Below, piece after piece: positions 1 to 64,000 of a DNA stretch of 64,000 nt; within the stretch, counting starts at the first letter, position 1; every line of letters starts with the position of its first letter. Source of the DNA: Bathymodiolus thermophilus thioautotrophic gill symbiont (GTDB lineage: Bacteria > Pseudomonadota > Gammaproteobacteria > PS1 > Pseudothioglobaceae); assembly GCF_003711265.1 (NCBI RefSeq), contig NZ_CP024634.1, positions 1,860,001-1,924,000 on the forward strand, in the 5' to 3' direction. The position numbers and the translations under genes were made by a program. Under the pieces are notes generated by a model. That model was given only the letters and a program-made list of their open reading frames with translations, was not told the origin of the DNA and did no database searches.

Positions 1-87
1 GCTATTTTTAAACTAAAAACTGTGGTTGTGTGGAAAGTTATGCATTTCTAAGTGGGGTTTGGGAACGAGGGTTAAGGCTTTAAAGAG

Positions 88-114
88 TTGACAGAAATTT
101 TAAAGTGGTAAAAT
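88..114 (+). promoter_or_regulatory. candidate promoter upstream of the STAND gene
   Basis: A TTGACA hexamer at 88-93 is followed after 15 bp by TGGTAAAAT, which reads as an extended -10 element (TG-N-TAAAAT, ending at 114). The spacing is shorter than the usual 17 bp. A second -10-like TATAAT lies at 155-160 without a clear -35. Either could drive the gene starting at 221. Confidence 0.3.
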
Positions 115-220
115 GAAAACTGATTTTGCGCCAAATTACAATATTTCGCAAAATTATAATGACAAATTTAGTTTTAATTCACCCCTTGCCTTGATAACCT
201 TTAATAATTATTAAAAAAAA

Positions 221-3200
221 ATGTCAAAAATCAACCAAATAGAAACATCATTAAAAGAAATTGATGCAACAACTTTTCATAAACTAATGGATGCTTACTT
301 GGTAAAAAAGTACGCATACCCCATAACTTCAAATGGTACAAAATTAGGAGAAGATAAACCAACAACTGGCACACCCGATAGTTATGCAAGTCTAGACAAT
401 GGTGATTATATATTTGCAGAATATACGACTCAAAAAGCTAGTGTTGCAAATAAGTTTTTAAAAGATTTGGATAAATGTTTTAAGGAAGAAAAAACAGGTA
501 TCCCTATAAATAAAATTAAAAAAATAATACTTGCTTGTAATTCAGATTTAAACCCTAGTGAAGTTAAAAAATTATATGACAAATGTGAGGAACAAGATAT
601 TGATTGCACGGTTTTAGGAAACTCAACAATTGCCAATGATCTATCTTGTAAATACCCAAGTATAGCAAAAGATTATCTAAATATAGAAATTGACACAGGG
701 CAAATATTAGACTACAGTAATTTTATAGAAAATTACAATTCAAGCAAGTTTTCCACCCCTTTAAACACTCTGCTCTTATGCAGGAAAGAGGAATTTGACA
801 CCCTATGTGCAGATATTGAAAATTTAGCCATAGTATTGATAACAGGTGTTGCAGGCATAGGAAAGACTAAGTTAGCACTTGAAGTTTGTAAAAAATATTC
901 TCGAAAAAACAATGTTCAGTTTAAAACTATCCTTAATAAAGGTGTGAATATTTTTGACGATATAAAGACATACTTTAATGAAAATGAGTCTTATCTTATT
1001 TTAATTGATGATGTAAATAGAGCTTATAAAGCCTTAGAGTATATTCAAGAATATTTTGGAGAAAAACTTACAAATGGTAGTATTAAGATAGTTGCCACTG
1101 TAAGAGATTATGCGAAAAATCAAATTTTACAAAAAATACCTTCAAAATTAAATCCTTCCGAATTTGAGCTGAAAGCATTAAGCGATAACTCTATTAAAAA
1201 AATTGTAGAAGATGAATGTGAAATTCATAACTCTGCCTATCTTGAAAGAATTACTGACATATCAAAAGGAAATCCTCGTTTAGCTTTAATGGCTTCATCT
1301 ATAGCAAAAGAAAAGAATAATTTAGACTCTTTATACGATGTTACATCGCTATACGATGAATACTTTTCAACTATAAAACAAGATTTAGAGGTTTTTAACC
1401 AAAATAATTTTTTATTAATTATTGCAATTGTTTCGTTCTTTAGAGTTGTGGACAGACACAATCAAGAACAATGCGAATTAATTAAAACTACTTTTAACAT
1501 ATCAGTAAATGATTCTTGGAAGGATATTGAGAAACTACATGAACTTGAAATATTTGATTTGTACGAAAATGAAGTTGTAAAAATATCAGACCAAATCTTA
1601 TCTACATATCTATTTTACAAAATAGTATTTGTTGATAAAAAAATATCAATTGATATTTTTTTGGAAAGCCTTTTTTTGCAATATAAAGCAGAATTTAAAG
1701 ATATTATTAGCCCTATTTTAAATACTTTCGATTTTCAATATATTATTGATGCACTCAAAGAACCTGTCAATAAAATATGGGACAAATATTCCAATGATGA
1801 GCAAAATTTATATCATATAATGGATGCTTTTTGGTATTTAAAACAAACAGATATTCTACTTTACTTTAAGAAAAAAATTACAAGCATTAATAAAGAGGTA
1901 TTTGATGTAAATTCTCTTAATTTTTGGAATAAAGAAAATACAGATATTTTAAATGATGAAATACTAAAACAACTTGTAGTTTTTAAAGACACTCAATCTG
2001 TAAAAATTGCCACTGAACTTATTTTATCTTATTTCGAAAAAAGACCATCTAAATTATCGGCAGTACTGCAAATTTTAGCTAATGAATATGGCTTTAAACA
2101 TGAAATTTATCAGTATAAATACGAAAAAGAAAACACTTTACTGGAAACTATTTGGGTAGAGTGCAATAAGGGAGGAAACGAACTTATTTGTAAGTTGTTT
2201 ATTCAAATATGTAGAGAGCTTCTTAAAGTAGAATTTAAGGACAACCAGTTTACAACAACCTTTAAATTAATGGAGACAAATGAGCTGAAAGAAATTAGAA
2301 ATAATATGTTTAGATATTTATCTATTCTATATGAAGATGATAAATATCAAAACGATATTATACGATTAATTAGAAGCTATCCATCTGGAATGGGTTACAT
2401 GCATGAAGTTTCTAAAGTAGAACAATGGGACAAAAAAAATATTATACAGTTCATTCAAACTCACTTTGACCCCAACATTTATGAACATGTAAAAGCCGTT
2501 AATGAGTGTTTAGATGGATTTGACAGACATAAGATTTCATATGAATTAGACATTCGTAATAAATTTCAACATCCAATATATGAATTAGAAAAGATCATGA
2601 TGCTAGATTCATGGGATGAGTTCGATAAAACTAAAAAGAAGAAGTTGGCAAAATTAATTGAAAATTATGATTTGCCTGATTGGGAATTGTTTTTTGATCA
2701 ATGTCACATACTCTTTAATAGCAACAAAGAGGGCGAGTATGAATTTGGAAATAATTTAAGAGATCTATTTCGTATATTAGCCAAAAAAAATCAATCGCTA
2801 TACATCCAAGTACTTGAAAAATACCTTGAGTTATCCAATCCATTCAATATTTCTATTAACCTTGTAGACTTAGTTACTATACTGGGAAAAGAACAATCTT
2901 ATGAATTCTTAAAAAAACACTCTTACAATTGCAAAAACTCTTGGCTATTTAGTTTTTTTCAAATGCTGCCAAATGATTTAACTAATGAGGGTGACATTGA
3001 AGAAATACTAACTCTTTACCAAAAATCTGAACAACAGTTTATACCATATCATACAAAATTTTTAGAAAAGTACCTTTCTATTGAGCCAGATATTTTTATT
3101 AAAATTACTCGTATTTTAATAAATAGAGAAAACAGTGAAGGCAGTCTGTTTATAAATGGAATTGCAACAATCTTTAATTCGAATATAGATGAATCTCAAC

Positions 3201-3922
3201 ATTTAGAGAAGTATTTTAAAAATGATTTAGAGTTATTGAAACAGGCTTATTTGTTATGCTTAAATAAGCAAGGTCGTTTTGATTATAATTCAGTTTCCTT
3301 AAATGAACTTGTTACTTTAGACGGCTCTTTTCTAAAGAGATTTATTCACAAAATATTTGAAAAAGAGATTGTTAGTTCGCATGACATAAATATTGATTTG
3401 AAAATATTTTGGTCAAGAGATGATTTTAAAACGGTTTTCTTCAATATATTGGAAATAATTTTCAATATTTCTAAATCTAAAAAAATATGGCGAAGTGGTG
3501 AAATATTAAAGAACTTCCTGAATAGCCCGCAGGAAGGAGAAGACATTAAAAATAAAATAGATTGCATTATAAAAAAATATATTACTAAATTTTCAAAAGA
3601 TGAGGGCAGAATGGTATTTATTTTTGAATTTATTAGTAATCTTTCACTTGAAAATAGAAAAAATTTTATATTCTATTTTTTACAAGAAAATGATTCGTAT
3701 GAACTTTTTAAAAAACTCTCACTTAAACCTAGTTTTTCTATATTTTCAGGTAGTCGTGTTCCATCTTTACAAAAAGATAAGGATTTTTATAAATCATTAC
3801 TTAATAATCTATCGTCAATAAAATTTTTAAAGCACAATCGGTATTTGGAGCAGAAAATTTCACATATTGAACAACAAATAAAGTTTGAAAAGAAAAGGGA
3901 CTTTATGAGTCCATTAAATTAA
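221..3922 (+). CDS. PD-(D/E)XK nuclease-like / STAND NTPase fusion, candidate antiphage protein
   Basis: This is a single 1233-aa protein. Residues about 1-150 resemble a restriction-endonuclease (PD-(D/E)XK, Mrr/Cap4-like) fold: PD at 52-53, then FAEYTTQK at 65-72, giving D53, E67 and K72 as possible metal-site residues. A P-loop follows (GVAGIGKT, about 209-216) with a Walker B-like run LILIDDVNRA near 257-266, typical of STAND ATPases. The remaining ~850 residues are helix-rich, like the sensor repeats of this class, and there is no signal peptide or membrane segment. Known antiviral STAND (Avs) proteins pair an N-terminal nuclease with a STAND ATPase and a long C-terminal sensor, so I infer abortive or anti-phage defence. 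The gene stands alone with no coupled neighbour. The start ATG follows a run of A with no strong Shine-Dalgarno. The codons are very AT-rich, consistent with transfer. Function is inferred from architecture only. Confidence 0.7.
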   Translation: MSKINQIETSLKEIDATTFHKLMDAYLVKKYAYPITSNGTKLGEDKPTTGTPDSYASLDNGDYIFAEYTTQKASVANKFLKDLDKCFKEEKTGIPINKIKKIILACNSDLNPSEVKKLYDKCEEQDIDCTVLGNSTIANDLSCKYPSIAKDYLNIEIDTGQILDYSNFIENYNSSKFSTPLNTLLLCRKEEFDTLCADIENLAIVLITGVAGIGKTKLALEVCKKYSRKNNVQFKTILNKGVNIFDDIKTYFNENESYLILIDDVNRAYKALEYIQEYFGEKLTNGSIKIVATVRDYAKNQILQKIPSKLNPSEFELKALSDNSIKKIVEDECEIHNSAYLERITDISKGNPRLALMASSIAKEKNNLDSLYDVTSLYDEYFSTIKQDLEVFNQNNFLLIIAIVSFFRVVDRHNQEQCELIKTTFNISVNDSWKDIEKLHELEIFDLYENEVVKISDQILSTYLFYKIVFVDKKISIDIFLESLFLQYKAEFKDIISPILNTFDFQYIIDALKEPVNKIWDKYSNDEQNLYHIMDAFWYLKQTDILLYFKKKITSINKEVFDVNSLNFWNKENTDILNDEILKQLVVFKDTQSVKIATELILSYFEKRPSKLSAVLQILANEYGFKHEIYQYKYEKENTLLETIWVECNKGGNELICKLFIQICRELLKVEFKDNQFTTTFKLMETNELKEIRNNMFRYLSILYEDDKYQNDIIRLIRSYPSGMGYMHEVSKVEQWDKKNIIQFIQTHFDPNIYEHVKAVNECLDGFDRHKISYELDIRNKFQHPIYELEKIMMLDSWDEFDKTKKKKLAKLIENYDLPDWELFFDQCHILFNSNKEGEYEFGNNLRDLFRILAKKNQSLYIQVLEKYLELSNPFNISINLVDLVTILGKEQSYEFLKKHSYNCKNSWLFSFFQMLPNDLTNEGDIEEILTLYQKSEQQFIPYHTKFLEKYLSIEPDIFIKITRILINRENSEGSLFINGIATIFNSNIDESQHLEKYFKNDLELLKQAYLLCLNKQGRFDYNSVSLNELVTLDGSFLKRFIHKIFEKEIVSSHDINIDLKIFWSRDDFKTVFFNILEIIFNISKSKKIWRSGEILKNFLNSPQEGEDIKNKIDCIIKKYITKFSKDEGRMVFIFEFISNLSLENRKNFIFYFLQENDSYELFKKLSLKPSFSIFSGSRVPSLQKDKDFYKSLLNNLSSIKFLKHNRYLEQKISHIEQQIKFEKKRDFMSPLN

Positions 3923-3975
3923 GCCGTTACAACCCTGTCATTCCTCACTCCCAAGTTCCACTTGGAAATACAGAT

Positions 3976-4072
3976 GTATATTTAGTTCATTTGTTACGCA
4001 TTTTTTTGTTTAGTTTAAAGAGTTTGAAATAGGAAAAATTAAATTATTGCCTAAAACTGTTGAGGCTTTATA
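3976..4072. mobile_element. IS3-family end remnant
   Basis: This stretch matches the 5' end of the degraded IS3-family element found at about 59470-59568: a shared GTATATTTAGTT, TTTTTTTGTTTAGTTTAA, a GAAATA-GGAAAA-TTAAATT block and a terminal GGCTTTATA. Only about 95 bp survive and no coding sequence remains. It shows that an IS3 copy once sat between the STAND gene and giant gene A. Confidence 0.6.
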
Positions 4073-4103
4073 TTAAACGATATTTTAGATTTTTATATAA
4101 AAA

Positions 4104-4264
4104 GAGACCTTTGCATAAATATGAATAACCATCAAGCATCCACTTTTCACCCACTTGATAATTTTTTAAACCCAGCCTTGGCCCTGCTAGGACAAGGTTT
4201 AAGAAAATTACCAAGTGGGCAAAAATTGAATTTTGCTAATCATCCATATTTATGCAAAGGTCTC
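4104..4264. mobile_element. foldback MITE, best-preserved copy
   Basis: This is a 161-bp non-coding element with perfect 20-bp terminal inverted repeats, GAGACCTTTGCATAAATATG at the left and its reverse complement at the right. Inside, a second inverted repeat (CCACTTG..AATTTT..TTAAACC against GGTTTAAG..AAATTACCAAGTGG) makes the element almost entirely self-complementary. Related copies occur at 4331-4484, 29371-29537 and 29544-29704, with partial copies at 14765 and 44141. No transposase in the window has these ends. Confidence 0.8.
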
Positions 4265-4330
4265 AAAAAATATCAAGAATGAATTAAACATAGAAACTAT
4301 GCGTTACAAAAGATTGTCGCTGTATAATAT

Positions 4331-4484
4331 GGAGATGATATTTTTGTATAAATAGCCATCAAAATCCACTTTTTTTACTACTCGGAAATTTTTTAAACTC
4401 AGTCTTAGTTCTGCTATGACAAAGTTTAATGAAATCATCAATTTGGCAAAAATTGAATTTCACTAATCCTCTTTACAAAGATCT
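4331..4484. mobile_element. degenerate MITE copy upstream of giant gene A
   Basis: This is a diverged copy of the 4104-4264 element. It retains TTTGTATAAATA near the left end, the internal TTTTTTAAACTCAG and AAAATTGAATTT blocks, and an eroded right end (TTTACAAAGATCTTA). It ends about 40 bp before the start of giant gene A, so it probably contributes to the 5' leader or promoter of that gene. Confidence 0.6.
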
Positions 4485-4523
4485 TAATGTAAAGATAATA
4501 ACAACAAAGAATCAGGAGGAAAC

Positions 4524-7500
4524 ATGCAAGCCAAAACATCGAAGGAAGTCACAATATTACAAAACAAAGCGCAAAAACTCGCCGACAAACTTAATGAAGA
4601 GATTGTTACTATTACCAGAGATACCCAACACATCCAAGTTCAAGTAGGCACAGTTTATCAATTAAACATCGAAGATTTTGATGCTAAAAAGTTAAACCTA
4701 ATTGCCAAAAAAGTCGGCGATGACTTGGAGGTGGTACTAGAAGAAGGTACTGTTGTTTTCGATAACTATTTTGCTGTTTGTGCAACCGATTTATCTTGCT
4801 TAGTCTCTCTTCCTGCTGAAGATGGTGAGCTGTATCATGTTATTGCTGATACTTTCTTCACTTTAGAAGATGGCACTCAAGTTGTGTACTTTTATGGCGA
4901 ACACTCTATTGTTTCTACAGAATCTAGTGCAACAAGTGCAGACAACAACCAAAGTTTTATGGATGTTGTTAATTCGAATATAGCAATTGTGGCCGCAGTT
5001 GTAGTTGCAGCTGTTGTGGTTGCTAGTAGTGGTAGTGGCAATAGTGATGGCGATAGCGATAGCGATGGTAACAGTAACTTTTTTGTCACACTTATGGCGG
5101 GTCCGGTATTGGACAACACAGGCATCAAAATTGCTGCTTATGACAAAGATGGAAAGTTGATAGCCGAAGGCGAAAAACAAGCAGATGGTCGTTATAAGTT
5201 CGATAAGAGCAAAATAACTGGCATTGTTATCTTTAAAGCATACGACACCGATGATGCTGTTGATTATCAAGATGAAAAAGGCAATAAAATGGATTTAGAC
5301 ATTGCCTTATTAGCAGTGACTAACACAGAAGGTAAAAGTGTAGCGGCAATCACCGTGTTAACCACAATAGCCGCAAAACAAGCAGGTATTACAGACGATG
5401 GCAAGGCTGAGGCTGGTGGCGTTACAGTTTCTTCAACTCCATTAACTGAAACAATAGTCAATGCAAAAAACGAAGGCGTTGGCAAGGCATTTGGCGTTAA
5501 TGACATTATTAGCATCCCTAAAGCTATAATTGACAAAAACGGTAAAGTTACTCAGGATGCTGATAACTATGGTCAAGTTTTGGCGGCAGTTTCTGGTGTA
5601 GGTACGATTAAAGATGTTGTTGAAAAATACGATACCATAGGTGAATGGGATACTGCAACACAAAACGACGGTACTTTTAAGGATGCGGTAAAACAAGAAT
5701 TTGTTAATGGCGCTGCCAAAGTAGTGACGAACAATGATGAGATTAATGATATTGCTTTAAATGCAGTATTAACAGGCAATGGCAGTATTACAGCACAAGT
5801 ATTTATTACTATCACTAGCAATAAAACAGGCATTGCAGGCAATGAAGTTACCTTTACATTTACATTTAGTAATGCACTGGCAAATCTATCGGATTTTACT
5901 GTTAGCGACATTGGCATTACTGGTGGCACTGTGGCTAGTTCATTTAAAACGGGCGCAACGACTACTGTTTATCAATTAGTTGTTACCCCAAATGCCAATA
6001 CAGAAGGCAACATAATAATAAGTGTTGATGCCAAACTGAGTAAATACACCTCGGCAATAAACTTTACTCAAGCCTACGATGTTAAAGCCCCAACCACTCC
6101 AGAAAATTTAGTATTGGCAACCAATGACGACACAGGTCTCAGTGATAGCGATAACATAACCAACAAAACCACTGTAACTATTACTGGTAAAGCAGAAGCA
6201 GGTTCAATGGTAGAGTTGTTTAACGGCAACACTTCGTTAGGCGAAAAAATCACTGCTGATAGTAACGGAAATTTCAGTAAAACAGTTACTTTAGCGGCAA
6301 ACGCAACAACAAATATTACCGCCAAAGCAACCGATGCTATTGGTAACACAAGTGTTGCTTCTAGCGCTTTGTTAGTGAGCGTGGATACTACAGATCCTAC
6401 TTTCACCAGTGGCAACACAGGCGCAAGTGTTGTCAATCAAATCAACCCTGTTTATAATGCAGAAGTTGACGACGGCGATACCAGTGTTAAATATACACTT
6501 AGAACAGCCGATTTACTTAAATTTAACATTAATGCAGATAGCGGTATCGTTACTTATAAAACCGCCCCAAGTGCGATTACCGCCACACTAGACAACATTG
6601 TCATCACTGCTACTGACATCGCAGGCAATAGCCAAACCCACAATGTAGCAATAGCGATAGTGAACAATCCATTGGTCATTATTACCAGTAACAAGCCTAA
6701 TGGCACCAATGGTGCATTTGAACTAACCTTTACCTTTACTGAAAAAGTAAACGGTTTTGAACTGAGCGACATTGTCTTTACAGGTGCAGGCACGAATGAT
6801 GCAAACATCAGCAAAGGCACTTTAACAACCGCCTCTTCAGGGGCTAATCAAAATAAAGTTTTCACCTTAATGGTCACCCCAGAAACCGCACTCACAGATG
6901 GCGACATTACCGTTGATGTCGCTGCCAATGTAGCAACAAGTGCAACTTCCAATCAAGCCAATATTGTCGCCGCTCAACTTATCCAAAAATTTGACGAGAC
7001 CAAGCCAGCGACACCAAACGCTATATTAACAGACAGCGGTAGCAATACAACAGACGGTATTACCAATGATGCTACCATCAGTGTGCCTGCTAATACAGAA
7101 ACCAATGCAACGGTAGAATACAAAATTAACGAGGGTGCTTGGCATCAAATCTACACCAAACCCACAACAGGTGGCACCTACACAGTGAAAGTAAGGCAAA
7201 CAGACAGAGCAGGCAATGTTTCCGACGAACAGTCTATTGTCTTTACACTAGACACCACAATACCAATAGTTAACACAACAACCATCACTGCAACAAACGC
7301 TACTGGTACTGCCAAGACTGATGTACTGGGTGTGGGTGATAAAGTCATTGTTACTGTTACCCTGAGTGAAATTGTTGTGGTAACTGGCACACCTACTTAT
7401 ACTATTAATGTGGGTGGTGTGAACAAAGCCGCTATTTACTCAAGTTCTTCTAGTGATACTTTGGTATTTAGTTATACCATTGTTGCTGGTGATAACGACT

Positions 7501-10500
7501 CTGCTGGTGGTATTACTGCTGGCGTTAATGCATTGCTCTTAGCAGGTAGCACTCTTAAAGATAAGGCTGGTCATGACGCTGTTCTAACAACACCTGCTGT
7601 TACAGATAATGGCAGTAAAGCACAATGGGCGACTGGCGCTAGTGCTAGCAGTCAATCTAATTCTGCTAATTATGGGGCTAATGAAGCAATTGGTGCACCC
7701 GATTCATCATTAAATCTTGATGACAATGAAGCGCAAGTCGGTAATTCATGGTCAGAAAATTGGGATGACAGATCAAAAATAAACACACTTACTTTAACTT
7801 ACGATACTGCGGTTTTTATTCAGAAAATTGTTGTTAGAGAAACATATAAAACAGGTGCCATTAAAACAGTAGAAGTATTTAAAGACGGCAATTTTGAAAC
7901 GGTTTACACTAAATCAGGAGCAACTGAAACGGGTGGCAAAATGGAAGGTGTTGTTGCAGGCAAGGTTAGTGATACAGAAATTATACTTGACAATATACTG
8001 AGTTATAAATCAGAAAAAATTCGTATTAGCGTTGGTAGTGATGGTGTATCTGAATCTAATTTGATTGATGCAGTTCAATTGATAGGACTCATGGGGCTTG
8101 CTGTTGATACTACTGCACCTATACTTTTTAGTGCCATTATCAATGATAAGACCTTGGTACTTACCTATGATGAATCTTTAGACGCTACCCATGTGCCTAT
8201 ACTTGAAGACTTTGCCCTGAATGTAAATGGTAGTGTTATTGAGAATGCCTTTGAAGGTAATATCGTGATTAACGCTAAGACTATTACTTTGACTTTAACG
8301 AACGCCATTGCCATTGGTGCCTCTTCCATACTGCTTAATTATGTTGATTCTACAGGCAATGACACCAATACTATTCGAGATACGGCAGGCAATAGAGCTG
8401 CAAGGATAACCGGCCAAAGTGTTGAGAATAACATTGTTGCCGACACCACTGCACCTATATTTACCAGTGCTGCTGTTGATGACACGACCTTAGTCCTTAC
8501 CTATAACGAAGTCTTAGACGCTGGCAATATACCTGCGACTAGCGCTTTTACCCTTGAAGTGGATGGCAATACTGTTGTGGATGCTTTTACAGGTGTTGCC
8601 GTGGTTGATGCCATGGCCAAGACTGTTACCCTAACTTTAGCAAGTGCTGTTATTAACGGTGCCACTGTACGGATTAGTTATATTGATACCACTACAGGTG
8701 ATGACACTAGCGCCATTCAAGATACAGCAGGCAATGATGCAGCAAGCATTAGCAACAAAAATGTTGTTAATAACACACCTTTTGCTGTTGATTTAGATCC
8801 TGCGACAGGCATTCAAATCAGTAGTTCAGTAGCAAGTAGTGCAACAAAAATTGCAATAGGTGTCGCCTTTGATGCAGATATTGCAGATGCCACCAGTGCG
8901 GTTATTAAATCTATTAAAGTTATATTGGGTGGCACTGGTTTGAATACCACACATGACAAATTAGTACTAGACAACGACATTGCATTAAATAGCGATATTA
9001 CCAAAGTAACAGGCAAAACCATTGGCACGGTAACAGGCTTAGAATACACTTACACAAAGACTTCTCAAACCTTGCTCATCAGTAAAACCACAGATACTTT
9101 TACGGCTATTGAGGTGGCAAAAGTGGTGGAGGCCATCAAACTTAAAAATATTGATGCGGATTCTCAACTTGGTATTAGAACCGCTACCATTACTTATACA
9201 GATACTGCTGGCAATGAGTCAAACTCAGCGATTGCTTCGTTAGAAGTGGCGGCGCCTCGTGGCTTTATTCTCAATGGTGAGATGGCTAACGACCAAAGTA
9301 GCTATTCACTCTCCAACGCAGGCGATGTGAATGGTGATGGCTTGGATGATTTGATTATTGGTACTCCTAATGCCACTCCAGATGGCAGGATAAATGCAGG
9401 TAAATCCTATGTCGTGTTTGGTAAAACCACAGGCGCCGCTATTGATCTAAGTGCTATTACCTCTGGCACAGGAGGCTTTGTTATTAATGGTGAGACAGGG
9501 CGTACTCCGGGTGGCTTTGATGATGATTCTGATCACAGTGGCTTTTCAGTCTCCAGCGCAGGCGATATGAATGGTGATGGCTTGGATGATTTAATTGTTG
9601 TCGCTGATAATTTGTATGATTTTGAAAAAAAACCCTATGTCATCTTTGGCACAACCAGCACCACAGCAATTAACCTATCCACCATTGCCAATAGCACAAA
9701 GGGCTTTACTATTGTCAGCGATTCAGTAAATGATTCTGGTCAAATGGTAGTCTCTAGCACAGGCGATGTGAATGGCGATGGTTTGGATGATTTGATTATT
9801 GGTATTCAAAGTGCTGATCCAGACAATAGGAGTCGTGCAGGTAAATCCTATGTCGTGTTTGGTAAAACCACAGGCACAGTTGTCGATCTAAACATTATAG
9901 CCTCTGGCACAGGGGGCTTTGTTATTAATGGTGAGGTGGCGAATGATAGGAGTGGTAGCTCAGTCTCTAACGCAGGCGATGTGAATGGTGATGGCTTGGA
10001 TGATTTGATTATTGGCGCTAACTATGCTAGTGACTACAAAGGAAAAACCTATGTGGTCTTTGGCACAACTGACACCACAGCAATTGAGTTATCTGCTATT
10101 GCCAGTGGCACAGGAGGTTTTGTTATTAATGGTAAGGCAGAAAAAGGCTATAGCGGTACTTCGGTCTCCAGTGCAGGCGATGTGAATGGTGATGGCTTGG
10201 ACGATTTGCTTGTTGGTGCTCATATTACCGATTCAAATGGTAAATCAAATGCAGGTAATTCCTATGTCGTCTTTGGCACAACCAACACCACGGCAATTGA
10301 TCTATCTGCTATTGCCAGTGGCACAGGGGGCTTTGTTATTAAAGGCGAGTCAGTGGATGATAGAAGTGGCTTTTCAGTCTCCGGTGCAGGCGATGTGAAT
10401 GGCGATGGCTTGGATGATTTGCTTGTTGGTGCTTATTATGCCAATAATCAAAAAGGAAAAACCTATGTGGTTTTTGGCACAGCCGACACCACAGCAATTG

Positions 10501-11312
10501 ACCTATCTGCTATTGTCAGTGGCACAGGAGGCTTTGTCATTCATGGTGAAACAGCAGGGGACGAAAGTGGCGCTTCAGTCTCCGGCGCAGGCGATGTGAA
10601 TGGCGACGGCTTAGATGATTTGCTTATTAGTGGTACTTATGCCGATCCAAATGGTAAATCAGGCGCAGGTAAATCCTATGTCGTGTTTGGCAAAACCGAT
10701 ACCGAAGCTATTGACTTAACCAAACTTAGTGGCAACTCAAAATACGCTATCGATTATCTCGGCAATGAAAACGCCAATACCCTTACAGGCACCAATAGCA
10801 ACGAAATCTTCGTTGCTGATGCAGACAATGACATACTGATAGGTAACGGCGGTATGGATGTCTTTAACGCAGGATCAGGCGATGACACCATTATCATTAA
10901 TGCCAGTAACATCGCCGCATTGGCACAAATGGGTGCAGGTAACCGCTCTCGTGTGGATGGTGGTGGTAATACTGACACACTAAAATTAGACGGCAGTGAT
11001 TTAACCCTAGATTTAACCAACATCAGTAACAGACGCATTCAAGATATTGAAGTAATTGACATCACTGGTTCAGGTAATAACACTTTAAAACTTAATCTTA
11101 ATGACTTGCTAGACAGCTCTAGCGCCACCAATATCCTAAAAGTAATCGGCAATTCAGGTGACAAAGTTGATATAACAGTTGACAGCACTCACTTTATCAA
11201 AGGCGCTGGCATCACACAAGACAGCATTCAATACGATGTGTATGCTCACAGCCGTGCCGATAGCGATGCTCATGCTGCACTTTGGGTTCAACAGGATGTT
11301 AGTATTATTTGA
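4524..11312 (+). CDS. giant surface protein A: BapA-like N-terminus, Ig-like repeats, discoidin-like domain, one FG-GAP propeller, RTX-like tail
   Basis: This is a 2262-aa protein with a strong Shine-Dalgarno AGGAGG 4 nt before the ATG. Residues 1-~130 resemble the N-terminal module of BapA-type adhesins. A hydrophobic Ala/Val run (153-168) and a Gly/Ser/Asp linker (169-185) follow. After a ~240-aa domain shared with giant protein B come Ig-like and SwmB-like repeats (~425-1560) containing VDTTAPIFTS and LVLTYNEVLD motifs. A discoidin-like domain lies at ~1032-1190. Seven FG-GAP blades with GDVNGDGLDDL calcium motifs (~1580-2070) form one predicted beta-propeller. The tail (~2080-2262) has RTX-type GNGGMDVFNAGSGDD repeats, as in type I-secreted proteins. 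No cleavable Sec signal is seen. A calcium-stabilised adhesin exported by type I secretion is inferred, but no HlyB/D/TolC genes are nearby. Confidence 0.85.
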   Translation: MQAKTSKEVTILQNKAQKLADKLNEEIVTITRDTQHIQVQVGTVYQLNIEDFDAKKLNLIAKKVGDDLEVVLEEGTVVFDNYFAVCATDLSCLVSLPAEDGELYHVIADTFFTLEDGTQVVYFYGEHSIVSTESSATSADNNQSFMDVVNSNIAIVAAVVVAAVVVASSGSGNSDGDSDSDGNSNFFVTLMAGPVLDNTGIKIAAYDKDGKLIAEGEKQADGRYKFDKSKITGIVIFKAYDTDDAVDYQDEKGNKMDLDIALLAVTNTEGKSVAAITVLTTIAAKQAGITDDGKAEAGGVTVSSTPLTETIVNAKNEGVGKAFGVNDIISIPKAIIDKNGKVTQDADNYGQVLAAVSGVGTIKDVVEKYDTIGEWDTATQNDGTFKDAVKQEFVNGAAKVVTNNDEINDIALNAVLTGNGSITAQVFITITSNKTGIAGNEVTFTFTFSNALANLSDFTVSDIGITGGTVASSFKTGATTTVYQLVVTPNANTEGNIIISVDAKLSKYTSAINFTQAYDVKAPTTPENLVLATNDDTGLSDSDNITNKTTVTITGKAEAGSMVELFNGNTSLGEKITADSNGNFSKTVTLAANATTNITAKATDAIGNTSVASSALLVSVDTTDPTFTSGNTGASVVNQINPVYNAEVDDGDTSVKYTLRTADLLKFNINADSGIVTYKTAPSAITATLDNIVITATDIAGNSQTHNVAIAIVNNPLVIITSNKPNGTNGAFELTFTFTEKVNGFELSDIVFTGAGTNDANISKGTLTTASSGANQNKVFTLMVTPETALTDGDITVDVAANVATSATSNQANIVAAQLIQKFDETKPATPNAILTDSGSNTTDGITNDATISVPANTETNATVEYKINEGAWHQIYTKPTTGGTYTVKVRQTDRAGNVSDEQSIVFTLDTTIPIVNTTTITATNATGTAKTDVLGVGDKVIVTVTLSEIVVVTGTPTYTINVGGVNKAAIYSSSSSDTLVFSYTIVAGDNDSAGGITAGVNALLLAGSTLKDKAGHDAVLTTPAVTDNGSKAQWATGASASSQSNSANYGANEAIGAPDSSLNLDDNEAQVGNSWSENWDDRSKINTLTLTYDTAVFIQKIVVRETYKTGAIKTVEVFKDGNFETVYTKSGATETGGKMEGVVAGKVSDTEIILDNILSYKSEKIRISVGSDGVSESNLIDAVQLIGLMGLAVDTTAPILFSAIINDKTLVLTYDESLDATHVPILEDFALNVNGSVIENAFEGNIVINAKTITLTLTNAIAIGASSILLNYVDSTGNDTNTIRDTAGNRAARITGQSVENNIVADTTAPIFTSAAVDDTTLVLTYNEVLDAGNIPATSAFTLEVDGNTVVDAFTGVAVVDAMAKTVTLTLASAVINGATVRISYIDTTTGDDTSAIQDTAGNDAASISNKNVVNNTPFAVDLDPATGIQISSSVASSATKIAIGVAFDADIADATSAVIKSIKVILGGTGLNTTHDKLVLDNDIALNSDITKVTGKTIGTVTGLEYTYTKTSQTLLISKTTDTFTAIEVAKVVEAIKLKNIDADSQLGIRTATITYTDTAGNESNSAIASLEVAAPRGFILNGEMANDQSSYSLSNAGDVNGDGLDDLIIGTPNATPDGRINAGKSYVVFGKTTGAAIDLSAITSGTGGFVINGETGRTPGGFDDDSDHSGFSVSSAGDMNGDGLDDLIVVADNLYDFEKKPYVIFGTTSTTAINLSTIANSTKGFTIVSDSVNDSGQMVVSSTGDVNGDGLDDLIIGIQSADPDNRSRAGKSYVVFGKTTGTVVDLNIIASGTGGFVINGEVANDRSGSSVSNAGDVNGDGLDDLIIGANYASDYKGKTYVVFGTTDTTAIELSAIASGTGGFVINGKAEKGYSGTSVSSAGDVNGDGLDDLLVGAHITDSNGKSNAGNSYVVFGTTNTTAIDLSAIASGTGGFVIKGESVDDRSGFSVSGAGDVNGDGLDDLLVGAYYANNQKGKTYVVFGTADTTAIDLSAIVSGTGGFVIHGETAGDESGASVSGAGDVNGDGLDDLLISGTYADPNGKSGAGKSYVVFGKTDTEAIDLTKLSGNSKYAIDYLGNENANTLTGTNSNEIFVADADNDILIGNGGMDVFNAGSGDDTIIINASNIAALAQMGAGNRSRVDGGGNTDTLKLDGSDLTLDLTNISNRRIQDIEVIDITGSGNNTLKLNLNDLLDSSSATNILKVIGNSGDKVDITVDSTHFIKGAGITQDSIQYDVYAHSRADSDAHAALWVQQDVSII

Positions 11313-11318
11313 TAAAAT

Positions 11319-11339
11319 AAAAACCACAGCGAGGTTTTT
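11319..11339 (+). terminator. probable intrinsic terminator of giant gene A
   Basis: Seven bases AAAAACC at 11319-11325 pair with GGTTTTT at 11333-11339 around a 7-nt loop. The site lies just downstream of the stop codon, and the 3' arm itself supplies a U run. The stem is A/U-rich and only two G-C pairs deep, so termination may be weak. Confidence 0.45.
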
Positions 11340-11584
11340 ATGTCAATAGTTGACCCTTGAAAACCACTTGGCCACTACTTGATTTGTCATAATAACAAGT
11401 AAACCAATTTTTGGTAAGGTGGCGCTTTTTTTTGGTCGTTTTGCTTAAAAATATGTTAACCGAGTCTTTAACAATATCTACCAAAAAGGACTTGCTGTGT
11501 GAGGACTATCTCCTCGTTCCGAGTTCTGCTTGAGAATGTATGCACTACCATTCTTTGTTTTTATTTGTTTTTATGCGTTTAAAA

Positions 11585-11605
11585 GGATGGGTTACAAACC
11601 CATCC
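11585..11605. repeat. perfect hairpin in the gene A-gmhA intergenic region
   Basis: GGATGGGTT, ACA, AACCCATCC is a 9-bp perfect inverted repeat in the otherwise gene-free interval 11340-11719. This gap separates the convergent giant gene A and the heptose operon, so a bidirectional terminator or REP-like role is plausible. Near 11350 there is also a weak match to the 17-bp end of the 1507-bp IS at 55998. I see nothing else there. Confidence 0.5.
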
Positions 11606-11719
11606 CTACCCATGGCATGGTGTGTATTATTTGGGAATGTGGGTCTTTTTTAATTTCTCGCTTTGTCTTTTTTTTACAAAAAAAAGTTTGAAAGTTACTG
11701 GGGCAATAAGCAACATGCG

Positions 11720-12286
11720 CTAATCTATAGTTTGCTCAATAAGATGGCAGAGTGTGTGACCAAGTACAATGTGCATTTCTTGGATGCGTGGGGTGTCTTC
11801 ACTAGGAATGACTAGGTTGATGTTGCATAAGTCGTTCATTTTGCCACCTTGTCTACCGCTAAAGCCGATGAGTTGGCAACCTGAGTTTTTGGCGGCTTGT
11901 AGTCCGTTGATAACATTCGTGCTGCTGCCGCCGGTGCTGATGCCGATAGCGATATCGTTTTTATTTGCTAGGGCTTCTACTTGGCGAGAAAAAATAAATT
12001 CATAGCCATAGTCATTGCCAATTGAAGTGAGGGCTGAGGTGTCGGTTGTAAGGGCGATGGCGGCTAGGCCTCGGCGTTCAGTTTTGTATCGGCCTACGAG
12101 TTCTGCGGCGATGTGTTGTGCGTCAGCGGCACTGCCACCGTTGCCGAATATGAGGATTTTGCCGCCATTGTTAAGGCTGTTTGTGCATAAATTAACTGCC
12201 ATTTCGAGTTGAGTACTGATGGCGTCCATTGTTGCTTGTGTTGTTTTTAGGTGTGCGTTAAATTCAGATTCAATGACGGATTGCAT
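11720..12286 (-). CDS. gmhA: phosphoheptose isomerase GmhA
   Basis: GmhA converts sedoheptulose 7-phosphate to D-glycero-D-manno-heptose 7-phosphate, the first step of ADP-heptose synthesis for the LPS inner core. The 188-aa protein is of family length and is a SIS-domain protein: [20 protein letters not shown] (~47-66) and [12 protein letters not shown] (~114-125) are the phosphosugar-binding segments, and a C-terminal [15 protein letters not shown] carries the conserved Glu/His residues. It lies 2 bp after hldE in the same orientation and ends the hldD-hldE-gmhA operon. Intact and cytosolic. Confidence 0.95.
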
Positions 12287-12288
12287 AA

Positions 12289-13716
12289 TTATTTTCCTTG
12301 TTGGATTTTTTCAATGGTTTTGGTGGTGCTTTTACCGTTGACAAATTGCACCAATTTTAATTCCTCTACAATGTCCTGCCCTACTACCTCTTTGCCTGCA
12401 TAATCTCCGCCTTTAACCAGGATGTGTGGCTGAATGGCTTTGATTAAATGATAAGGTGTGTCTTCATTGAATATCACTACATAATCAACGGCTTCAAGTG
12501 CTGCCAATATATAGGCTCTATCGGATTGCGTATTAATGGGGCGGTCTGCGCCTTTTAGGGTGGTTACTGATTGATCGGAATTGAGTCCTAATATTAGCAC
12601 ATCGCCAAAACTTTTTGCGGTTTCTAAATAACGCACATGGCCTGCATGTAGCAAATCAAAACAACCGTTGGTGAAAATAATTTTCTTGCCTTTTGATCTT
12701 AATTCAGCACTCAGAATGGTGATTTCATCGTGTGTTTTAATGTGTGCATCGCTGCTTGATTTGTTTAAACTGGATTCATATTCAATGATTTCATTGAGTG
12801 TGGCGGTTGCGCTACCGATTTTGCCAACGACAACGCCTGCTGCAAGATTTGCAAACTTGACGGCATCATCAATTCCATAACCACAAGCCAAGGAAAAACC
12901 CAGCGAGGCTAATACGGTATCACCTGCCCCTGTCACATCAAACACCTCTCTGGCCTTGGTAGGATGAACACGCAATTCATCATCATAAATTGCCACGCCC
13001 TGCTCACTAAGGGTAATAAGTGACACTTTTAAATCATAATCAATTTTCAGTTTTTTTATCACATAAGCAAGGCTTGCGTCATCGTTGATGTTGGTTGCTA
13101 AAGATTCGCTGGCTTCTTTTTTATTGGGGGTTAGTAAGTAAGCGCCTTGGTATTTGGAATAATCTAAACCCTTGGGGTCGATTAAGACTTTTTTACCATT
13201 TTCATTGGCAATGGTAATTAATGACTGGGTTAGTTCGAAGGTTAGTACGCCTTTTCCATAGTCAGATAGCAAAATGGTATCATAGTTTGCAACTAGGTTT
13301 TTAAAGGAGTTTAGCAATTGGGTTTGTGATTCTTGGCTAATTTCATCTGTGCTTTCTCGGTCATATCTAACCACTTGTTGTTGCGAGGCAATGATTCTAC
13401 TTTTTTTACTGGTAATGCGATTTTTTTGTGTAATCAAGTGATTTGTATTAACTTTAATGTCATTAAGTAAGGCTTTTAATTCATCGCAAATTTCACAATC
13501 ACCGACCACACTCATTACACCAACTTGTGCACCGAGTGCATGTAAGTTATTGATGACATTCCCCGCTCCGCCCAACACGCTACTTTCTCTTTGCACATTA
13601 ATCACTTGCACAGGGGCTTCTGGTGAGATTCTGTCGCAAGTTCCCCACAGATAATGGTCAATCATTAAATCGCCAATGACCAAAATTTTGGGCGCTTTTC
13701 CTTGTAAATTGATCAC
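12289..13716 (-). CDS. hldE: bifunctional heptose 7-phosphate kinase / heptose 1-phosphate adenylyltransferase HldE
   Basis: This 475-aa protein joins two activities of the ADP-heptose pathway. The N-terminal PfkB/ribokinase-type half (~1-315) phosphorylates heptose 7-phosphate; it shows [15 protein letters not shown] near 50 and the catalytic-loop motif [11 protein letters not shown] near 262. The C-terminal half (~340-475) is a nucleotidyltransferase with [17 protein letters not shown], the HxGH-type site that adds AMP. Length and order match full-length HldE (RfaE). The start overlaps the stop of hldD by 4 bp (ATGA type), indicating translational coupling. Confidence 0.95.
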
Positions 13717-14717
13717 GATATGTCAGTGCCGTATAAGCGTTTAATTTCAGGAATATAGGCTTTGATACCTGCTTCTAGGCTAATTTTTGGTTCAAATCCA
13801 AGTCCAGTTTTTGAGGTGGAAATGTCTGCTTGTGTGTGCATTTGATAGCCTGCATAAGGATTGGGAATGTAATCGGTGCCTAAATCGGTTTGTAGTTCTT
13901 GTTGCAAAATATCAGCAATATCTTGAAAACTTCTAGGGGTACCAGTACCCACATTGTAAGTGCCATTTTGCTGGGGGTGGCAGGCTTTAATATTGGCTTG
14001 AATAACATCTTCAATATTAATGAAATCACGCAATATTTGCGCTGAATTTTCAAACAGTTTTGGTGCTTTTCCTGCTAGAATTTGATGCCCCAACTGGATT
14101 ACCATGGACGAAGTCTTGGCTTTGTAATATTCACGAGGGCCATACACATTAAAAAACTTTAAACCAACAATGGTCATTTCAGGAAAATCATTTGCAAATC
14201 GATAAGCAATTTGATCCATCATATATTTGCTAAATCCATAAGGGTTTTCAGGGCTTTCCTGACCCACCGTTTGTGGCGAAGGCAAACTTCCATAAGTCGC
14301 TGCTGAACTTGCATACACCATTACTGCACCGTCTTTTTGAGCTTTGTTTAGCAAATCATAAAATGAATTTACATTGGTTTTCATTACTATTTCTTGGTCG
14401 TACACCCGTGTATCAGAAATGGCGGCCTGATGAAAAATAAAATCAAATCCATAATCATCAAGCAGTGCTAAATCAGTCTTATTATTAATGTTGCCACACA
14501 CCACATCACCAGTAAAGCCAATTAAATTCTTATAATGTCCAAAACTTTGTAAATTACCATTGGCAAAAGTTGCCTCACTTCTAAAACAATCAAACACCAC
14601 CACCTGAGCATTGGGGTAGTTTTCTTGAAAATAGAAGGCCAAATTACTGCCAATAAATCCAGCGCCACCAGTGATCAAGATAGTTTTGTGGTTAAAATCA
14701 ATATCGTTATAAGTCAT
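13713..14717 (-). CDS. hldD: ADP-glyceromanno-heptose 6-epimerase HldD
   Basis: HldD epimerises ADP-D-glycero-D-manno-heptose to the L-glycero form used in LPS core. The 334-aa protein is an extended SDR: the NAD(P)-binding GGAGFIGSNLA lies near residue 17, and the Ser-Tyr-Lys site appears as YASSAATYG (~115-123) and NPYGFSKYMMD (~138-148), with K adjacent. A conserved FFNVYGPREYYKAKTSS follows. It is the first gene of hldD-hldE-gmhA. The separate phosphatase gene gmhB is not in the window. Confidence 0.95.
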   Translation of the reverse strand: MTYNDIDFNHKTILITGGAGFIGSNLAFYFQENYPNAQVVVFDCFRSEATFANGNLQSFGHYKNLIGFTGDVVCGNINNKTDLALLDDYGFDFIFHQAAISDTRVYDQEIVMKTNVNSFYDLLNKAQKDGAVMVYASSAATYGSLPSPQTVGQESPENPYGFSKYMMDQIAYRFANDFPEMTIVGLKFFNVYGPREYYKAKTSSMVIQLGHQILAGKAPKLFENSAQILRDFINIEDVIQANIKACHPQQNGTYNVGTGTPRSFQDIADILQQELQTDLGTDYIPNPYAGYQMHTQADISTSKTGLGFEPKISLEAGIKAYIPEIKRLYGTDIS

Positions 14718-14764
14718 AAGGGTTTTTTAAAGTTATTACAATGTCTAAATTTTAACCTACTAAC

Positions 14765-14830
14765 GAGGCCTTTGCACAAATATGAACAATCATCAGCATC
14801 CATTTGGCAATGATAAATTTCTTAAAAAAT
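14765..14830. mobile_element. half copy of the MITE
   Basis: The segment begins GAGGCCTTTGCACAAATATG and continues with AACAATCATCAGCATCCA, matching the left third of the MITE at 4104-4264. The right half is missing. It lies between the metallopeptidase gene and hldD. Confidence 0.6.
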
Positions 14831-14881
14831 ACCCTTATTACTCGGTGGCATTGGCGTTAACAACAAAACTGCTTGTGATTA

Positions 14882-17800
14882 TTATGGTATTGAATTAGGT
14901 GCTGGCTTATTTGAATCAAGCACATTAATAGCTTCCCATGCTCGTTTAACTTGCTCTATAACATTCACATCACTGCCAGCGCTGGCAATCATACCTGCTT
15001 TGGCATCATGAAAGGTAGTTACTTCAGTCCATTGATTTTTATTGGCATCTAAGGCAATTTTCATCGCATTATCAATGCCTATGCCAGTAACAGTAGTGCC
15101 GTTATGAGTACCACCAACTGACAATAAATAAAACATTTTATTAGCAACGGAACTGTTGTAATGCACGCCACATACATCGTTTTCATGACTTGATGGTACT
15201 GGGCAATTGATTTCATCTGTTGTGCGCCAGTTTTCGCCCTTGTAGGTGTCTGGATAAGGCACGGTATCGTTAACCCTAGGTCGAATGGCGACGCCACTTC
15301 TATTCAAAATTTTATAATTATCCTCTTTTCCATAAGCCACAGCCAATGAAGACGGGTTACTCATTGAGCGATTAGGTGTATTCACTGGGCCCAGCGTCCA
15401 TATTTTTTCGCCAGTTGAATAATGTTGCTTCACAGAAATACCGAACCAGTCTGAAAATGCTTCATTAAGCGCCCCAGATTGACGCAAATATGCCAATTTA
15501 GAAAAACTTCCAGTAATTGAATGCCCCCATTCATGGGCAACAACATCCACAAGATAGGACAAACTTTTCCTGTGACCTCGCTCTGGTTTAGGGGGTGTGA
15601 AATAAAGATTACCTCCACTGGAAAAAGCATTAAAGTACGAACCAGGATAACAGTCTGCGCCACAAGAGTCTGAAGACCGAGGATACAAATAGTTGGTAAT
15701 TGACAATAAATCCCCGTCTGCGTCATTGTAACTATTTGTTTTTAAAATATCTTTTAAATAACGGTAAACTTTAATTGAGTTGGCGTGTGCATCAACCCCT
15801 TCTTTATCAAGATATTTTGCTTGTGTGGCAGTATGTTTAATATGCCCTCCTTCATTACCCAACCCAATTGATTTAATGGTTTTGACTTCTACATTAGAGG
15901 TGTCTGAGGTGACAATACTCTGCAAGTAATAACTTTGGTTTGACTTTAGAATATCTAAGGTGATATTATTGCCATTTTGCCCTTGGGTAACTATTGTTTT
16001 TTTCGTTTCATCAAGTGTTTGAATGGGGGTGACAATCGGATCTTTATAATAGCAAGCTTGTGTGCTTGCAGCTCGAATTCTAACAACGATCATACCCTCG
16101 GCTTGTTGTTGCATATTGAAACGAATTACTCTATTTCGATCTACAATGACACGGTTTTTAGCCACCCCATTCTTAAACACTCTCACCATACAACAGTTAA
16201 CTTTGCCACAAGCAAGTGTTGGTATTTCAAATGTTCGCCTTCCTGTTGAAGGGAAGGTAAAGTTATATTCCCCCTCTTCGGTAGTAATTCCTGTATAACC
16301 TGCTGTGCTTCTATCGTTTTCTATTTGAGTGGTTAAAAATTGTTCAGCATTTTCTTTACTCACCAGTATTTTACTTTCACCAAATCTATTAATATACTCT
16401 TGGGACAAGTCACCATCGGGCAGATATTGTTCCTTTGTGTTACTTGAAAATCTGGCAACATCAATGCCATTACTTGGATCGCTATCAACATCTAAAGTTT
16501 GTAACAATTGCGTGATTTTAACCATTTTTTGATTGCTATTAGCAATATCACTTGGATACAATGTACCAGTGGCTAACGATTTACCCAAATACAAACCACC
16601 TAAATAGAATTTAATATGTTCGCCTGTTTTATATTTATAGGTGCCTAATGTATCGGTTATACCAGTATCAGTTGCAGTAACATATTTCAATCCTTTAACT
16701 GCACTGCCCTTAAAGTAACCCGTTACTATGCTAGCAACAACTAGAGCGGTTGGTGTACTATCTATGTCTTCTGATGCGCCCATAGAATCCGTAAAAATGG
16801 CTCGCACTTTAATGTTTTTGCCAATATAAGCTTGAATTAGGACGAGTTCACTACTACTTTGCCCACTAATAAGATTATCGTCAACATACCATTGATAAGT
16901 AATATCACTTGGTACGCCATCAATATCATTAATATGTGCGCTCAGTGTCTCGCCTCGAATAGCATTACCAAGAATACTGATTGTGGCTAGATCATTCACA
17001 TTGGCAACTGCATTAGATGGTGCACTATACACACTTTCTGATGCCCCCATAGAATCCGTAAAAGTAGCCTGCACTTTAATTGTTTTGCCAACATGATTTT
17101 GCGTTAGAGAGAGTGTGCTACTGTTTTGCCCACTAATAGGATCAGTGTCAACATACCATTGATAAGTAATATCACTTGGTACGCCATCAAGGTCGCGAAT
17201 TTCTGTTTCGAGTGTCTCACCTTGGCTGACATTACCAAGAATGCCAATTGTGGCTACATCATTCACATTGGCAACTAAGCCAGATAGTTCACTATATATA
17301 TCTTCTGATGCCCCCATAGAATCCGTAAAAGTAGCCCGCACTTTAATTTTTTTACCGACATAATCTTGCGTTAGAAAGAGTGTACTGCCGTTTTTCCAAT
17401 TAATAAGATCATCGCCAATATACCATCGATAAGCAATATTATTTGGCACGCCATCAAGGTCGTAAACATCTGCACTCAATTTCTCACCTTGAATAGCATT
17501 ACCAAGAATTCTGATTGTGGCTAAATCATTCACATTGGCAACTAGGCTAGATAGATCGCTATATACATCTTCTGACACACCTGTAGAATCTACGAAGAGG
17601 ACTCGCACTTTAATTTTTTTACCAACATGGTTTTGAGTTAGGGGGAATGCATTGCCACTTTGTTCACTAACAAGATTAGCGCCAGCATACCATTGATAAG
17701 TAATGTCACTTGGTACGCCACCAAGGTCTTCAATCTCGGCTGTTAAAGTCATATTTTCTACAACATAACCATTGATACGAACAGTTGCTGGGGTATTGAC

Positions 17801-18331
17801 AACACCATATTTATTGAGTGTTTGAGCCAAATGCTCTTGAGCCTTATTTTTCGTTACTAAAGTTTTGCTTGAAAAAGTATGGCTATCAATATAATCTTGC
17901 GTTAAATCATCATTAGGCAATGTAGTATCAGCACCTTTAAATTGTTTACTCACATCGATGCCATCGTCTAAATTGTTGTTGCTATCCAAGGTTTGTAACA
18001 ATTGTGCAATCTTAATACTATGTTCATAATCTGTTGCGATATTATGAGGGTAAAGTGCTTCACTTGCTATGGCACTACCCAACACCATATTACCCAAAGA
18101 AAAAGTAATCCTCTCTCCTGCTACATATTGGTAACTGCCGAGTTTATCAGTTGTGCCACTTTGTGTTATGGTCGTGTAGTTTAGTCCTTCAACTGCACTG
18201 TCTCTAAAATAGCCAGTTTCAACGGGTGCATTATCACCACCACCACTGCCACCACCACAAGCAGATAGCAATAACACACTAAGTAGAGTAAAACACCGAA
18301 TGCCTTTAAGCTGTAATGGTAAAGTTATCAT
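14882..18331 (-). CDS. lipoprotein with Ig-like repeats and M4 (thermolysin-type) metallopeptidase domain
   Basis: This 1149-aa protein starts with a lipoprotein signal (LLSAC, lipid Cys25, followed by a Gly/Ser stretch). A domain opening GYFRDSAVEGL (~40-175) is repeated at ~548-690 as GYFKGSAVKGL. Between them lie four tandem Ig-like repeats of about 90 aa, each with DLDGVPSDITYQWY and FTDSMGASE. A beta-rich segment (~700-790) precedes the peptidase. Near residues 933-937 is HEWGH, and exactly 20 residues after its second His is the Glu of NEAFSD, the M4 zinc-ligand arrangement. Zinc endopeptidase activity at the outer membrane is inferred. The usual M4 propeptide is missing here and is supplied by the upstream gene, whose TAA stop overlaps this ATG by one base. 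Confidence 0.85.
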   Translation of the reverse strand: MITLPLQLKGIRCFTLLSVLLLSACGGGSGGGDNAPVETGYFRDSAVEGLNYTTITQSGTTDKLGSYQYVAGERITFSLGNMVLGSAIASEALYPHNIATDYEHSIKIAQLLQTLDSNNNLDDGIDVSKQFKGADTTLPNDDLTQDYIDSHTFSSKTLVTKNKAQEHLAQTLNKYGVVNTPATVRINGYVVENMTLTAEIEDLGGVPSDITYQWYAGANLVSEQSGNAFPLTQNHVGKKIKVRVLFVDSTGVSEDVYSDLSSLVANVNDLATIRILGNAIQGEKLSADVYDLDGVPNNIAYRWYIGDDLINWKNGSTLFLTQDYVGKKIKVRATFTDSMGASEDIYSELSGLVANVNDVATIGILGNVSQGETLETEIRDLDGVPSDITYQWYVDTDPISGQNSSTLSLTQNHVGKTIKVQATFTDSMGASESVYSAPSNAVANVNDLATISILGNAIRGETLSAHINDIDGVPSDITYQWYVDDNLISGQSSSELVLIQAYIGKNIKVRAIFTDSMGASEDIDSTPTALVVASIVTGYFKGSAVKGLKYVTATDTGITDTLGTYKYKTGEHIKFYLGGLYLGKSLATGTLYPSDIANSNQKMVKITQLLQTLDVDSDPSNGIDVARFSSNTKEQYLPDGDLSQEYINRFGESKILVSKENAEQFLTTQIENDRSTAGYTGITTEEGEYNFTFPSTGRRTFEIPTLACGKVNCCMVRVFKNGVAKNRVIVDRNRVIRFNMQQQAEGMIVVRIRAASTQACYYKDPIVTPIQTLDETKKTIVTQGQNGNNITLDILKSNQSYYLQSIVTSDTSNVEVKTIKSIGLGNEGGHIKHTATQAKYLDKEGVDAHANSIKVYRYLKDILKTNSYNDADGDLLSITNYLYPRSSDSCGADCYPGSYFNAFSSGGNLYFTPPKPERGHRKSLSYLVDVVAHEWGHSITGSFSKLAYLRQSGALNEAFSDWFGISVKQHYSTGEKIWTLGPVNTPNRSMSNPSSLAVAYGKEDNYKILNRSGVAIRPRVNDTVPYPDTYKGENWRTTDEINCPVPSSHENDVCGVHYNSSVANKMFYLLSVGGTHNGTTVTGIGIDNAMKIALDANKNQWTEVTTFHDAKAGMIASAGSDVNVIEQVKRAWEAINVLDSNKPAPNSIP

Positions 18332-18930
18332 TAGTATTTAATGTCCTCTATTTTTGATAGAATATTGGGTGGATTGCTATCACTAACACGATAAATAGTT
18401 TCTATGCCGTTAACCGATAACCGCACTTGCCAAATAACATAAGGTTGTGTTTGTATAATCATGGGCTTGATGGACAATACTTTGTGTTGTTTTTGGTCAA
18501 TAAATGCCAATACTTTGTCAGCGGTTAATTGGGTTTTTTCTTGATTAAGGTGTGCGTCAATTTTGCTTTTAAACGAAGGTGATAATAATTGCTGATAACC
18601 ACTAATGCTACTAACAGCCTCTTGGTCAAAGTGGACAATAATCTGCATTTTCTCCACCTCAATGCCACGGTATGTGGTCTTGAAACGCAAATGCTGATTG
18701 CCAAACCTGTCGGTATTGGTTTGTTGAAAAAGTAACGCCCCATCACTGCTAAGATTTAATTGAGCCCTGTGTTCTAGAATGCTTGAACGGGCTTGCTCAA
18801 GTGTTGTTGCAGATCCGCCCATGCTGTCTGCACTTAGGATATTGTCAACATCAAGATGAAAAAAACCACCCCAAGCATAGGTACTGCCTAGGTAGCCACA
18901 TAAAATTAAGGTACGAATCATTGTTGCCAT
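18331..18930 (-). CDS. stand-alone FTP/PepSY-type propeptide of the M4 peptidase
   Basis: This 199-aa protein has a short N-terminal signal (IRTLILCGYLGSTYAWG). The body resembles the fungalysin/thermolysin propeptide: HLRFKTTYRGIEVEKMQIIVHF followed by a PepSY-like stretch in which INQKQHKV-type and YVIWQVRLSVNG segments can be seen. In ordinary M4 enzymes this region is the N-terminal chaperone and inhibitor of the same polypeptide. Here it is its own gene, coupled by a TAATG overlap to the peptidase gene, so it probably folds or restrains the peptidase in trans. A second possible start is at codon 4 (MIRT). Confidence 0.7.
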   Translation of the reverse strand: MATMIRTLILCGYLGSTYAWGGFFHLDVDNILSADSMGGSATTLEQARSSILEHRAQLNLSSDGALLFQQTNTDRFGNQHLRFKTTYRGIEVEKMQIIVHFDQEAVSSISGYQQLLSPSFKSKIDAHLNQEKTQLTADKVLAFIDQKQHKVLSIKPMIIQTQPYVIWQVRLSVNGIETIYRVSDSNPPNILSKIEDIKY

Positions 18931-19082
18931 AGTTTAAGATTTGATTAGATTGATTCTAGACATAGCATTATACTTTTGTTAGCCCTTGAAAAGCGTGTAA
19001 ATAACTTTTTTTTCAGCGGGTTATTAAATTTAATATAGTACCAAGAAAAACAATATACGGCAAATTTCACCCCTTAAAACAA

Positions 19083-19176
19083 CAAAGAGACTTCTGCGTT
19101 AAGCATAAATACCAACCAAAATCCAAATTTTATTCAACATCCATATCTAAGGCAAAGATTTCATAAAGAATGGTTG
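19083..19176. repeat. 3' flank of giant gene B, also present at 33805
   Basis: The segment reads GAGACTTCTGCGTTAAGCAT, then CAACATCCATATCTAAGG, and runs into the gene B stop. It is homologous to 33805-33893. Its first 20 bases resemble the terminal inverted repeat of the 1303-bp IS (AAGACCCCTGCATTAAAC), so it may be an old IS or MITE end. The rest of 18931-19082 shows nothing I recognise. Confidence 0.5.
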
Positions 19177-22100
19177 TTAAATCACACCTAAATCTTGATC
19201 TATCCATAATTTTGCAGTGATGGCATTGGGATTACTATAAACATCATAAGTAATACCATTCTTTGTTTCTGTAAAGTCCTTAATAAAGGCAATATTGCTC
19301 AATTCTATATCCACTTTGTCACCCGAATCACCCACAACTTTAAGAACATTGGTTTCACTGGAAATATCCAGCAAATCATTCAGATTAAGTTTTAAAATGT
19401 TGTCACCTGAACCTGTTAAATCAATGATTTCAATGTCTTGTATGCGGCCATTGTCTATTCTAGTAAGGTCTAGGTTAAGATTGGCACCTGCTAATTTCAG
19501 GGTATCGGTATTACCGCCACCATTAACACGAGCGAGTAAATTGCTACTGAGTGTATTACTGTAGAGTTTAGCAAGGTTGTCATTATTAATAATAATAGTA
19601 TCGTTACCTGCGCCTGCATTAAAAACATCGGTGCCACCGTTGCCCGTTAAGATATCGTTGCCCAAGCCAGCAACAAACAACTCATCAGCAGAAGTGCCTG
19701 CTAATGTGTCATTTTTATCGCCGTTGGTGTCGCCTTGAAAATCAATTGCATGGCCAATAAAACCTGTGCCCTTGCTAACATTTGACAAATGAACGGCTTT
19801 TGTGTCAGTTTTGCCAAACACCACATAAGATTTTCCTGCATTAGCACCACTAGCGGTGTCTGCCCAAAGAGCACCAATAATCAAATCATCTAAGCCATCA
19901 CTGTTAATATCGCCTGCTGAGGAGACTGAAACGCCACTCTTGTCTCCATCACCCTCACCGTTAATGATAAAGCCACCTGTGCCAAAGCCTACATCTGATA
20001 AATTAACGGCACTTGTATCGGTTTTGCCAAACACGACGAAAGATTTGCCAAAGCCAGTGCCACCACTTGCAGCGCCAACAATTAAATCATCTAAGCCATC
20101 GCCGTTGACATCGCCCGCTGAAGAGACTGAATGACCACTCCAATCACCAGAACGCCCACCATTGATAACAAAACCGCCTGTGCCATTGGCTATGGTTGAT
20201 AAATTAATGGCAGTTGTATCGTTCTTCTTGCCAAACACGACGAAAGATCTGCCTGCACAAGCACCAGCAGGAGATCTTGCATTAGAATAACCGATAATCA
20301 AATCATCTAAGCCATCGCCATTGACATCGCCTGCTGAGGAGACACAATCTCCTTCTCCATTGATAATAAAGCCACCTGTACCAGCGGCTATGCTTGACAA
20401 TTCAACGGCAGTCGTGTCATTTGTCCTACCAAATACCACATAAGATTTGCCTGTTAAAACAGTGCCGACAATCAAATCGTCTAAGCCATCGCCATTGACA
20501 TCGCCTGCTGAGGAGACTGAAAAGCCGCTATAATCCCAAGCATTCTCGCCATTGATAACAAAGCCCTCTGCGCCACCATTTACATCGAATAATTTAATGG
20601 CATTTGTGAAAATCGTGCCAAATACCACGAAAGATTTACCTGCACTTTTACTGCCAGCAGGGTCTGCCTTATAAGCACCAATAATAACATCAGCCAAACC
20701 ATCGCCGTTGACATCGCCTGCTGAGGAGACTGAATAGCCGCTCCAATCCCCAGTCTTATAACCATTAATAACAAGACCGCCCGTGTTATTTATCTCTGAT
20801 AAATTAACAGCTACTGTATCGGTCTTGCCTAATACCACATAAGTTTTGCCTGCTTTGCTGCCACCAGTAGGGCTTGCTCTATAAGCACCAACAATCAAAT
20901 CATCTAAGCCATCGCCGTTGAAATCGCCTATTGAGGAGACTGAATAACCACTATGATCATCAACCTTGTCGCCATTAATAACAAAACCACCTGTGCCAGA
21001 GGTGATGTCTGATAAGTTAACAGTAGTTGCGTTAGTTTTGCCAAATACCACATAAGATTTACCCGAATGATATCCACCAGGGGTTGCTCTATAAGCGCCA
21101 ACAATCACATCATCCAAGCCATCGCCGTTAACATCGCCTGCTGAGGAGACGGAAAGACCACTCCAATCATCAGCACCTTCACCATTGATAGTAAAACCTT
21201 GTGAAGAAGGAAAAGAAACGGTTAAACCTTGTTTTACCCACAATTTTGCAGTAGGCGCGCCTGTATGAGAATAAACTTTATAAATAACACCATCCATACT
21301 TTCATTTGTATTTGATTTTTCAAATCCAGGCGTCTTAAATTCAACTTTGTCACCTACATTACCAGTAACTTTAAGAACATTGGTTTCGCTGGAAATATCC
21401 AACAAATCACTAAGGCTAAGTGCCAATGTATTGTCACCTGAGCCTGTTAAATCAATGATTTCAATATCTTGAATACGGCCGTTATCTATATTAGTGAGAT
21501 CTAGGTCAAGGTTAGTGCCTACCAATTTCAGAATATCGGTACCACCGCCACCATCAACACGGGCAAGTAAATGACTATTCAGTTTGTTACTGTAGAGTTT
21601 GTCAAGGTTATCACCATTAATAACAATAATATCGTTACCTGCGCCTGCATTAAAGACATCAGCACCACCGTTGCCTATTAAGATATTATTGCCTGATCCA
21701 GCAACAAATAACTCATTGACAGGAGTGCCAATATATTCACCCTTATTTCCTTGGAAATCAATTGCATGGCTAGAAAACCCTTTGCCTTTACTGATTTCTG
21801 TTAAGTTAATGGCTTTTGTGTCGGTTTTGCCAAATATGACATAAGATTTACCTGCGTTATTATCAAGGGTGTCTGCCCAATTAGCACCAACAATCAAATC
21901 ATCTAAACCATCGCCATTCACATCGCCTGCTGAGGAAACTGAGGTGCCACTATAATCCGAAGTATTCTCACCATTGATAATAAAACCACCTGTGCCAGAC
22001 GCAATATCTGATAAATTGACAACAGTGGTATTCATCTTGCCAAACACGACATAAGATTTACCTATGTCAATAGCACCAAGGGCATTCGCCTTATTAGCAC

Positions 22101-25100
22101 CAATAATCACATCCTCTAAGCCATCGCCATTCACATCGCCTGCTGAGGAGACTGAGTAACCACTATTGTCATAAACATTCTCGCCATTGATAACAAAGCC
22201 ACCTGTGCCAGAGGCTATGTTTGATAAATTAACAGCAGTGGTGTTAGTTTTACCAAACACCACATAAGACTTACCTACATTGACACCAGCAGTAGAGTTC
22301 GCTTGATAAGCACCAACAATCAAATCATCTAAACCATCGCCGTTGACATCGCCTGCTGAGGAGACTGAACAACCACTATAATCCTCAGCATTCTCGCCAT
22401 TGATAACAAAGCCACCTGTGCCAGAGGCTATGTTTGATAAATCAACAGCAGCGGTGTCATTCTTCCTGCCAAACACGACAAAAGATTTGCCTACTTGACC
22501 GCCGACAGTAGAATCTGACTTTTCAGCACCAACAATCAAATCATCAAGACCATCGCCGTTGACATCACCTGCTGAGGAGACTGAGTAACCACTCCAATCC
22601 CCAGCCTTCTCGCCATTGATAACAAAACCATTAATACCAGCAGCTATATTTGATAAATGAATGGAACTTCTATTAGTCTTGCCAAACACGACGAAAGATT
22701 TACCCACTTCACTACCAGCCTTATAAGCACCAATAATCACATCATCTAAGCCATCGCCGTTGACATCACCTGCTGAAGAAACTGAGTAACCACTCCAATC
22801 CCCAATTTTGTCACCGTTAATAGTATAGCCACCTATGCCAAGGTTTATGTTTGATAAATTAATGGCAGTGGTATCATTCTTCTTGCCAAATACGACGAAA
22901 GATTTGCCTGCTTCATTGCCACTAATAGACTGTGCCTTATAAGCACCAATAATCACATCATCCAAACCATCGCCATTCACATCGCCCGCTGAGGAAACCG
23001 AATAGCCACTATTGTCATGAGCCTTCTCGCCATTGATAACAAAGCCACCTATGCCCAATGCTATGTTTGATAAATTAATGGCAGTGGGGTCAACCTTACC
23101 AAATACCACATAAGATTTACCTGCATTAGTGCCGCCAGTAGGGTCTGCCCAATTAGCACCAACAATCAAATCATCTAAACCATCACCATTCACATCGCCT
23201 GCTGAGGAGACTGAGCGACCACTGATATCTGAAATATTTTCGCCTTTGATAACAAAGCCTTGTGCAACAAAAGTAGAAACAATTAAATTTTGTTCTACCC
23301 ACAATCTTGCAGTAGGTGCATCTGCATGAGAATAAACTTCATAAGTAACACCGTCAACCGTTTCATCGGCACCTAGTTTTGTAAATCCAATTGCCTCAAC
23401 ATTGCCACCTGAATTACCAATAACTTTAAGCGTATTGGTTTCACTGGAGATGTCCAGTAAATCCTTAAGATTAAGTCTTAGAACATTACTATTTGATCTT
23501 AAATCAATGATTTCAATATCTTGTATGCGACCATTGTCTATTTTAACAAGATTTAAAAAGAGATTGTCGCCCTCTAATTTCAAAGTGTCGGTGTTGCCAC
23601 CACCATTAACACGGGCCAATAAATGACTACTAAATTTGTTACTATAAAGTTTAGCAAGGTTATCGCCATTAATGACAATGGTGTCATTGCCTGCACCTGC
23701 ATTAAAAACATCGGTACCACCGTTACCTATTAAAGTATCGTTGCCCAAACCAGCAACAAACAATTCATTAACAGCGGTACCTACGAGTGTGTCATTTTTA
23801 TTGGCATTAATGTCACCTTGAAAATCAATTATATGCCCAATGAAACCTATGCTCTTACTAACATCTAACAAGTTAACAGCTTTTGTATTGGTTTTACCAA
23901 ACACCACGAAAGATTTACCTGTTTTATTGTCTGCCGCATAAGCGCCAATAATCAAATCATCAAGGCCATCGCCGTTCACATCGCCTGCTGAGGAAACTGA
24001 GTAACCACTAAAATCCCCAGCATTTTCGCCATTGATAACAAAACCACCCGTGCCAGAAGCTATGTCTGATAAATTAATAGCAGTTGTATCACCCCTCTTA
24101 CCAAACACGACGAAAGATTTGCCTGCTTTATTGCCACCAGCGGGGCTTGCCTTATAAGCACCAACAATCAAATCATCTAAGCCATCGCCATTCACATCAC
24201 CTGCTGAGGAAACTGAATAACCACCAAAATCTCCAGCATTTTCGCCATTGATAACAAAACCACCCGTGCCAAAGGCTATATTTGATAAATTAATGGCAGT
24301 TGTGTCGTTCTTCTTGCCAAATACCACGAAAGATTTACTGGTATTATTGCTATTAATGTGAGCACTAACAATCAAATCACCCAAACCATCGCCATTCACA
24401 TCGCCTGCTGAGGCAATTGAGGTGCCACTTTGATCCAAAGCATGCTCGCCATTAATAACAAAACCACCCGTACCAGAGACTATGTCTGATAAATTAATGG
24501 CAGTTGTGTCACTCTTCCTACCAAATACCACATAAGATTTTCCCTCATTATCAGCACTGTCGGTAACGCTTGCCCGATAAGCGCTAACAATCAAATCATC
24601 TAAACCATCGCCATTCACATCGCCTGCTGAGGAAACTGAGGAGCCGCTATAATCATTAGCATTCTCACCATTAATAACAAAACCACCCACGCCAGAGGCT
24701 ATATTTGATAAATTAATGGCAGCTGTGTCATTCTTTTTGCCAAACACAACGAAAGATCTACCTACTCTATCAACACCATTGAGATCTGCATGATGAGCGC
24801 CAATAATCAAATCATCCAAGCCGTCGCCGTTCACATCACCCACTGAGGAAACTGATCGTCCACTCTGATCATCAGCATTCTCGCCATTAATAACAAAGCC
24901 ACCCGTGCCAGATGTTATGTTGGATAAATGAATGGCAGCGGTGTCATTATTTTTACCAAATACAACAAAAGTTTTACCTGCACCCATAACATTAGCAGGG
25001 TCTGACAAATAAGAACCAACAATCAAATCATCTAAGCCGTCACCATTGATATCACCTGCTGAGGAGACTGAAAAACCGCTATTATCATAAATATTCTCAC

Positions 25101-28100
25101 CATTGATAACAAAACCACCCGTGCCAAATACTATCTCTGATAAATTAACAGTAGTTGTATTAACATTCTTACCAAATACCACATAAGATTTACCTGCATC
25201 AGCGCCACCAGCAGGGTCTGCCTTGCAAGCACCAACAATCAAATCATCCAAACCATCACCATTCACATCGCCTGCTGAGGAGACTGAATAACCACTTTGA
25301 TCTCCAGTATTTGCACCATTGATAACAAAGCCTTGTGCGACAGAAATAGAAACCAATAAATTTTGTTCTACCCACAACTTTGCAGTAGGTGCATCTGCAT
25401 GGAAATAAACTTTATAAGTAATGCCATTCACTGCTTTACTGGTATTTGATTTTTCTAATCCAATCACTTCAACACTGGCACCTGAATTGCCAATAACTTT
25501 AAGCACATTGGTTTCACTAGAAATATCTAACAAGTCCTTGAGACCAAGTCTCAAGGTGTTACTGCTTGATCCTAAATTAATAATTTCTATATCTTGGATG
25601 CGACCATTGTCTATGTCAATAAGGTCTAAAAACAAATTGCTGCCCTCTAATTTCAGAGTATCTGTGCCACCGCCACCATCAACACGAGCCAATAAATGAC
25701 TGCTAAGTTTGTTACTATAAAGTTTAGCAAGATTGTCACCATTAATAATAATGGTGTCATCACCTGCACCTGCATTAAAAACATCGGCGCCGCCATTACC
25801 CCTTAAAATATTGTTACTTAAACCAGCAACAAACAACTCATCGGCAGAGGTGCCTGTATATTCGCTCTGATTTCCTTGAAAATCAATTGCATGGCCAGCA
25901 GAACCTATGCCATTACTAACATCTGATAATTTAACGGCTGCCGTATTAGTTTTGCCAAACACCACATAAGATTTGCCTGCTACGCTATTTGCCTTAGGAG
26001 CACCAACAATCAAATCGTCTAAGCCATCGCCATTCACATCGCCTGCTGAGGAGACTGAAAAGCCGCTACGATCACTATTCTCGCCGTCAATAATAAAACC
26101 GCCCATGCCAAGCGTTATATCTGATAAATCAATGGCAGCGTTATCAGCCTTACCAAACACCACATAAGTTCTACCCACATTAAGCATATTATTAAGATTT
26201 ACCCCATAAGCGCCGATAATCAAATCGCTCAGTCCATCCCCATTGACATCGCCTGCTAAGGAGATTGAGTGACTACTAAAATCCCAAGCATTCTCGCCGT
26301 TGACAACAAAGCCACCTATACCAGCTATTATGCTTGATAAATTGACAGCGTTTGTATCCTTTTTACCAAACACGACGAAAGTTTTACCTGTATTTTCTTG
26401 ATCAGAGTCTGCTGCATAAGCACCAACAATTAAATCACTTAAACCATCGCCATTCACATCGCCTGCTGAGGAGACTGAGTACCCGCTATAATCCTCAGCA
26501 CTCTCACCCTTAATAACAAAGCCACCTATGCCAGTTGCTACGCTTGATAAATTGACAGCGTCGGTGTTATCCTTTTTGCCAAATACCACATAAGAGCTAC
26601 CTGCCTTAATACCATCAGCGGAGTCCACCCCAAACGCACCAACAATCAAATCATCAAAGCCATCGCCATTCACATCGCCTGCTGTGGAGACCGAGTACCC
26701 ACTATAATCCGAATCATTCTCGCCATTGATAACAAAACCACCCGTACCCGCTTCTACTTCTGATAAATCAACAGCAGATGTGTTGGTATTTTTACCAAAA
26801 ACCACATAAGATTTGCCAGCAGCAGTGTCCGCTCCCCAAGCGCCAATAATCAAATCATCCAAGCCATCGCCATTCACATCGCCTGCTGAGGAAAGCGAGT
26901 AACCACTTAAATCCCCAACCCCCACGCCACTAATAGCAAAGCCACCTACGCCAGAGGCTATGTCTGATAAATTAACAGCAGTTGTGTCATTCCCCTTGCC
27001 AAACACCACGGAAGTTTTGCCTGCAAAAAATTTACTAGTAGATTTCGCCATATGAGCACTAACAATCAAATCATCAAAGCCATCGCCATTCACATCGCCT
27101 GCTGAGGAAACTGCGCGTCCACTCCAATCATTCTCATTCTCACCATTGATAACAAAACCTCCTATGCCAGAGGCTATGTCTGATAAATTAATGGCAGTTG
27201 CATTGGTCTTGCCAAACACGACGAAAGATTTACCTGCTTTATCGCCAGAAGTGGGATCTGCCCAAAAAGCACCAATAATCAAATCATCCAAGCCATCGCC
27301 ATTCACATCGCCTGCTGAGGAAACTGAAGAGCCACTTTGATCTCCAGCCTTCTCCCCATTCATAACAAAACCTTGCGCAACAACAGTCACCACACTACGA
27401 CTATTAAAAGCCTGAGGTACCCCAATAGTAAAAGGATTTTCAAGATTGATTACAATGTTTTTGTTACTGGCATTGCCAGCGGCATCTGTGGCGGTGATGG
27501 TAATGTGGTGTGTTGCGGTGGTGCCTTCGCTTACTGTAGGTTGCTTGGCATTGTATTTAATTTCGCCACTGTTTTTATCAATGTTGAATTTATCTGCATC
27601 TGCACCGCTTAATTTGTAAGTAACGGCATTGGCATCAGTGGTAACTGCGATGTAAATAACAGTTGCCTCAAGGTTTTCGTTTTGCGGGATATCTATTGTG
27701 GATGCATTGCTAGTATCAAATACTGGGGCGCTGCTGTCATAGATGTAATTGTGACTGGCGATACCGCCGTCTATATCGTCTTTAATCTCTGAGGGGGTGG
27801 CGGTTGTGGTGGTGAGTGTTTTTGTAATGGCGAATTGAACGGAACTGTTGGTGTCTGCTGTTAGGGTTTGGCGCCAAGCAATTGTTTTGTTGTCGTTGCT
27901 CCAGATGATATCTGTATTGGTGGTGCTAATGTCTGTCCAAGTTTCGCCGTTATCGATGGAGCCCCAGAGTTTTTTGCCTGTGGATAGTGCGTTGTCTAAG
28001 GTGGCGCTAATTGTTAGAGTGCTGTCGTTGGTGATAAAACTAACAACGCCTGTATTGTTGCTAATAGTGATGTTTGAAATGGGGATTATTAGATTGTTAA

Positions 28101-29325
28101 AATGAGTAACGGTGTTGGTGGCTAGTTTGACAAAACTTGTGGCTTCTTGGTTGGCGCTAACGGCTTTGTTGTATGCTTCTTGAGCGGTGGCAAGGGCTTG
28201 TTTTTGTGCGTTTGTAGCGGTGGTGCTGGCTGTTGTTACTGCGTCTTTAGCAATTTTTAATGCTGCTGCTGCGCTGCCAGCATGGGTTTCGTCGATATCG
28301 GCGGTGGTGATGGCTTTGTTTGCTTGTGCTTGTGCTTGAACGGCAATGGCGCCAGTTGCGAGTGCTGTGGAGGTGGCTTTGTTTAAAGCGCCGTTGTTGG
28401 CGATGACATCGGCTATTTGCTCGATTACTTTTTCGAATGTGTTGGTGGCGGTGGTGTTTCTCATGCCGGAGAGTGCGGCGGCTACTTGTCCTGCTTGTTT
28501 GGCGAGTGTGTTGCTTTCATCACCTGAGCTGTTAATGGTGTCAACATTGGTGTCAATTGCGCTACCTGATAGGCCAAATGCTGCGTTGACTTCTTCGTTG
28601 CATTTGTTGATATCTGTTTCGTTTAAGGTGATGGCTGTGGTGGTTTTATCTACGCCGAGGATTTTGGCGGCGATGGAGGAGCGGACAGTGATGTTAATGG
28701 TGTTTGCGCCTGAGTTGAGATAGGCGACAGCGAATAAATCGCTGTCTAGTGCTTCGGTGCCGTTGAGTTCGTCTTGGTGGGAGATGCCAGTTTTTGTTAG
28801 TTTGATGTAGACAGCGCCAGTGTAGTTGGCGTTGGTGCCGGTTAAGGTGATTGTGATTTGGCCGTTGTCGTCAAGGGTGGTTGTGCTTATTAATGTGCCT
28901 GAACCATCAGCTTTGTATACTTTAACTGAGTTTACATTGCCATTTATATACTTACCTGCTGAGAAAATGCCTGTAATGGTGGTAGCGATATTGTCAGTGG
29001 TAGCTTCAATCGCAGGTGCTGCATTGTTGTTAATCGTTAACATGTCAACTTTAGAAGAGCCTTGATCGATACTTGCATCTATGGTGGAGCCAATAAATTG
29101 CTTGTCATTAAAATAATGAGCAACTTGCCCTAAGTTATCGTCAGTTTTTTCGGCAATTGAGTATGGGTCTTTAGAATTAAAATCTTTGGTATTTGGCAAG
29201 TGAGTTGTATCTGCTTGCTCTTGAGCCTGTTGTGTATTTTTGACTGCAAAGTCTATTTCTTTATGGTTTTTTTTTACAGTTGCTTGCACTGTCATTTGTG
29301 ATGCTTTTAATTGTGTTGTTTTCAT
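19177..29325 (-). CDS. giant surface protein B: four tandem FG-GAP propellers, each with an RTX-like cap
   Basis: This is a 3382-aa protein. The N-terminal ~640 residues include a low-complexity start without a Sec signal, a domain shared with protein A, an Ala-rich segment (~330-400) and a cadherin-like repeat. Four near-identical modules then follow at ~648-1330, 1330-2015, 2016-2705 and 2706-3382. Each has seven FG-GAP blades (VSSAGDVNGDGLDDLI, AGKSYVVFGK, GTGGFVINGE) and an RTX-like cap (GNGGTDVFNAGAGNDTI), ending in a LWVEQ/LWIDQ motif. I count 28 blades, 4 x 7, so four seven-bladed propellers are predicted. Gene length and the DxNGDGxxD sites imply a calcium-rigidified, type I-secreted filament or adhesin. 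High DNA identity between modules would allow recombination to change module number. The start follows AGGAAT. Confidence 0.85.
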   Translation of the reverse strand: MKTTQLKASQMTVQATVKKNHKEIDFAVKNTQQAQEQADTTHLPNTKDFNSKDPYSIAEKTDDNLGQVAHYFNDKQFIGSTIDASIDQGSSKVDMLTINNNAAPAIEATTDNIATTITGIFSAGKYINGNVNSVKVYKADGSGTLISTTTLDDNGQITITLTGTNANYTGAVYIKLTKTGISHQDELNGTEALDSDLFAVAYLNSGANTINITVRSSIAAKILGVDKTTTAITLNETDINKCNEEVNAAFGLSGSAIDTNVDTINSSGDESNTLAKQAGQVAAALSGMRNTTATNTFEKVIEQIADVIANNGALNKATSTALATGAIAVQAQAQANKAITTADIDETHAGSAAAALKIAKDAVTTASTTATNAQKQALATAQEAYNKAVSANQEATSFVKLATNTVTHFNNLIIPISNITISNNTGVVSFITNDSTLTISATLDNALSTGKKLWGSIDNGETWTDISTTNTDIIWSNDNKTIAWRQTLTADTNSSVQFAITKTLTTTTATPSEIKDDIDGGIASHNYIYDSSAPVFDTSNASTIDIPQNENLEATVIYIAVTTDANAVTYKLSGADADKFNIDKNSGEIKYNAKQPTVSEGTTATHHITITATDAAGNASNKNIVINLENPFTIGVPQAFNSRSVVTVVAQGFVMNGEKAGDQSGSSVSSAGDVNGDGLDDLIIGAFWADPTSGDKAGKSFVVFGKTNATAINLSDIASGIGGFVINGENENDWSGRAVSSAGDVNGDGFDDLIVSAHMAKSTSKFFAGKTSVVFGKGNDTTAVNLSDIASGVGGFAISGVGVGDLSGYSLSSAGDVNGDGLDDLIIGAWGADTAAGKSYVVFGKNTNTSAVDLSEVEAGTGGFVINGENDSDYSGYSVSTAGDVNGDGFDDLIVGAFGVDSADGIKAGSSYVVFGKKDNTDAVNLSSVATGIGGFVIKGESAEDYSGYSVSSAGDVNGDGLSDLIVGAYAADSDQENTGKTFVVFGKKDTNAVNLSSIIAGIGGFVVNGENAWDFSSHSISLAGDVNGDGLSDLIIGAYGVNLNNMLNVGRTYVVFGKADNAAIDLSDITLGMGGFIIDGENSDRSGFSVSSAGDVNGDGLDDLIVGAPKANSVAGKSYVVFGKTNTAAVKLSDVSNGIGSAGHAIDFQGNQSEYTGTSADELFVAGLSNNILRGNGGADVFNAGAGDDTIIINGDNLAKLYSNKLSSHLLARVDGGGGTDTLKLEGSNLFLDLIDIDNGRIQDIEIINLGSSSNTLRLGLKDLLDISSETNVLKVIGNSGASVEVIGLEKSNTSKAVNGITYKVYFHADAPTAKLWVEQNLLVSISVAQGFVINGANTGDQSGYSVSSAGDVNGDGLDDLIVGACKADPAGGADAGKSYVVFGKNVNTTTVNLSEIVFGTGGFVINGENIYDNSGFSVSSAGDINGDGLDDLIVGSYLSDPANVMGAGKTFVVFGKNNDTAAIHLSNITSGTGGFVINGENADDQSGRSVSSVGDVNGDGLDDLIIGAHHADLNGVDRVGRSFVVFGKKNDTAAINLSNIASGVGGFVINGENANDYSGSSVSSAGDVNGDGLDDLIVSAYRASVTDSADNEGKSYVVFGRKSDTTAINLSDIVSGTGGFVINGEHALDQSGTSIASAGDVNGDGLGDLIVSAHINSNNTSKSFVVFGKKNDTTAINLSNIAFGTGGFVINGENAGDFGGYSVSSAGDVNGDGLDDLIVGAYKASPAGGNKAGKSFVVFGKRGDTTAINLSDIASGTGGFVINGENAGDFSGYSVSSAGDVNGDGLDDLIIGAYAADNKTGKSFVVFGKTNTKAVNLLDVSKSIGFIGHIIDFQGDINANKNDTLVGTAVNELFVAGLGNDTLIGNGGTDVFNAGAGNDTIVINGDNLAKLYSNKFSSHLLARVNGGGNTDTLKLEGDNLFLNLVKIDNGRIQDIEIIDLRSNSNVLRLNLKDLLDISSETNTLKVIGNSGGNVEAIGFTKLGADETVDGVTYEVYSHADAPTARLWVEQNLIVSTFVAQGFVIKGENISDISGRSVSSAGDVNGDGLDDLIVGANWADPTGGTNAGKSYVVFGKVDPTAINLSNIALGIGGFVINGEKAHDNSGYSVSSAGDVNGDGLDDVIIGAYKAQSISGNEAGKSFVVFGKKNDTTAINLSNINLGIGGYTINGDKIGDWSGYSVSSAGDVNGDGLDDVIIGAYKAGSEVGKSFVVFGKTNRSSIHLSNIAAGINGFVINGEKAGDWSGYSVSSAGDVNGDGLDDLIVGAEKSDSTVGGQVGKSFVVFGRKNDTAAVDLSNIASGTGGFVINGENAEDYSGCSVSSAGDVNGDGLDDLIVGAYQANSTAGVNVGKSYVVFGKTNTTAVNLSNIASGTGGFVINGENVYDNSGYSVSSAGDVNGDGLEDVIIGANKANALGAIDIGKSYVVFGKMNTTVVNLSDIASGTGGFIINGENTSDYSGTSVSSAGDVNGDGLDDLIVGANWADTLDNNAGKSYVIFGKTDTKAINLTEISKGKGFSSHAIDFQGNKGEYIGTPVNELFVAGSGNNILIGNGGADVFNAGAGNDIIVINGDNLDKLYSNKLNSHLLARVDGGGGTDILKLVGTNLDLDLTNIDNGRIQDIEIIDLTGSGDNTLALSLSDLLDISSETNVLKVTGNVGDKVEFKTPGFEKSNTNESMDGVIYKVYSHTGAPTAKLWVKQGLTVSFPSSQGFTINGEGADDWSGLSVSSAGDVNGDGLDDVIVGAYRATPGGYHSGKSYVVFGKTNATTVNLSDITSGTGGFVINGDKVDDHSGYSVSSIGDFNGDGLDDLIVGAYRASPTGGSKAGKTYVVLGKTDTVAVNLSEINNTGGLVINGYKTGDWSGYSVSSAGDVNGDGLADVIIGAYKADPAGSKSAGKSFVVFGTIFTNAIKLFDVNGGAEGFVINGENAWDYSGFSVSSAGDVNGDGLDDLIVGTVLTGKSYVVFGRTNDTTAVELSSIAAGTGGFIINGEGDCVSSAGDVNGDGLDDLIIGYSNARSPAGACAGRSFVVFGKKNDTTAINLSTIANGTGGFVINGGRSGDWSGHSVSSAGDVNGDGLDDLIVGAASGGTGFGKSFVVFGKTDTSAVNLSDVGFGTGGFIINGEGDGDKSGVSVSSAGDINSDGLDDLIIGALWADTASGANAGKSYVVFGKTDTKAVHLSNVSKGTGFIGHAIDFQGDTNGDKNDTLAGTSADELFVAGLGNDILTGNGGTDVFNAGAGNDTIIINNDNLAKLYSNTLSSNLLARVNGGGNTDTLKLAGANLNLDLTRIDNGRIQDIEIIDLTGSGDNILKLNLNDLLDISSETNVLKVVGDSGDKVDIELSNIAFIKDFTETKNGITYDVYSNPNAITAKLWIDQDLGVI

Positions 29326-29370
29326 GGTTTTTATTCCTAATATTGATAAATGATAATTTATTTCTAATCG

Positions 29371-29537
29371 GAGGTTCTTACATCAAGTGTGAATAGCCAC
29401 TAAGGATTCACTTTCAACTTACTTGGTAATTTTTTCTAAACCTTAACTTGGTTTTGCCATGAAAAGGCTTAAGAAAATTATTAAATTGACAAGGATTGAA
29501 TTTTGCCGAATTATTTATGTTTATACAAAAATTTCTA
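29371..29537. mobile_element. degenerate MITE copy upstream of giant gene B
   Basis: Diverged member of the foldback family. GTGAATAGCCACTAAGGATT, TTACTTGGTAATTTTTTC and AGGATTGAATTTTGCCGAAT match the internal arms of the 4104 element. It lies within 50 bp of the gene B start, at the same place that the 4331 copy holds before gene A. Confidence 0.6.
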
Positions 29538-29543
29538 TATGAA

Positions 29544-29704
29544 GAAGACTTTTGTATAAATATGAATAATCATCAAGCATCCACTTTTCACTCACTTGGT
29601 AATTTTTTAAACCCAGACTTAGCCCTGCTAGGACAAAGTTTAAGAAATTACCAAGTGGGCAAAAATTGAATTTTGCTAATCATCTATATTTATATAAAGG
29701 TCTC
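29544..29704. mobile_element. second MITE copy upstream of giant gene B
   Basis: This is a 161-bp element close to the 4104 copy in its interior (CATCAAGCATCCACTTTTCA, CCAAGTGGGCAAAAATTGAA). The terminal repeats have drifted: AAGACTTTTGTATAAATATG on the left, ATATTTATATAAAGGTCTC on the right. It sits in tandem with 29371-29537, mirroring the pair before gene A. The rest of 29705-29905 holds a terminator and an AT-rich stretch. Confidence 0.7.
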
Positions 29705-29821
29705 ACAAGAAAATTAAAATTATACTACGGAAATTTGGCTTGAATTAATATTTTTTTTAATGAGTTAAATGCTTCAACTCAAACCCTTGTTTGTTATTTT
29801 TTAACCCCCACAACTAACAAA

Positions 29822-29838
29822 CCCCCAATTAAGGGGGC
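29822..29838 (-). terminator. hairpin terminator after the Ala-rich lipoprotein gene
   Basis: CCCCC at 29822-29826 and GGGGG at 29833-29837 flank AATTAA. On the minus strand the hairpin is followed by GGGTTTGTT rather than a pure U run. It lies about 70 bp past the stop of the 29906 gene. A near-identical hairpin occurs at 32906-32923, before the same gene. Confidence 0.6.
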
Positions 29839-29905
29839 TTGCAGACTAACTAAGGATGCTTATTAGTTAATAACAGGGTGCGTGAGAAGCGCAACCCACT
29901 TGGTT

Positions 29906-32857
29906 TTAATTGCCATTACTGGCATCTTGAATACCCGTGCCTATTACTACAGGGAAATTATTAGAATCTAACTCAATTAGATCGGAGCCATCTTGCCGTT
30001 TACAAGTATAGGTAAGTGGGTTCGCCACCGATGGCTCCTCTATGGAATGCTCCCAACCTGAGTAGAGCATAAAGATCTGTTTGTCGCAATTAATTAGATC
30101 TAAATCAGCGAGACTAACCTGAGAGGCATCTTCGTACCCAGCCTTCACAAGGGATAAGACCTTGCCATTAAAGTAACCTTGGTCATAGTTCACTGTTCCA
30201 AGGTAATCAAGCAAGTTTATTTCGTCAGCATGAGGGAACCAGGATCTTATGTTGGCTTTCTGTTTCTCAGTAAGAGTAACATCTAGAACGCCACAGTATG
30301 GCAAAGAGGAGTCGCCTGTGACAACAAAAGGCTTATCTGCATCCTTACTTAACTCCTCAGTTATCTTCTCAACATCAGGAGTTGCATGCTTGTTAGCATC
30401 ATCAATTTCCTCATACACACAGGCGCCAGCACCGTCACCAGTCTTAAGGGTAAAGGTATTTGCCGTTCCTTTCGTGTTGTTTATATTGAACATCAACTTT
30501 GTAAACCTTCTTGCATCGCCACGCAACATATGCACCCAATTGTTACTCCTCATGAGTTCAGCCGATGCCGCCTGGTTAGCACGCTGAACATTTTCTTTCT
30601 CAATGATCGTCTGAGTAGCCTCAAGATCTGCTGCATGGGTATTAGCAACTGTGTAAGCAGCATTGGCAGTTTGTGAGTAGGTAGTAGTGCTAGCGTTCGT
30701 GCCATCGTCATAATCTTTGGCAGCGTCATCTTTATAGCCTTTTGCAGCGTCACGGGTAGCGCCAGTTTCTGTATAACCTTCTGTCGCCTTCCAAGCGGCA
30801 AGTGCCATGTTTTTTGCGGTTTCAGCACCCGTTTTGGCATTATTTGCCATATCTTTAAAGTACCTAACATTCACCTCTGCATTATTGGAATCAGTTTTGG
30901 TATCTGTGAGCGCTCTGGCAATTGTGGCATCAGTGGCAAGCAATACATTTTCTTTAATTTCTACCGCTGTCTCCGATGCAGTCTTTGCAATATTTTTTTG
31001 CATTCCAGTTATCTTAGCCCAAGCGTGTGTGGCAAAAGTATAAGCGTTGACCACCAATTGATTAACTTCTCTTTTGTCGGCATCAGCAATAGTTGCACTG
31101 TTAGCCGCAAGCTTTGTGTTACTTGCCGCTGTATCGACTGCTCCAGCCACTATAAGTGCGGCCTCTATTGTTCCACTTTCAATAAGACTGGCGTTTTTTT
31201 CTTCAGCCACTTTTTCTTCTACTCTAGCAGTGGCAAGATATGGAGGGGTGTTTACTATAGTGTAGCGATCAGCAATGGCACTTATGATTCTTGCTATCGC
31301 CTCCCAGTCACGCTTAGCATTATCACTAAAATCTTTGATGTCATTTACAAGTCCAGTGCTATTGGTGGGATCAGCGGTAGTGGCAGATGTCCAAGCACTG
31401 GCGGCTGCATTCTTTGCGGCTTCAGCAGTGGTATGCTCACTAATGGCATCTTCTTTAAATCTAGAAATATCAACCAAGACTTCGCTGTTATCGGCATTTG
31501 TCTTAGCTGTAGTGGCATTTGTCTTGGCTGTAGCAACAATGCCAGCCTTGGCTTGTGCTGTTGCCTTATACCCTCCTATCTCTGCTTCTAGATACAGTGC
31601 AGCTGCTCTGGTTACAATGTTGCCCCTGAGGGTAACTATGGCATTGTAATACTCTAGTACACCAGCAGACTTCTCGTTATCTTTGCTTGGTGTTACCCCA
31701 TTAGAGTAGGCGAATCTGGTAGCCTCGGCATCAACAGAGTTATTGCCAACTAAGCTTTTCTTGGCATTCTCAGCATTATCCATAGCGACTTGTGCCAAAC
31801 CTACTTGAGTGGTTATAGCAGTAAGATAGCTATTTATACTTCCTACAGTGGCTGTTTGTGCGAGAGACTCTGTGTTAAATGCACTTTTGTATGCATTCCA
31901 AGCCTGTGTTCTTGCCTCTTGAGCGAGAAGCAATTTTGCACGAACAACACTGCCTGCTATTCTGACACTAGTTGCATAAGCAAAGGCTTTATCTTTTTCA
32001 ACTAAGGCCATTGCTGTTAATTGTGTAGCTCCTTTAGCGTCCACACGCTCATTACTGTAAAAGTTTTCGACTGCCACCACATTGTTCTTGGCTGTATCAA
32101 ATAAAGTAGTTGGATCAAAATCATCAGGAGAGCCAATCACTGGAACTATTTCCAATGCTACAACTTCGTTATATGCTTTTTTGACAATATCGAAGGCAAC
32201 CATTGCAATATCATAAGCAGTCTTGGCCTCGTTTGCTGGAGTAACCACATTCTCAGTAGCGGCTAAAGCAGCGGTTACTTTTGCAACCACAAGTTCAACA
32301 CTGGCTTTTACATTAGTCCATGCCGCCCCTGCAACAACCTTTCGAATGTGTGTATAAGCATTAAAGTATGAGGCTGCGGCTTTGTTTGCTGAAATTACAG
32401 CAGCATCATAGGCGGCCTTGGCGGCTGCTACATTGGCGGCGTCATCAGAGGCGTTAGAAGCGGCGTCATTGGCGGAAAAAATGGGGTTTTCGTTATCAGA
32501 CTCAGCTTCACTTGTAATTCTTACTGCCTCTTTCCATGCTTGCATTGCCATAAGTAGTGCATTTGCGGCCTTAAAGCTTTCATCTTTTACCATTATTTCT
32601 TGGTCGGTTACTTCTTTTGTAACTTCCTTGCTATCTGTAAAACTGCTTAAGATAGTAGAGGCGGTAGTTTCAGCATTTTCTGCAGCCTTTGTGGCAATGA
32701 CATTAGCTGCTTTTGCAGCCTGTGATGCCGTAGCAGAAGAACTGTATATTTCAGCACCAGGTTTCGGTGTGCTTGAATCTCCGCCCCCATCCGAACCACA
32801 TCCTGCTAAAAATGCGACTGTAAATAGCATACCCATTGCTTTATTTAGTTTTTTCAT
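29906..32857 (-). CDS. Ala-rich helical lipoprotein, function unknown
   Basis: This 983-aa protein has a clear lipoprotein signal: FLAGC with lipid Cys20 followed by Gly-Ser, predicting outer-membrane sorting. Residues ~35-770 are extremely rich in Ala, Asn, Thr and Lys, with recurring patterns such as AAKAAYDAAVISANKAA and ATAKTNATTAKTNADN, suggesting long helical or coiled-coil bundles. The C-terminal ~200 residues differ and contain several Cys (GACVYEE, LPYCGVLD, LINCDKQ, TYTCKRQ), probably disulfide-bonded and surface exposed. I do not recognise the family. It is flanked by nearly identical terminator hairpins and lies between giant genes B and C, so a structural or adhesive surface role is possible but not shown. 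Confidence 0.75.
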   Translation of the reverse strand: MKKLNKAMGMLFTVAFLAGCGSDGGGDSSTPKPGAEIYSSSATASQAAKAANVIATKAAENAETTASTILSSFTDSKEVTKEVTDQEIMVKDESFKAANALLMAMQAWKEAVRITSEAESDNENPIFSANDAASNASDDAANVAAAKAAYDAAVISANKAAASYFNAYTHIRKVVAGAAWTNVKASVELVVAKVTAALAATENVVTPANEAKTAYDIAMVAFDIVKKAYNEVVALEIVPVIGSPDDFDPTTLFDTAKNNVVAVENFYSNERVDAKGATQLTAMALVEKDKAFAYATSVRIAGSVVRAKLLLAQEARTQAWNAYKSAFNTESLAQTATVGSINSYLTAITTQVGLAQVAMDNAENAKKSLVGNNSVDAEATRFAYSNGVTPSKDNEKSAGVLEYYNAIVTLRGNIVTRAAALYLEAEIGGYKATAQAKAGIVATAKTNATTAKTNADNSEVLVDISRFKEDAISEHTTAEAAKNAAASAWTSATTADPTNSTGLVNDIKDFSDNAKRDWEAIARIISAIADRYTIVNTPPYLATARVEEKVAEEKNASLIESGTIEAALIVAGAVDTAASNTKLAANSATIADADKREVNQLVVNAYTFATHAWAKITGMQKNIAKTASETAVEIKENVLLATDATIARALTDTKTDSNNAEVNVRYFKDMANNAKTGAETAKNMALAAWKATEGYTETGATRDAAKGYKDDAAKDYDDGTNASTTTYSQTANAAYTVANTHAADLEATQTIIEKENVQRANQAASAELMRSNNWVHMLRGDARRFTKLMFNINNTKGTANTFTLKTGDGAGACVYEEIDDANKHATPDVEKITEELSKDADKPFVVTGDSSLPYCGVLDVTLTEKQKANIRSWFPHADEINLLDYLGTVNYDQGYFNGKVLSLVKAGYEDASQVSLADLDLINCDKQIFMLYSGWEHSIEEPSVANPLTYTCKRQDGSDLIELDSNNFPVVIGTGIQDASNGN

Positions 32858-32905
32858 AATGTTTTTTCCGTTAATTTTTTAAAACGCCATCATTGACACC
32901 TGAAA

Positions 32906-32923
32906 ACCCCCAATTAAGGGGGT
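32906..32923 (-). terminator. hairpin terminator upstream of the Ala-rich lipoprotein gene
   Basis: ACCCCC at 32906-32911 and GGGGGT at 32918-32923 flank AATTAA. On the minus strand the hairpin is followed by TTTTC, so it would end transcription coming from 33507 toward 32996. Confidence 0.6.
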
Positions 32924-32995
32924 AAAAAACTACTAAAGTTAGGGTCATGGAGTAATAAGGGCTATAAGTTTGCCCCAGTCTCTAGAGAAGGTGCC

Positions 32996-33250
32996 TCAGT
33001 TTGAATTATTACGATTGTTATATATTGTTGCGTAGATTAGTGGCAGTATTTGCACTATCGTAAAAACCTGAAGAGTCATTTTTATGCGTAGTAACTGAAA
33101 CAGCATCAGTGACTCATAAGTTTTTGCAGAATTCCAAATGGCATTCGCAACATTCTTTGTGGTTTTAGTGCTTCTAAACCCTCGGCGGGGTCTTTTTAGA
33201 TTGAGCAGATGGGTGTCAATCATTTTAAACTTACTGTTAGTATATTCCAA
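32996..33250 (-). pseudogene. possible frameshifted continuation of the 33220-33507 gene
   Basis: This is an 84-aa reading frame overlapping the 3' end of the 95-aa frame upstream. It contains VANAIWNSAKTYESLM, which resembles the Ala/Asn-rich helical style of the 29906 lipoprotein. The pair may be one decayed gene split by a frameshift. No family is recognised and the coding potential is weak. Confidence 0.25.
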
Positions 33251-33507
33251 GGCACCTCTGCATTGATTGCCTGTTGACCATCTGAGTTATCCCCATTTTG
33301 GGTGCTAGTGGCTAAAGTGTTGTTCTTTGCAGTTTTTGCATTAACCGCTAAATCGTACAAACAAGTACCTTCAAAACTTCCAATTCTGGAAACGGCATTA
33401 TACTGCGCTATACCAGTGTAAAAATCTAACGCTTTTAACTTCCTGATTAACTCATTGAATTTGTATTTTTCTTGTCTTGCCATGTGCTTATTTCTTCGTT
33501 TGAACAA
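33220..33507 (-). CDS. small hypothetical protein, possibly a gene remnant
   Basis: This is a 95-aa frame in which the more likely start is the ATG at codon 9 (MARQEKYKFNEL). It includes GSFEGTCLYDLAVNAKTAKN and a Gln/Asn-rich stretch, with no signal peptide. It is transcribed toward the 32906 terminator and the Ala-rich lipoprotein. I do not recognise it. Confidence 0.3.
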   Translation of the reverse strand: MFKRRNKHMARQEKYKFNELIRKLKALDFYTGIAQYNAVSRIGSFEGTCLYDLAVNAKTAKNNTLATSTQNGDNSDGQQAINAEVPWNILTVSLK

Positions 33508-33804
33508 CTAATTTTATATGCAAAAGATAGTTTAATAATGATACCATTAAACCAACCTTAAAAATTTATTATTCATATTTTAGTAGCACTGCACTTGATT
33601 TAAGTGCAATATATTGCATCTAACACACGACATTACCCAAACTTTAGCACTAATGAAACCACTGCATAAGCCAAAAAAAATCACCAAAACTTCAAAAGCC
33701 CTACCTTTCTAAGAAACTCAAAAAATCTGCAAAAAAAAACACCTATATTATTGCCTTTCATCTCTTATTTTCGCATCTTTTTGTTAAAAAAAAACGCAAT
33801 AACC

Positions 33805-34062
33805 CCAGAGACCCCTGCATTAAACATAAATATCAACCAAAGACTAAATTTTATTCAACATCCATATCTGATACAAAGGCCTGATAAAAGAATGGTTGCC
33901 AAATTACACCTAAATCTTGATCTATCCATAATTTTTCAGTGTGGCATTGACATTACTATAAACACCATAAGTAACACCATCCTTTGTTTCTGCAGAGCCC
34001 TTTAATAAAGGCATTATTACTATCCACTTTATCACCTGACTTTAAGAACATTGGTACTCGCT
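33805..34062 (-). pseudogene. decayed duplicate of the giant gene B 3' end
   Basis: The segment is homologous to 19083-19347. It repeats the 3' flank (CAACATCCATATCTGATA) and then the last ~55 codons of gene B in degenerate form: TAAATCTTGATCTATCCATA, ACCATCCTTTGTTTCTG, then CTTTAAGAACATTGGTACTC. Small deletions break the frame. It lies just after the stop of giant gene C, showing that a gene B-like tail once ended here. The upstream interval 33508-33804 has no feature I can support. Confidence 0.75.
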
Positions 34063-34103
34063 TAAAGGACATGCTGAACCATTGTTTAGATGCCTCTAAA
34101 AAA

Positions 34104-37100
34104 CTAAAGCATTTGAACGCCTTGTTGAATCCAAAGTTCAATATCAGATGAATTTAACATCTCTGAAGAACCAGCACTATAATGATGAATGTTATAAGTA
34201 TGGTCACTCACAGTTTGGACTTCGCTTGATGATTGACTAAATCCAATGGCATTAACACTATCAAGATGACTACCTTGGACTAGAAGGATATTGATTTCAT
34301 CGGAAAGGCTGAAGAAATCACGCAGAGTGAATGTTAATTTATTGCCTAACTTGCCATCCCCACCTGAAAGGTTAATCACCTCAATACCTTGGATGCGATT
34401 ATCATCTATTGCTCTCAAATCTAAATGCAAACCTTCGCCAGCCAAATGCAAAGTATCACGACCACCACCGCCATTGATGCTGGTGAGTAAATTACTACTA
34501 AGAGTATCGCTACTAAGTTTGTTAAGATTGTCCGCGTTAATGGTGATCCGGTCGTCACCATTACCTGCATAAAAAACATCGTTTCCACCATTACCTACTA
34601 AGACATCATTATTTACACCGGTAACAAATAACTCATCATTTGCACTGCCTACAAATGTATTGCCAGCTCCTTTCTCTTGAAAATCAATTACATGAGTGCT
34701 GATTCCATATTGGGCAACATCTGCCAAATCAACAGCTGTGGTATCTTTTTTGCCAAATATTACATAAGATTTTCCTACCCCTTTTCCCTGGGCTGTGCTC
34801 GCCTTATTGGCACCAACAATCAAGTCATCTAAACCATCGCCGTTGATATCACCTGCTGAGGAGACTGAAATACCGCTGTTGTCACCAGCATGCTCACCGT
34901 TAATAACAAAACCACCTGTGCCAATACCAGATGCTAAGGAAATGTCTGATAAATTAACAGCAGTGCCACTCGTTTTGCCAAACACCACGAAAGTTTTACC
35001 TGCATTAGGTCTTCCATCAGGATTCGCCTTATTGGCACCAACAATTAAATCATCTAAGCCATCACCGTTGACATCACCTGCTGAGGAGACTGAAATACCG
35101 CTATTATCATTATTATTTTTACCGTTAATGACAAAGCCTGCTGCACTCGCACTAGTTGCTGCGCTAATATCTGATAAATTGATAGCGGCACCACTTTTTT
35201 TACCAAATACCACATAAGCCCTACCTGTCGCACCATTTTGTTCTATATTGGGGGCGCCAATAATCAAATCATCTAAGCCATCGCCATTCACATCGCCTGC
35301 TGAAGAGACTGAATGACCGCTATAATCATTACTCGTCTCGCCATTAATAACAAAGCCACCTGTGCCAATATTCGACGATAAAGCAACATCTAATAAATTA
35401 ATAGTGGTATTGCTCTTTTTACCAAACACCACATAAGATTTACCCACTTGCTCTCCATTGACAGTGCTTGCACTAGGAGTGCCAACAATTAAATCATCCA
35501 ACCCATCACCATTCACATCGCCTGCTGAGGAGACGGATGTTATGGTGCCACCGTCTACCACTGATACACCACTAATGGTAAAGCCGTCTGTGCCAATTTC
35601 GTTGCCAATGTCCGATAAATCAGTAGCAGTAAAAATTCTGTCGCCACCAAACACCACAAAAGCTTTACCAGCGGCTACTTTTGACCCTTGAGCGCTAATA
35701 ATCAAATCAGCAAAACCGTCGCCGTTAACATCGCCTGCTGAGGAGACTGCATTGCCACTGTAATCATGAGAATCTTCGCCATTAATAACAAAGCCACCTG
35801 TGTCATATGGTGAGGCAACATCTGCTAAATTAATAGCCTTAGTGTCCCCCTTACCATACACGACATAAGTTTTACCTGAATATTCTTTTTTACCAGACTT
35901 TGCAAGCCAAGAGCCAATAATCAAATCATCAAAACCATCGCCATTCACATCGCCTGCTGAAGAAATTGAACGACCGTTCCCATCACCATTATTTTCGCCA
36001 TTGATCACAAAACCGCCCACACCAAATTGTGCATCAATATCTGATAAATTAATAGGGGTGCCATTCGTCCTACCAAACACCACATAAGTTTTTCCTTTTA
36101 AAGATTTGAGCATATTAGCAGGCGAGCCAATAATCAAATCATTTAAGCCATCGCCATTCACATCGCCTGCTGAAGAAACGGAGATGCCAGTCTCATAATC
36201 AACCTTTTCGCCGTTAATAACAAAACCTTTTGCTACAGGAATAACAATATCAGCAATATCTATACGGGAGAATCTTTGGTAAAGTGTTGTATCCAACCTA
36301 TCTCTTAAAGCCTCCTTGTCAATACTGACTTCCCCATTTTCACTGGGTGTCATTGTGTAACTCAGTGTTCTTATGTTGGTGTCGTCTTCACCTAACCAAA
36401 AAGAGAATACTCTCGCACCATCCATTTTAAAAATTTCACGGTTCATAAAACCTGTTTGCAAGCCATCGACTTTTCTATCAAAAGTAAGTTCAAGAACAAT
36501 GGTGGTACCATCTTTAACGAAGACAGTAACGGACACATCTAACATTACACGAAAATTCGCACCTTGCTCTATCCATAATTTTGCCGTTGGCGCATTCTCG
36601 TGAAAATAAACAACATAGGTAACACCATCAGCAGATTCTACCGTGTTTGATTTGTGAAATCCAATAGCTTTAATGATGCTACTCGGACCTCTGATCTTAA
36701 GAATGTTAGTTTCATTGGAGAGGTTTAAAACATCATACAAATCGCACGATAGCGTATTAAACAAATCCTTCTCCATTTTGGGCCCAGACAAAACAATAGT
36801 TTCAATGCCTTGAATACGACCATCACTTATTTTTGAAAGATCTAAAGTTAGATTATAACCAACCAACTTCAAAGTATCATGCCCGCTACCACCATTAATG
36901 CTAGCCAGTAAATGACTACTAAGGGTATTGCGACTAAGTTTAGCAAGGTTGTCAGCATTGATGATAATTGTGTCATCACCTGCACCTGCATTGAAGACAT
37001 CAGCACCGCCATTGCCCGTTAGAGTGTCATTACCTCTACCAGCAACAAACAATTCATCCTTTGAACTACCTGTAAATTTTTCATCACTATCATTACCCTT

Positions 37101-38762
37101 AAAATCAATTGCATGGGCAATACCGTCAACACCATCAACGCCGTTATTAAAATCCGTCAAATTGATGGCCGCTGTGTCGGTTTTGCCGAATATTACATAA
37201 GATTTACCTGCATCCCTCAATTTGGCAGGACCTGCTCCAGATGCACCAATAATCAAATCATCTAAGCCATCGCCGTTGACATCGCCTGCTGAGGAGACTG
37301 AATCACCGCTATAATCACAGCTTTTATCGCCGTTAATAACAAAGCCACCTATGCCCAATTCAATATCTGATAAATTAATGGGGGCACTACTTCTTTTGCC
37401 AAATACGACATAAGCTTTTCCTGCGTATGTTCTCGCAAAAGGATTTGCTGCATGTGCACCAACAATCAAATCACTTAAGCCATCGCCGTTGACATCGCCT
37501 GCTGAGGAGACTGACCAACCACTAAGATTAGAAAATTTCGCACCGTTGATGATAAAGCCATCTGTGCTGTCCCTGCTTGCCATGTCTGATAAATCAATGG
37601 CAGTCGTATTCATTTTGCCAAATACTACATAAGATTTTCCCGCATTAACACCTCCAACAGAGTCTGCATAAAGCGCACCAATAATTACATCATTTAAACC
37701 ATCGCCATTGACATCGCCTGCTGAGGAGACTGAACAACCGCTATAATCACCTTCTTTCTCGCCATTAACAACAAAGCCACCTGTGCCTGTGCCAGACGCA
37801 GAAGCAATGTCTGATAAATTAACAGTAGTACCATTTGCTTTACCAAACACCACATAAGATTTACCAGAATTAACTTTTCCAAGAAAAATCGCATACCGAG
37901 AACCAATAATCAAATCATCGAAACCATCGCCATTCACATCACCTGCTGAGGAGACTGTCCAGCCACTGAACTCGTTAGAATTTGCACCGATTATAGTAAA
38001 GCCGCCCACGCCTTTGTCGATGACTGATAAATCAATAGCGCTGGTGCTATTTTTTTTGCCAAATGCTACGAAAATTTTACTTAATTGATGATCCTTAGGC
38101 TCTGATGTCATCATGCCACCAATAATTAAATCATCTAAGCCATCGCCATTCACATCGCCTGCTGAGGAGACTGAATAACCACTAAGATCGCCAATTTTCT
38201 CACCATTAATAACAAAGCCACCCGTACCAACACCAGATGCTGGATCAATATTCGATAAATCAACAGCAGCACCATCCACTTTACCAAACACCACAAAAGA
38301 TTTGCCCGAATTTTCTTTTCCAGTAGAACCTTCCGCATAAATACCAACAATCAAATCATCTAAACCATCGCCGTTAACATCGCCTGCTGAAGAGATTGAA
38401 TAACCATTGGTATCACCAATTTTATTACCGCCAATAGAAAAACCCCCTTTGTTAGAGGCAATATTTGACAAATCAACAGCAGCGCCATTCACCTTGCCAA
38501 ACACCACAAAAGATGTGCTGGTAAATTTATTGTCTGAACCAGCAGGACTTACCAGCCAAGTATTAACAAACAAATCGTCCAGACCATCGCCATTCACATC
38601 ACCTGCTGAGGAGGCTATATATCCACCGTCAATCACAAAGCCTTGTTTGAAATGAGACTTTGTGTTTTCATTTGTTGCCCTCCGAAACCTTATCTTTTCA
38701 TCTATTGCCTTTGTGTTTCCATCTGTTGCATCTATTGCATCTATTTTGAATGTGGTTTGCAT
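34104..38762 (-). CDS. giant surface protein C: two FG-GAP propellers with RTX-like caps
   Basis: This is a 1552-aa protein whose ATG is preceded by GGAG at 8-nt spacing. It has no signal peptide and no BapA or Ig region; blades begin at about residue 40. Module 1 (~40-790) has seven FG-GAP blades and an RTX-like cap (GNGGADVFNAGAGDDTI). A ~90-aa linker with DVSVTVFVKDGTTIVLELTF follows, then module 2 (~850-1552) with seven more blades and a cap (GNGGNDVFYAGNGDDRI). Blades carry GDVNGDGLDDL calcium motifs. It has the same construction as proteins A and B, so the same type I-secreted surface role is inferred. The C-terminal ~150 residues are more diverged than the caps of protein B. Confidence 0.85.
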   Translation of the reverse strand: MQTTFKIDAIDATDGNTKAIDEKIRFRRATNENTKSHFKQGFVIDGGYIASSAGDVNGDGLDDLFVNTWLVSPAGSDNKFTSTSFVVFGKVNGAAVDLSNIASNKGGFSIGGNKIGDTNGYSISSAGDVNGDGLDDLIVGIYAEGSTGKENSGKSFVVFGKVDGAAVDLSNIDPASGVGTGGFVINGEKIGDLSGYSVSSAGDVNGDGLDDLIIGGMMTSEPKDHQLSKIFVAFGKKNSTSAIDLSVIDKGVGGFTIIGANSNEFSGWTVSSAGDVNGDGFDDLIIGSRYAIFLGKVNSGKSYVVFGKANGTTVNLSDIASASGTGTGGFVVNGEKEGDYSGCSVSSAGDVNGDGLNDVIIGALYADSVGGVNAGKSYVVFGKMNTTAIDLSDMASRDSTDGFIINGAKFSNLSGWSVSSAGDVNGDGLSDLIVGAHAANPFARTYAGKAYVVFGKRSSAPINLSDIELGIGGFVINGDKSCDYSGDSVSSAGDVNGDGLDDLIIGASGAGPAKLRDAGKSYVIFGKTDTAAINLTDFNNGVDGVDGIAHAIDFKGNDSDEKFTGSSKDELFVAGRGNDTLTGNGGADVFNAGAGDDTIIINADNLAKLSRNTLSSHLLASINGGSGHDTLKLVGYNLTLDLSKISDGRIQGIETIVLSGPKMEKDLFNTLSCDLYDVLNLSNETNILKIRGPSSIIKAIGFHKSNTVESADGVTYVVYFHENAPTAKLWIEQGANFRVMLDVSVTVFVKDGTTIVLELTFDRKVDGLQTGFMNREIFKMDGARVFSFWLGEDDTNIRTLSYTMTPSENGEVSIDKEALRDRLDTTLYQRFSRIDIADIVIPVAKGFVINGEKVDYETGISVSSAGDVNGDGLNDLIIGSPANMLKSLKGKTYVVFGRTNGTPINLSDIDAQFGVGGFVINGENNGDGNGRSISSAGDVNGDGFDDLIIGSWLAKSGKKEYSGKTYVVYGKGDTKAINLADVASPYDTGGFVINGEDSHDYSGNAVSSAGDVNGDGFADLIISAQGSKVAAGKAFVVFGGDRIFTATDLSDIGNEIGTDGFTISGVSVVDGGTITSVSSAGDVNGDGLDDLIVGTPSASTVNGEQVGKSYVVFGKKSNTTINLLDVALSSNIGTGGFVINGETSNDYSGHSVSSAGDVNGDGLDDLIIGAPNIEQNGATGRAYVVFGKKSGAAINLSDISAATSASAAGFVINGKNNNDNSGISVSSAGDVNGDGLDDLIVGANKANPDGRPNAGKTFVVFGKTSGTAVNLSDISLASGIGTGGFVINGEHAGDNSGISVSSAGDINGDGLDDLIVGANKASTAQGKGVGKSYVIFGKKDTTAVDLADVAQYGISTHVIDFQEKGAGNTFVGSANDELFVTGVNNDVLVGNGGNDVFYAGNGDDRITINADNLNKLSSDTLSSNLLTSINGGGGRDTLHLAGEGLHLDLRAIDDNRIQGIEVINLSGGDGKLGNKLTFTLRDFFSLSDEINILLVQGSHLDSVNAIGFSQSSSEVQTVSDHTYNIHHYSAGSSEMLNSSDIELWIQQGVQML

Positions 38763-39089
38763 GGCTATTTCTCCAGAAGTTAAATAAAAATTTACCTATA
38801 TAATACCACGGAATTAAAAAGTTGGGTTAATTATTTTTAACAAAATTCAAAAGCAAAAATCATTCTTTTTCAGTCTCCCTTGAGAACGACAAACCCAGTG
38901 TCACTCACCCTATTTAAAAAAAAGCAAACCAACCCAACCCGAAGCCCACTTTACCACCACCCAAAACAACCCAAACAAAGATGCCTTTCACTGTCTCAAA
39001 CCCATTTTCAAAAATAAAATGAATATAGCGCTAATAATCGCCCCAGTATTAGTAAAAATACCTATTATACTTATGGACATAAAGGCTAT
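38763..39089. other. gene-free stretch upstream of giant gene C
   Basis: This AT-rich region contains the leader of gene C. I see no MITE here, unlike genes A and B, and no coding sequence I can support. Confidence 0.5.
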
Positions 39090-39300
39090 TTTTTACTACC
39101 AATACTTGGGATGAACACTAGATTATTTAGTTTGTTTTTTGAAAATGGTATTTTGCCGATAACCAAGTCAATTTCCCAATCGCCAATACAAGTGCGAGTA
39201 TCAATATCAATCCTGCTTGATATAATGCCTTGATAGTTATTTTTACCGTAGCGTTTTCGATATGTTTTATATGAATGGCGTAGGCACTTGCAATTGGCTA
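39090..39300 (-). pseudogene. IS30-family transposase fragment
   Basis: On the minus strand the fragment translates as KTYRKRYGKNNYQGIISS then RIDIDTR, IGDWEIDLVIG and FIPSIGSKK before a stop. RKRYGK and GDWEIDLVIG are the conserved block around the first catalytic Asp of IS30 transposases. Both the N-terminal HTH and the rest of the DDE domain are absent. The following 39301-39711 has only an unrecognised 86-codon frame and no supported gene. Confidence 0.75.
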
Positions 39301-39711
39301 GAAATTGTTAGTGTTAAAACTGATAAAAGCGCAATTCTTACAAACACCGAGTTTATGACAACAAAGAGAGGCACTACATCAAAGTTCGTGCAGTTGTATA
39401 AACAATGATTCCGACAAAAAACTATGCAAACTTAACTATCCATACAATGGCGTTTTGCAGAGTTTAAAAGATAAAGATTGCGACAGCAAGCCGTTGGTTG
39501 TAAACAATCTGCTATTTGTTGATTCATTTACCTCAAGATACAACACAACAAATGCCACCACCTACTTTGGCAGCAAGTTCCACAGTACAAACAAGATTCT
39601 AATCGATGAAGGCATACATCCCATAAATACCCAAGGGATTACTAATCATAGCAGAGCAGAATCAACCAAAATATATCATCCATTATTCAAAGTGAATGGT
39701 ACGCCGCTCTC

Positions 39712-39745
39712 CTGACAACTTTTTCAAATTTCTTATACACCCAAT
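39712..39745. mobile_element. IS3-family 3' end remnant
   Basis: CCTGACAACTTTTTCAAATT then TCTTATACACCCAATT matches the 3' end of the IS3 element at about 55486-55522 (CCTGACAACTCTTTAAAATT). It abuts the recombinase remnant directly, suggesting the IS truncated it. Confidence 0.55.
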
Positions 39746-39747
39746 TC

Positions 39748-40176
39748 GTGGTGTGATATTAATTTCAATAAAAAAATTTATCCTTAGATGTCAAGTATTC
39801 AAAAAATAAAAAGGATAATTTGATACCTATTAACGATATTTTGATTGAACACTTTTCAACACTCAGGGGAAAATCAAACCATCCAAAGTAATCAAAACAA
39901 GTTTTTAATATCACAACATTTTTAAACAGTTACAAAGCAGAACAAATAAACGAAGATCAAATCTCAAGACTATTCACAAAATGGTCGAAAAAAAATTGGC
40001 ACACTTGTCTCTCCCCACAGATTTAGACACACAACAGCGACAAAAATTACCAATAGCAAATGCCATTTAAAATCACTGGTCATTCTGACATTAAAACAAC
40101 TTTAGGTTATGTTGAAACGAATATTGACGATTTGAGAAAGATTCAATCAGTCATTAATAACGCAAGAAATAGATAA
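39748..40176 (+). pseudogene. decayed tyrosine recombinase, C-terminal half
   Basis: The sequence aligns with the catalytic half of the recombinase at 61293-62186, from GTGGTGTGATATTAATTTCA to the stop codon AGATAA. It has an in-frame TAA in the CCAAAGTAATCAAAAC stretch, an extra A in the run before TTGGCACACTTG, and a 12-bp deletion before GGTCATTCTGACATT. The HRFRH and GYVET motifs are still readable. As at 61.3 kb, CRISPR repeats follow on its 3' side. Confidence 0.85.
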
Positions 40177-40392
40177 AAAAACCACTTACCGATTTTTCGA
40201 TAAGATCACATAAGTGCTTACTTGTTGTAAAAAACTAAAAAATATATTCTTGAATTTTATTACAGACCTTACTATATTTATTAAGCAAATCATCTAGGTA
40301 AAAAGTTTAAAGAGCCAAAATTTCTAACTTCAGTGGCAATCAAAATTAAAAAAATTCTGTTTAGTTTATTAAATCTTGCTTATCTCATAAGC

Positions 40393-40496
40393 ACTACTAA
40401 GCGCTGTATTTGAATAGGCGGGTCTCATATATATGATTTGTGCAAAGAATTTGGATTGTGGGTTTCAACTGCCGTATTCGAATAGGTGGGTCTCAC
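40393..40496. CRISPR. two-repeat CRISPR remnant
   Basis: Repeat B (40462-40496) differs from the consensus of the 62.5-kb array at one position (AATAGGTGGG instead of AATAGGCGGG). Repeat A (40393-40427) keeps TGTATTTGAATAGGCGGGTC but has an eroded 5' part. They enclose one 34-bp spacer. No leader or cas gene accompanies them. The preceding ~55 bp at 40283-40337 match sequence flanking the main array. Confidence 0.8.
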
Positions 40497-41397
40497 ATAT
40501 CTCTGGCACGATAATTATTGCGAGTGCAATGATGTTTTTTGTAGGGGTGTTTACCATGTTTCGTAACACCTATTCTTGTCAAGACTTGACTAAATAAGGA
40601 GTGACAAAGGCAAGCAATAGAAGGCAAAAGTTTTGATGTTGGTTTTCTCTATGGGATAGGTTCATACGACTCTACCCGAAAACATTAATTTTAACTTCTA
40701 GTTGGCAAATAATCCTTAATTCTTTGCTCATTTTCTATTGTAGATTGTTCACGCCCTCTTGATTGGCTGGATTATCTTACCCCCTTCTTTGCCTATGTTT
40801 TCCATTATTTATCGTTAAAAATTATGAACCTTATTTGTTCTGGTTAAAAACTCATGGGCTGCGCCTAATGACGCATAAATCTCATTGATTTTTCCCAAGT
40901 GGCATTAATTGTGTAACTTTCGGTTGAACTTGTAGAGGCGTCATGTGCTGAGTTAGAATAAACTTCACCGCCAATTTTAGTAAATCACCAAAACCAGTTT
41001 TTACACCAGTTTGATTAGTCCACCTACCCTATTTCCCAAAAGTTATATCTTTGGGAAATATTGCCCACAATACGGTCAATAAATAAATTCAATTCTACTG
41101 ATAAAACTTTAGAATTAAAGTATCTTATTGGGTATTTTTAGCAATGACCGACATAGATTCTCGCCAATTGGGGGTGGTGCGTTTATGGGTGTCAATGTCA
41201 AATTCACTATTTTTCTACTCATCTACAACTACCCTTCAGATGAAAAAGCAACCACATGCTGGCAACATATTCCTCCCAAAAGATAATACTTGTTTATCTT
41301 CATCACACTCTACATCTTGGGGAAATATTAAACACAATACGCCGTTCTTTTAATAAATCTTATTATGATGAAAGTGGCAAAAGTCGGATTAAAAAAA
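40497..41397. other. gene-free stretch, probably degraded sequence
   Basis: I find no gene here. Two imperfectly repeated pieces (CGTATTGTGTTTAATATTTC and CGTATTGTGGGCAATATTTC on the minus strand) suggest a decayed duplication. A hairpin-like AGGTGTTACGAAAC with GTTTACC lies near 40551-40580. Confidence 0.4.
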
Positions 41398-41907
41398 TTA
41401 CTGTCCGAGGCGCACTAGGAGAACCTTAGATGTTTTATCGTGGCGTATCCGTTCTCTTTCAACACCATTGCTAAAATTCAGTTGAAATGCTTTATGTTGT
41501 TCATCACGAAAACTAGGTGAAGATGCCCAAAAGAATCCAGCGGGCATATTAGGGAACAATCTTTTATTAATGCTTGGATTGTAGCAACTGCGTTTAACAA
41601 GACTTGCTAATTCTTTGATATTTGGTAAGCGCCAATCTTTATATCCTGCAAATTTTCTTTTTTCTGCTACTCTTAATGCCCTCTTCCAAGTTACCTCAGG
41701 GGCTCTTCCTTTTGAGCATTTAATGCCTCTTGTTCCTTCGGCACATCTTTTCCACATTAATTTGGTTAATGTGTCCGTAACAGTTCCGTTATTATTATAT
41801 TCATAACGATCGTTTTTCCAATTGTCGACAATATTAGGGTTGCAGATTTGAGCGCTCATTACTAAACCTGATAAAAATACTAAAGTTAAAAAAATTGATG
41901 TTTTCAT
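41398..41907 (-). CDS. secreted DUF1566 (Lcl-like) protein
   Basis: This is a 169-aa protein with a Sec signal (SIFLTLVFLSGLVMSA, cleavage before Q20). The mature part is one DUF1566 domain: TLTKLMWKRC, YKDWRLPNIKELASLV, FFWASSP, and a C-terminal VLLVRLGQ. DUF1566 is related to C-type-lectin-like/FGE folds and is common in secreted proteins. Several Cys suggest disulfides. The domain also forms the C-terminus of the neighbouring 42165 gene. Confidence 0.75.
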   Translation of the reverse strand: MKTSIFLTLVFLSGLVMSAQICNPNIVDNWKNDRYEYNNNGTVTDTLTKLMWKRCAEGTRGIKCSKGRAPEVTWKRALRVAEKRKFAGYKDWRLPNIKELASLVKRSCYNPSINKRLFPNMPAGFFWASSPSFRDEQHKAFQLNFSNGVERERIRHDKTSKVLLVRLGQ

Positions 41908-42164
41908 AATTTTATTCCTATGGTTAAAAAATTGCTAATTGTTAAATTAGGTAAGTTCTATTATTGATATCTTGATCCTATTCAAGGTCGTTATAAAAAT
42001 TACCTAACTCTTCGTTACTTAAGGTGGTTACATAAGTCTTATTTGCTAACAACATAACTTTGATTGTTTTCAAATAAATACTTAAATGTTTAAGAAATAT
42101 TGGAACAATATCATCGTTAAACATAAAGACTTTCAGAATTTATTGTATAGAAAGTAATTCATAA

Positions 42165-43751
42165 TTATTCCCCAAAACGCACTAAGCGCACATTGGCACC
42201 TGTGCCAGCATTCAAGCGCTCTCCATGACCATTAAAGAAATGTATTCCCCACGGTGTACTCTTGTTTTTATTAACATTAGGCACAGACGACCAAACAAAA
42301 TTAGCAACTGTATGGGGGAAATAAGTCATATCTATGCTAGGGGTTTTAGAATAATCAACGATACTTCTAAGCTCCTCAACCGTTGGCAATCGCCAATCTT
42401 TTTTGCCGCATAAGCCCGCCTCATTTACCGCTGTCACAAAATCCTGAGTGTTAATTGGACAATGTCCAACAAGAAATATACCGCCGTCTGAGTCATCACA
42501 ATTATTACTGGGGTGGAGTTGTTTCACGCCCATCTTGCCACCATTACTTTTTCCATCTGTACTATACCAAAAGTACTTACTATGCGAATCATGTAAATTA
42601 AGAACATCAGGGACTTTGTTCTCCCACATAAGTCCAGTTACCTCATCTTTAACACAAGACCAATTTGTTGCAGTAGCTGCGAGTGGCTTACCTGTATTGC
42701 TGATCTTGGTAAAACTAAATCCTGCGTGCCCATCACTGTCATCATTATGCGTTGCATCACGCCCTTGATTACAATCTTGCTTGCTTTTTATATTACTAGT
42801 GCAGTTAGTATTGTTACCTCTTCTACCCTGAGTTTTCTTGTTGTGGCCTAGTCTGTATCCTCCGCCAAAAGTAATACCTGTGTCGTTAAGCACGCCAAGT
42901 CCAGCTCGAGGTGTGACTTTTACTTGCTTACTCACATGACCCTCTACACCTTGAGAATCAACAGGGGTTACAACAACATAGTATTGTACATTATTAGACA
43001 AACCTTTAATCGTATAATCATAATTGTTACCATTCTTACACTGAGGAGGAGAGCATTTGTGTGCTTTGGCATTTGAAATGAATGTGCCATCCTTTAAAGT
43101 TGAGTAGTTAACAATATGACCATCTAAAGATTTAAAACTTTGTTGTGCATAATATATATTGTAAGATTTCGCAGGAGAAAATGTATTCCAAGATACTTTG
43201 ATTTGCCTATTACCTGCCACTGCCTTCGGTTTAAAAGGGCCTAACACCTGAACTTCGGATAGAGATAGGAAATTCTTATTAAGTAACTGTATTTTAACAT
43301 AGCGACCTACCTTGCCCTTTTCACCTAATTTAATAGTCTTTTTGGGATGAGGTACAGTATGAAAGTCTTGTTGATAAGTGTGCTCATTAAAGTTTCTTTT
43401 AGAAGAGATGCTGACTCTATAGTTATTTATTCTCTCCATACAACATGCAGTACGGTTGAATATATTGATTTGGTTGATAACTTGCTGACTGCCCAAATCA
43501 ACCATCCACCAAGCGCCTTTTTCTTTTTTAGTGTGGGTAATGCCTGTATACGATAACCAAGATCCTGCGGTATTGCCGTTAACTGCATTTTTAGCTTGGT
43601 AGCCCCAATACATACTGGATTGAGTGGCATGTTTGCCGTAGGCTAGATTAGTATAGGTTAAATTACTGTTAGCGTGAACTGTGGCAGTAATGAGAGAGGC
43701 CGTTAATAGCAAAATACGACTAAGATTTTTATTAATAGATATTAAGTTCAT
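42165..43751 (-). CDS. secreted discoidin / FN3 / DUF1566 protein
   Basis: This 528-aa protein has a signal peptide (LSRILLLTASLITATVHA). Residues ~30-150 form an F5/8 type C (discoidin) domain: NLAYGKHATQSS, AWWMVDLGSQQVINQINIFN, GRYVKIQL, LSLSEVQVLG. A fibronectin type III-like stretch (~152-282) includes VQYYVVVTPVDSQG. The C-terminal third (~345-528) is a DUF1566 domain with TGLMWENKVPD, KKDWRLPTVEELRSIVDYS and a terminal VRLVRFGE. Discoidin domains usually bind glycans or lipids, so a secreted binding protein is inferred. The upstream DNA holds a 9-bp tandem repeat that may affect its expression. Confidence 0.8.
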   Translation of the reverse strand: MNLISINKNLSRILLLTASLITATVHANSNLTYTNLAYGKHATQSSMYWGYQAKNAVNGNTAGSWLSYTGITHTKKEKGAWWMVDLGSQQVINQINIFNRTACCMERINNYRVSISSKRNFNEHTYQQDFHTVPHPKKTIKLGEKGKVGRYVKIQLLNKNFLSLSEVQVLGPFKPKAVAGNRQIKVSWNTFSPAKSYNIYYAQQSFKSLDGHIVNYSTLKDGTFISNAKAHKCSPPQCKNGNNYDYTIKGLSNNVQYYVVVTPVDSQGVEGHVSKQVKVTPRAGLGVLNDTGITFGGGYRLGHNKKTQGRRGNNTNCTSNIKSKQDCNQGRDATHNDDSDGHAGFSFTKISNTGKPLAATATNWSCVKDEVTGLMWENKVPDVLNLHDSHSKYFWYSTDGKSNGGKMGVKQLHPSNNCDDSDGGIFLVGHCPINTQDFVTAVNEAGLCGKKDWRLPTVEELRSIVDYSKTPSIDMTYFPHTVANFVWSSVPNVNKNKSTPWGIHFFNGHGERLNAGTGANVRLVRFGE

Positions 43752-43798
43752 TGCGTTTTCCTTATTTAAATTAGATTTACTTTATTAAGTTTAGATTT

Positions 43799-43912
43799 AA
43801 CTGAAATGATTTAACTGAAATAACTGAAATGATTTAACTGAAATAACTGAAATAACTGAAATAACTGAAATAACTGAAATAACTGAAATAACTGAAATAA
43901 CTGAAATGATTT
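43799..43912. repeat. AACTGAAAT minisatellite in the promoter region of the discoidin/DUF1566 gene
   Basis: Eleven copies of the 9-bp unit AACTGAAAT are present. The last eight are perfectly tandem (43836-43907), and the first three are separated by GATTT inserts. The array lies 48 bp or more upstream of the ATG at 43751, where unit gain or loss would change promoter spacing without touching the coding frame. Confidence 0.9.
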
Positions 43913-44140
43913 AAACACAGGGAAACGATATCACGCTATTAAATTTTTGTCAAGTGTTTTTAAATTTAATAAGTTATAAAGTTTTTTGCATTCTATTTTC
44001 AACAAAATACTCAGAATTATTACAATTTTTAATACACCCAACAGCAACGAAGCAAAAAAACAGCTGGATTTGTGCATTAACAAATATTAAAAAAAACACA
44101 CTAAAGTTCGTTATGGCAATACTTATAAGGGGTTGTTAGC

Positions 44141-44226
44141 GTATGGATGGTTAACAAAATTCAACTTTTGCCAAATGGGTGAGAAGTGAATTTTTGATGA
44201 TTATTCAGGTTTATACGAAGGTCTCT
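44141..44226. mobile_element. partial MITE copy
   Basis: Read on the minus strand, this begins GAGACCTTCGTATAAACCTG, then AATAATCATCAAAAATTCAC, and ends CAAAAGTTGAATTTTGTTAA. It keeps both outer parts of the 4104 MITE but lacks the central fold. Confidence 0.55.
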
Positions 44227-44347
44227 CATTTTATTTTTGAAAATGATATATTTTTTTATGTTTTTGATTTCTGCATCTGAATTAAAATCTTATGTTAGAA
44301 TAATATTTTAAATTCCCATCATTGTTTGTAAATAAAATTGGTTAAAT

Positions 44348-45877
44348 ATGAATAAAAAGACATTTGTGTTGCACTTAAAAAAATGCAAGTTTAGATTTAA
44401 TAATCGTGAGCAAAATTTTTATTGGATCTGGTTTGCTAAATTTAGAAAAGAACCACTTAAATTGTTATGGATTCTGAATTTATTTCTTATTTACACCTTT
44501 AGTGCTGTCGCTCATGCAGATACAACACTTGCAGATGACTGCAAAGCAGAGGGGCAAAATTCTACGCATTTAAATGGGTCGGTGTGTGTAAACGGAAAGC
44601 CAGTGTTGACGCCTGAAGAAATGCATAACAAAATTTTCCCTTTGTATGAGAATATGAAAAACAATAAGGACAGTTTTGAATATTACCAGAGAAAAAGTTT
44701 GGTTAATTGCTTGGCGGATAAAAATTGGGTGAACAATCCATCGCTACCAACAGAGCCTGTAGCAACGGGAAAATTGGATATTATATGTAAATTTCACAAG
44801 TTTTCTTGGCAGTCTTTTGCTTATTTGACGGCACTTGGGGTTAGTAAAAAACCACACTTTTTAGAAATGATGCCAAAGGAAAGAGTATTCAAGAGAAAAC
44901 CTGATGCTTGGGATTTTGATGGGGATATAAATCTTGTTTTTTCCAATATTCAACAGGCGGCTACCAGTGTTGTGCTCAATGACTGGAATCATAATCCAGT
45001 TTTTTATCAGCAGAGCATGAATAAAAAGTTTTATAACGATATAGTGCTCAACCAATTGAATAACAGTCAATGTATTAATGAAATTGATTCAAAGCGACGC
45101 CAATTTGATATTACTGCGGGTGCCATAGAAATTAAAACTTCTTGGAAGGTTTTGGATCCTAGTGACGACGCTTCAAGTTTTTTTACTATTCACCGTAACA
45201 TTATGTTGAATGGAAAACTGGTAAAAAATACACAACTTGCTTTATTGGGTATGCATATCGTCAGAAAAACCCCGAAACATCCAGAATGGATTTGGGCAAC
45301 ATTTGAACACAAAGACAATGCGCCCGATTGTGACAACATAAAATCAGATGACGAAACTAATTGGACTTTGTACAATCCCAACTCTTCTCAAAAAACAAAT
45401 ACATATGTGGCTGGCCAGCCAACACAAGTATGCAGAAAAACGCCACATGGCGCTGGATTTTTAGCAAAGGCTGGGCTAACGGTGGTGCGTGATATCAAGG
45501 ATTTGAATGCGGGTATGACAGATATATATCAGGCCAAAGATGCTATATGGAAGAACTATTTTTTAGTGGGGAGTGCTTGGACACAATCCATTAATCCTTT
45601 TTCTACTAATGGCAAACTTCCCCCTACATGGAGAAATGAGATAGGTGGATCAAGTCTTTTGTCAAACACCTCTATAGAAACTTATGTGCAAAATCCCAAG
45701 TGGTTTGATATAGAACACCCCAACACAAACAGGGGATGTTTTGGTTGTCATATTTACAATCCCGACAAGCAAAATGCCCTTCATTTAAGCCATATGTTTA
45801 ATGCCGCCAAAGATTATGGGTCTTGCATTGTGAGAACTCTACACAATAAAAAATCAGAAGCACCTTTTGGGAAGTAA
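44348..45877 (+). CDS. exported protein with one c-type haem site
   Basis: This is a 509-aa protein. After a basic N-terminal 37 residues comes a hydrophobic export segment (LLWILNLFLIYTFSAVAHA) with probable cleavage before D58. The mature region has many paired Cys and, at ~464-468, CFGCH, a CXXCH haem-attachment motif, near the C-terminus. No second haem site is seen, and a distal Met may lie at LSHMFNAA. A periplasmic mono-haem protein is inferred. I cannot name the family or partner. It reads divergently from the discoidin gene and converges with endA. Confidence 0.65.
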   Translation: MNKKTFVLHLKKCKFRFNNREQNFYWIWFAKFRKEPLKLLWILNLFLIYTFSAVAHADTTLADDCKAEGQNSTHLNGSVCVNGKPVLTPEEMHNKIFPLYENMKNNKDSFEYYQRKSLVNCLADKNWVNNPSLPTEPVATGKLDIICKFHKFSWQSFAYLTALGVSKKPHFLEMMPKERVFKRKPDAWDFDGDINLVFSNIQQAATSVVLNDWNHNPVFYQQSMNKKFYNDIVLNQLNNSQCINEIDSKRRQFDITAGAIEIKTSWKVLDPSDDASSFFTIHRNIMLNGKLVKNTQLALLGMHIVRKTPKHPEWIWATFEHKDNAPDCDNIKSDDETNWTLYNPNSSQKTNTYVAGQPTQVCRKTPHGAGFLAKAGLTVVRDIKDLNAGMTDIYQAKDAIWKNYFLVGSAWTQSINPFSTNGKLPPTWRNEIGGSSLLSNTSIETYVQNPKWFDIEHPNTNRGCFGCHIYNPDKQNALHLSHMFNAAKDYGSCIVRTLHNKKSEAPFGK

Positions 45878-45978
45878 TGTAGTTTTTTATATAAATTGAC
45901 ATGCGTTTCTTTGCTTTCTAAGTCATTGGAAAACAAAGACAAATCAATAATTAAAATTTCCATAAATTTTTTTGCTCG

Positions 45979-46686
45979 TTATTTACCTTGTATTATTTCA
46001 ATCCGCTTAAGGCGCGCACTTTCCCAATCATCAATTGGATCTAATTGATGCCAAGCATTCATTAACTTTTTTGTTTGCATTGACAAGTTAAGTCCATATT
46101 TTTTAAACATATAAAAATAAATACGAGCGATATCGCCACGCACACTGGGTGCTGGCTCTACTTTTCTTAAATTTCTTGCACCACTAATATTAATTTCAAT
46201 ATCGCAAGCGCCATAGTTCCTTATTTCGCCTGATACCAATCCAAATTGATAATTTGATCTGTCGCCATTTACTTCGCCAATAGATGGCACTAAATTCATT
46301 AAGTCGTTATAAGCCTGTTTGAAAGTTTTATTGGTTTTTAAGCAGTATTTACGACCATTCGTGCCTTTGCGCTTTGTGCCTTCTAGCCAACAAGAACGAC
46401 CAAGTGGTGTAAGTTGTGCCAACCAGTACGCAGGCACAATATGCTCAGCTTCAGTTCGGGAAGCCCGGGGTTTATTTTTACGCACTTGGTATCCGCAACT
46501 GTTTAGATCAACCTTGCGATTTGAATAATCACAACCACAGTAAAATGTTTTTTGGTTGTCGTAATAAATTTTTTGATACATTAGTTTTTTTGCACTATTA
46601 AAACTTGATGGGCTATTGGCAAAACTGGTGTTTGCAACAACCAAGATATTGAGGGTTAAAGCGTATGAAATTATGAAATTTTTCAT
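45979..46686 (-). CDS. endA: periplasmic or secreted endonuclease I (EndA/Vvn family)
   Basis: This is a 235-aa protein with a signal peptide (IISYALTLNILVVANTSFA). The mature part has the family landmarks: TEAEHIVPAYW with the catalytic-site His, NLVPSIGEVNGDRSNYQFG, and RGDIARIYFYM. Conserved Cys pairs (YCGCDY, RSCWLEG, KYCLK) fit the disulfide-bonded family. It cleaves DNA non-specifically in the periplasm or outside the cell, where it could degrade incoming or environmental DNA. Length matches E. coli EndA. Confidence 0.9.
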   Translation of the reverse strand: MKNFIISYALTLNILVVANTSFANSPSSFNSAKKLMYQKIYYDNQKTFYCGCDYSNRKVDLNSCGYQVRKNKPRASRTEAEHIVPAYWLAQLTPLGRSCWLEGTKRKGTNGRKYCLKTNKTFKQAYNDLMNLVPSIGEVNGDRSNYQFGLVSGEIRNYGACDIEINISGARNLRKVEPAPSVRGDIARIYFYMFKKYGLNLSMQTKKLMNAWHQLDPIDDWESARLKRIEIIQGK

Positions 46687-46795
46687 CTTTTATTTATCCA
46701 CTAGGTTAGTTTCGATTTTTTCAACCTCATCTATGAAAAACTGATAAGCATTTATTTGCTAAAGCCAAGAGTGCGCTGTTGTAATTCTTGAATTT

Positions 46796-47188
46796 CTACC
46801 GTGCTTTTTCAATGTTTCCGTTGCTTAGTCCAAAACTTTTGAGGCAACTCAACACTTCGTTTGCCTTAACCTGTGTTTGTAATTGGAGTTGTTTAGCGCT
46901 TTCCAATATTTTGTAGATACATCCGCCAGCATTAGATTTTTTATTTTTTGGTTGATTGAGTGTTTGGGTAATGACGCTGTTCATTGTTTTTTTGTTTAGA
47001 TTGTTCAAACAGGTGTTAATTTGCCTCTTATTCACACCCCACTCAGTTAACTGCTGGCGAATGTTTAACTTGTTTATTTCGATAGCCTTTATATTTTTAA
47101 TATTTTGAGTGTTGTTTTTACTGTTGTTGCGAGTAAGTGCACCAACTGTCCTTTCTTGTTTTTCTAAGATTAGTGCGTTATCTTGCAT
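46796..47188 (-). CDS. small protein resembling the C-terminus of plasmid or phage replication initiators
   Basis: This is a 130-aa protein with a good Shine-Dalgarno (AAAGGAG, 6 nt before ATG). The part LNIRQQLTEWGVNKRQINTC then SNAGGCIYKILESAKQL recalls the C-terminal segment of replication initiators, but the winged-helix DNA-binding core is absent, so it is either truncated or a different protein. Upstream lie six iteron-like repeats (47291-47460), which supports a replication or partition link. This is tentative. Confidence 0.5.
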   Translation of the reverse strand: MQDNALILEKQERTVGALTRNNSKNNTQNIKNIKAIEINKLNIRQQLTEWGVNKRQINTCLNNLNKKTMNSVITQTLNQPKNKKSNAGGCIYKILESAKQLQLQTQVKANEVLSCLKSFGLSNGNIEKAR

Positions 47189-47290
47189 ATTGTTCTCCTT
47201 TGAACATTAACACCAGTTTTGTAAAGAATTTTAGTGGTTTAAGAATTGGCACTGTTTTTACCTTCAAGGTAGCACCTGTAGAGCAAGGAT

Positions 47291-47460
47291 GGCTAATTAC
47301 GAATGAAGGGCAACTAATTGCGGGCAAAAGGGTAACTAATTACGGGTAAGGGGTAACTAATTTCTTTAAATGTTGCCACAACAAGATTTTTTAATTGCGT
47401 GTGTTTGCTATTTTTGAGACAAAGTGTCACTAATTGTGGATAGGTACAACTAATTACGAA
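47291..47460. repeat. iteron-like repeat cluster
   Basis: Six copies of a motif around GGTAACTAATTACGGG occur. The CTAATT cores start at 47293, 47314, 47336, 47357, 47430 and 47450. Spacings of 21, 22, 21 and 20 bp place most copies on the same DNA face, as in plasmid iterons or multimeric operator sites. The cluster lies upstream of the 46796-47188 gene. Confidence 0.6.
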
Positions 47461-47650
47461 TGAGGAAAACTTTGCTTTAGTAACAACGATTTCAATAGAC
47501 GAAAAGAGACCTGCAAGGTTATTGCAGTGTTCTTTAAATATTGAGTTTTCGCTTGTATCTATCATAAAACCCTTAAATTAATAAAAAATTTGTATGAACA
47601 AAGCAGAAATATAAACTACAATTAAAAAAATTTAACTATATTTATGAGTT

Positions 47651-47704
47651 TGGCTCCTCGAGCTGGGCTCGAACCAGCGACAAATGGATTAACAGTCCAT
47701 TCGC
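47651..47704 (-). tRNA. 3' half of tRNA-Asn(GTT), attachment-site scar
   Basis: On the minus strand the sequence runs GCGAATGGACTGTTAATCCA, then TTTGTCGCTGGTTCGAGCCC, then AGCTCGAGGAGCCA. It has the anticodon stem-loop with GTT, the T arm with TTCGAGC, the 3' acceptor strand, discriminator G and CCA. The D arm and 5' acceptor strand are missing, replaced by AT-rich DNA on the side of the HTH and recombinase genes. It is not a functional tRNA; it is the displaced 3' end left by integration of an element extending to higher coordinates. Confidence 0.85.
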
Positions 47705-47749
47705 TTATAAAATTATACGATGCTAATTTAACTATGGATTATACTCACA

Positions 47750-47986
47750 TTGAAGGATTTTACAACTAAATTTAATTTAATTTTAAAAAACGAAGATATG
47801 ACGCCTACAAAGATGTCAGAAATATCTGGCATTACACGCACTGCAGCATCGGATTATAAAATTGGCCGCTCAATTCCTTCCGTTCAAAATTTAATTAAAA
47901 TTATTAACGCCTTTCCAAAATACACCTTGTATATTCTTGATTTAGATACAAGAGAACTGCCGCAACAAACATTCCTTAAAAATTAA
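47750..47986 (+). CDS. small XRE/Cro-CI-type HTH regulator
   Basis: This is a 78-aa protein with a TTG start; a later ATG lies at 47798. The HTH is readable as PTKMSEISGITRTAASDYKI followed by GRSIPSVQNLIKI, the usual XRE pattern of two helices, a turn and a recognition helix. It lies between the tRNA-Asn scar and the recombinase, co-oriented with it, so it probably controls integration or excision of the island. Confidence 0.75.
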   Translation: MKDFTTKFNLILKNEDMTPTKMSEISGITRTAASDYKIGRSIPSVQNLIKIINAFPKYTLYILDLDTRELPQQTFLKN

Positions 47987-48027
47987 CTTTAGTTTATCTC
48001 AATCTATTTTATAAATGGAGTATGGCA

Positions 48028-48924
48028 GTGGAGCTAAAAAAATTACTTGAACTGTATCAACAAGAAAAACCGCAATTATCTTCTAGGACAATTCAAAAAT
48101 ATGAGTCTGTTATCACGATGTTTATCAAGGATTCAGGAATTGATAATATCTTTGTCACACGCAACGAATGCATTAAATGGCGCAATAAAATATTAAACAG
48201 ATCAAGTGCTGGAAATTGCAATAATTATCATCGACACATGAGGTCTTTATTTAATTTCGCAGTTGCTGCTAATTATTTAGATGAGAATGTTTTTCAATCG
48301 ATTGATATTTTAAAAACAAGCAATGTGAAATGTAAAACAATCAGCGAAGCAACATTTGAAAAATTGTTATTGACCATAAAACATGATAAGTATTATTCAT
48401 GCCAATCATGGTTTTATTTAGCAATGATAGATGTTTTTAGATTTACTGCTATACGCCGAAGGCAATTAATTGGCATTAAGTGGCGTGACATTAATTTCAA
48501 TGAAAAAACTTTATACCTAGATGCTAAATATTCAAAAAATAAAAATGATAATTTGGTGCCTATTAACGATATTTTGATTGAACACTTTTCAACACTTATG
48601 GAAAAATCAAAAAATCCAAAACAATCAGAACAAGTTTTTAACATTACAAAATTTTTAAATAGTTACAAGGCAGAACAAATGAACGAAGATCATGTCTCAA
48701 GGTTATTCACAAAATGGTCAAAAAAAATTGGCGTACTTGTATCTCCCCACAGATTTAGACACACAACGGCAACAAAGATTGCCAATAGTGGGTGTAATTT
48801 GAAATCACTGCAGCAATTACTTGGTCATTCTGACATTAAAACAACTTTAGGTTATGTTGAAACGAATATTGATGATTTAAGGAGAATTCAGTTGGTCATT
48901 AATAGTGTAAAGACTATTTATTAA
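48028..48924 (+). CDS. tyrosine recombinase/integrase of the tRNA-Asn island
   Basis: This is a ~298-aa phage-integrase-family protein. The preferred start is GTG 48028, because TGGAG lies 7 nt upstream and the frame then aligns with the N-terminus of the 61293 homologue; ATG 48022 is the alternative. An N-terminal SAM-like core-binding domain precedes the catalytic domain. Catalytic residues (numbered from ATG 48022) are R145 (AIRRRQL), K172 or K174 (SKNKND), H243 and R246 (PHRFRH), H269 (LLGHS) and Y278 (GYVE). The complete set predicts activity. It lies 320 bp from the tRNA-Asn scar. From about residue 41 on it is nearly identical to the 61293 recombinase, but residues 1-40 diverge. Confidence 0.9.
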   Translation: MELKKLLELYQQEKPQLSSRTIQKYESVITMFIKDSGIDNIFVTRNECIKWRNKILNRSSAGNCNNYHRHMRSLFNFAVAANYLDENVFQSIDILKTSNVKCKTISEATFEKLLLTIKHDKYYSCQSWFYLAMIDVFRFTAIRRRQLIGIKWRDINFNEKTLYLDAKYSKNKNDNLVPINDILIEHFSTLMEKSKNPKQSEQVFNITKFLNSYKAEQMNEDHVSRLFTKWSKKIGVLVSPHRFRHTTATKIANSGCNLKSLQQLLGHSDIKTTLGYVETNIDDLRRIQLVINSVKTIY

Positions 48925-49115
48925 AATATGATTATGAGTTACAAAAACTGAAATGCCATTATATTTTGTATGAGGATGAATCTTGTTTAGTAATACCTTG
49001 ATGTATCTAATAAAGTATTCTTTGGTTTCGACGCAATGTTTATCATTTTTTATTATCTGCTCCATTTATTTGTATCTCCTTCAACACTTATAAAAAATAA
49101 CAAATTTATAAACAT

Positions 49116-49436
49116 TTGTTATTTATTTATAAAGATTTAATAATAGATTTAGTAGAGAATAGCAATGACACCAAAAAGATTCAAGAGATGGTTAAGAACT
49201 GGGAGGTTCCTAGTTATAACGATTTAAAAGATGGAAGAGGAAAGCATCATAACTTTGAGGTTTATATAAATGGTGAGGGATATATTAAGAATATCTTTGT
49301 TGTTTCCGAAAGAAATTGCATGTATATATTGGGTTATCTGTTGATGGATGCATTGAATATAGATAAAAAATCTATATATTCCAATAATAAGACTACTGAT
49401 TATTGGAATACACTTACCGAATTTCTAAAGACTTAG
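49116..49436 (+). CDS. hypothetical protein overlapping the hsdR 3' end
   Basis: This is a 106-aa frame starting with TTG and no clear ribosome-binding site. The sequence is acidic and mixed (KKIQEMVKNWEVPSYNDL, CMYILGYLLMDALNID) with no recognised domain. It converges with hsdR and overlaps its last 23 bp, ending in TEFLKT. It could be a real cargo gene of the island or an N-terminally truncated one. Confidence 0.4.
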   Translation: MLFIYKDLIIDLVENSNDTKKIQEMVKNWEVPSYNDLKDGRGKHHNFEVYINGEGYIKNIFVVSERNCMYILGYLLMDALNIDKKSIYSNNKTTDYWNTLTEFLKT

Positions 49437-52368
49437 TGTAATCTTCATAAAGCCTATCTTTGATAAATTTATTTCGTTTATTTTCACTCAGTTTCTTATA
49501 AAAATCTAAGTTGTCTTCGACCAAACTTGTTACTAATGATTGGAAAGTTCTATCAAATTTATCACGTTTATTAGAATCGGAATTATCACCAGTCATGACC
49601 ATCCTTAATTCTTCGTTTTCATGTACTTGACATTTGATTTTTTCAAATTTAACTTTATCTTCATCAGAGAACTCACCATCAAATGAATCATTAAGTATTT
49701 CAATAATATGAGATAAGAAATCTGTTGGTTCTTCATTAATTCCATCAGATCCATCAGAACCAATCCCTTCAATTACGGTATCACCGTCATCCAATTCAAT
49801 AGTTGATGTAAATTTCTTTTCAATCTTAAAGTATTCAAGATCAATAGATGACAGAATGTCTGATAATTTACCACCTTCTCTTCTTGGTAGTTTTTTACTC
49901 AGCCCTCGAACAAATATAAACAGTTTCTCAAGGTCAATATCCTTAAAGGTGATGACTTGTGAAATGTAACCGTAAAGTCTTATAAAACTGTAAATTTGAC
50001 CTCTAAATTCCTCTTGCTCATCTTCATCTAATGACTTCCAATTAACAACTACTGAATCAAGTATCCCTTGTAACTCTTCGGTAGATATTTCATCTTTGTA
50101 GAATGTATCAACATACCTTTCAATGTCGTCGTCATTGAACAAGTGATATTCATCAATATCATCTTTAATTGAGTACAGTCTATTCGGATCAATTTCTTCT
50201 TCTAGAATTGTCCCTTCATAGAAGGGTTGGAATGACTCTTGTACATCTTGTGGGTCATTAACAAAGTCTAAAACAAAAGTATCTGTTTTACCTCTCATTG
50301 TTCTATTCAACCTTGACAGTGTTTGAACACACTGCAATCCCCCAAACTTCTTATCAACGTACATGGTGTGCAACATTGGTTCATCAAACCCTGTTTGGAA
50401 TTTATTATTAACAATAAGGATTCTAAATTGTGGCTCTTTTAAACTCTCTTCTGTTTGTGTTTCGGGTACACCGTTCATTGAAGATTCAGTATAGTCTTGG
50501 TGAGTGCCTTGATCATATACTGTTCCAGAGAACCCCACTAATGAACGATATGGTAAATCCATTTCCTCCATCTGTTTATCAAATTCTAATTTGTACTTAA
50601 CACAATGAAGGCGTGATTTAGTTACTAACATTCCTCGACTCTTACCTTCGAGTTTATTAGACGCATGATTAACAAAATGATCTAATATAATTCTGACTTT
50701 TTCAGTAATTGTATGTGGATGTAAATCTACCCAATTCACCAACATTGATTTAACTTTACTCTCGGGTAACTCTTTATCTTCTTTAACCTTCTTATTGAGT
50801 TTGAAGTATCGTTTGTATGTTGTGTAATTCTGTAATACATCCAAAGTAAAACCTTCTGAGACACTTTGTTTCATTGAATATAGATCGAATGGTTTAAAAC
50901 CTTCCTCTGACGGTGTTCCGAATAACTCTAAAGTCTTATTCTTAGGTGTTCCTGAAAAACCAAAGTATGAAATATGAGGTTGTTTACCCCTTGAGTTAAT
51001 CTCATCCAATATCATCTTATCGACTTGAGTTAGGTCCTCTTCACCTTCACCTTCTTGGTAATTATCTAGGTTAGATTTAGATAATGATTTTCTAAGATGT
51101 TTAGATGTTTCACCACTTTGTGATGAGTGAACCTCGTCAATAATTACACCAAATTTTCTATCACCTAATTTTGAGATAGTCTCAGAGATAACAGGGAACT
51201 TTTGGATCGTGGTAATAATAATTGATTTACCTGACTCTAAGAATTCTTTTAATTGTTGTGATGTTCCATCAACTGGGTTTACAACACCTTTGGTTTGCTC
51301 GAGTTGAAGTATAGTATTTTTAATTTGTTTATCCAATACTCGTCTATCAGTTACAACAATGATTGTGTCAAATATACGGTTGGCATCTGTTGGGTTTTGA
51401 TATAAAAATGACAACATGTGGGATAACCAACCGATAGAGAGTGATTTACCAGAACCAGTAGTGTGTTGAATTAAGTAATTAACCCCAGTTCCTTTGTCCA
51501 ATATATCTTGTCTAATTTTCTTAATGACATTTAATTGATGGAATCTTGGAAAGATTAAAGTATCAGATTTCTTTTCAACTAATCTTTGTTGTTTTGGATC
51601 ATAAACCTTCTCAATATCTTGTCTAATATGAACAAAGTTTTCGATCAAATCTAATACCGAATCCTTTTGTAAAATATCATCCCAAAGATAATGAGACATG
51701 TGTCCTTTAGGATTGACAGGGTTATCAATACCCTTATTAAAGGGTAAGAATCTTGTCTTTGATCCACTTAAACGAGTTGACATGAATACTTTCTCATTAC
51801 CAACAGAGAAATACACCATATTTCTTTTAAATTTAAATAACGGTTCTTTAGGGTCTCGATCAAACTTCCATTGTTTTATACCGTGGGTATGGTTTTGACC
51901 GGTTAATGAGTTCTTTAATTCCAACATCATCACTGGAATACCATTAATGAAAATACCCATGTCAATAGAGTTTTCATTCTTCTTAGAGTATTTGAGTTGA
52001 CGAAGTTCAATAAATCGATTCTTTTTATATAAGTCTTGGTGTTCTTGATTAAGTCCAGATTTGGGTTTGAAATACACTAATTTAAAGGTATTCCCTCTAT
52101 CCTTTACACCTTTACGTAGAACTTCAATAACTCCTTTAGATTCAATTTGTTCTGAGATTCTTTTGGTGAGTTTGTTATTAGTATCATCACCGTACTGTTC
52201 GGTGAGTTTTTGGTATTTCTTTGGTTGGGTTTCTTGGATAAACTCAATGAGTTGTGAAGGTATTAAACATAATGATTTATCATAGAGTTTTGGCTCAACT
52301 TTTATGTAACCACTGTTCAGTAGTTGAACTTCAATATGTTCTTCAAAGTTTAACTCTGTGTAATTCAT
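49414..52368 (-). CDS. hsdR: type I restriction enzyme subunit R
   Basis: This is a 984-aa protein. The N-terminal nuclease domain has the PD-(D/E)XK-like IFINGIPVMMLELKN near 150. The helicase/translocase core shows HTTGSGKSLSIGWL (Walker A, ~300), VIIDEVHSSQSG (DEAH-type box) and FGFSGTPKN, with QTLSRLNRTMRGK as a C-terminal helicase motif. The complex cleaves DNA after ATP-driven translocation when it meets unmethylated sites. It is the last gene of hsdM-hsdS-hsdR; its start overlaps the hsdS stop by 4 bp. Length is normal and the gene appears intact. Confidence 0.95.
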   Translation of the reverse strand: MNYTELNFEEHIEVQLLNSGYIKVEPKLYDKSLCLIPSQLIEFIQETQPKKYQKLTEQYGDDTNNKLTKRISEQIESKGVIEVLRKGVKDRGNTFKLVYFKPKSGLNQEHQDLYKKNRFIELRQLKYSKKNENSIDMGIFINGIPVMMLELKNSLTGQNHTHGIKQWKFDRDPKEPLFKFKRNMVYFSVGNEKVFMSTRLSGSKTRFLPFNKGIDNPVNPKGHMSHYLWDDILQKDSVLDLIENFVHIRQDIEKVYDPKQQRLVEKKSDTLIFPRFHQLNVIKKIRQDILDKGTGVNYLIQHTTGSGKSLSIGWLSHMLSFLYQNPTDANRIFDTIIVVTDRRVLDKQIKNTILQLEQTKGVVNPVDGTSQQLKEFLESGKSIIITTIQKFPVISETISKLGDRKFGVIIDEVHSSQSGETSKHLRKSLSKSNLDNYQEGEGEEDLTQVDKMILDEINSRGKQPHISYFGFSGTPKNKTLELFGTPSEEGFKPFDLYSMKQSVSEGFTLDVLQNYTTYKRYFKLNKKVKEDKELPESKVKSMLVNWVDLHPHTITEKVRIILDHFVNHASNKLEGKSRGMLVTKSRLHCVKYKLEFDKQMEEMDLPYRSLVGFSGTVYDQGTHQDYTESSMNGVPETQTEESLKEPQFRILIVNNKFQTGFDEPMLHTMYVDKKFGGLQCVQTLSRLNRTMRGKTDTFVLDFVNDPQDVQESFQPFYEGTILEEEIDPNRLYSIKDDIDEYHLFNDDDIERYVDTFYKDEISTEELQGILDSVVVNWKSLDEDEQEEFRGQIYSFIRLYGYISQVITFKDIDLEKLFIFVRGLSKKLPRREGGKLSDILSSIDLEYFKIEKKFTSTIELDDGDTVIEGIGSDGSDGINEEPTDFLSHIIEILNDSFDGEFSDEDKVKFEKIKCQVHENEELRMVMTGDNSDSNKRDKFDRTFQSLVTSLVEDNLDFYKKLSENKRNKFIKDRLYEDYTKSLEIR

Positions 52369-53675
52369 ACTAACACCTCATCTCTTACATCAACCTTACC
52401 AGTAACAACATCTGAGATTAATGATTGACGATATTCTTTTAACAAAATAATACGTTTAGATTCAATATCAACGAGTTTATCAATTTTTGAGGTCTCGAAG
52501 TCGAGATAATCAACTATTTGTTGTTGTTCTTGATGTGGTGGAAAGGGGAATATTAAGTTTCTAATCTCTCCTAATGATATAAATGGTTGTCCACCACCTT
52601 TCTGACTTATGTCTATCTGACTCTTTAGAATTTCACTATCTATTAAATATATTAAATATTTCGGAACTATATCATTAGATTTAGAGGTTTTAAATAAACA
52701 AACATTTTTAATTGAAAATTTTTTATTGTTTGTTACCAATACATTTTTACCTATATTTCCTCCAATCATTGACATAATAATGTCTTCTTTTTCAACATCA
52801 CTCCTACGGTTTATTTCTAAATAATCTACTTCAGATATATGTTTACACTGGTTGAAATCTATATCATTCTTTACAAATGATTTAGATGTTACTAATGGAA
52901 AAGTTTGTTGTCCTTTATCAACAAACTCTGGTGTGTCGTGAGTTCCATCTTTTACTTCACAATAGTAAGATATTTTAGTTCTCACCCACCCACTAGGTAT
53001 ATCCCCAATCCACTCAACACCACTATCTTTCATTTCAACATGGGGGTTTAACCCTTTAGTAACAGTTGTATTAATGAGTGATGTTCGTTGTTCTTTTAAT
53101 AACTCGATTTTTTGTTGAGTTTTCTCAAGGAGTGTATCAATCTTTGAGGTTTTGTTATCGAGATAATCTGAGATCTGTTGTTGTTCTTGGAGTGATGGAA
53201 CTCTTACACTTAGGTTTAGAAATGTTTCCATTCTGACTACTTTCCTAAGTCCAGTGTAATAAGGTTTTAAACCCTTTACATCGTCGATAGAAAGATAGTT
53301 ATAGTAAATAAATTTTGAGTCAGTTAATGTATTACATTTAACGACCTTATATGACCCTGTTATCATTCCACTAAAATTTGATATACCTATGGTTCTCGGT
53401 GTTTCATCTATGTCATATAAACAAAAAATCAAATCATCCTTATCGACAGTTTGATACGTGTCAAAACTTTCAGGAAACTTACCCCTACCACTTTCAACAT
53501 CTCTTAATACTACACCTCTTTTAGTCAATGACAATAACTGATATTTGTCAGATTCTTCTCCTACAACATTTTTTGTAACATCGAACAAATATTTGTTTCT
53601 TACAACACCCCACTCACTCGGAATCTCACCAATCCACTCAACACCACTATCTTTATATGCTGGATAAGTATTCAT
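52365..53675 (-). CDS. hsdS: type I restriction-modification specificity subunit S
   Basis: This is a 436-aa protein with two target-recognition domains. Each half begins with a similar motif (YKDSGVEWIGEIPSEWG near 5; MKDSGVEWIGDIPSGW near 215) and ends in a helical spacer (LQEQQQISDYLDNKTSKID near 160; HQEQQQIVDYLDFETSKID near 385). These helices set the distance between the two half-sites. The TRD bodies differ, so the site is bipartite and asymmetric; it cannot be read from sequence alone. It lies 2 bp after hsdM. Confidence 0.95.
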   Translation of the reverse strand: MNTYPAYKDSGVEWIGEIPSEWGVVRNKYLFDVTKNVVGEESDKYQLLSLTKRGVVLRDVESGRGKFPESFDTYQTVDKDDLIFCLYDIDETPRTIGISNFSGMITGSYKVVKCNTLTDSKFIYYNYLSIDDVKGLKPYYTGLRKVVRMETFLNLSVRVPSLQEQQQISDYLDNKTSKIDTLLEKTQQKIELLKEQRTSLINTTVTKGLNPHVEMKDSGVEWIGDIPSGWVRTKISYYCEVKDGTHDTPEFVDKGQQTFPLVTSKSFVKNDIDFNQCKHISEVDYLEINRRSDVEKEDIIMSMIGGNIGKNVLVTNNKKFSIKNVCLFKTSKSNDIVPKYLIYLIDSEILKSQIDISQKGGGQPFISLGEIRNLIFPFPPHQEQQQIVDYLDFETSKIDKLVDIESKRIILLKEYRQSLISDVVTGKVDVRDEVLV

Positions 53676-53677
53676 TA

Positions 53678-55384
53678 CTAAACAACCTCATTTAATAGAT
53701 TCTCTGACTCTTCTTCAAGTTTGAGTAAATCTTGGGTGATTTCACTCATTGAACGAAGTGGTTTATATTTATAAAAATATTTAGTAAAGTTGATTTCGTA
53801 ACCAACCTTGTTTTTAGATTCATCCATCCACGAATCTGGTAGGTGTGGCTTTACTTCTTTTTCAAAGTAATCTTCAATGTCACCAGTTAATGGAATTCTT
53901 TCATAATCTCTTTTCTTGGTATCTGGTTTAACTTTTCCTTGTTTGGTGGTAACAACAACCCCATTCTTTTCTAATGGCTGTTCAATTGTTATTTTTGTAT
54001 ATCCAAAATATTCGTTATTATGAATCTGACTAACTTCTGACTCTATAAAGTTATTGTATGTTTCAACAATTTGTTTACGACCTTCGACAGAAACCTCTTT
54101 ACTTTTCTCACCAAGGTTTTTTCTCATTGATGTGTAAAAATTAGATCCATTAATTAATTGAACCTTCCCTTGTCTTTCACTAGATTTTTTATTAGTTACA
54201 ATCCACAAATATGTCGATATACTGGTATTAAAGAACAACCTATCGGGTAACGAAACGATACATTCCAACATATCGTTTTCAATAATCCATTTACGTATCT
54301 CACTCTCACCCGAACCACTATCACCTGCAAACATTGGTGAACCATTTAAAACAATACCAACACGTGAACCTTTTGGATCCATCTTAGAAATCATGTGTTG
54401 TAAGAATAACAATTGACCATCAGATGATCTTGGTGTTCCTACTGAGAATCTACCGTTAGGATTGTCACTTTCATTTTCAATAAAACTCTTTTCTGACTTC
54501 CAACTTACACCATAAGGTGGGTTAGTTAACATATAGTCAAATTTATCCCCTTGAAATCTATCCTCAGATAACGATGAACCTTGACGAATTTCCTCTGGAT
54601 TTCCACCAGTAATCATCATGTCAGATTTACAAATTGAATAGGTTTGTGGGTTTAGTTCTTGACCTAATAGTCTTATATCAACTTTATCATTAATATTTTC
54701 ATGAACCCATTCTTGACTAGTGGTCAACATACCACCAGTTCCACAACAAGGGTCAAAAATACTTCTTACTTTATCATTGCCTTGTAAATTGTCAGATTCT
54801 TGTGAAAATACCATTGATACCAATAATTTAACAACATCTCTTGGTGTGTAATGTTCACCAGAGGTCTCATTACTCATCTCAGAGAATTTTCTTAACAACT
54901 CCTCAAAGATTTGACCCATTTGATGATTCGAAACAACATCGGGGTGTAGTTCAATTTCACTGAATTTCTCAATGAATTGGAATAAACGATTATTTTTATT
55001 TAACTTCTCAATAGGTTTTTCTAATTGGAAGTTTTCAACAATTTCAACAACATTCTCACTGTAACCACTTAGGTAGTTATCGAAATTCATCATTACATTA
55101 GATGGGTCTTGTCTGAGACGATTTAAGTCATATTGAGAATGATTGAAGAATGTAGTATTAACCCTTGTAAGAATAATAGGCGTCGGATCATCAACTTGTG
55201 ATTTGTATTCGTTGTAAAGGCCAATAACATTGTCTTTGTGTGGCTCTAAAACACAATCAAGACGCCTTAAAACAGTGAAGGGTAGGATGATATCACCGTA
55301 TTCATGAGGTTTAAACAATCCTCTTAATACGTCGTCACAAACGTTCCAAATAAAAGATGAGATTTCACTATGGTTAACAGACAT
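53678..55384 (-). CDS. hsdM: type I restriction-modification methyltransferase subunit M
   Basis: This is a 568-aa N6-adenine methyltransferase. The helical N-terminal domain (~1-160) contains LPFTVLRRLDCVLEPHK. The AdoMet site is FDPCCGTGGMLT (~213-224) and the catalytic motif is NPPYG (~288-292), matching the HsdM family. It is first in the operon, with the start ATG at 55384. Together with hsdS it protects host DNA. It is cargo of the putative tRNA-Asn island. Confidence 0.95.
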   Translation of the reverse strand: MSVNHSEISSFIWNVCDDVLRGLFKPHEYGDIILPFTVLRRLDCVLEPHKDNVIGLYNEYKSQVDDPTPIILTRVNTTFFNHSQYDLNRLRQDPSNVMMNFDNYLSGYSENVVEIVENFQLEKPIEKLNKNNRLFQFIEKFSEIELHPDVVSNHQMGQIFEELLRKFSEMSNETSGEHYTPRDVVKLLVSMVFSQESDNLQGNDKVRSIFDPCCGTGGMLTTSQEWVHENINDKVDIRLLGQELNPQTYSICKSDMMITGGNPEEIRQGSSLSEDRFQGDKFDYMLTNPPYGVSWKSEKSFIENESDNPNGRFSVGTPRSSDGQLLFLQHMISKMDPKGSRVGIVLNGSPMFAGDSGSGESEIRKWIIENDMLECIVSLPDRLFFNTSISTYLWIVTNKKSSERQGKVQLINGSNFYTSMRKNLGEKSKEVSVEGRKQIVETYNNFIESEVSQIHNNEYFGYTKITIEQPLEKNGVVVTTKQGKVKPDTKKRDYERIPLTGDIEDYFEKEVKPHLPDSWMDESKNKVGYEINFTKYFYKYKPLRSMSEITQDLLKLEEESENLLNEVV

Positions 55385-55554
55385 AAATTAAGTCCAAAAT
55401 AAATTGTAATATAGATGTAATGTTATCAGATTGGGGTCATAAAATCTAACATGTTAAATACAATAAACTACATTACCCCAAAACCCCTGACAACTCTTTA
55501 AAATTTCTTATATAGCCCAATTTAAGGAAGTCTTCGCCTTTTCTTGATTTAATT

Positions 55555-55991
55555 TTACACTCTCCCGATACACATCCATTGGTTTTCTACACCCAATGTT
55601 TCATGAAATCTTCGATGATTATAAAACTTAATATAATCATCCACATCAACAATCAACTCACGAATAGATTGATACTCGTTCAGATAAACCCTTTCGCATT
55701 TTGCACTTCGCCAAAAGCGCTCAATGCAGATATTATCTGTGGCTCTGCCTTTGCCATCCATGGATATTTGAATGCCTAAATCTTTTAGTCATTTAGTGTG
55801 TATCTCGCTGGTGTATTGACTGCCTTGGTCGGTATTAAATATCTCTGGATGTGAGTGTTTTTCTAAAGCATTATTGAGCACACTCATTACTAATTGCGAA
55901 TCCATGGTGTTGGATGTCTTGTGTGATAGCACTGCTTTAGAATGCCAATCAATAATGTACCATATACACCATGCCGCCTGCAACCTTGATA
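55555..55991 (-). pseudogene. IS3 transposase orfB, C-terminal part with frameshifts
   Basis: Minus-strand pieces WSTDITYIKVAGGMVY, YIIDWHSKAVLSHKTSNTMD, FNTDQGSQYTS and NICIERFWRSAKCERVYLNE are the DDE core of an IS150-like integrase domain: Asp, Asp and Glu are all readable, but frames change between the pieces and a stop falls near 55790. The fragment ends where the 1507-bp IS inserted, with WSTDITY split across the junction. Confidence 0.85.
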
Positions 55992-55997
55992 TAAGTA

Positions 55998-57504
55998 GTC
56001 AACCCTTAAAAACCCCAAACCCCACCACCCCTAATCAACCAAACCAGTTTTCAAACAATAACACACAAAATCCTCGCCCTTTTCACAAAAAACAAACCAA
56101 TTTTTTGCAAAGACAAAAAAATAACAGTGGCAATCAGCCACTTTTTCAAATTCCACGCTATAGCAGCCATTAAAACATTAATCTCATCACCAACTTGCCC
56201 TTTGAGTAAATTCCTAGACAATCTAAAATCTGCTTTAAGATGTCCAATGATAGGTTCTATTGCTGCTCGTCTTTTACACAACTTACGCTTTTTATCTCGT
56301 TGGTAACGGCTGTCTCGTTTCAGGGGCTTTTTAGGTAAGATGATTTCAGCCCCTAGTACTTCTTTTGCACCCACATACCCTCTATCACATACTGCCTTCT
56401 GAATGGGCTTGATACGATTGGCGTTAGCGTGAGCAATGGCTGTATCTAGTGTTTTTGAATCATGAATGTTTGTTTTATGACTTGCCACGCCAACGATAAT
56501 GTTACTGTCTTTGGTAGAGACGATTGAAACTTTGTTGCCATATTCATATTTCTTATGGTCTTTGCCTTTGGCAATAACATAAACATCGGGCTCATGTAGG
56601 GCGTAAATTTTGTTTTTGTCTCCAGGTTGTTGAGCGAGCACTTTTTGGTAGAACAAGAAGTCTTTTTGATAGATTTCAAACAAAGAATGAGTTGGAAGTT
56701 TGCGTTGTAGTTCACGGATAAGCTTGTTGGCAATGGTTCTGAGTCTTTTAAGGGCTTTTTTGGCTTTGGCACGCTTTTTGACATGGCGAAAGTGGCGAAT
56801 GCTAAGGCGACAGTTTTTAACTTCTTTGACATAAGTTCTTCGCTGTTTGATGCCGTGTTGTTTTGCCAGTTTGTTTAAGCGATTAATTATCTTAATTGCC
56901 AGTTTGGCGTCAGTAGGATAAGTGATGTTTTTCTCTTGAACGGTGGTGTCAATTAACACAGTTGACTCTTGTGCTTTTTTACCGTGTAACTCAACGCTCA
57001 TTTTAAAGATAAGATTAAAACCTTTAACGCCAATGCGTTTTCTGAAATGCACTAACTCAGTGGCGTTACAAGCTACATCAGCAATATAAGCACTGTGACC
57101 ACAAAAGTATTGGTAATACGGGTTTCTTTTAAACTGCATAACAACGGCTTCATCTGATAGATTCTCTAACTGTTTGAGGATAAGCAAGCCCACCATTAGG
57201 CGAATGGGTTTTGAGGGTCTGCCATTGTTAAGGCAATAGTGCTTGGTGAAGGCATCATTAAGAACTTGCCAGTCTATGGCGTGAGATAGTGTAATGAGTG
57301 GGTCTTTGATGTCTAATTGATTAAAAAGCTCTGAATGGAATAAATTGTTTTGGGTGGATATTGGTAAGGATTCGGTTAGCATATTTTTTAGGTAAAACGA
57401 CCAGTAAAAGAGTGTTGTTATACCAAAAGTTGGTTGATTTGTCTATGGGTATTTGATTTTTTATTGTTATAAATCAAATTGTTGTGTGGTTTTTAAGGGT
57501 TGAC
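55998..57504 (-). mobile_element. complete 1507-bp IS with 17-bp inverted repeats (IS5/IS1182-like)
   Basis: The ends are perfect inverted repeats, GTCAACCCTTAAAAACC at 55998 and its complement ending at 57504. A 6-bp target duplication TAAGTA occurs at 55992-55997 and 57505-57510. The element disrupts the IS3 orfB and carries a single transposase gene. A weak match to its end lies at about 11350. Confidence 0.9.
56051..57382 (-). CDS. DDE transposase of the 1507-bp IS
   Basis: This is a 443-aa transposase of the DDE_Tnp_1 type. The N-terminal domain contains GRPSKPIRLMVGLLILKQLE and NPYYQYFCG. The catalytic core has TVLIDTTVQEKNITYPTDAK (first Asp), AVCDRGYVGAKE (second Asp) and IEPIIGHLKADFRLSRN (Glu). 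A basic stretch (HVKKRAKAKKALKRLR) lies in the middle. It is uninterrupted, and the element has fresh ends, so it may be active. The subfamily (IS5 or IS1182-like) is uncertain. Confidence 0.9.
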   Translation of the reverse strand: MLTESLPISTQNNLFHSELFNQLDIKDPLITLSHAIDWQVLNDAFTKHYCLNNGRPSKPIRLMVGLLILKQLENLSDEAVVMQFKRNPYYQYFCGHSAYIADVACNATELVHFRKRIGVKGFNLIFKMSVELHGKKAQESTVLIDTTVQEKNITYPTDAKLAIKIINRLNKLAKQHGIKQRRTYVKEVKNCRLSIRHFRHVKKRAKAKKALKRLRTIANKLIRELQRKLPTHSLFEIYQKDFLFYQKVLAQQPGDKNKIYALHEPDVYVIAKGKDHKKYEYGNKVSIVSTKDSNIIVGVASHKTNIHDSKTLDTAIAHANANRIKPIQKAVCDRGYVGAKEVLGAEIILPKKPLKRDSRYQRDKKRKLCKRRAAIEPIIGHLKADFRLSRNLLKGQVGDEINVLMAAIAWNLKKWLIATVIFLSLQKIGLFFVKRARILCVIV

Positions 57505-57510
57505 TAAGTA

Positions 57511-57840
57511 ATGTCTGTAGACCAAACTTGATTGGCATGATTGATACCAAGGCCTCGAAGCTTGTAACTGTACTTCTTATGCGTTTTGATTGATATGGTC
57601 GTATCAACTTTGTTTAACTGCCAATACTGCCTTTAAGCAGGGGTCTTCGATAGCGTGCAACGGTGTTTAAGCTTACTTTGAATTGTTGATGTACTTTTTT
57701 TTCGCCGTAAATAGGTATGCGTTCAAACACTTTGATAATGTGGTTTTTTGATGGTTTGCTTAGTATCGTTTGTTTTTGACTTGTAATATAAGCCACTTCT
57801 GTTAATGCCCAATAATTGACATTGATAATTAACGGATAAA
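57511..57840 (-). pseudogene. IS3 transposase orfB, N-terminal part
   Basis: Minus-strand pieces CQLLGINRSGLYYKSKT, HIIKVFERIPIYGEKKVHQQ and KLRGLGINHANQVWSTDIT are the HTH_21-type N-terminus of IS3 OrfB, in more than one frame. The fragment is bounded by the 1303-bp IS at its 5' side and the 1507-bp IS at its 3' side. Confidence 0.8.
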
Positions 57841-59143
57841 AAGACCCCTGCATAGCACCCTAAAACCAACCATCAAAACCCAAAACCCTCAATTTTTGAC
57901 TTTTCAAAGTCAAAAAATATATAAAACCCAGCTTTCATTAAAAAAATCATCAATACCAACTATAAATCGCTCATTTTCTACTCTTTTTTGTACTGTTTCC
58001 ACAAAAAAAACACAATAATCCCTAGGCTGTATTTAATCCCTTGTTAATATAAACATTCGCCGCTCTAACTAGATTATAAGCAATAGCTTTAAGATTAACT
58101 TCGCTGGCAACTTTCTCTAAACCAATATAACGACTTCTTGCCAAACCATAAGTGCGTTTGAGTGTACCAAAGGTGCGTTCAACCACAAACCTTCTTTTGC
58201 TGATTGCTTTATTGCGTAATTTATTCCAATGACTCATTTGCTTGCCTTTGGGTTTTTTGCGCATAATACCATCTCTTAACTTTTGTGCTTTAAGTGCCTC
58301 ACTATTAGCTTGAGAGGCTGCTCCTTTGTCGTATAAAACTCTTACGCCTTTTTGATTGCCTGCCTGTTTAACATTTTCTTCAAAATGAGTCATTTCACTA
58401 TCATTAGCAGGGTGCGTAGTGGCTTTGTTAATTAATCCATTGGCATCAGTTGTTACTACTGATGAATATCCATAAGTGTATTTTCCCGCCTTAAATGTCC
58501 ATCTTGCATCTTTATCATCTGAATATTGAATTGGGTTACTATCAATCTCATAAACCTCACCAGTTTTGTGTGTTGTAATAATCTTCTTAGTGCGTCTAGC
58601 ACTTTGAATTAAGGTTGCATCCATGGCAACATGTTTGCCATTAGAGAGTTTGAGTTGATTGTTCTCAAGCATAAGATTGATGCTACTCAAAAGTCTATCA
58701 AATAGATTTTGTTTGATTAGTTTGGTTCTAAATCTGCCAATGGTTGTGGCATCAGGTTTGTTGCCACTTAGGCTAAAGTTGCAAAAGTTAATAAAGACTA
58801 AATCTCTACTAAGACTATCAGCCAACTTCTCATCAGAGAGATTGTGCCATGTGCCTATTAATAGCGCTTTAAACAGACTAACAGCAGAATAGTCAACTTT
58901 AATATGAGACAGATCTTTGGTTATAACTTCCCAATCGATAACTTTGTTAATGATGTCTAGTTGGGAGTTTGGTATGTTGATAAAACTATCAGCAAAGGTT
59001 TGTTCTTGAGTGGTTTTAACTCGCATTTTTTTGTAAGTATCTGATAATTATAGTATTTTATCATAAATGCTAATGTTTGCATAAGGTTTTGAGGGTTAAT
59101 TTGTGATTTTTTGTTGGGTTTTTTAGTTTAATACAGGGGTCTT
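57841..59143 (-). mobile_element. 1303-bp IS, copy 1 (IS5-like)
   Basis: Left end AAGACCCCTGCATAGCACCC; right end, read inward, AAGACCCCTGTATTAAAC. A 5-bp target duplication ATAAA occurs at 57836-57840 and 59144-59148. It inserted at the orfA/orfB junction of the IS3 element. It is nearly identical to copy 2 at 59917-61219, and both are in the same orientation. Confidence 0.9.
58022..59026 (-). CDS. IS5-family transposase, copy 1
   Basis: This is a 334-aa DDE transposase. It has an N-terminal DUF772-like region (LFKALLIGTWHNLSDEKLAD, DATTIGRFRTKL). The catalytic Asp is in HVAMDATLIQSARR, the second in RVLYDKGAASQAN, and the Glu in FVVERTFGTLKRTYGLARSR. It is full-length and differs from copy 2 by only about two residues. 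Confidence 0.93.
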   Translation of the reverse strand: MRVKTTQEQTFADSFINIPNSQLDIINKVIDWEVITKDLSHIKVDYSAVSLFKALLIGTWHNLSDEKLADSLSRDLVFINFCNFSLSGNKPDATTIGRFRTKLIKQNLFDRLLSSINLMLENNQLKLSNGKHVAMDATLIQSARRTKKIITTHKTGEVYEIDSNPIQYSDDKDARWTFKAGKYTYGYSSVVTTDANGLINKATTHPANDSEMTHFEENVKQAGNQKGVRVLYDKGAASQANSEALKAQKLRDGIMRKKPKGKQMSHWNKLRNKAISKRRFVVERTFGTLKRTYGLARSRYIGLEKVASEVNLKAIAYNLVRAANVYINKGLNTA

Positions 59144-59148
59144 ATAAA

Positions 59149-59495
59149 GAGGATGAAGATGGCTTGAAATCAACTAACTGCTTGAGATTAGATGAGTCCA
59201 AGCTTTTTAGCTTTTTTGCCAACCACTTCTCTACTGTTACTTTGCCTACTATGGTAGTTAGACGCTCATTCTGTTGCTATGCTTTGACAAGTTCTTCTTT
59301 GTATTCTTTAACAGCTTTAGAGGGCTCTATGGCAATTTCTGCGTTAGCAAGAAAGGTTTTCTTTTAATTTTGTAGGTTCTGAGGAAGGATGTTATGCTTG
59401 CTAGCAATCTGCACTAAGGTTTGTTCGTTTTGCAATAGTTCAAGCACGAGTTTAGTCTTGAATGCAGGGGTATATTTAGTTTGTTTTTTACTCAT
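59149..59495 (-). pseudogene. IS3 orfA remnant
   Basis: The minus strand starts MSKKQTKYTPAFKTKLVLEL and continues QTLVQIASKHNILPQNLQN, the HTH_Tnp_1 domain of IS3 OrfA. A TAA replaces an expected Trp codon after NLQN, and a second stop follows EELVKA. Coiled-coil-like sequence (QQNERLTTIVGKVTVEK) continues to the IS junction. Confidence 0.8.
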
Positions 59496-59574
59496 TTTTT
59501 TGTTTAGTTTAACGAATTTGAAATAAGGAAAATTAAATTGTTGTTTGAAATTGTTGGGGCTTTATAGATCGTCC

Positions 59575-59850
59575 AATTCTAAACGCCCCACAATTTGTTT
59601 AGGACTCCAATACTCTTTTAACTTTTCAACAATGTAGCCTCTAGACATTATCTACAACCTAATGACTTTGTTTTTCTCTTGATGTCTTTTGCAAGCAAGT
59701 CCATTGACTTGATTGTATCGGAAACCTTTTTTGCCAGTATTGCAAGACAACTCTCTAGAAATAGTTGACTTATTCCTACCCAATAAATTTTGATTGCACC
59801 CCTGTTTGTTCAGTAGATAAATATGGTATCTTTGTTCTTAGGTCAATTGG
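59575..59850 (-). pseudogene. IS30-family transposase, N-terminal fragment
   Basis: Minus-strand frames give YLSTEQTGVQSKFIG, KSTISRELSCNTGKKGFRYN and YIVEKLKEYWSPKQIVGRLE. STISREL and WSPKQI-GRL are hallmarks of IS30 transposase N-termini. Stops and frameshifts interrupt it, and it is cut at the IS3 5' end. The complementary C-terminal type of fragment lies at 39090-39300. Confidence 0.75.
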
Positions 59851-59916
59851 GTATATTTTTTCATATTTCACTCCTTTTTCTTGAGTGGTCAATATACTCT
59901 TTTGTTCGACCAATGA

Positions 59917-61219
59917 AAGACCCCTGCATAGCACCCTAAAACCAACCATCAAAACCCAAAACCCTCAATTTTTGACTTTTCAAAGTCAAAAAACATATAA
60001 AACCCAGCTTTCATTAAAAAAATCATCAATATCAACTATAAATCGCTCATTTTTTACTCTTTTTTGTACTGTTTCCACAAAAAAGACACAATAATCCCTA
60101 GGTTGTATTTAATCCCTTGTTAATATAAACATTCGCCGCTCTAACTAGATTATAAGCAATAGCTTTAAGATTAACTTCGCTGGCAACTTTCTCTAAACCA
60201 ATATAACGACTTCTTGCCAAACCATAAGTGCGTTTGAGCGTACCAAAGGTGCGTTCAACCACAAACCTTCTTTTGCTGATTGCTTTATTGCGTAATTTAT
60301 TCCAATGACTCATTTGCTTGCCTTTGGGTTTTTTGCGCATAATACCATCTCTTAACTTTTGTGCTTTAAGTGCTTCACTATTAGCTTGAGAGGCTGCTCC
60401 TTTGTCGTATAAAACTCTTACGCCTTTTTGATTGCCTGCCTGTTTAACATTTTCTTCAAAATGAGTCATTTCACTATCATTAGCAGGGTGCGTAGTGGCT
60501 TTGTTAATTAATCCATTGGCATCAGTTGTTACTACTGATGAATATCCATAAGTGTATTTTCCCGCCTTAAATGTCCATCTTGCATCTTTATCATCTGAAT
60601 ATTGAATTGGGTTACTATCAATCTCATAAACCTCACCAGTTTTGTGTGTTGTAATAATCTTCTTAGTGCGTCTAGCACTTTGAATTAAGGTTGCATCCAT
60701 GGCAACATGTTTGCCATTAGAGAGTTTGAGTTGATTATTCTCAAGCATAAGATTGATGCTACTCAAAAGTCTATCAAATAGATTTTGTTTGATTAGTTTG
60801 GTTCTAAATCTGCCAATGGTTGTAGCATCAGGTTTGTTGCCACTTAGGCTAAAGTTGCAAAAGTTAATAAAGACTAAATCTCTACTAAGACTATCAGCCA
60901 ACTTCTCATCAGAGAGATTGTGCCATGTGCCTATTAATAGCGCTTTAAACAGACTAACAGCAGAATAGTCAACTTTAATATGAGACAGATCTTTGGCTAT
61001 AACTTCCCAATCGATAACTTTGTTAATGATGTCTAGTTGGGAGTTTGGTATGTTGATAAAACTATCAGCAAAGGTTTGTTCTTGAGTGGTTTTAACTCGC
61101 ATTTTTTTGTAAGTGTCTGATAATTATAGTATTTTATCATAAATGCTAATGTTTGCATAAGGTTTTGAGGGTTGATTTGTGATTTTTTGTTGGGTTTTTT
61201 AGTTTAATGCAGGGGTCTT
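59917..61219 (-). mobile_element. 1303-bp IS, copy 2 (IS5-like)
   Basis: The ends are AAGACCCCTGCAT at 59917 and its exact complement ending at 61219. A 5-bp target duplication AATGA occurs at 59912-59916 and 61220-61224. Same length and orientation as copy 1, with 773 bp between them, so the pair could act as a compound unit or recombine. Confidence 0.92.
60098..61102 (-). CDS. IS5-family transposase, copy 2
   Basis: This is a 334-aa protein nearly identical to the product at 58022-59026 (WEVIAKD instead of WEVITKD; the last residue is Thr instead of Ala). The DDE residues are intact. The reading frame ends shortly before the IS left end, and an AT-rich segment rich in CAAAACCC-type runs separates it from the terminal repeat. 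Confidence 0.93.
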   Translation of the reverse strand: MRVKTTQEQTFADSFINIPNSQLDIINKVIDWEVIAKDLSHIKVDYSAVSLFKALLIGTWHNLSDEKLADSLSRDLVFINFCNFSLSGNKPDATTIGRFRTKLIKQNLFDRLLSSINLMLENNQLKLSNGKHVAMDATLIQSARRTKKIITTHKTGEVYEIDSNPIQYSDDKDARWTFKAGKYTYGYSSVVTTDANGLINKATTHPANDSEMTHFEENVKQAGNQKGVRVLYDKGAASQANSEALKAQKLRDGIMRKKPKGKQMSHWNKLRNKAISKRRFVVERTFGTLKRTYGLARSRYIGLEKVASEVNLKAIAYNLVRAANVYINKGLNTT

Positions 61220-61220
61220 A

Positions 61221-61237
61221 ATGAGTGTTGCACTCAT
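61221..61237. repeat. small palindrome upstream of the CRISPR-adjacent recombinase
   Basis: ATGAGTG, TTG, CACTCAT is a perfect 7-bp inverted repeat starting inside the IS target duplication, about 55 bp before the recombinase start. It could be an operator or a weak terminator. Confidence 0.35.
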
Positions 61238-61292
61238 GATGTGAATTCAAGGTTTATTCTATTCCTTTTATTTGAAAAAAAGGACTTCAAGA

Positions 61293-62186
61293 ATGAAATT
61301 AATTAAATTACTGGAACTATACCAAGAAGAAAAGCCACATTTATCACCAAGAACAATCGATAAATACAAATCAATTATCAGCATGTTTGCAAAGGACTCA
61401 AATATTGATAATATCTTTGTCACACGCAACGAATGCATTAAATGGCGCAATAAAATATTAAACAGATCAAGTGCTGGAAATTGCAATAATTACCATCGAC
61501 ACATGAGGTCTTTATTTAATTTCGCAGTTGCCGCTAATTATTTAGATGAGAATGTTTTTCAATCGATTGATATTTTAAAAACAAGCAATGTGAAATGTAA
61601 AACAATCAGCGAAGTAACATTTGAAAAATTGTTATTGACAATAAAACATGATAAATATTATTCATGTCACTCATGGTTTTATTTAGCAATGATAGATGTT
61701 TTTAGATTTACCGCTATACGCCGAAGGCAATTAATTGGCATTAAGTGGCGTGACATTAATTTCAATGAAAAAACTTTATACCTAGATGCTAAGTATTCAA
61801 AAAATAAAAATGATAATTTGGTACCTATTAACGATATTTTGATTGAACACTTTTCAACACTTATGGAAAAATCAAAAAATCCAAAACAATCAGAACAAGT
61901 TTTTAACATTACAAAATTTTTAAATAGTTACAAGGCAGAACAAATGAACGAAGACCATGTCTCAAGGTTATTCACAAAATGGTCAAAAAAAATTGGCGTA
62001 CTTGTATCTCCCCACAGATTTAGACACACAACGGCAACAAAGATTGCCAATAGTGGGTGTAATTTGAAATCACTGCAGCAATTACTTGGTCATTCTGACA
62101 TTAAAACAACTTTAGGTTATGTTGAAACGAATATTGATGATTTAAGGAGAATTCAGTTAGTCATTAGCAATGTGGAAAATAGATAA
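61293..62186 (+). CDS. tyrosine recombinase adjacent to the CRISPR array
   Basis: This is a 297-aa protein starting at ATG 61293 with AAGGA 8 nt upstream; an in-frame TTG at 61272 is less likely. The N-terminal 40 residues (KLIKLLELYQEEKPHLSPRT) differ from the 48028 recombinase, whereas the rest is almost identical at DNA and protein level. It keeps the full catalytic set: Arg in AIRRRQL, Lys in SKNKND, His and Arg in PHRFRH, His in LLGHS and Tyr in GYVE. No tRNA scar is seen beside it. Its 3' side leads into a CRISPR array, an arrangement also seen in decayed form at 39.7-40.5 kb. Confidence 0.9.
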   Translation: MKLIKLLELYQEEKPHLSPRTIDKYKSIISMFAKDSNIDNIFVTRNECIKWRNKILNRSSAGNCNNYHRHMRSLFNFAVAANYLDENVFQSIDILKTSNVKCKTISEVTFEKLLLTIKHDKYYSCHSWFYLAMIDVFRFTAIRRRQLIGIKWRDINFNEKTLYLDAKYSKNKNDNLVPINDILIEHFSTLMEKSKNPKQSEQVFNITKFLNSYKAEQMNEDHVSRLFTKWSKKIGVLVSPHRFRHTTATKIANSGCNLKSLQQLLGHSDIKTTLGYVETNIDDLRRIQLVISNVENR

Positions 62187-62360
62187 AAAACTATTTATAC
62201 CATTTATAAATTCTCAATCAATAAAGCGCATTTTTATACTGGTGATTTTACTTGTTAACCCAACCTAGTCCTAGTAGAAAATACAATTTAAATCACTAGG
62301 CAACTATTTTGTATATTTTTCCATAGGTTTCGCCACACTTAAATATCGCTTTTTTAGTTA

Positions 62361-62410
62361 AACAAATTACTCAAGTAAAAAAGTTTAAAATTTTAAAATT
62401 TATTACCTCA
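62361..62410. repeat. flanking repeat, left of the CRISPR array
   Basis: AACAAATTACTCAAGTAAAA followed by AAGTTTAAAATTTTAAAATT is related to 63611-63666 on the other side of the array and to 40283-40337 before the CRISPR remnant. The three copies share CAAAT, AGTAAAAAAG and TTTAAA blocks in the same order. The rest of 62187-62489 is AT-rich with no gene. Confidence 0.5.
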
Positions 62411-62489
62411 ATACCCTCACTTGTTTTATAAGTACCACTAAGCATTTACCATTCTGTGTTTTGCATGAGAGTACATAGGGAATTAATAC

Positions 62490-62945
62490 ACTTCAACTGC
62501 CATATTCGAATAGGTGAGCCTCACAAGCCCTTCAAGCGCTATCGTTCGAAGTAGAAAATGTTTCAACTGCCGTATTCGAATAGGCGGGTCTCACAGCATC
62601 CTTACAATACTTGGCTAAGAATGTTGATGTTTCAACTGCCGTATTCAAATAGGCGGGTCTCACATATTTTCCGCCAAAGTGGTGAGGAAGTAGTAAGTGT
62701 GTTTCAACTGCCGTATTCGAATAGGCGGGTCTCACATCCAGAGTGTTCTGTACCTGATGAGACTGGTGCTGTTTCAACTGCCGTATTCGAATAGGCGGGT
62801 CTCACTCTACTGCTCTGGAGAAGAATCTGGAGGCGGTTATGTTTCAACTGCCGTATTCGAATAGGCGGGTCTCACAGGATGGAAGTCGCTGAGTTGCGTC
62901 CGCTTGATGAGTTTCAACTGCCGTATTCGGATAGGCGGGTCTCAC
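62490..62945. CRISPR. CRISPR array, 7 repeats and 6 spacers
   Basis: The 35-bp repeat reads GTTTCAACTGCCGTATTCGA then ATAGGCGGGTCTCAC. Repeats start at 62490, 62560, 62629, 62701, 62771, 62841 and 62911; spacers are 35, 34, 37, 35, 35 and 35 bp and unrelated to each other. The core TATTCGAATA is a perfect palindrome flanked by GCC(G) and GGC, giving a hairpin. The first repeat is the most degenerate (ACTTCAACTGCCATATTC.. AGGTGAGCC), marking 62490 as the old end and placing acquisition at 62945. Read on the minus strand the repeat ends GTTGAAAC, like type I/III handles; read on the plus strand it starts GTTTCAACTGC, like type II-B repeats. No cas genes lie within the window. Confidence 0.97.
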
Positions 62946-63270
62946 AGTACCCTAAAAAACACCTTATAAATCAACGAAATACAAGGCGAATTCGGCAACC
63001 TCGGTGATTTTTTAGAAAATCTAGTGAAACTGTGTATATTATACCTTTTTAATTTGGTTAAAGTGTTGTGGTTAAAGCATTCGGCAAGTGAAAAACTTAA
63101 GTGATTGATTTTTAATGAAATAACTTAACTTGCTATTTTTTTATCGTGCTTGCCGAATTGGGTAACAATTACAGTAGGGTTGTTTTGAGCAATACAGTGT
63201 TATCTACTAAGGCAATAATACCTTAATCGTTTATTAAATAGGTTGAAAAACTATCTCTTTATAAGGGTAA
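62946..63270. promoter_or_regulatory. probable CRISPR leader region with inverted repeats
   Basis: This AT-rich stretch follows the least-degenerate end of the array, as expected for a leader. It contains ATTCGGCAAG at about 63080 and its complement CTTGCCGAAT at about 63149, with a third partial copy (AATTCGGCAA) near 62988. A small hairpin TAAGG..CCTTA lies near 63210-63227. No gene is seen. Confidence 0.4.
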
Positions 63271-63335
63271 AGACAGTTACTTGCCTTGTGACCAAGTTTC
63301 GTAAACTCAACTCAATCATAAGGCGAGTAACTCAC
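63240..63335. ncRNA. candidate tracrRNA region containing an anti-repeat-like segment
   Basis: Segment 63296-63335 resembles the CRISPR repeat in the same order: GTTTC, then AACT after a 3-nt insertion, then ATAAGGCGAGTAACTCAC against ATAGGCGGGTCTCAC. About 23 of 35 repeat positions match, clustered at the two ends as in crRNA:tracrRNA duplexes. It overlaps a 13-bp inverted repeat with one mismatch (AGTTACTTGCCTT at 63275-63287, AAGGCGAGTAACT at 63320-63332), so the right-hand match may instead be part of a local hairpin. For a type II system the RNA would run on the minus strand, for a type V system on the plus strand. This is tentative. Confidence 0.35.
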
Positions 63336-63610
63336 TTTGATTTTTAAAGCCGAAGTCTGTGACACGGTATCCAATAGATTAAAAGAGCGTGTAAATATGG
63401 ATAAACTATTTACTGCCCTTCGGCGAGGTAACGCAAGCGTTTGTTTGTTGTAAAAGAATAAGTCAAAGCGTGTATCTCTAAAATTTGCCATCAATATCAA
63501 ATTGCACATGGTCGCATAAAAACCTGATCAATGGAACGAATTTTAAATTGTTTTAAACTACTCTCAGGTTCACAGATTAAACCAATCAAAAAAAGCGCAC
63601 CAGTTCATTA

Positions 63611-63666
63611 GGCAAATATCACTCAAGTAAAAAAGCTTAAAGAGCCAAACTTTTTTGCTTCAGTGA
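63611..63666. repeat. flanking repeat, right of the CRISPR array
   Basis: GGCAAATATCACTCAAGTAA then AAAAGCTTAAAGAGCCAAAC and GCTTCAGTGAT matches 40283-40337 (AAAGAGCCAAAA, CTTCAGTGGC) and, less well, 62361-62410, all in the same orientation. Together with the left copy it brackets the array and the anti-repeat-like segment. The remaining bases of 63336-63870 show no supported gene. Confidence 0.5.
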
Positions 63667-63870
63667 TTTTTTTTAAAAGCAATGTCGGAACTAAAAGTTT
63701 TCTCTAAAACACACAAATTTAATTTGTCAAACCAATAATCCTCACTCGGTTTCTAAATACTTGCTAACAATCTAAAGAACAGATTTAAGCAGCATTAAGA
63801 ACTGCGACTTGCGGTGATTGATTGCGCCAGCTTGACTAATGAAATTTGCATGTTGACTTTGTTGGTTCAC

Positions 63871-63918
63871 CAAAGTATGGCGAGGTCTAATGCTAAAGCA
63901 TTGCCTAGTCATACTTTG
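63871..63918. promoter_or_regulatory. strong hairpin just upstream of the last gene
   Basis: CAAAGTATG at 63871-63879 pairs with CATACTTTG at 63910-63918; inside, AGG pairs with CCT and AATGC with GCATT around a TAAA loop. The 3' arm ends 8 bp before the Shine-Dalgarno of the 63939 gene. It lacks a U tract, so an operator or an mRNA control structure is more likely than a terminator. Confidence 0.55.
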
Positions 63919-63938
63919 TATAACCTAAAGGAGAAAAA

Positions 63939-64000
63939 ATGAAAGCAAAGATACAAGATGAAAAAATAGTGGGTGTTAATGACTATGTTTGTTTTAAGGC
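63939..64000 (+). CDS. start of an unidentified gene cut by the window end
   Basis: The ATG at 63939 is preceded by AAAGGAG with 5-nt spacing, a strong ribosome-binding site. The visible 20 codons read MKAKIQDEKIVGVNDYVCFK with no stop. This is too short to identify. It does not show the RuvC-I Asp motif that normally opens Cas9. Its place beyond the CRISPR leader and anti-repeat-like segment makes a cas gene possible but unproven. Confidence 0.55.
   Translation, partial: MKAKIQDEKIVGVNDYVCFK

Follow-up and report, generated by a model that had tools for sequence, protein, structure and literature searches.

The recombinase/CRISPR pairs found in the window, by which we mean the whole stretch of 64,000 nucleotides analysed here, very probably represent two copies of an integrative conjugative element (ICE) in tandem at a tRNA-Asn gene in the symbiont of a deep-sea mussel, one of them decayed, with the CRISPR arrays carried as cas-less cargo. 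The pair of recombinase and repeats would thus be seen twice because the ICE is present in two tandem copies. The sequence-only reading had described two repeats behind a decayed tyrosine recombinase near 40 kb, and seven of the same family behind an intact recombinase at 61.3-62.9 kb. Both descriptions hold, the former for the remnant at 39748-40195 with repeats at 40403-40427 and 40462-40496, and the latter for the integrase int61 with array C; at both places the recombinase indeed lies upstream of the repeats and on the same strand.

Integrase copies and the tRNA-Asn attachment site

Three closely related copies of the recombinase were found, one decayed and two intact, and are listed here with the attachment (att) site.

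39748..40195, plus strand: decayed integrase, C-terminal half, assigned to the older ICE; 83-84% DNA identity to int61 and int48, several stops
47640..47701, minus strand: att site, an exact 62-bp copy of the tRNA-Asn 3' end plus flank; left end of the current ICE
48022..48924, plus strand: int48, intact ICE integrase adjoining the att site, without an array; Phage_integrase E=7.7e-29, catalytic residues kept
61272..62186, plus strand: int61, second intact integrase, upstream of array C; Pfam Phage_integrase E=1.3e-28

The recombinase is a Phage_integrase/Xer-like protein that has R, K, HxxR, H and Y as catalytic residues, as expected; judged from its sequence, it is an ordinary integration enzyme of the ICE type. 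All of the recombinase copies and all of the repeat copies lie within one 26-kb stretch, a clustering that is explained by a single ICE site carrying tandem copies. The two intact integrases share 95% DNA identity over 862 bp; they are ~98% identical over most of their length and only ~68% identical over the first 120 nt, a pattern suggesting recombination between tandem ICE copies.

Direct repeats identical in 62/62 bases mark the two ends of the current element (genome 1907640-1907701 and 1976373-1976434). ARAGORN placed an intact tRNA-Asn at genome 1976384-1976459, 68.7 kb from the att copy, which itself lies 320 bp upstream of int48; the current ICE therewith spans ~68.7 kb, from window position 47640 (genome 1907640) to the intact tRNA-Asn. 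A search of the region with Rfam yielded only a sub-threshold tRNA fragment (47661-47716), which turned out to be part of the att site.

By its gene content and its ends, the element between the tRNA-Asn copies is classed as an ICE. It encodes an F-type conjugation operon, recognised with Pfam (TraG, TraH, the coupling protein, TraN, TraC, TrbI and TraU), and a predicted relaxase, a 1029-aa protein with 73% identity to a protein scoring as a TrwC relaxase. It holds int61 and arrays C and D, two of the three arrays, and the following features lie between the two integrases.

49414..55384, minus strand: type I restriction-modification genes (R, S and M), ICE cargo; HSDR_N, Methylase_S and HsdM_N/N6_Mtase
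57840..61220, minus strand: two insertion-sequence copies, 99% identical; transposases at 58022-59026 and 60098-61102

Two further copies of the same insertion sequence occur later in the ICE, and the other cargo comprises DNA methylases, ParA, an XRE/ImmA pair, a ThiF/E1-like cluster and a PtuA-like ATPase. The ThiF/E1-like gene, its small neighbours and the XRE/ImmA pair (genome 1939382-1942611) show 84% DNA identity to the corresponding part of an ICE in Ca. Thiodubiliella, and this group is possibly an uncharacterised defence cluster.

We also compared the element with its relatives, the symbiont itself being represented by one strain. Related integrases (67-75% aa identity) are present in Ca. 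Ruthturnera (CP125320.1) and in Ca. Thiodubiliella endoseptemdiera (JACCHT01), and both of them carry stops, which counts against the ICE explanation. In both, a copy of the tRNA-Asn 3' end lies ~330-345 bp upstream of the integrase, and no arrays were detected within 10-20 kb of these related integrases. Since the integrases of the two relatives likewise stand downstream of a tRNA-Asn 3' copy, the constant partner of the recombinase appears to be the tRNA-Asn attachment site, not the array. In Ca. Thiodubiliella a colinear conjugation operon (~55-85% aa identity) ends at the same tRNA-Asn, and in Ca. Ruthturnera the tRNA-Asn copies enclose a residual ~12 kb that includes the integrase and orf401. 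The complete congeneric genomes G002 and G007 have an intact tRNA-Asn and no ICE conjugation genes over ~17 kb beyond it.

The 40-kb locus

At the 40-kb locus, the integrase end and the two repeats run on into further remnants of ICE genes.

40490..40685, plus strand: remnant of the ICE 115-aa ORF, fused directly to the last repeat; tblastn 74% aa
40694..41025, minus strand: remnant of the C-terminal end of traG; tblastn 47-77% aa
45979..46686, minus strand: endA, endonuclease I gene at the right end of the older ICE; 98% aa identity to the copy at genome 1973937-1974644
46693..47188, minus strand: remnant of orf401, an ICE right-end gene; 80-85% aa in pieces

The order is thus integrase end, two repeats, 115-aa ORF and traG end, then genes without an ICE match, and after these the right part, with pieces of orf401 and orf150, endA and the att site. 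At the DNA level, the remnant of the 115-aa ORF is 78% identical to genome 1948092-1948668, and the remnant as a whole matches parts of the ICE that are up to 55 kb apart. We take the 40-kb locus, on this gene order, to be an older, internally deleted ICE of the same family, lying to the left of the current ICE in tandem. A left-end att site of the older remnant was sought across 148 kb and none was found, which counts against the ICE explanation.

The sequence-only reading had further noted that the sequence between recombinase and repeats is partly shared by the two loci. This applies to ~20 bp past the stop codon, which align well, but the rest scores only z=2.0 against shuffles; moreover, one motif in this sequence has many similar copies in the genome and accounts for part of the sharing. 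The short motif AAGTAAAAAAGTTTAAAGAGCC and variants of it occur at 62353-62410, 63604-63665 and 40277-40335 of the window, and at many other genome sites too.

Other repetitive sequence was observed in the neighbourhood. An intergenic short tandem repeat, AACTGAAAT, with a 9-bp unit in ~10 copies, lies at 43781-43914. At 4524-38762 lie several exceptionally long ORFs, reaching 3382 aa, which are made up of ~213-bp repeats in at least 33 copies and have an adhesin-like appearance, and a tandem array of ~1.65-kb units, 92-94% identical, is located to the left of the window (genome 1842001-1850222).

CRISPR arrays and Cas genes

The 35-bp repeat has the consensus GTTTCAACTGCCGTATTCGAATAGGCGGGTCTCAC. 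Its 28-bp core matches the window 8 times, where 100 shuffles give an expectation of 0; with up to 3 mismatches it has 13 matches genome-wide, all inside one 25-kb stretch. In the chromosome of 2,832,685 bp, which is one contig, this orphan repeat is confined to three arrays, A (two repeats), C (seven) and D (six).

40403..40427, plus strand: array A, truncated degenerate repeat; 22-nt match to the consensus, 95%
40462..40496, plus strand: array A, near-perfect repeat; 34/35 bases as in the consensus
62490..62945, no strand assigned: array C, seven 35-bp repeats and six unique spacers; leftmost repeat degenerate
62946..63185, minus strand: putative leader common to arrays C and D, from flank conservation
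genome 1925077-1925459, outside the window: array D, six repeats

With repeats of 35 bp and 11 spacers of 32-37 nt each, all different, these are CRISPR arrays; the spacers of array C are 34-37 nt long and unique, and the one spacer of array A is not found in array C. Array D lies 2.1 kb after array C, just past the window end, and adjoins a DNA methylase, with no recombinase directly adjoining. The right flanks of arrays C and D share 93% identity over 228 bp and this sequence is absent elsewhere in the genome, while the leftmost repeats of both are the degenerate ones; the leader is for these reasons probably on the right side, away from the integrase. The putative leader contains TATAAT on the minus strand and was not flagged in the promoter scan, and RNA folding of the repeat favours the strand opposite to that implied by a right-side leader. 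The ICE also has two copies, 87-88% identical, of a partly palindromic intergenic sequence of ~200 bp, one at window 63261-63458 and the other at genome 1928395-1928604, and a relative of it sits upstream of the methylase in Ca. Thiodubiliella.

The sole Cas1 of the genome is encoded in a II-B Cas9 locus (cas9, a Fic-like gene, cas1, a cas2-like ORF and cas4), whose array of ~50 repeats is unrelated in sequence to the orphan repeat. No RAMP, and no Cas3 over the cut-off, was detected in the genome search; no cas genes were recognised on the ICE, and no type IV effector among the part of its ORFs that was scanned. We considered whether the host II-B Cas9 might use the arrays and rejected this, because the repeats differ and the stretch preceding the II-B array matches its own repeat only. 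A partial match to the orphan repeat was found neither near the II-B locus nor near the orphan-array locus. The Fic/DOC-like gene between cas9 and cas1 (L043:9712-10425) has a counterpart after the last II-B repeat (L043:16063-16260), where the sequence resembles the end of a Fic/DOC-like gene running into the start of cas1, as if the locus had been partly duplicated around its array. For EPR9N, a Bathymodiolus thermophilus thioautotrophic symbiont, one CRISPR array (49 spacers) and nine predicted islands have been reported in the part of the account available to us (PMC9789115). This array fits the II-B locus, and no description of the ICE with its small arrays occurs in that part.

The spacers gave no convincing target in the collections searched. 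Array-wide BLAST against phages and plasmids returned chance-level matches only, the matches in relatives were partial (22-31 nt) and did not extend, and four spacer cores had no match, or unrelated 20-nt matches, in viral contigs. The orphan repeat itself was not found in 192 relatives, nor was its exact 21-base pattern in viral contigs or in a species-level genome collection. In the syntenic ICE of Ca. Thiodubiliella, arrays C and D are absent on either side of the conserved methylase. Since the ICE backbone around this methylase is kept there without either array, the arrays appear to be variable ICE cargo, and on the present searches they are orphans in this genome. The unusual point is that a recognisable matching Cas set is present in neither the element nor the host.

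Competing explanations, parallels and meaning

A dedicated unit in which the recombinase acts on the array as a functional module, for example by moving arrays or spacers, would account for the order of recombinase then repeats, in the same orientation, at two of the three recombinase copies, and for the presence of both families in one 26-kb stretch. However, a genome-wide check of co-occurrence left int48 without an array and array D without a recombinase of its own, and the related integrases have tRNA-Asn copies and no arrays, so that the claim that the two always occur together failed and such a module is highly improbable. What remains of the proposed travelling unit is one mobile unit that is present twice; it is an ICE of ~69 kb and not a recombinase-CRISPR module, and it is only as ICE cargo that the recombinase moves with the arrays. 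The sequence-only reading had also considered a duplication. The 40-kb locus would then be a decayed local copy of the 61-kb locus, with no second ICE. The 83-84% identity of the integrase remnant and the same repeat family after both are in its favour, but the 40-kb remnant runs into the 115-aa ORF and traG end, orf401, endA and att, arranged as they would be in a second ICE, and its spacer is missing from array C, which leaves this explanation improbable. A very old duplication of the whole ICE would differ from the tandem-ICE reading in origin only. As for an integron, with the recombinase as integron integrase and the repeats as attC sites with cassettes, the presence of several partly palindromic repeats behind a tyrosine recombinase gives a superficial likeness. 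The units of 32-37 nt between the repeats are too short for gene cassettes; the score of 43 bits with the integron-integrase model TIGR02249, against a cut-off of 265, rules this reading out, and its probability is close to nil.

A further possibility concerns the arrays and is compatible with the ICE explanation: they may be functional, portable mini-array immunity, used in trans with the Cas proteins of other hosts, and not relics. Most of the repeats are perfect, the spacers are unique, the C/D flank is 93% conserved, and short ICE-borne arrays against rival elements are known (CampyICE1, PMC8743540; ESKAPE ICEs/IMEs, PMC9841420). On the other hand, no matching Cas set was recognised here, the repeat and upstream anti-repeat of the host Cas9 differ, no protospacer was found, and the repeat is absent from the species-level genome collection and the viral contigs. 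We consider portable immunity possible but rather unlikely, relics being the most likely state of the arrays. That the ICE family keeps cas-less arrays in a cargo slot after the integrase, as portable immunity acting in trans with an unknown or rare Cas set of other hosts, and that integrase and array are thus selected to stay together, has little probability.

Tyrosine integrases join the att site of an element to the 3' end of a tRNA gene and keep the tRNA intact, and after excision an ICE is transferred by its relaxase and type IV secretion system. For the tandem ICE copies, the integrase would recombine attP with the tRNA-Asn site, and the ICE may still be capable of transfer. A second ICE would have arrived at the same tRNA-Asn site, and the older one would have been eroded by deletion. 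Two integrases in one ICE are unusual, which counts against the ICE explanation; int48 and int61 may have come together through fusion of two tandem ICEs with loss of the part between, perhaps via the insertion sequences. The arrays would be passive cargo, most likely relics, possibly usable given a matching Cas set.

Among published elements, CampyICE1 of Campylobacter jejuni/coli (PMC8743540) comes closest: its integrase lies at a tRNA end, it encodes a tyrosine recombinase and type IV conjugation genes, and as many as three very short arrays are scattered over it. It has its own cas9 and tracrRNA, whereas the ICE here has no recognised cas gene and the host Cas9 repeat does not match. The ESKAPE ICEs/IMEs (PMC9841420) are likewise elements with integrase, relaxase and CRISPR spacers, in a survey that included orphan arrays, but they belong to other lineages and their spacers matched prophages and other ICEs, while no target was found here. 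ICEHin1056 of Haemophilus influenzae (NC_011409.1) provided the best match to the integrase in the plasmid collection (33% over 89%), but it has a MobH relaxase and an MPF-G conjugation system in place of TrwC and F-type. Arrays also occur as ICE cargo in Acidithiobacillia, as type IV CRISPR loci (cited in PMC11656645), in contrast to the present ICE, among whose scanned ORFs no type IV effector gene was recognised. Virus-borne mini-CRISPR arrays (PMC6858448) are also short, cas-less arrays on a mobile element, but they are carried by archaeal viruses and implicated in virus-virus conflicts, whereas the element here is conjugative and no target was found.

The odd pairing of recombinase and CRISPR repeats is thereby traced, on our reading, to a mobile element that can be defined, an ICE at tRNA-Asn that is present in tandem copies and rich in defence genes. 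Members of its family occur in mussel symbionts, Ca. Ruthturnera has a remnant, and the arrays raise a testable question, namely where the Cas machinery that wrote them is located.
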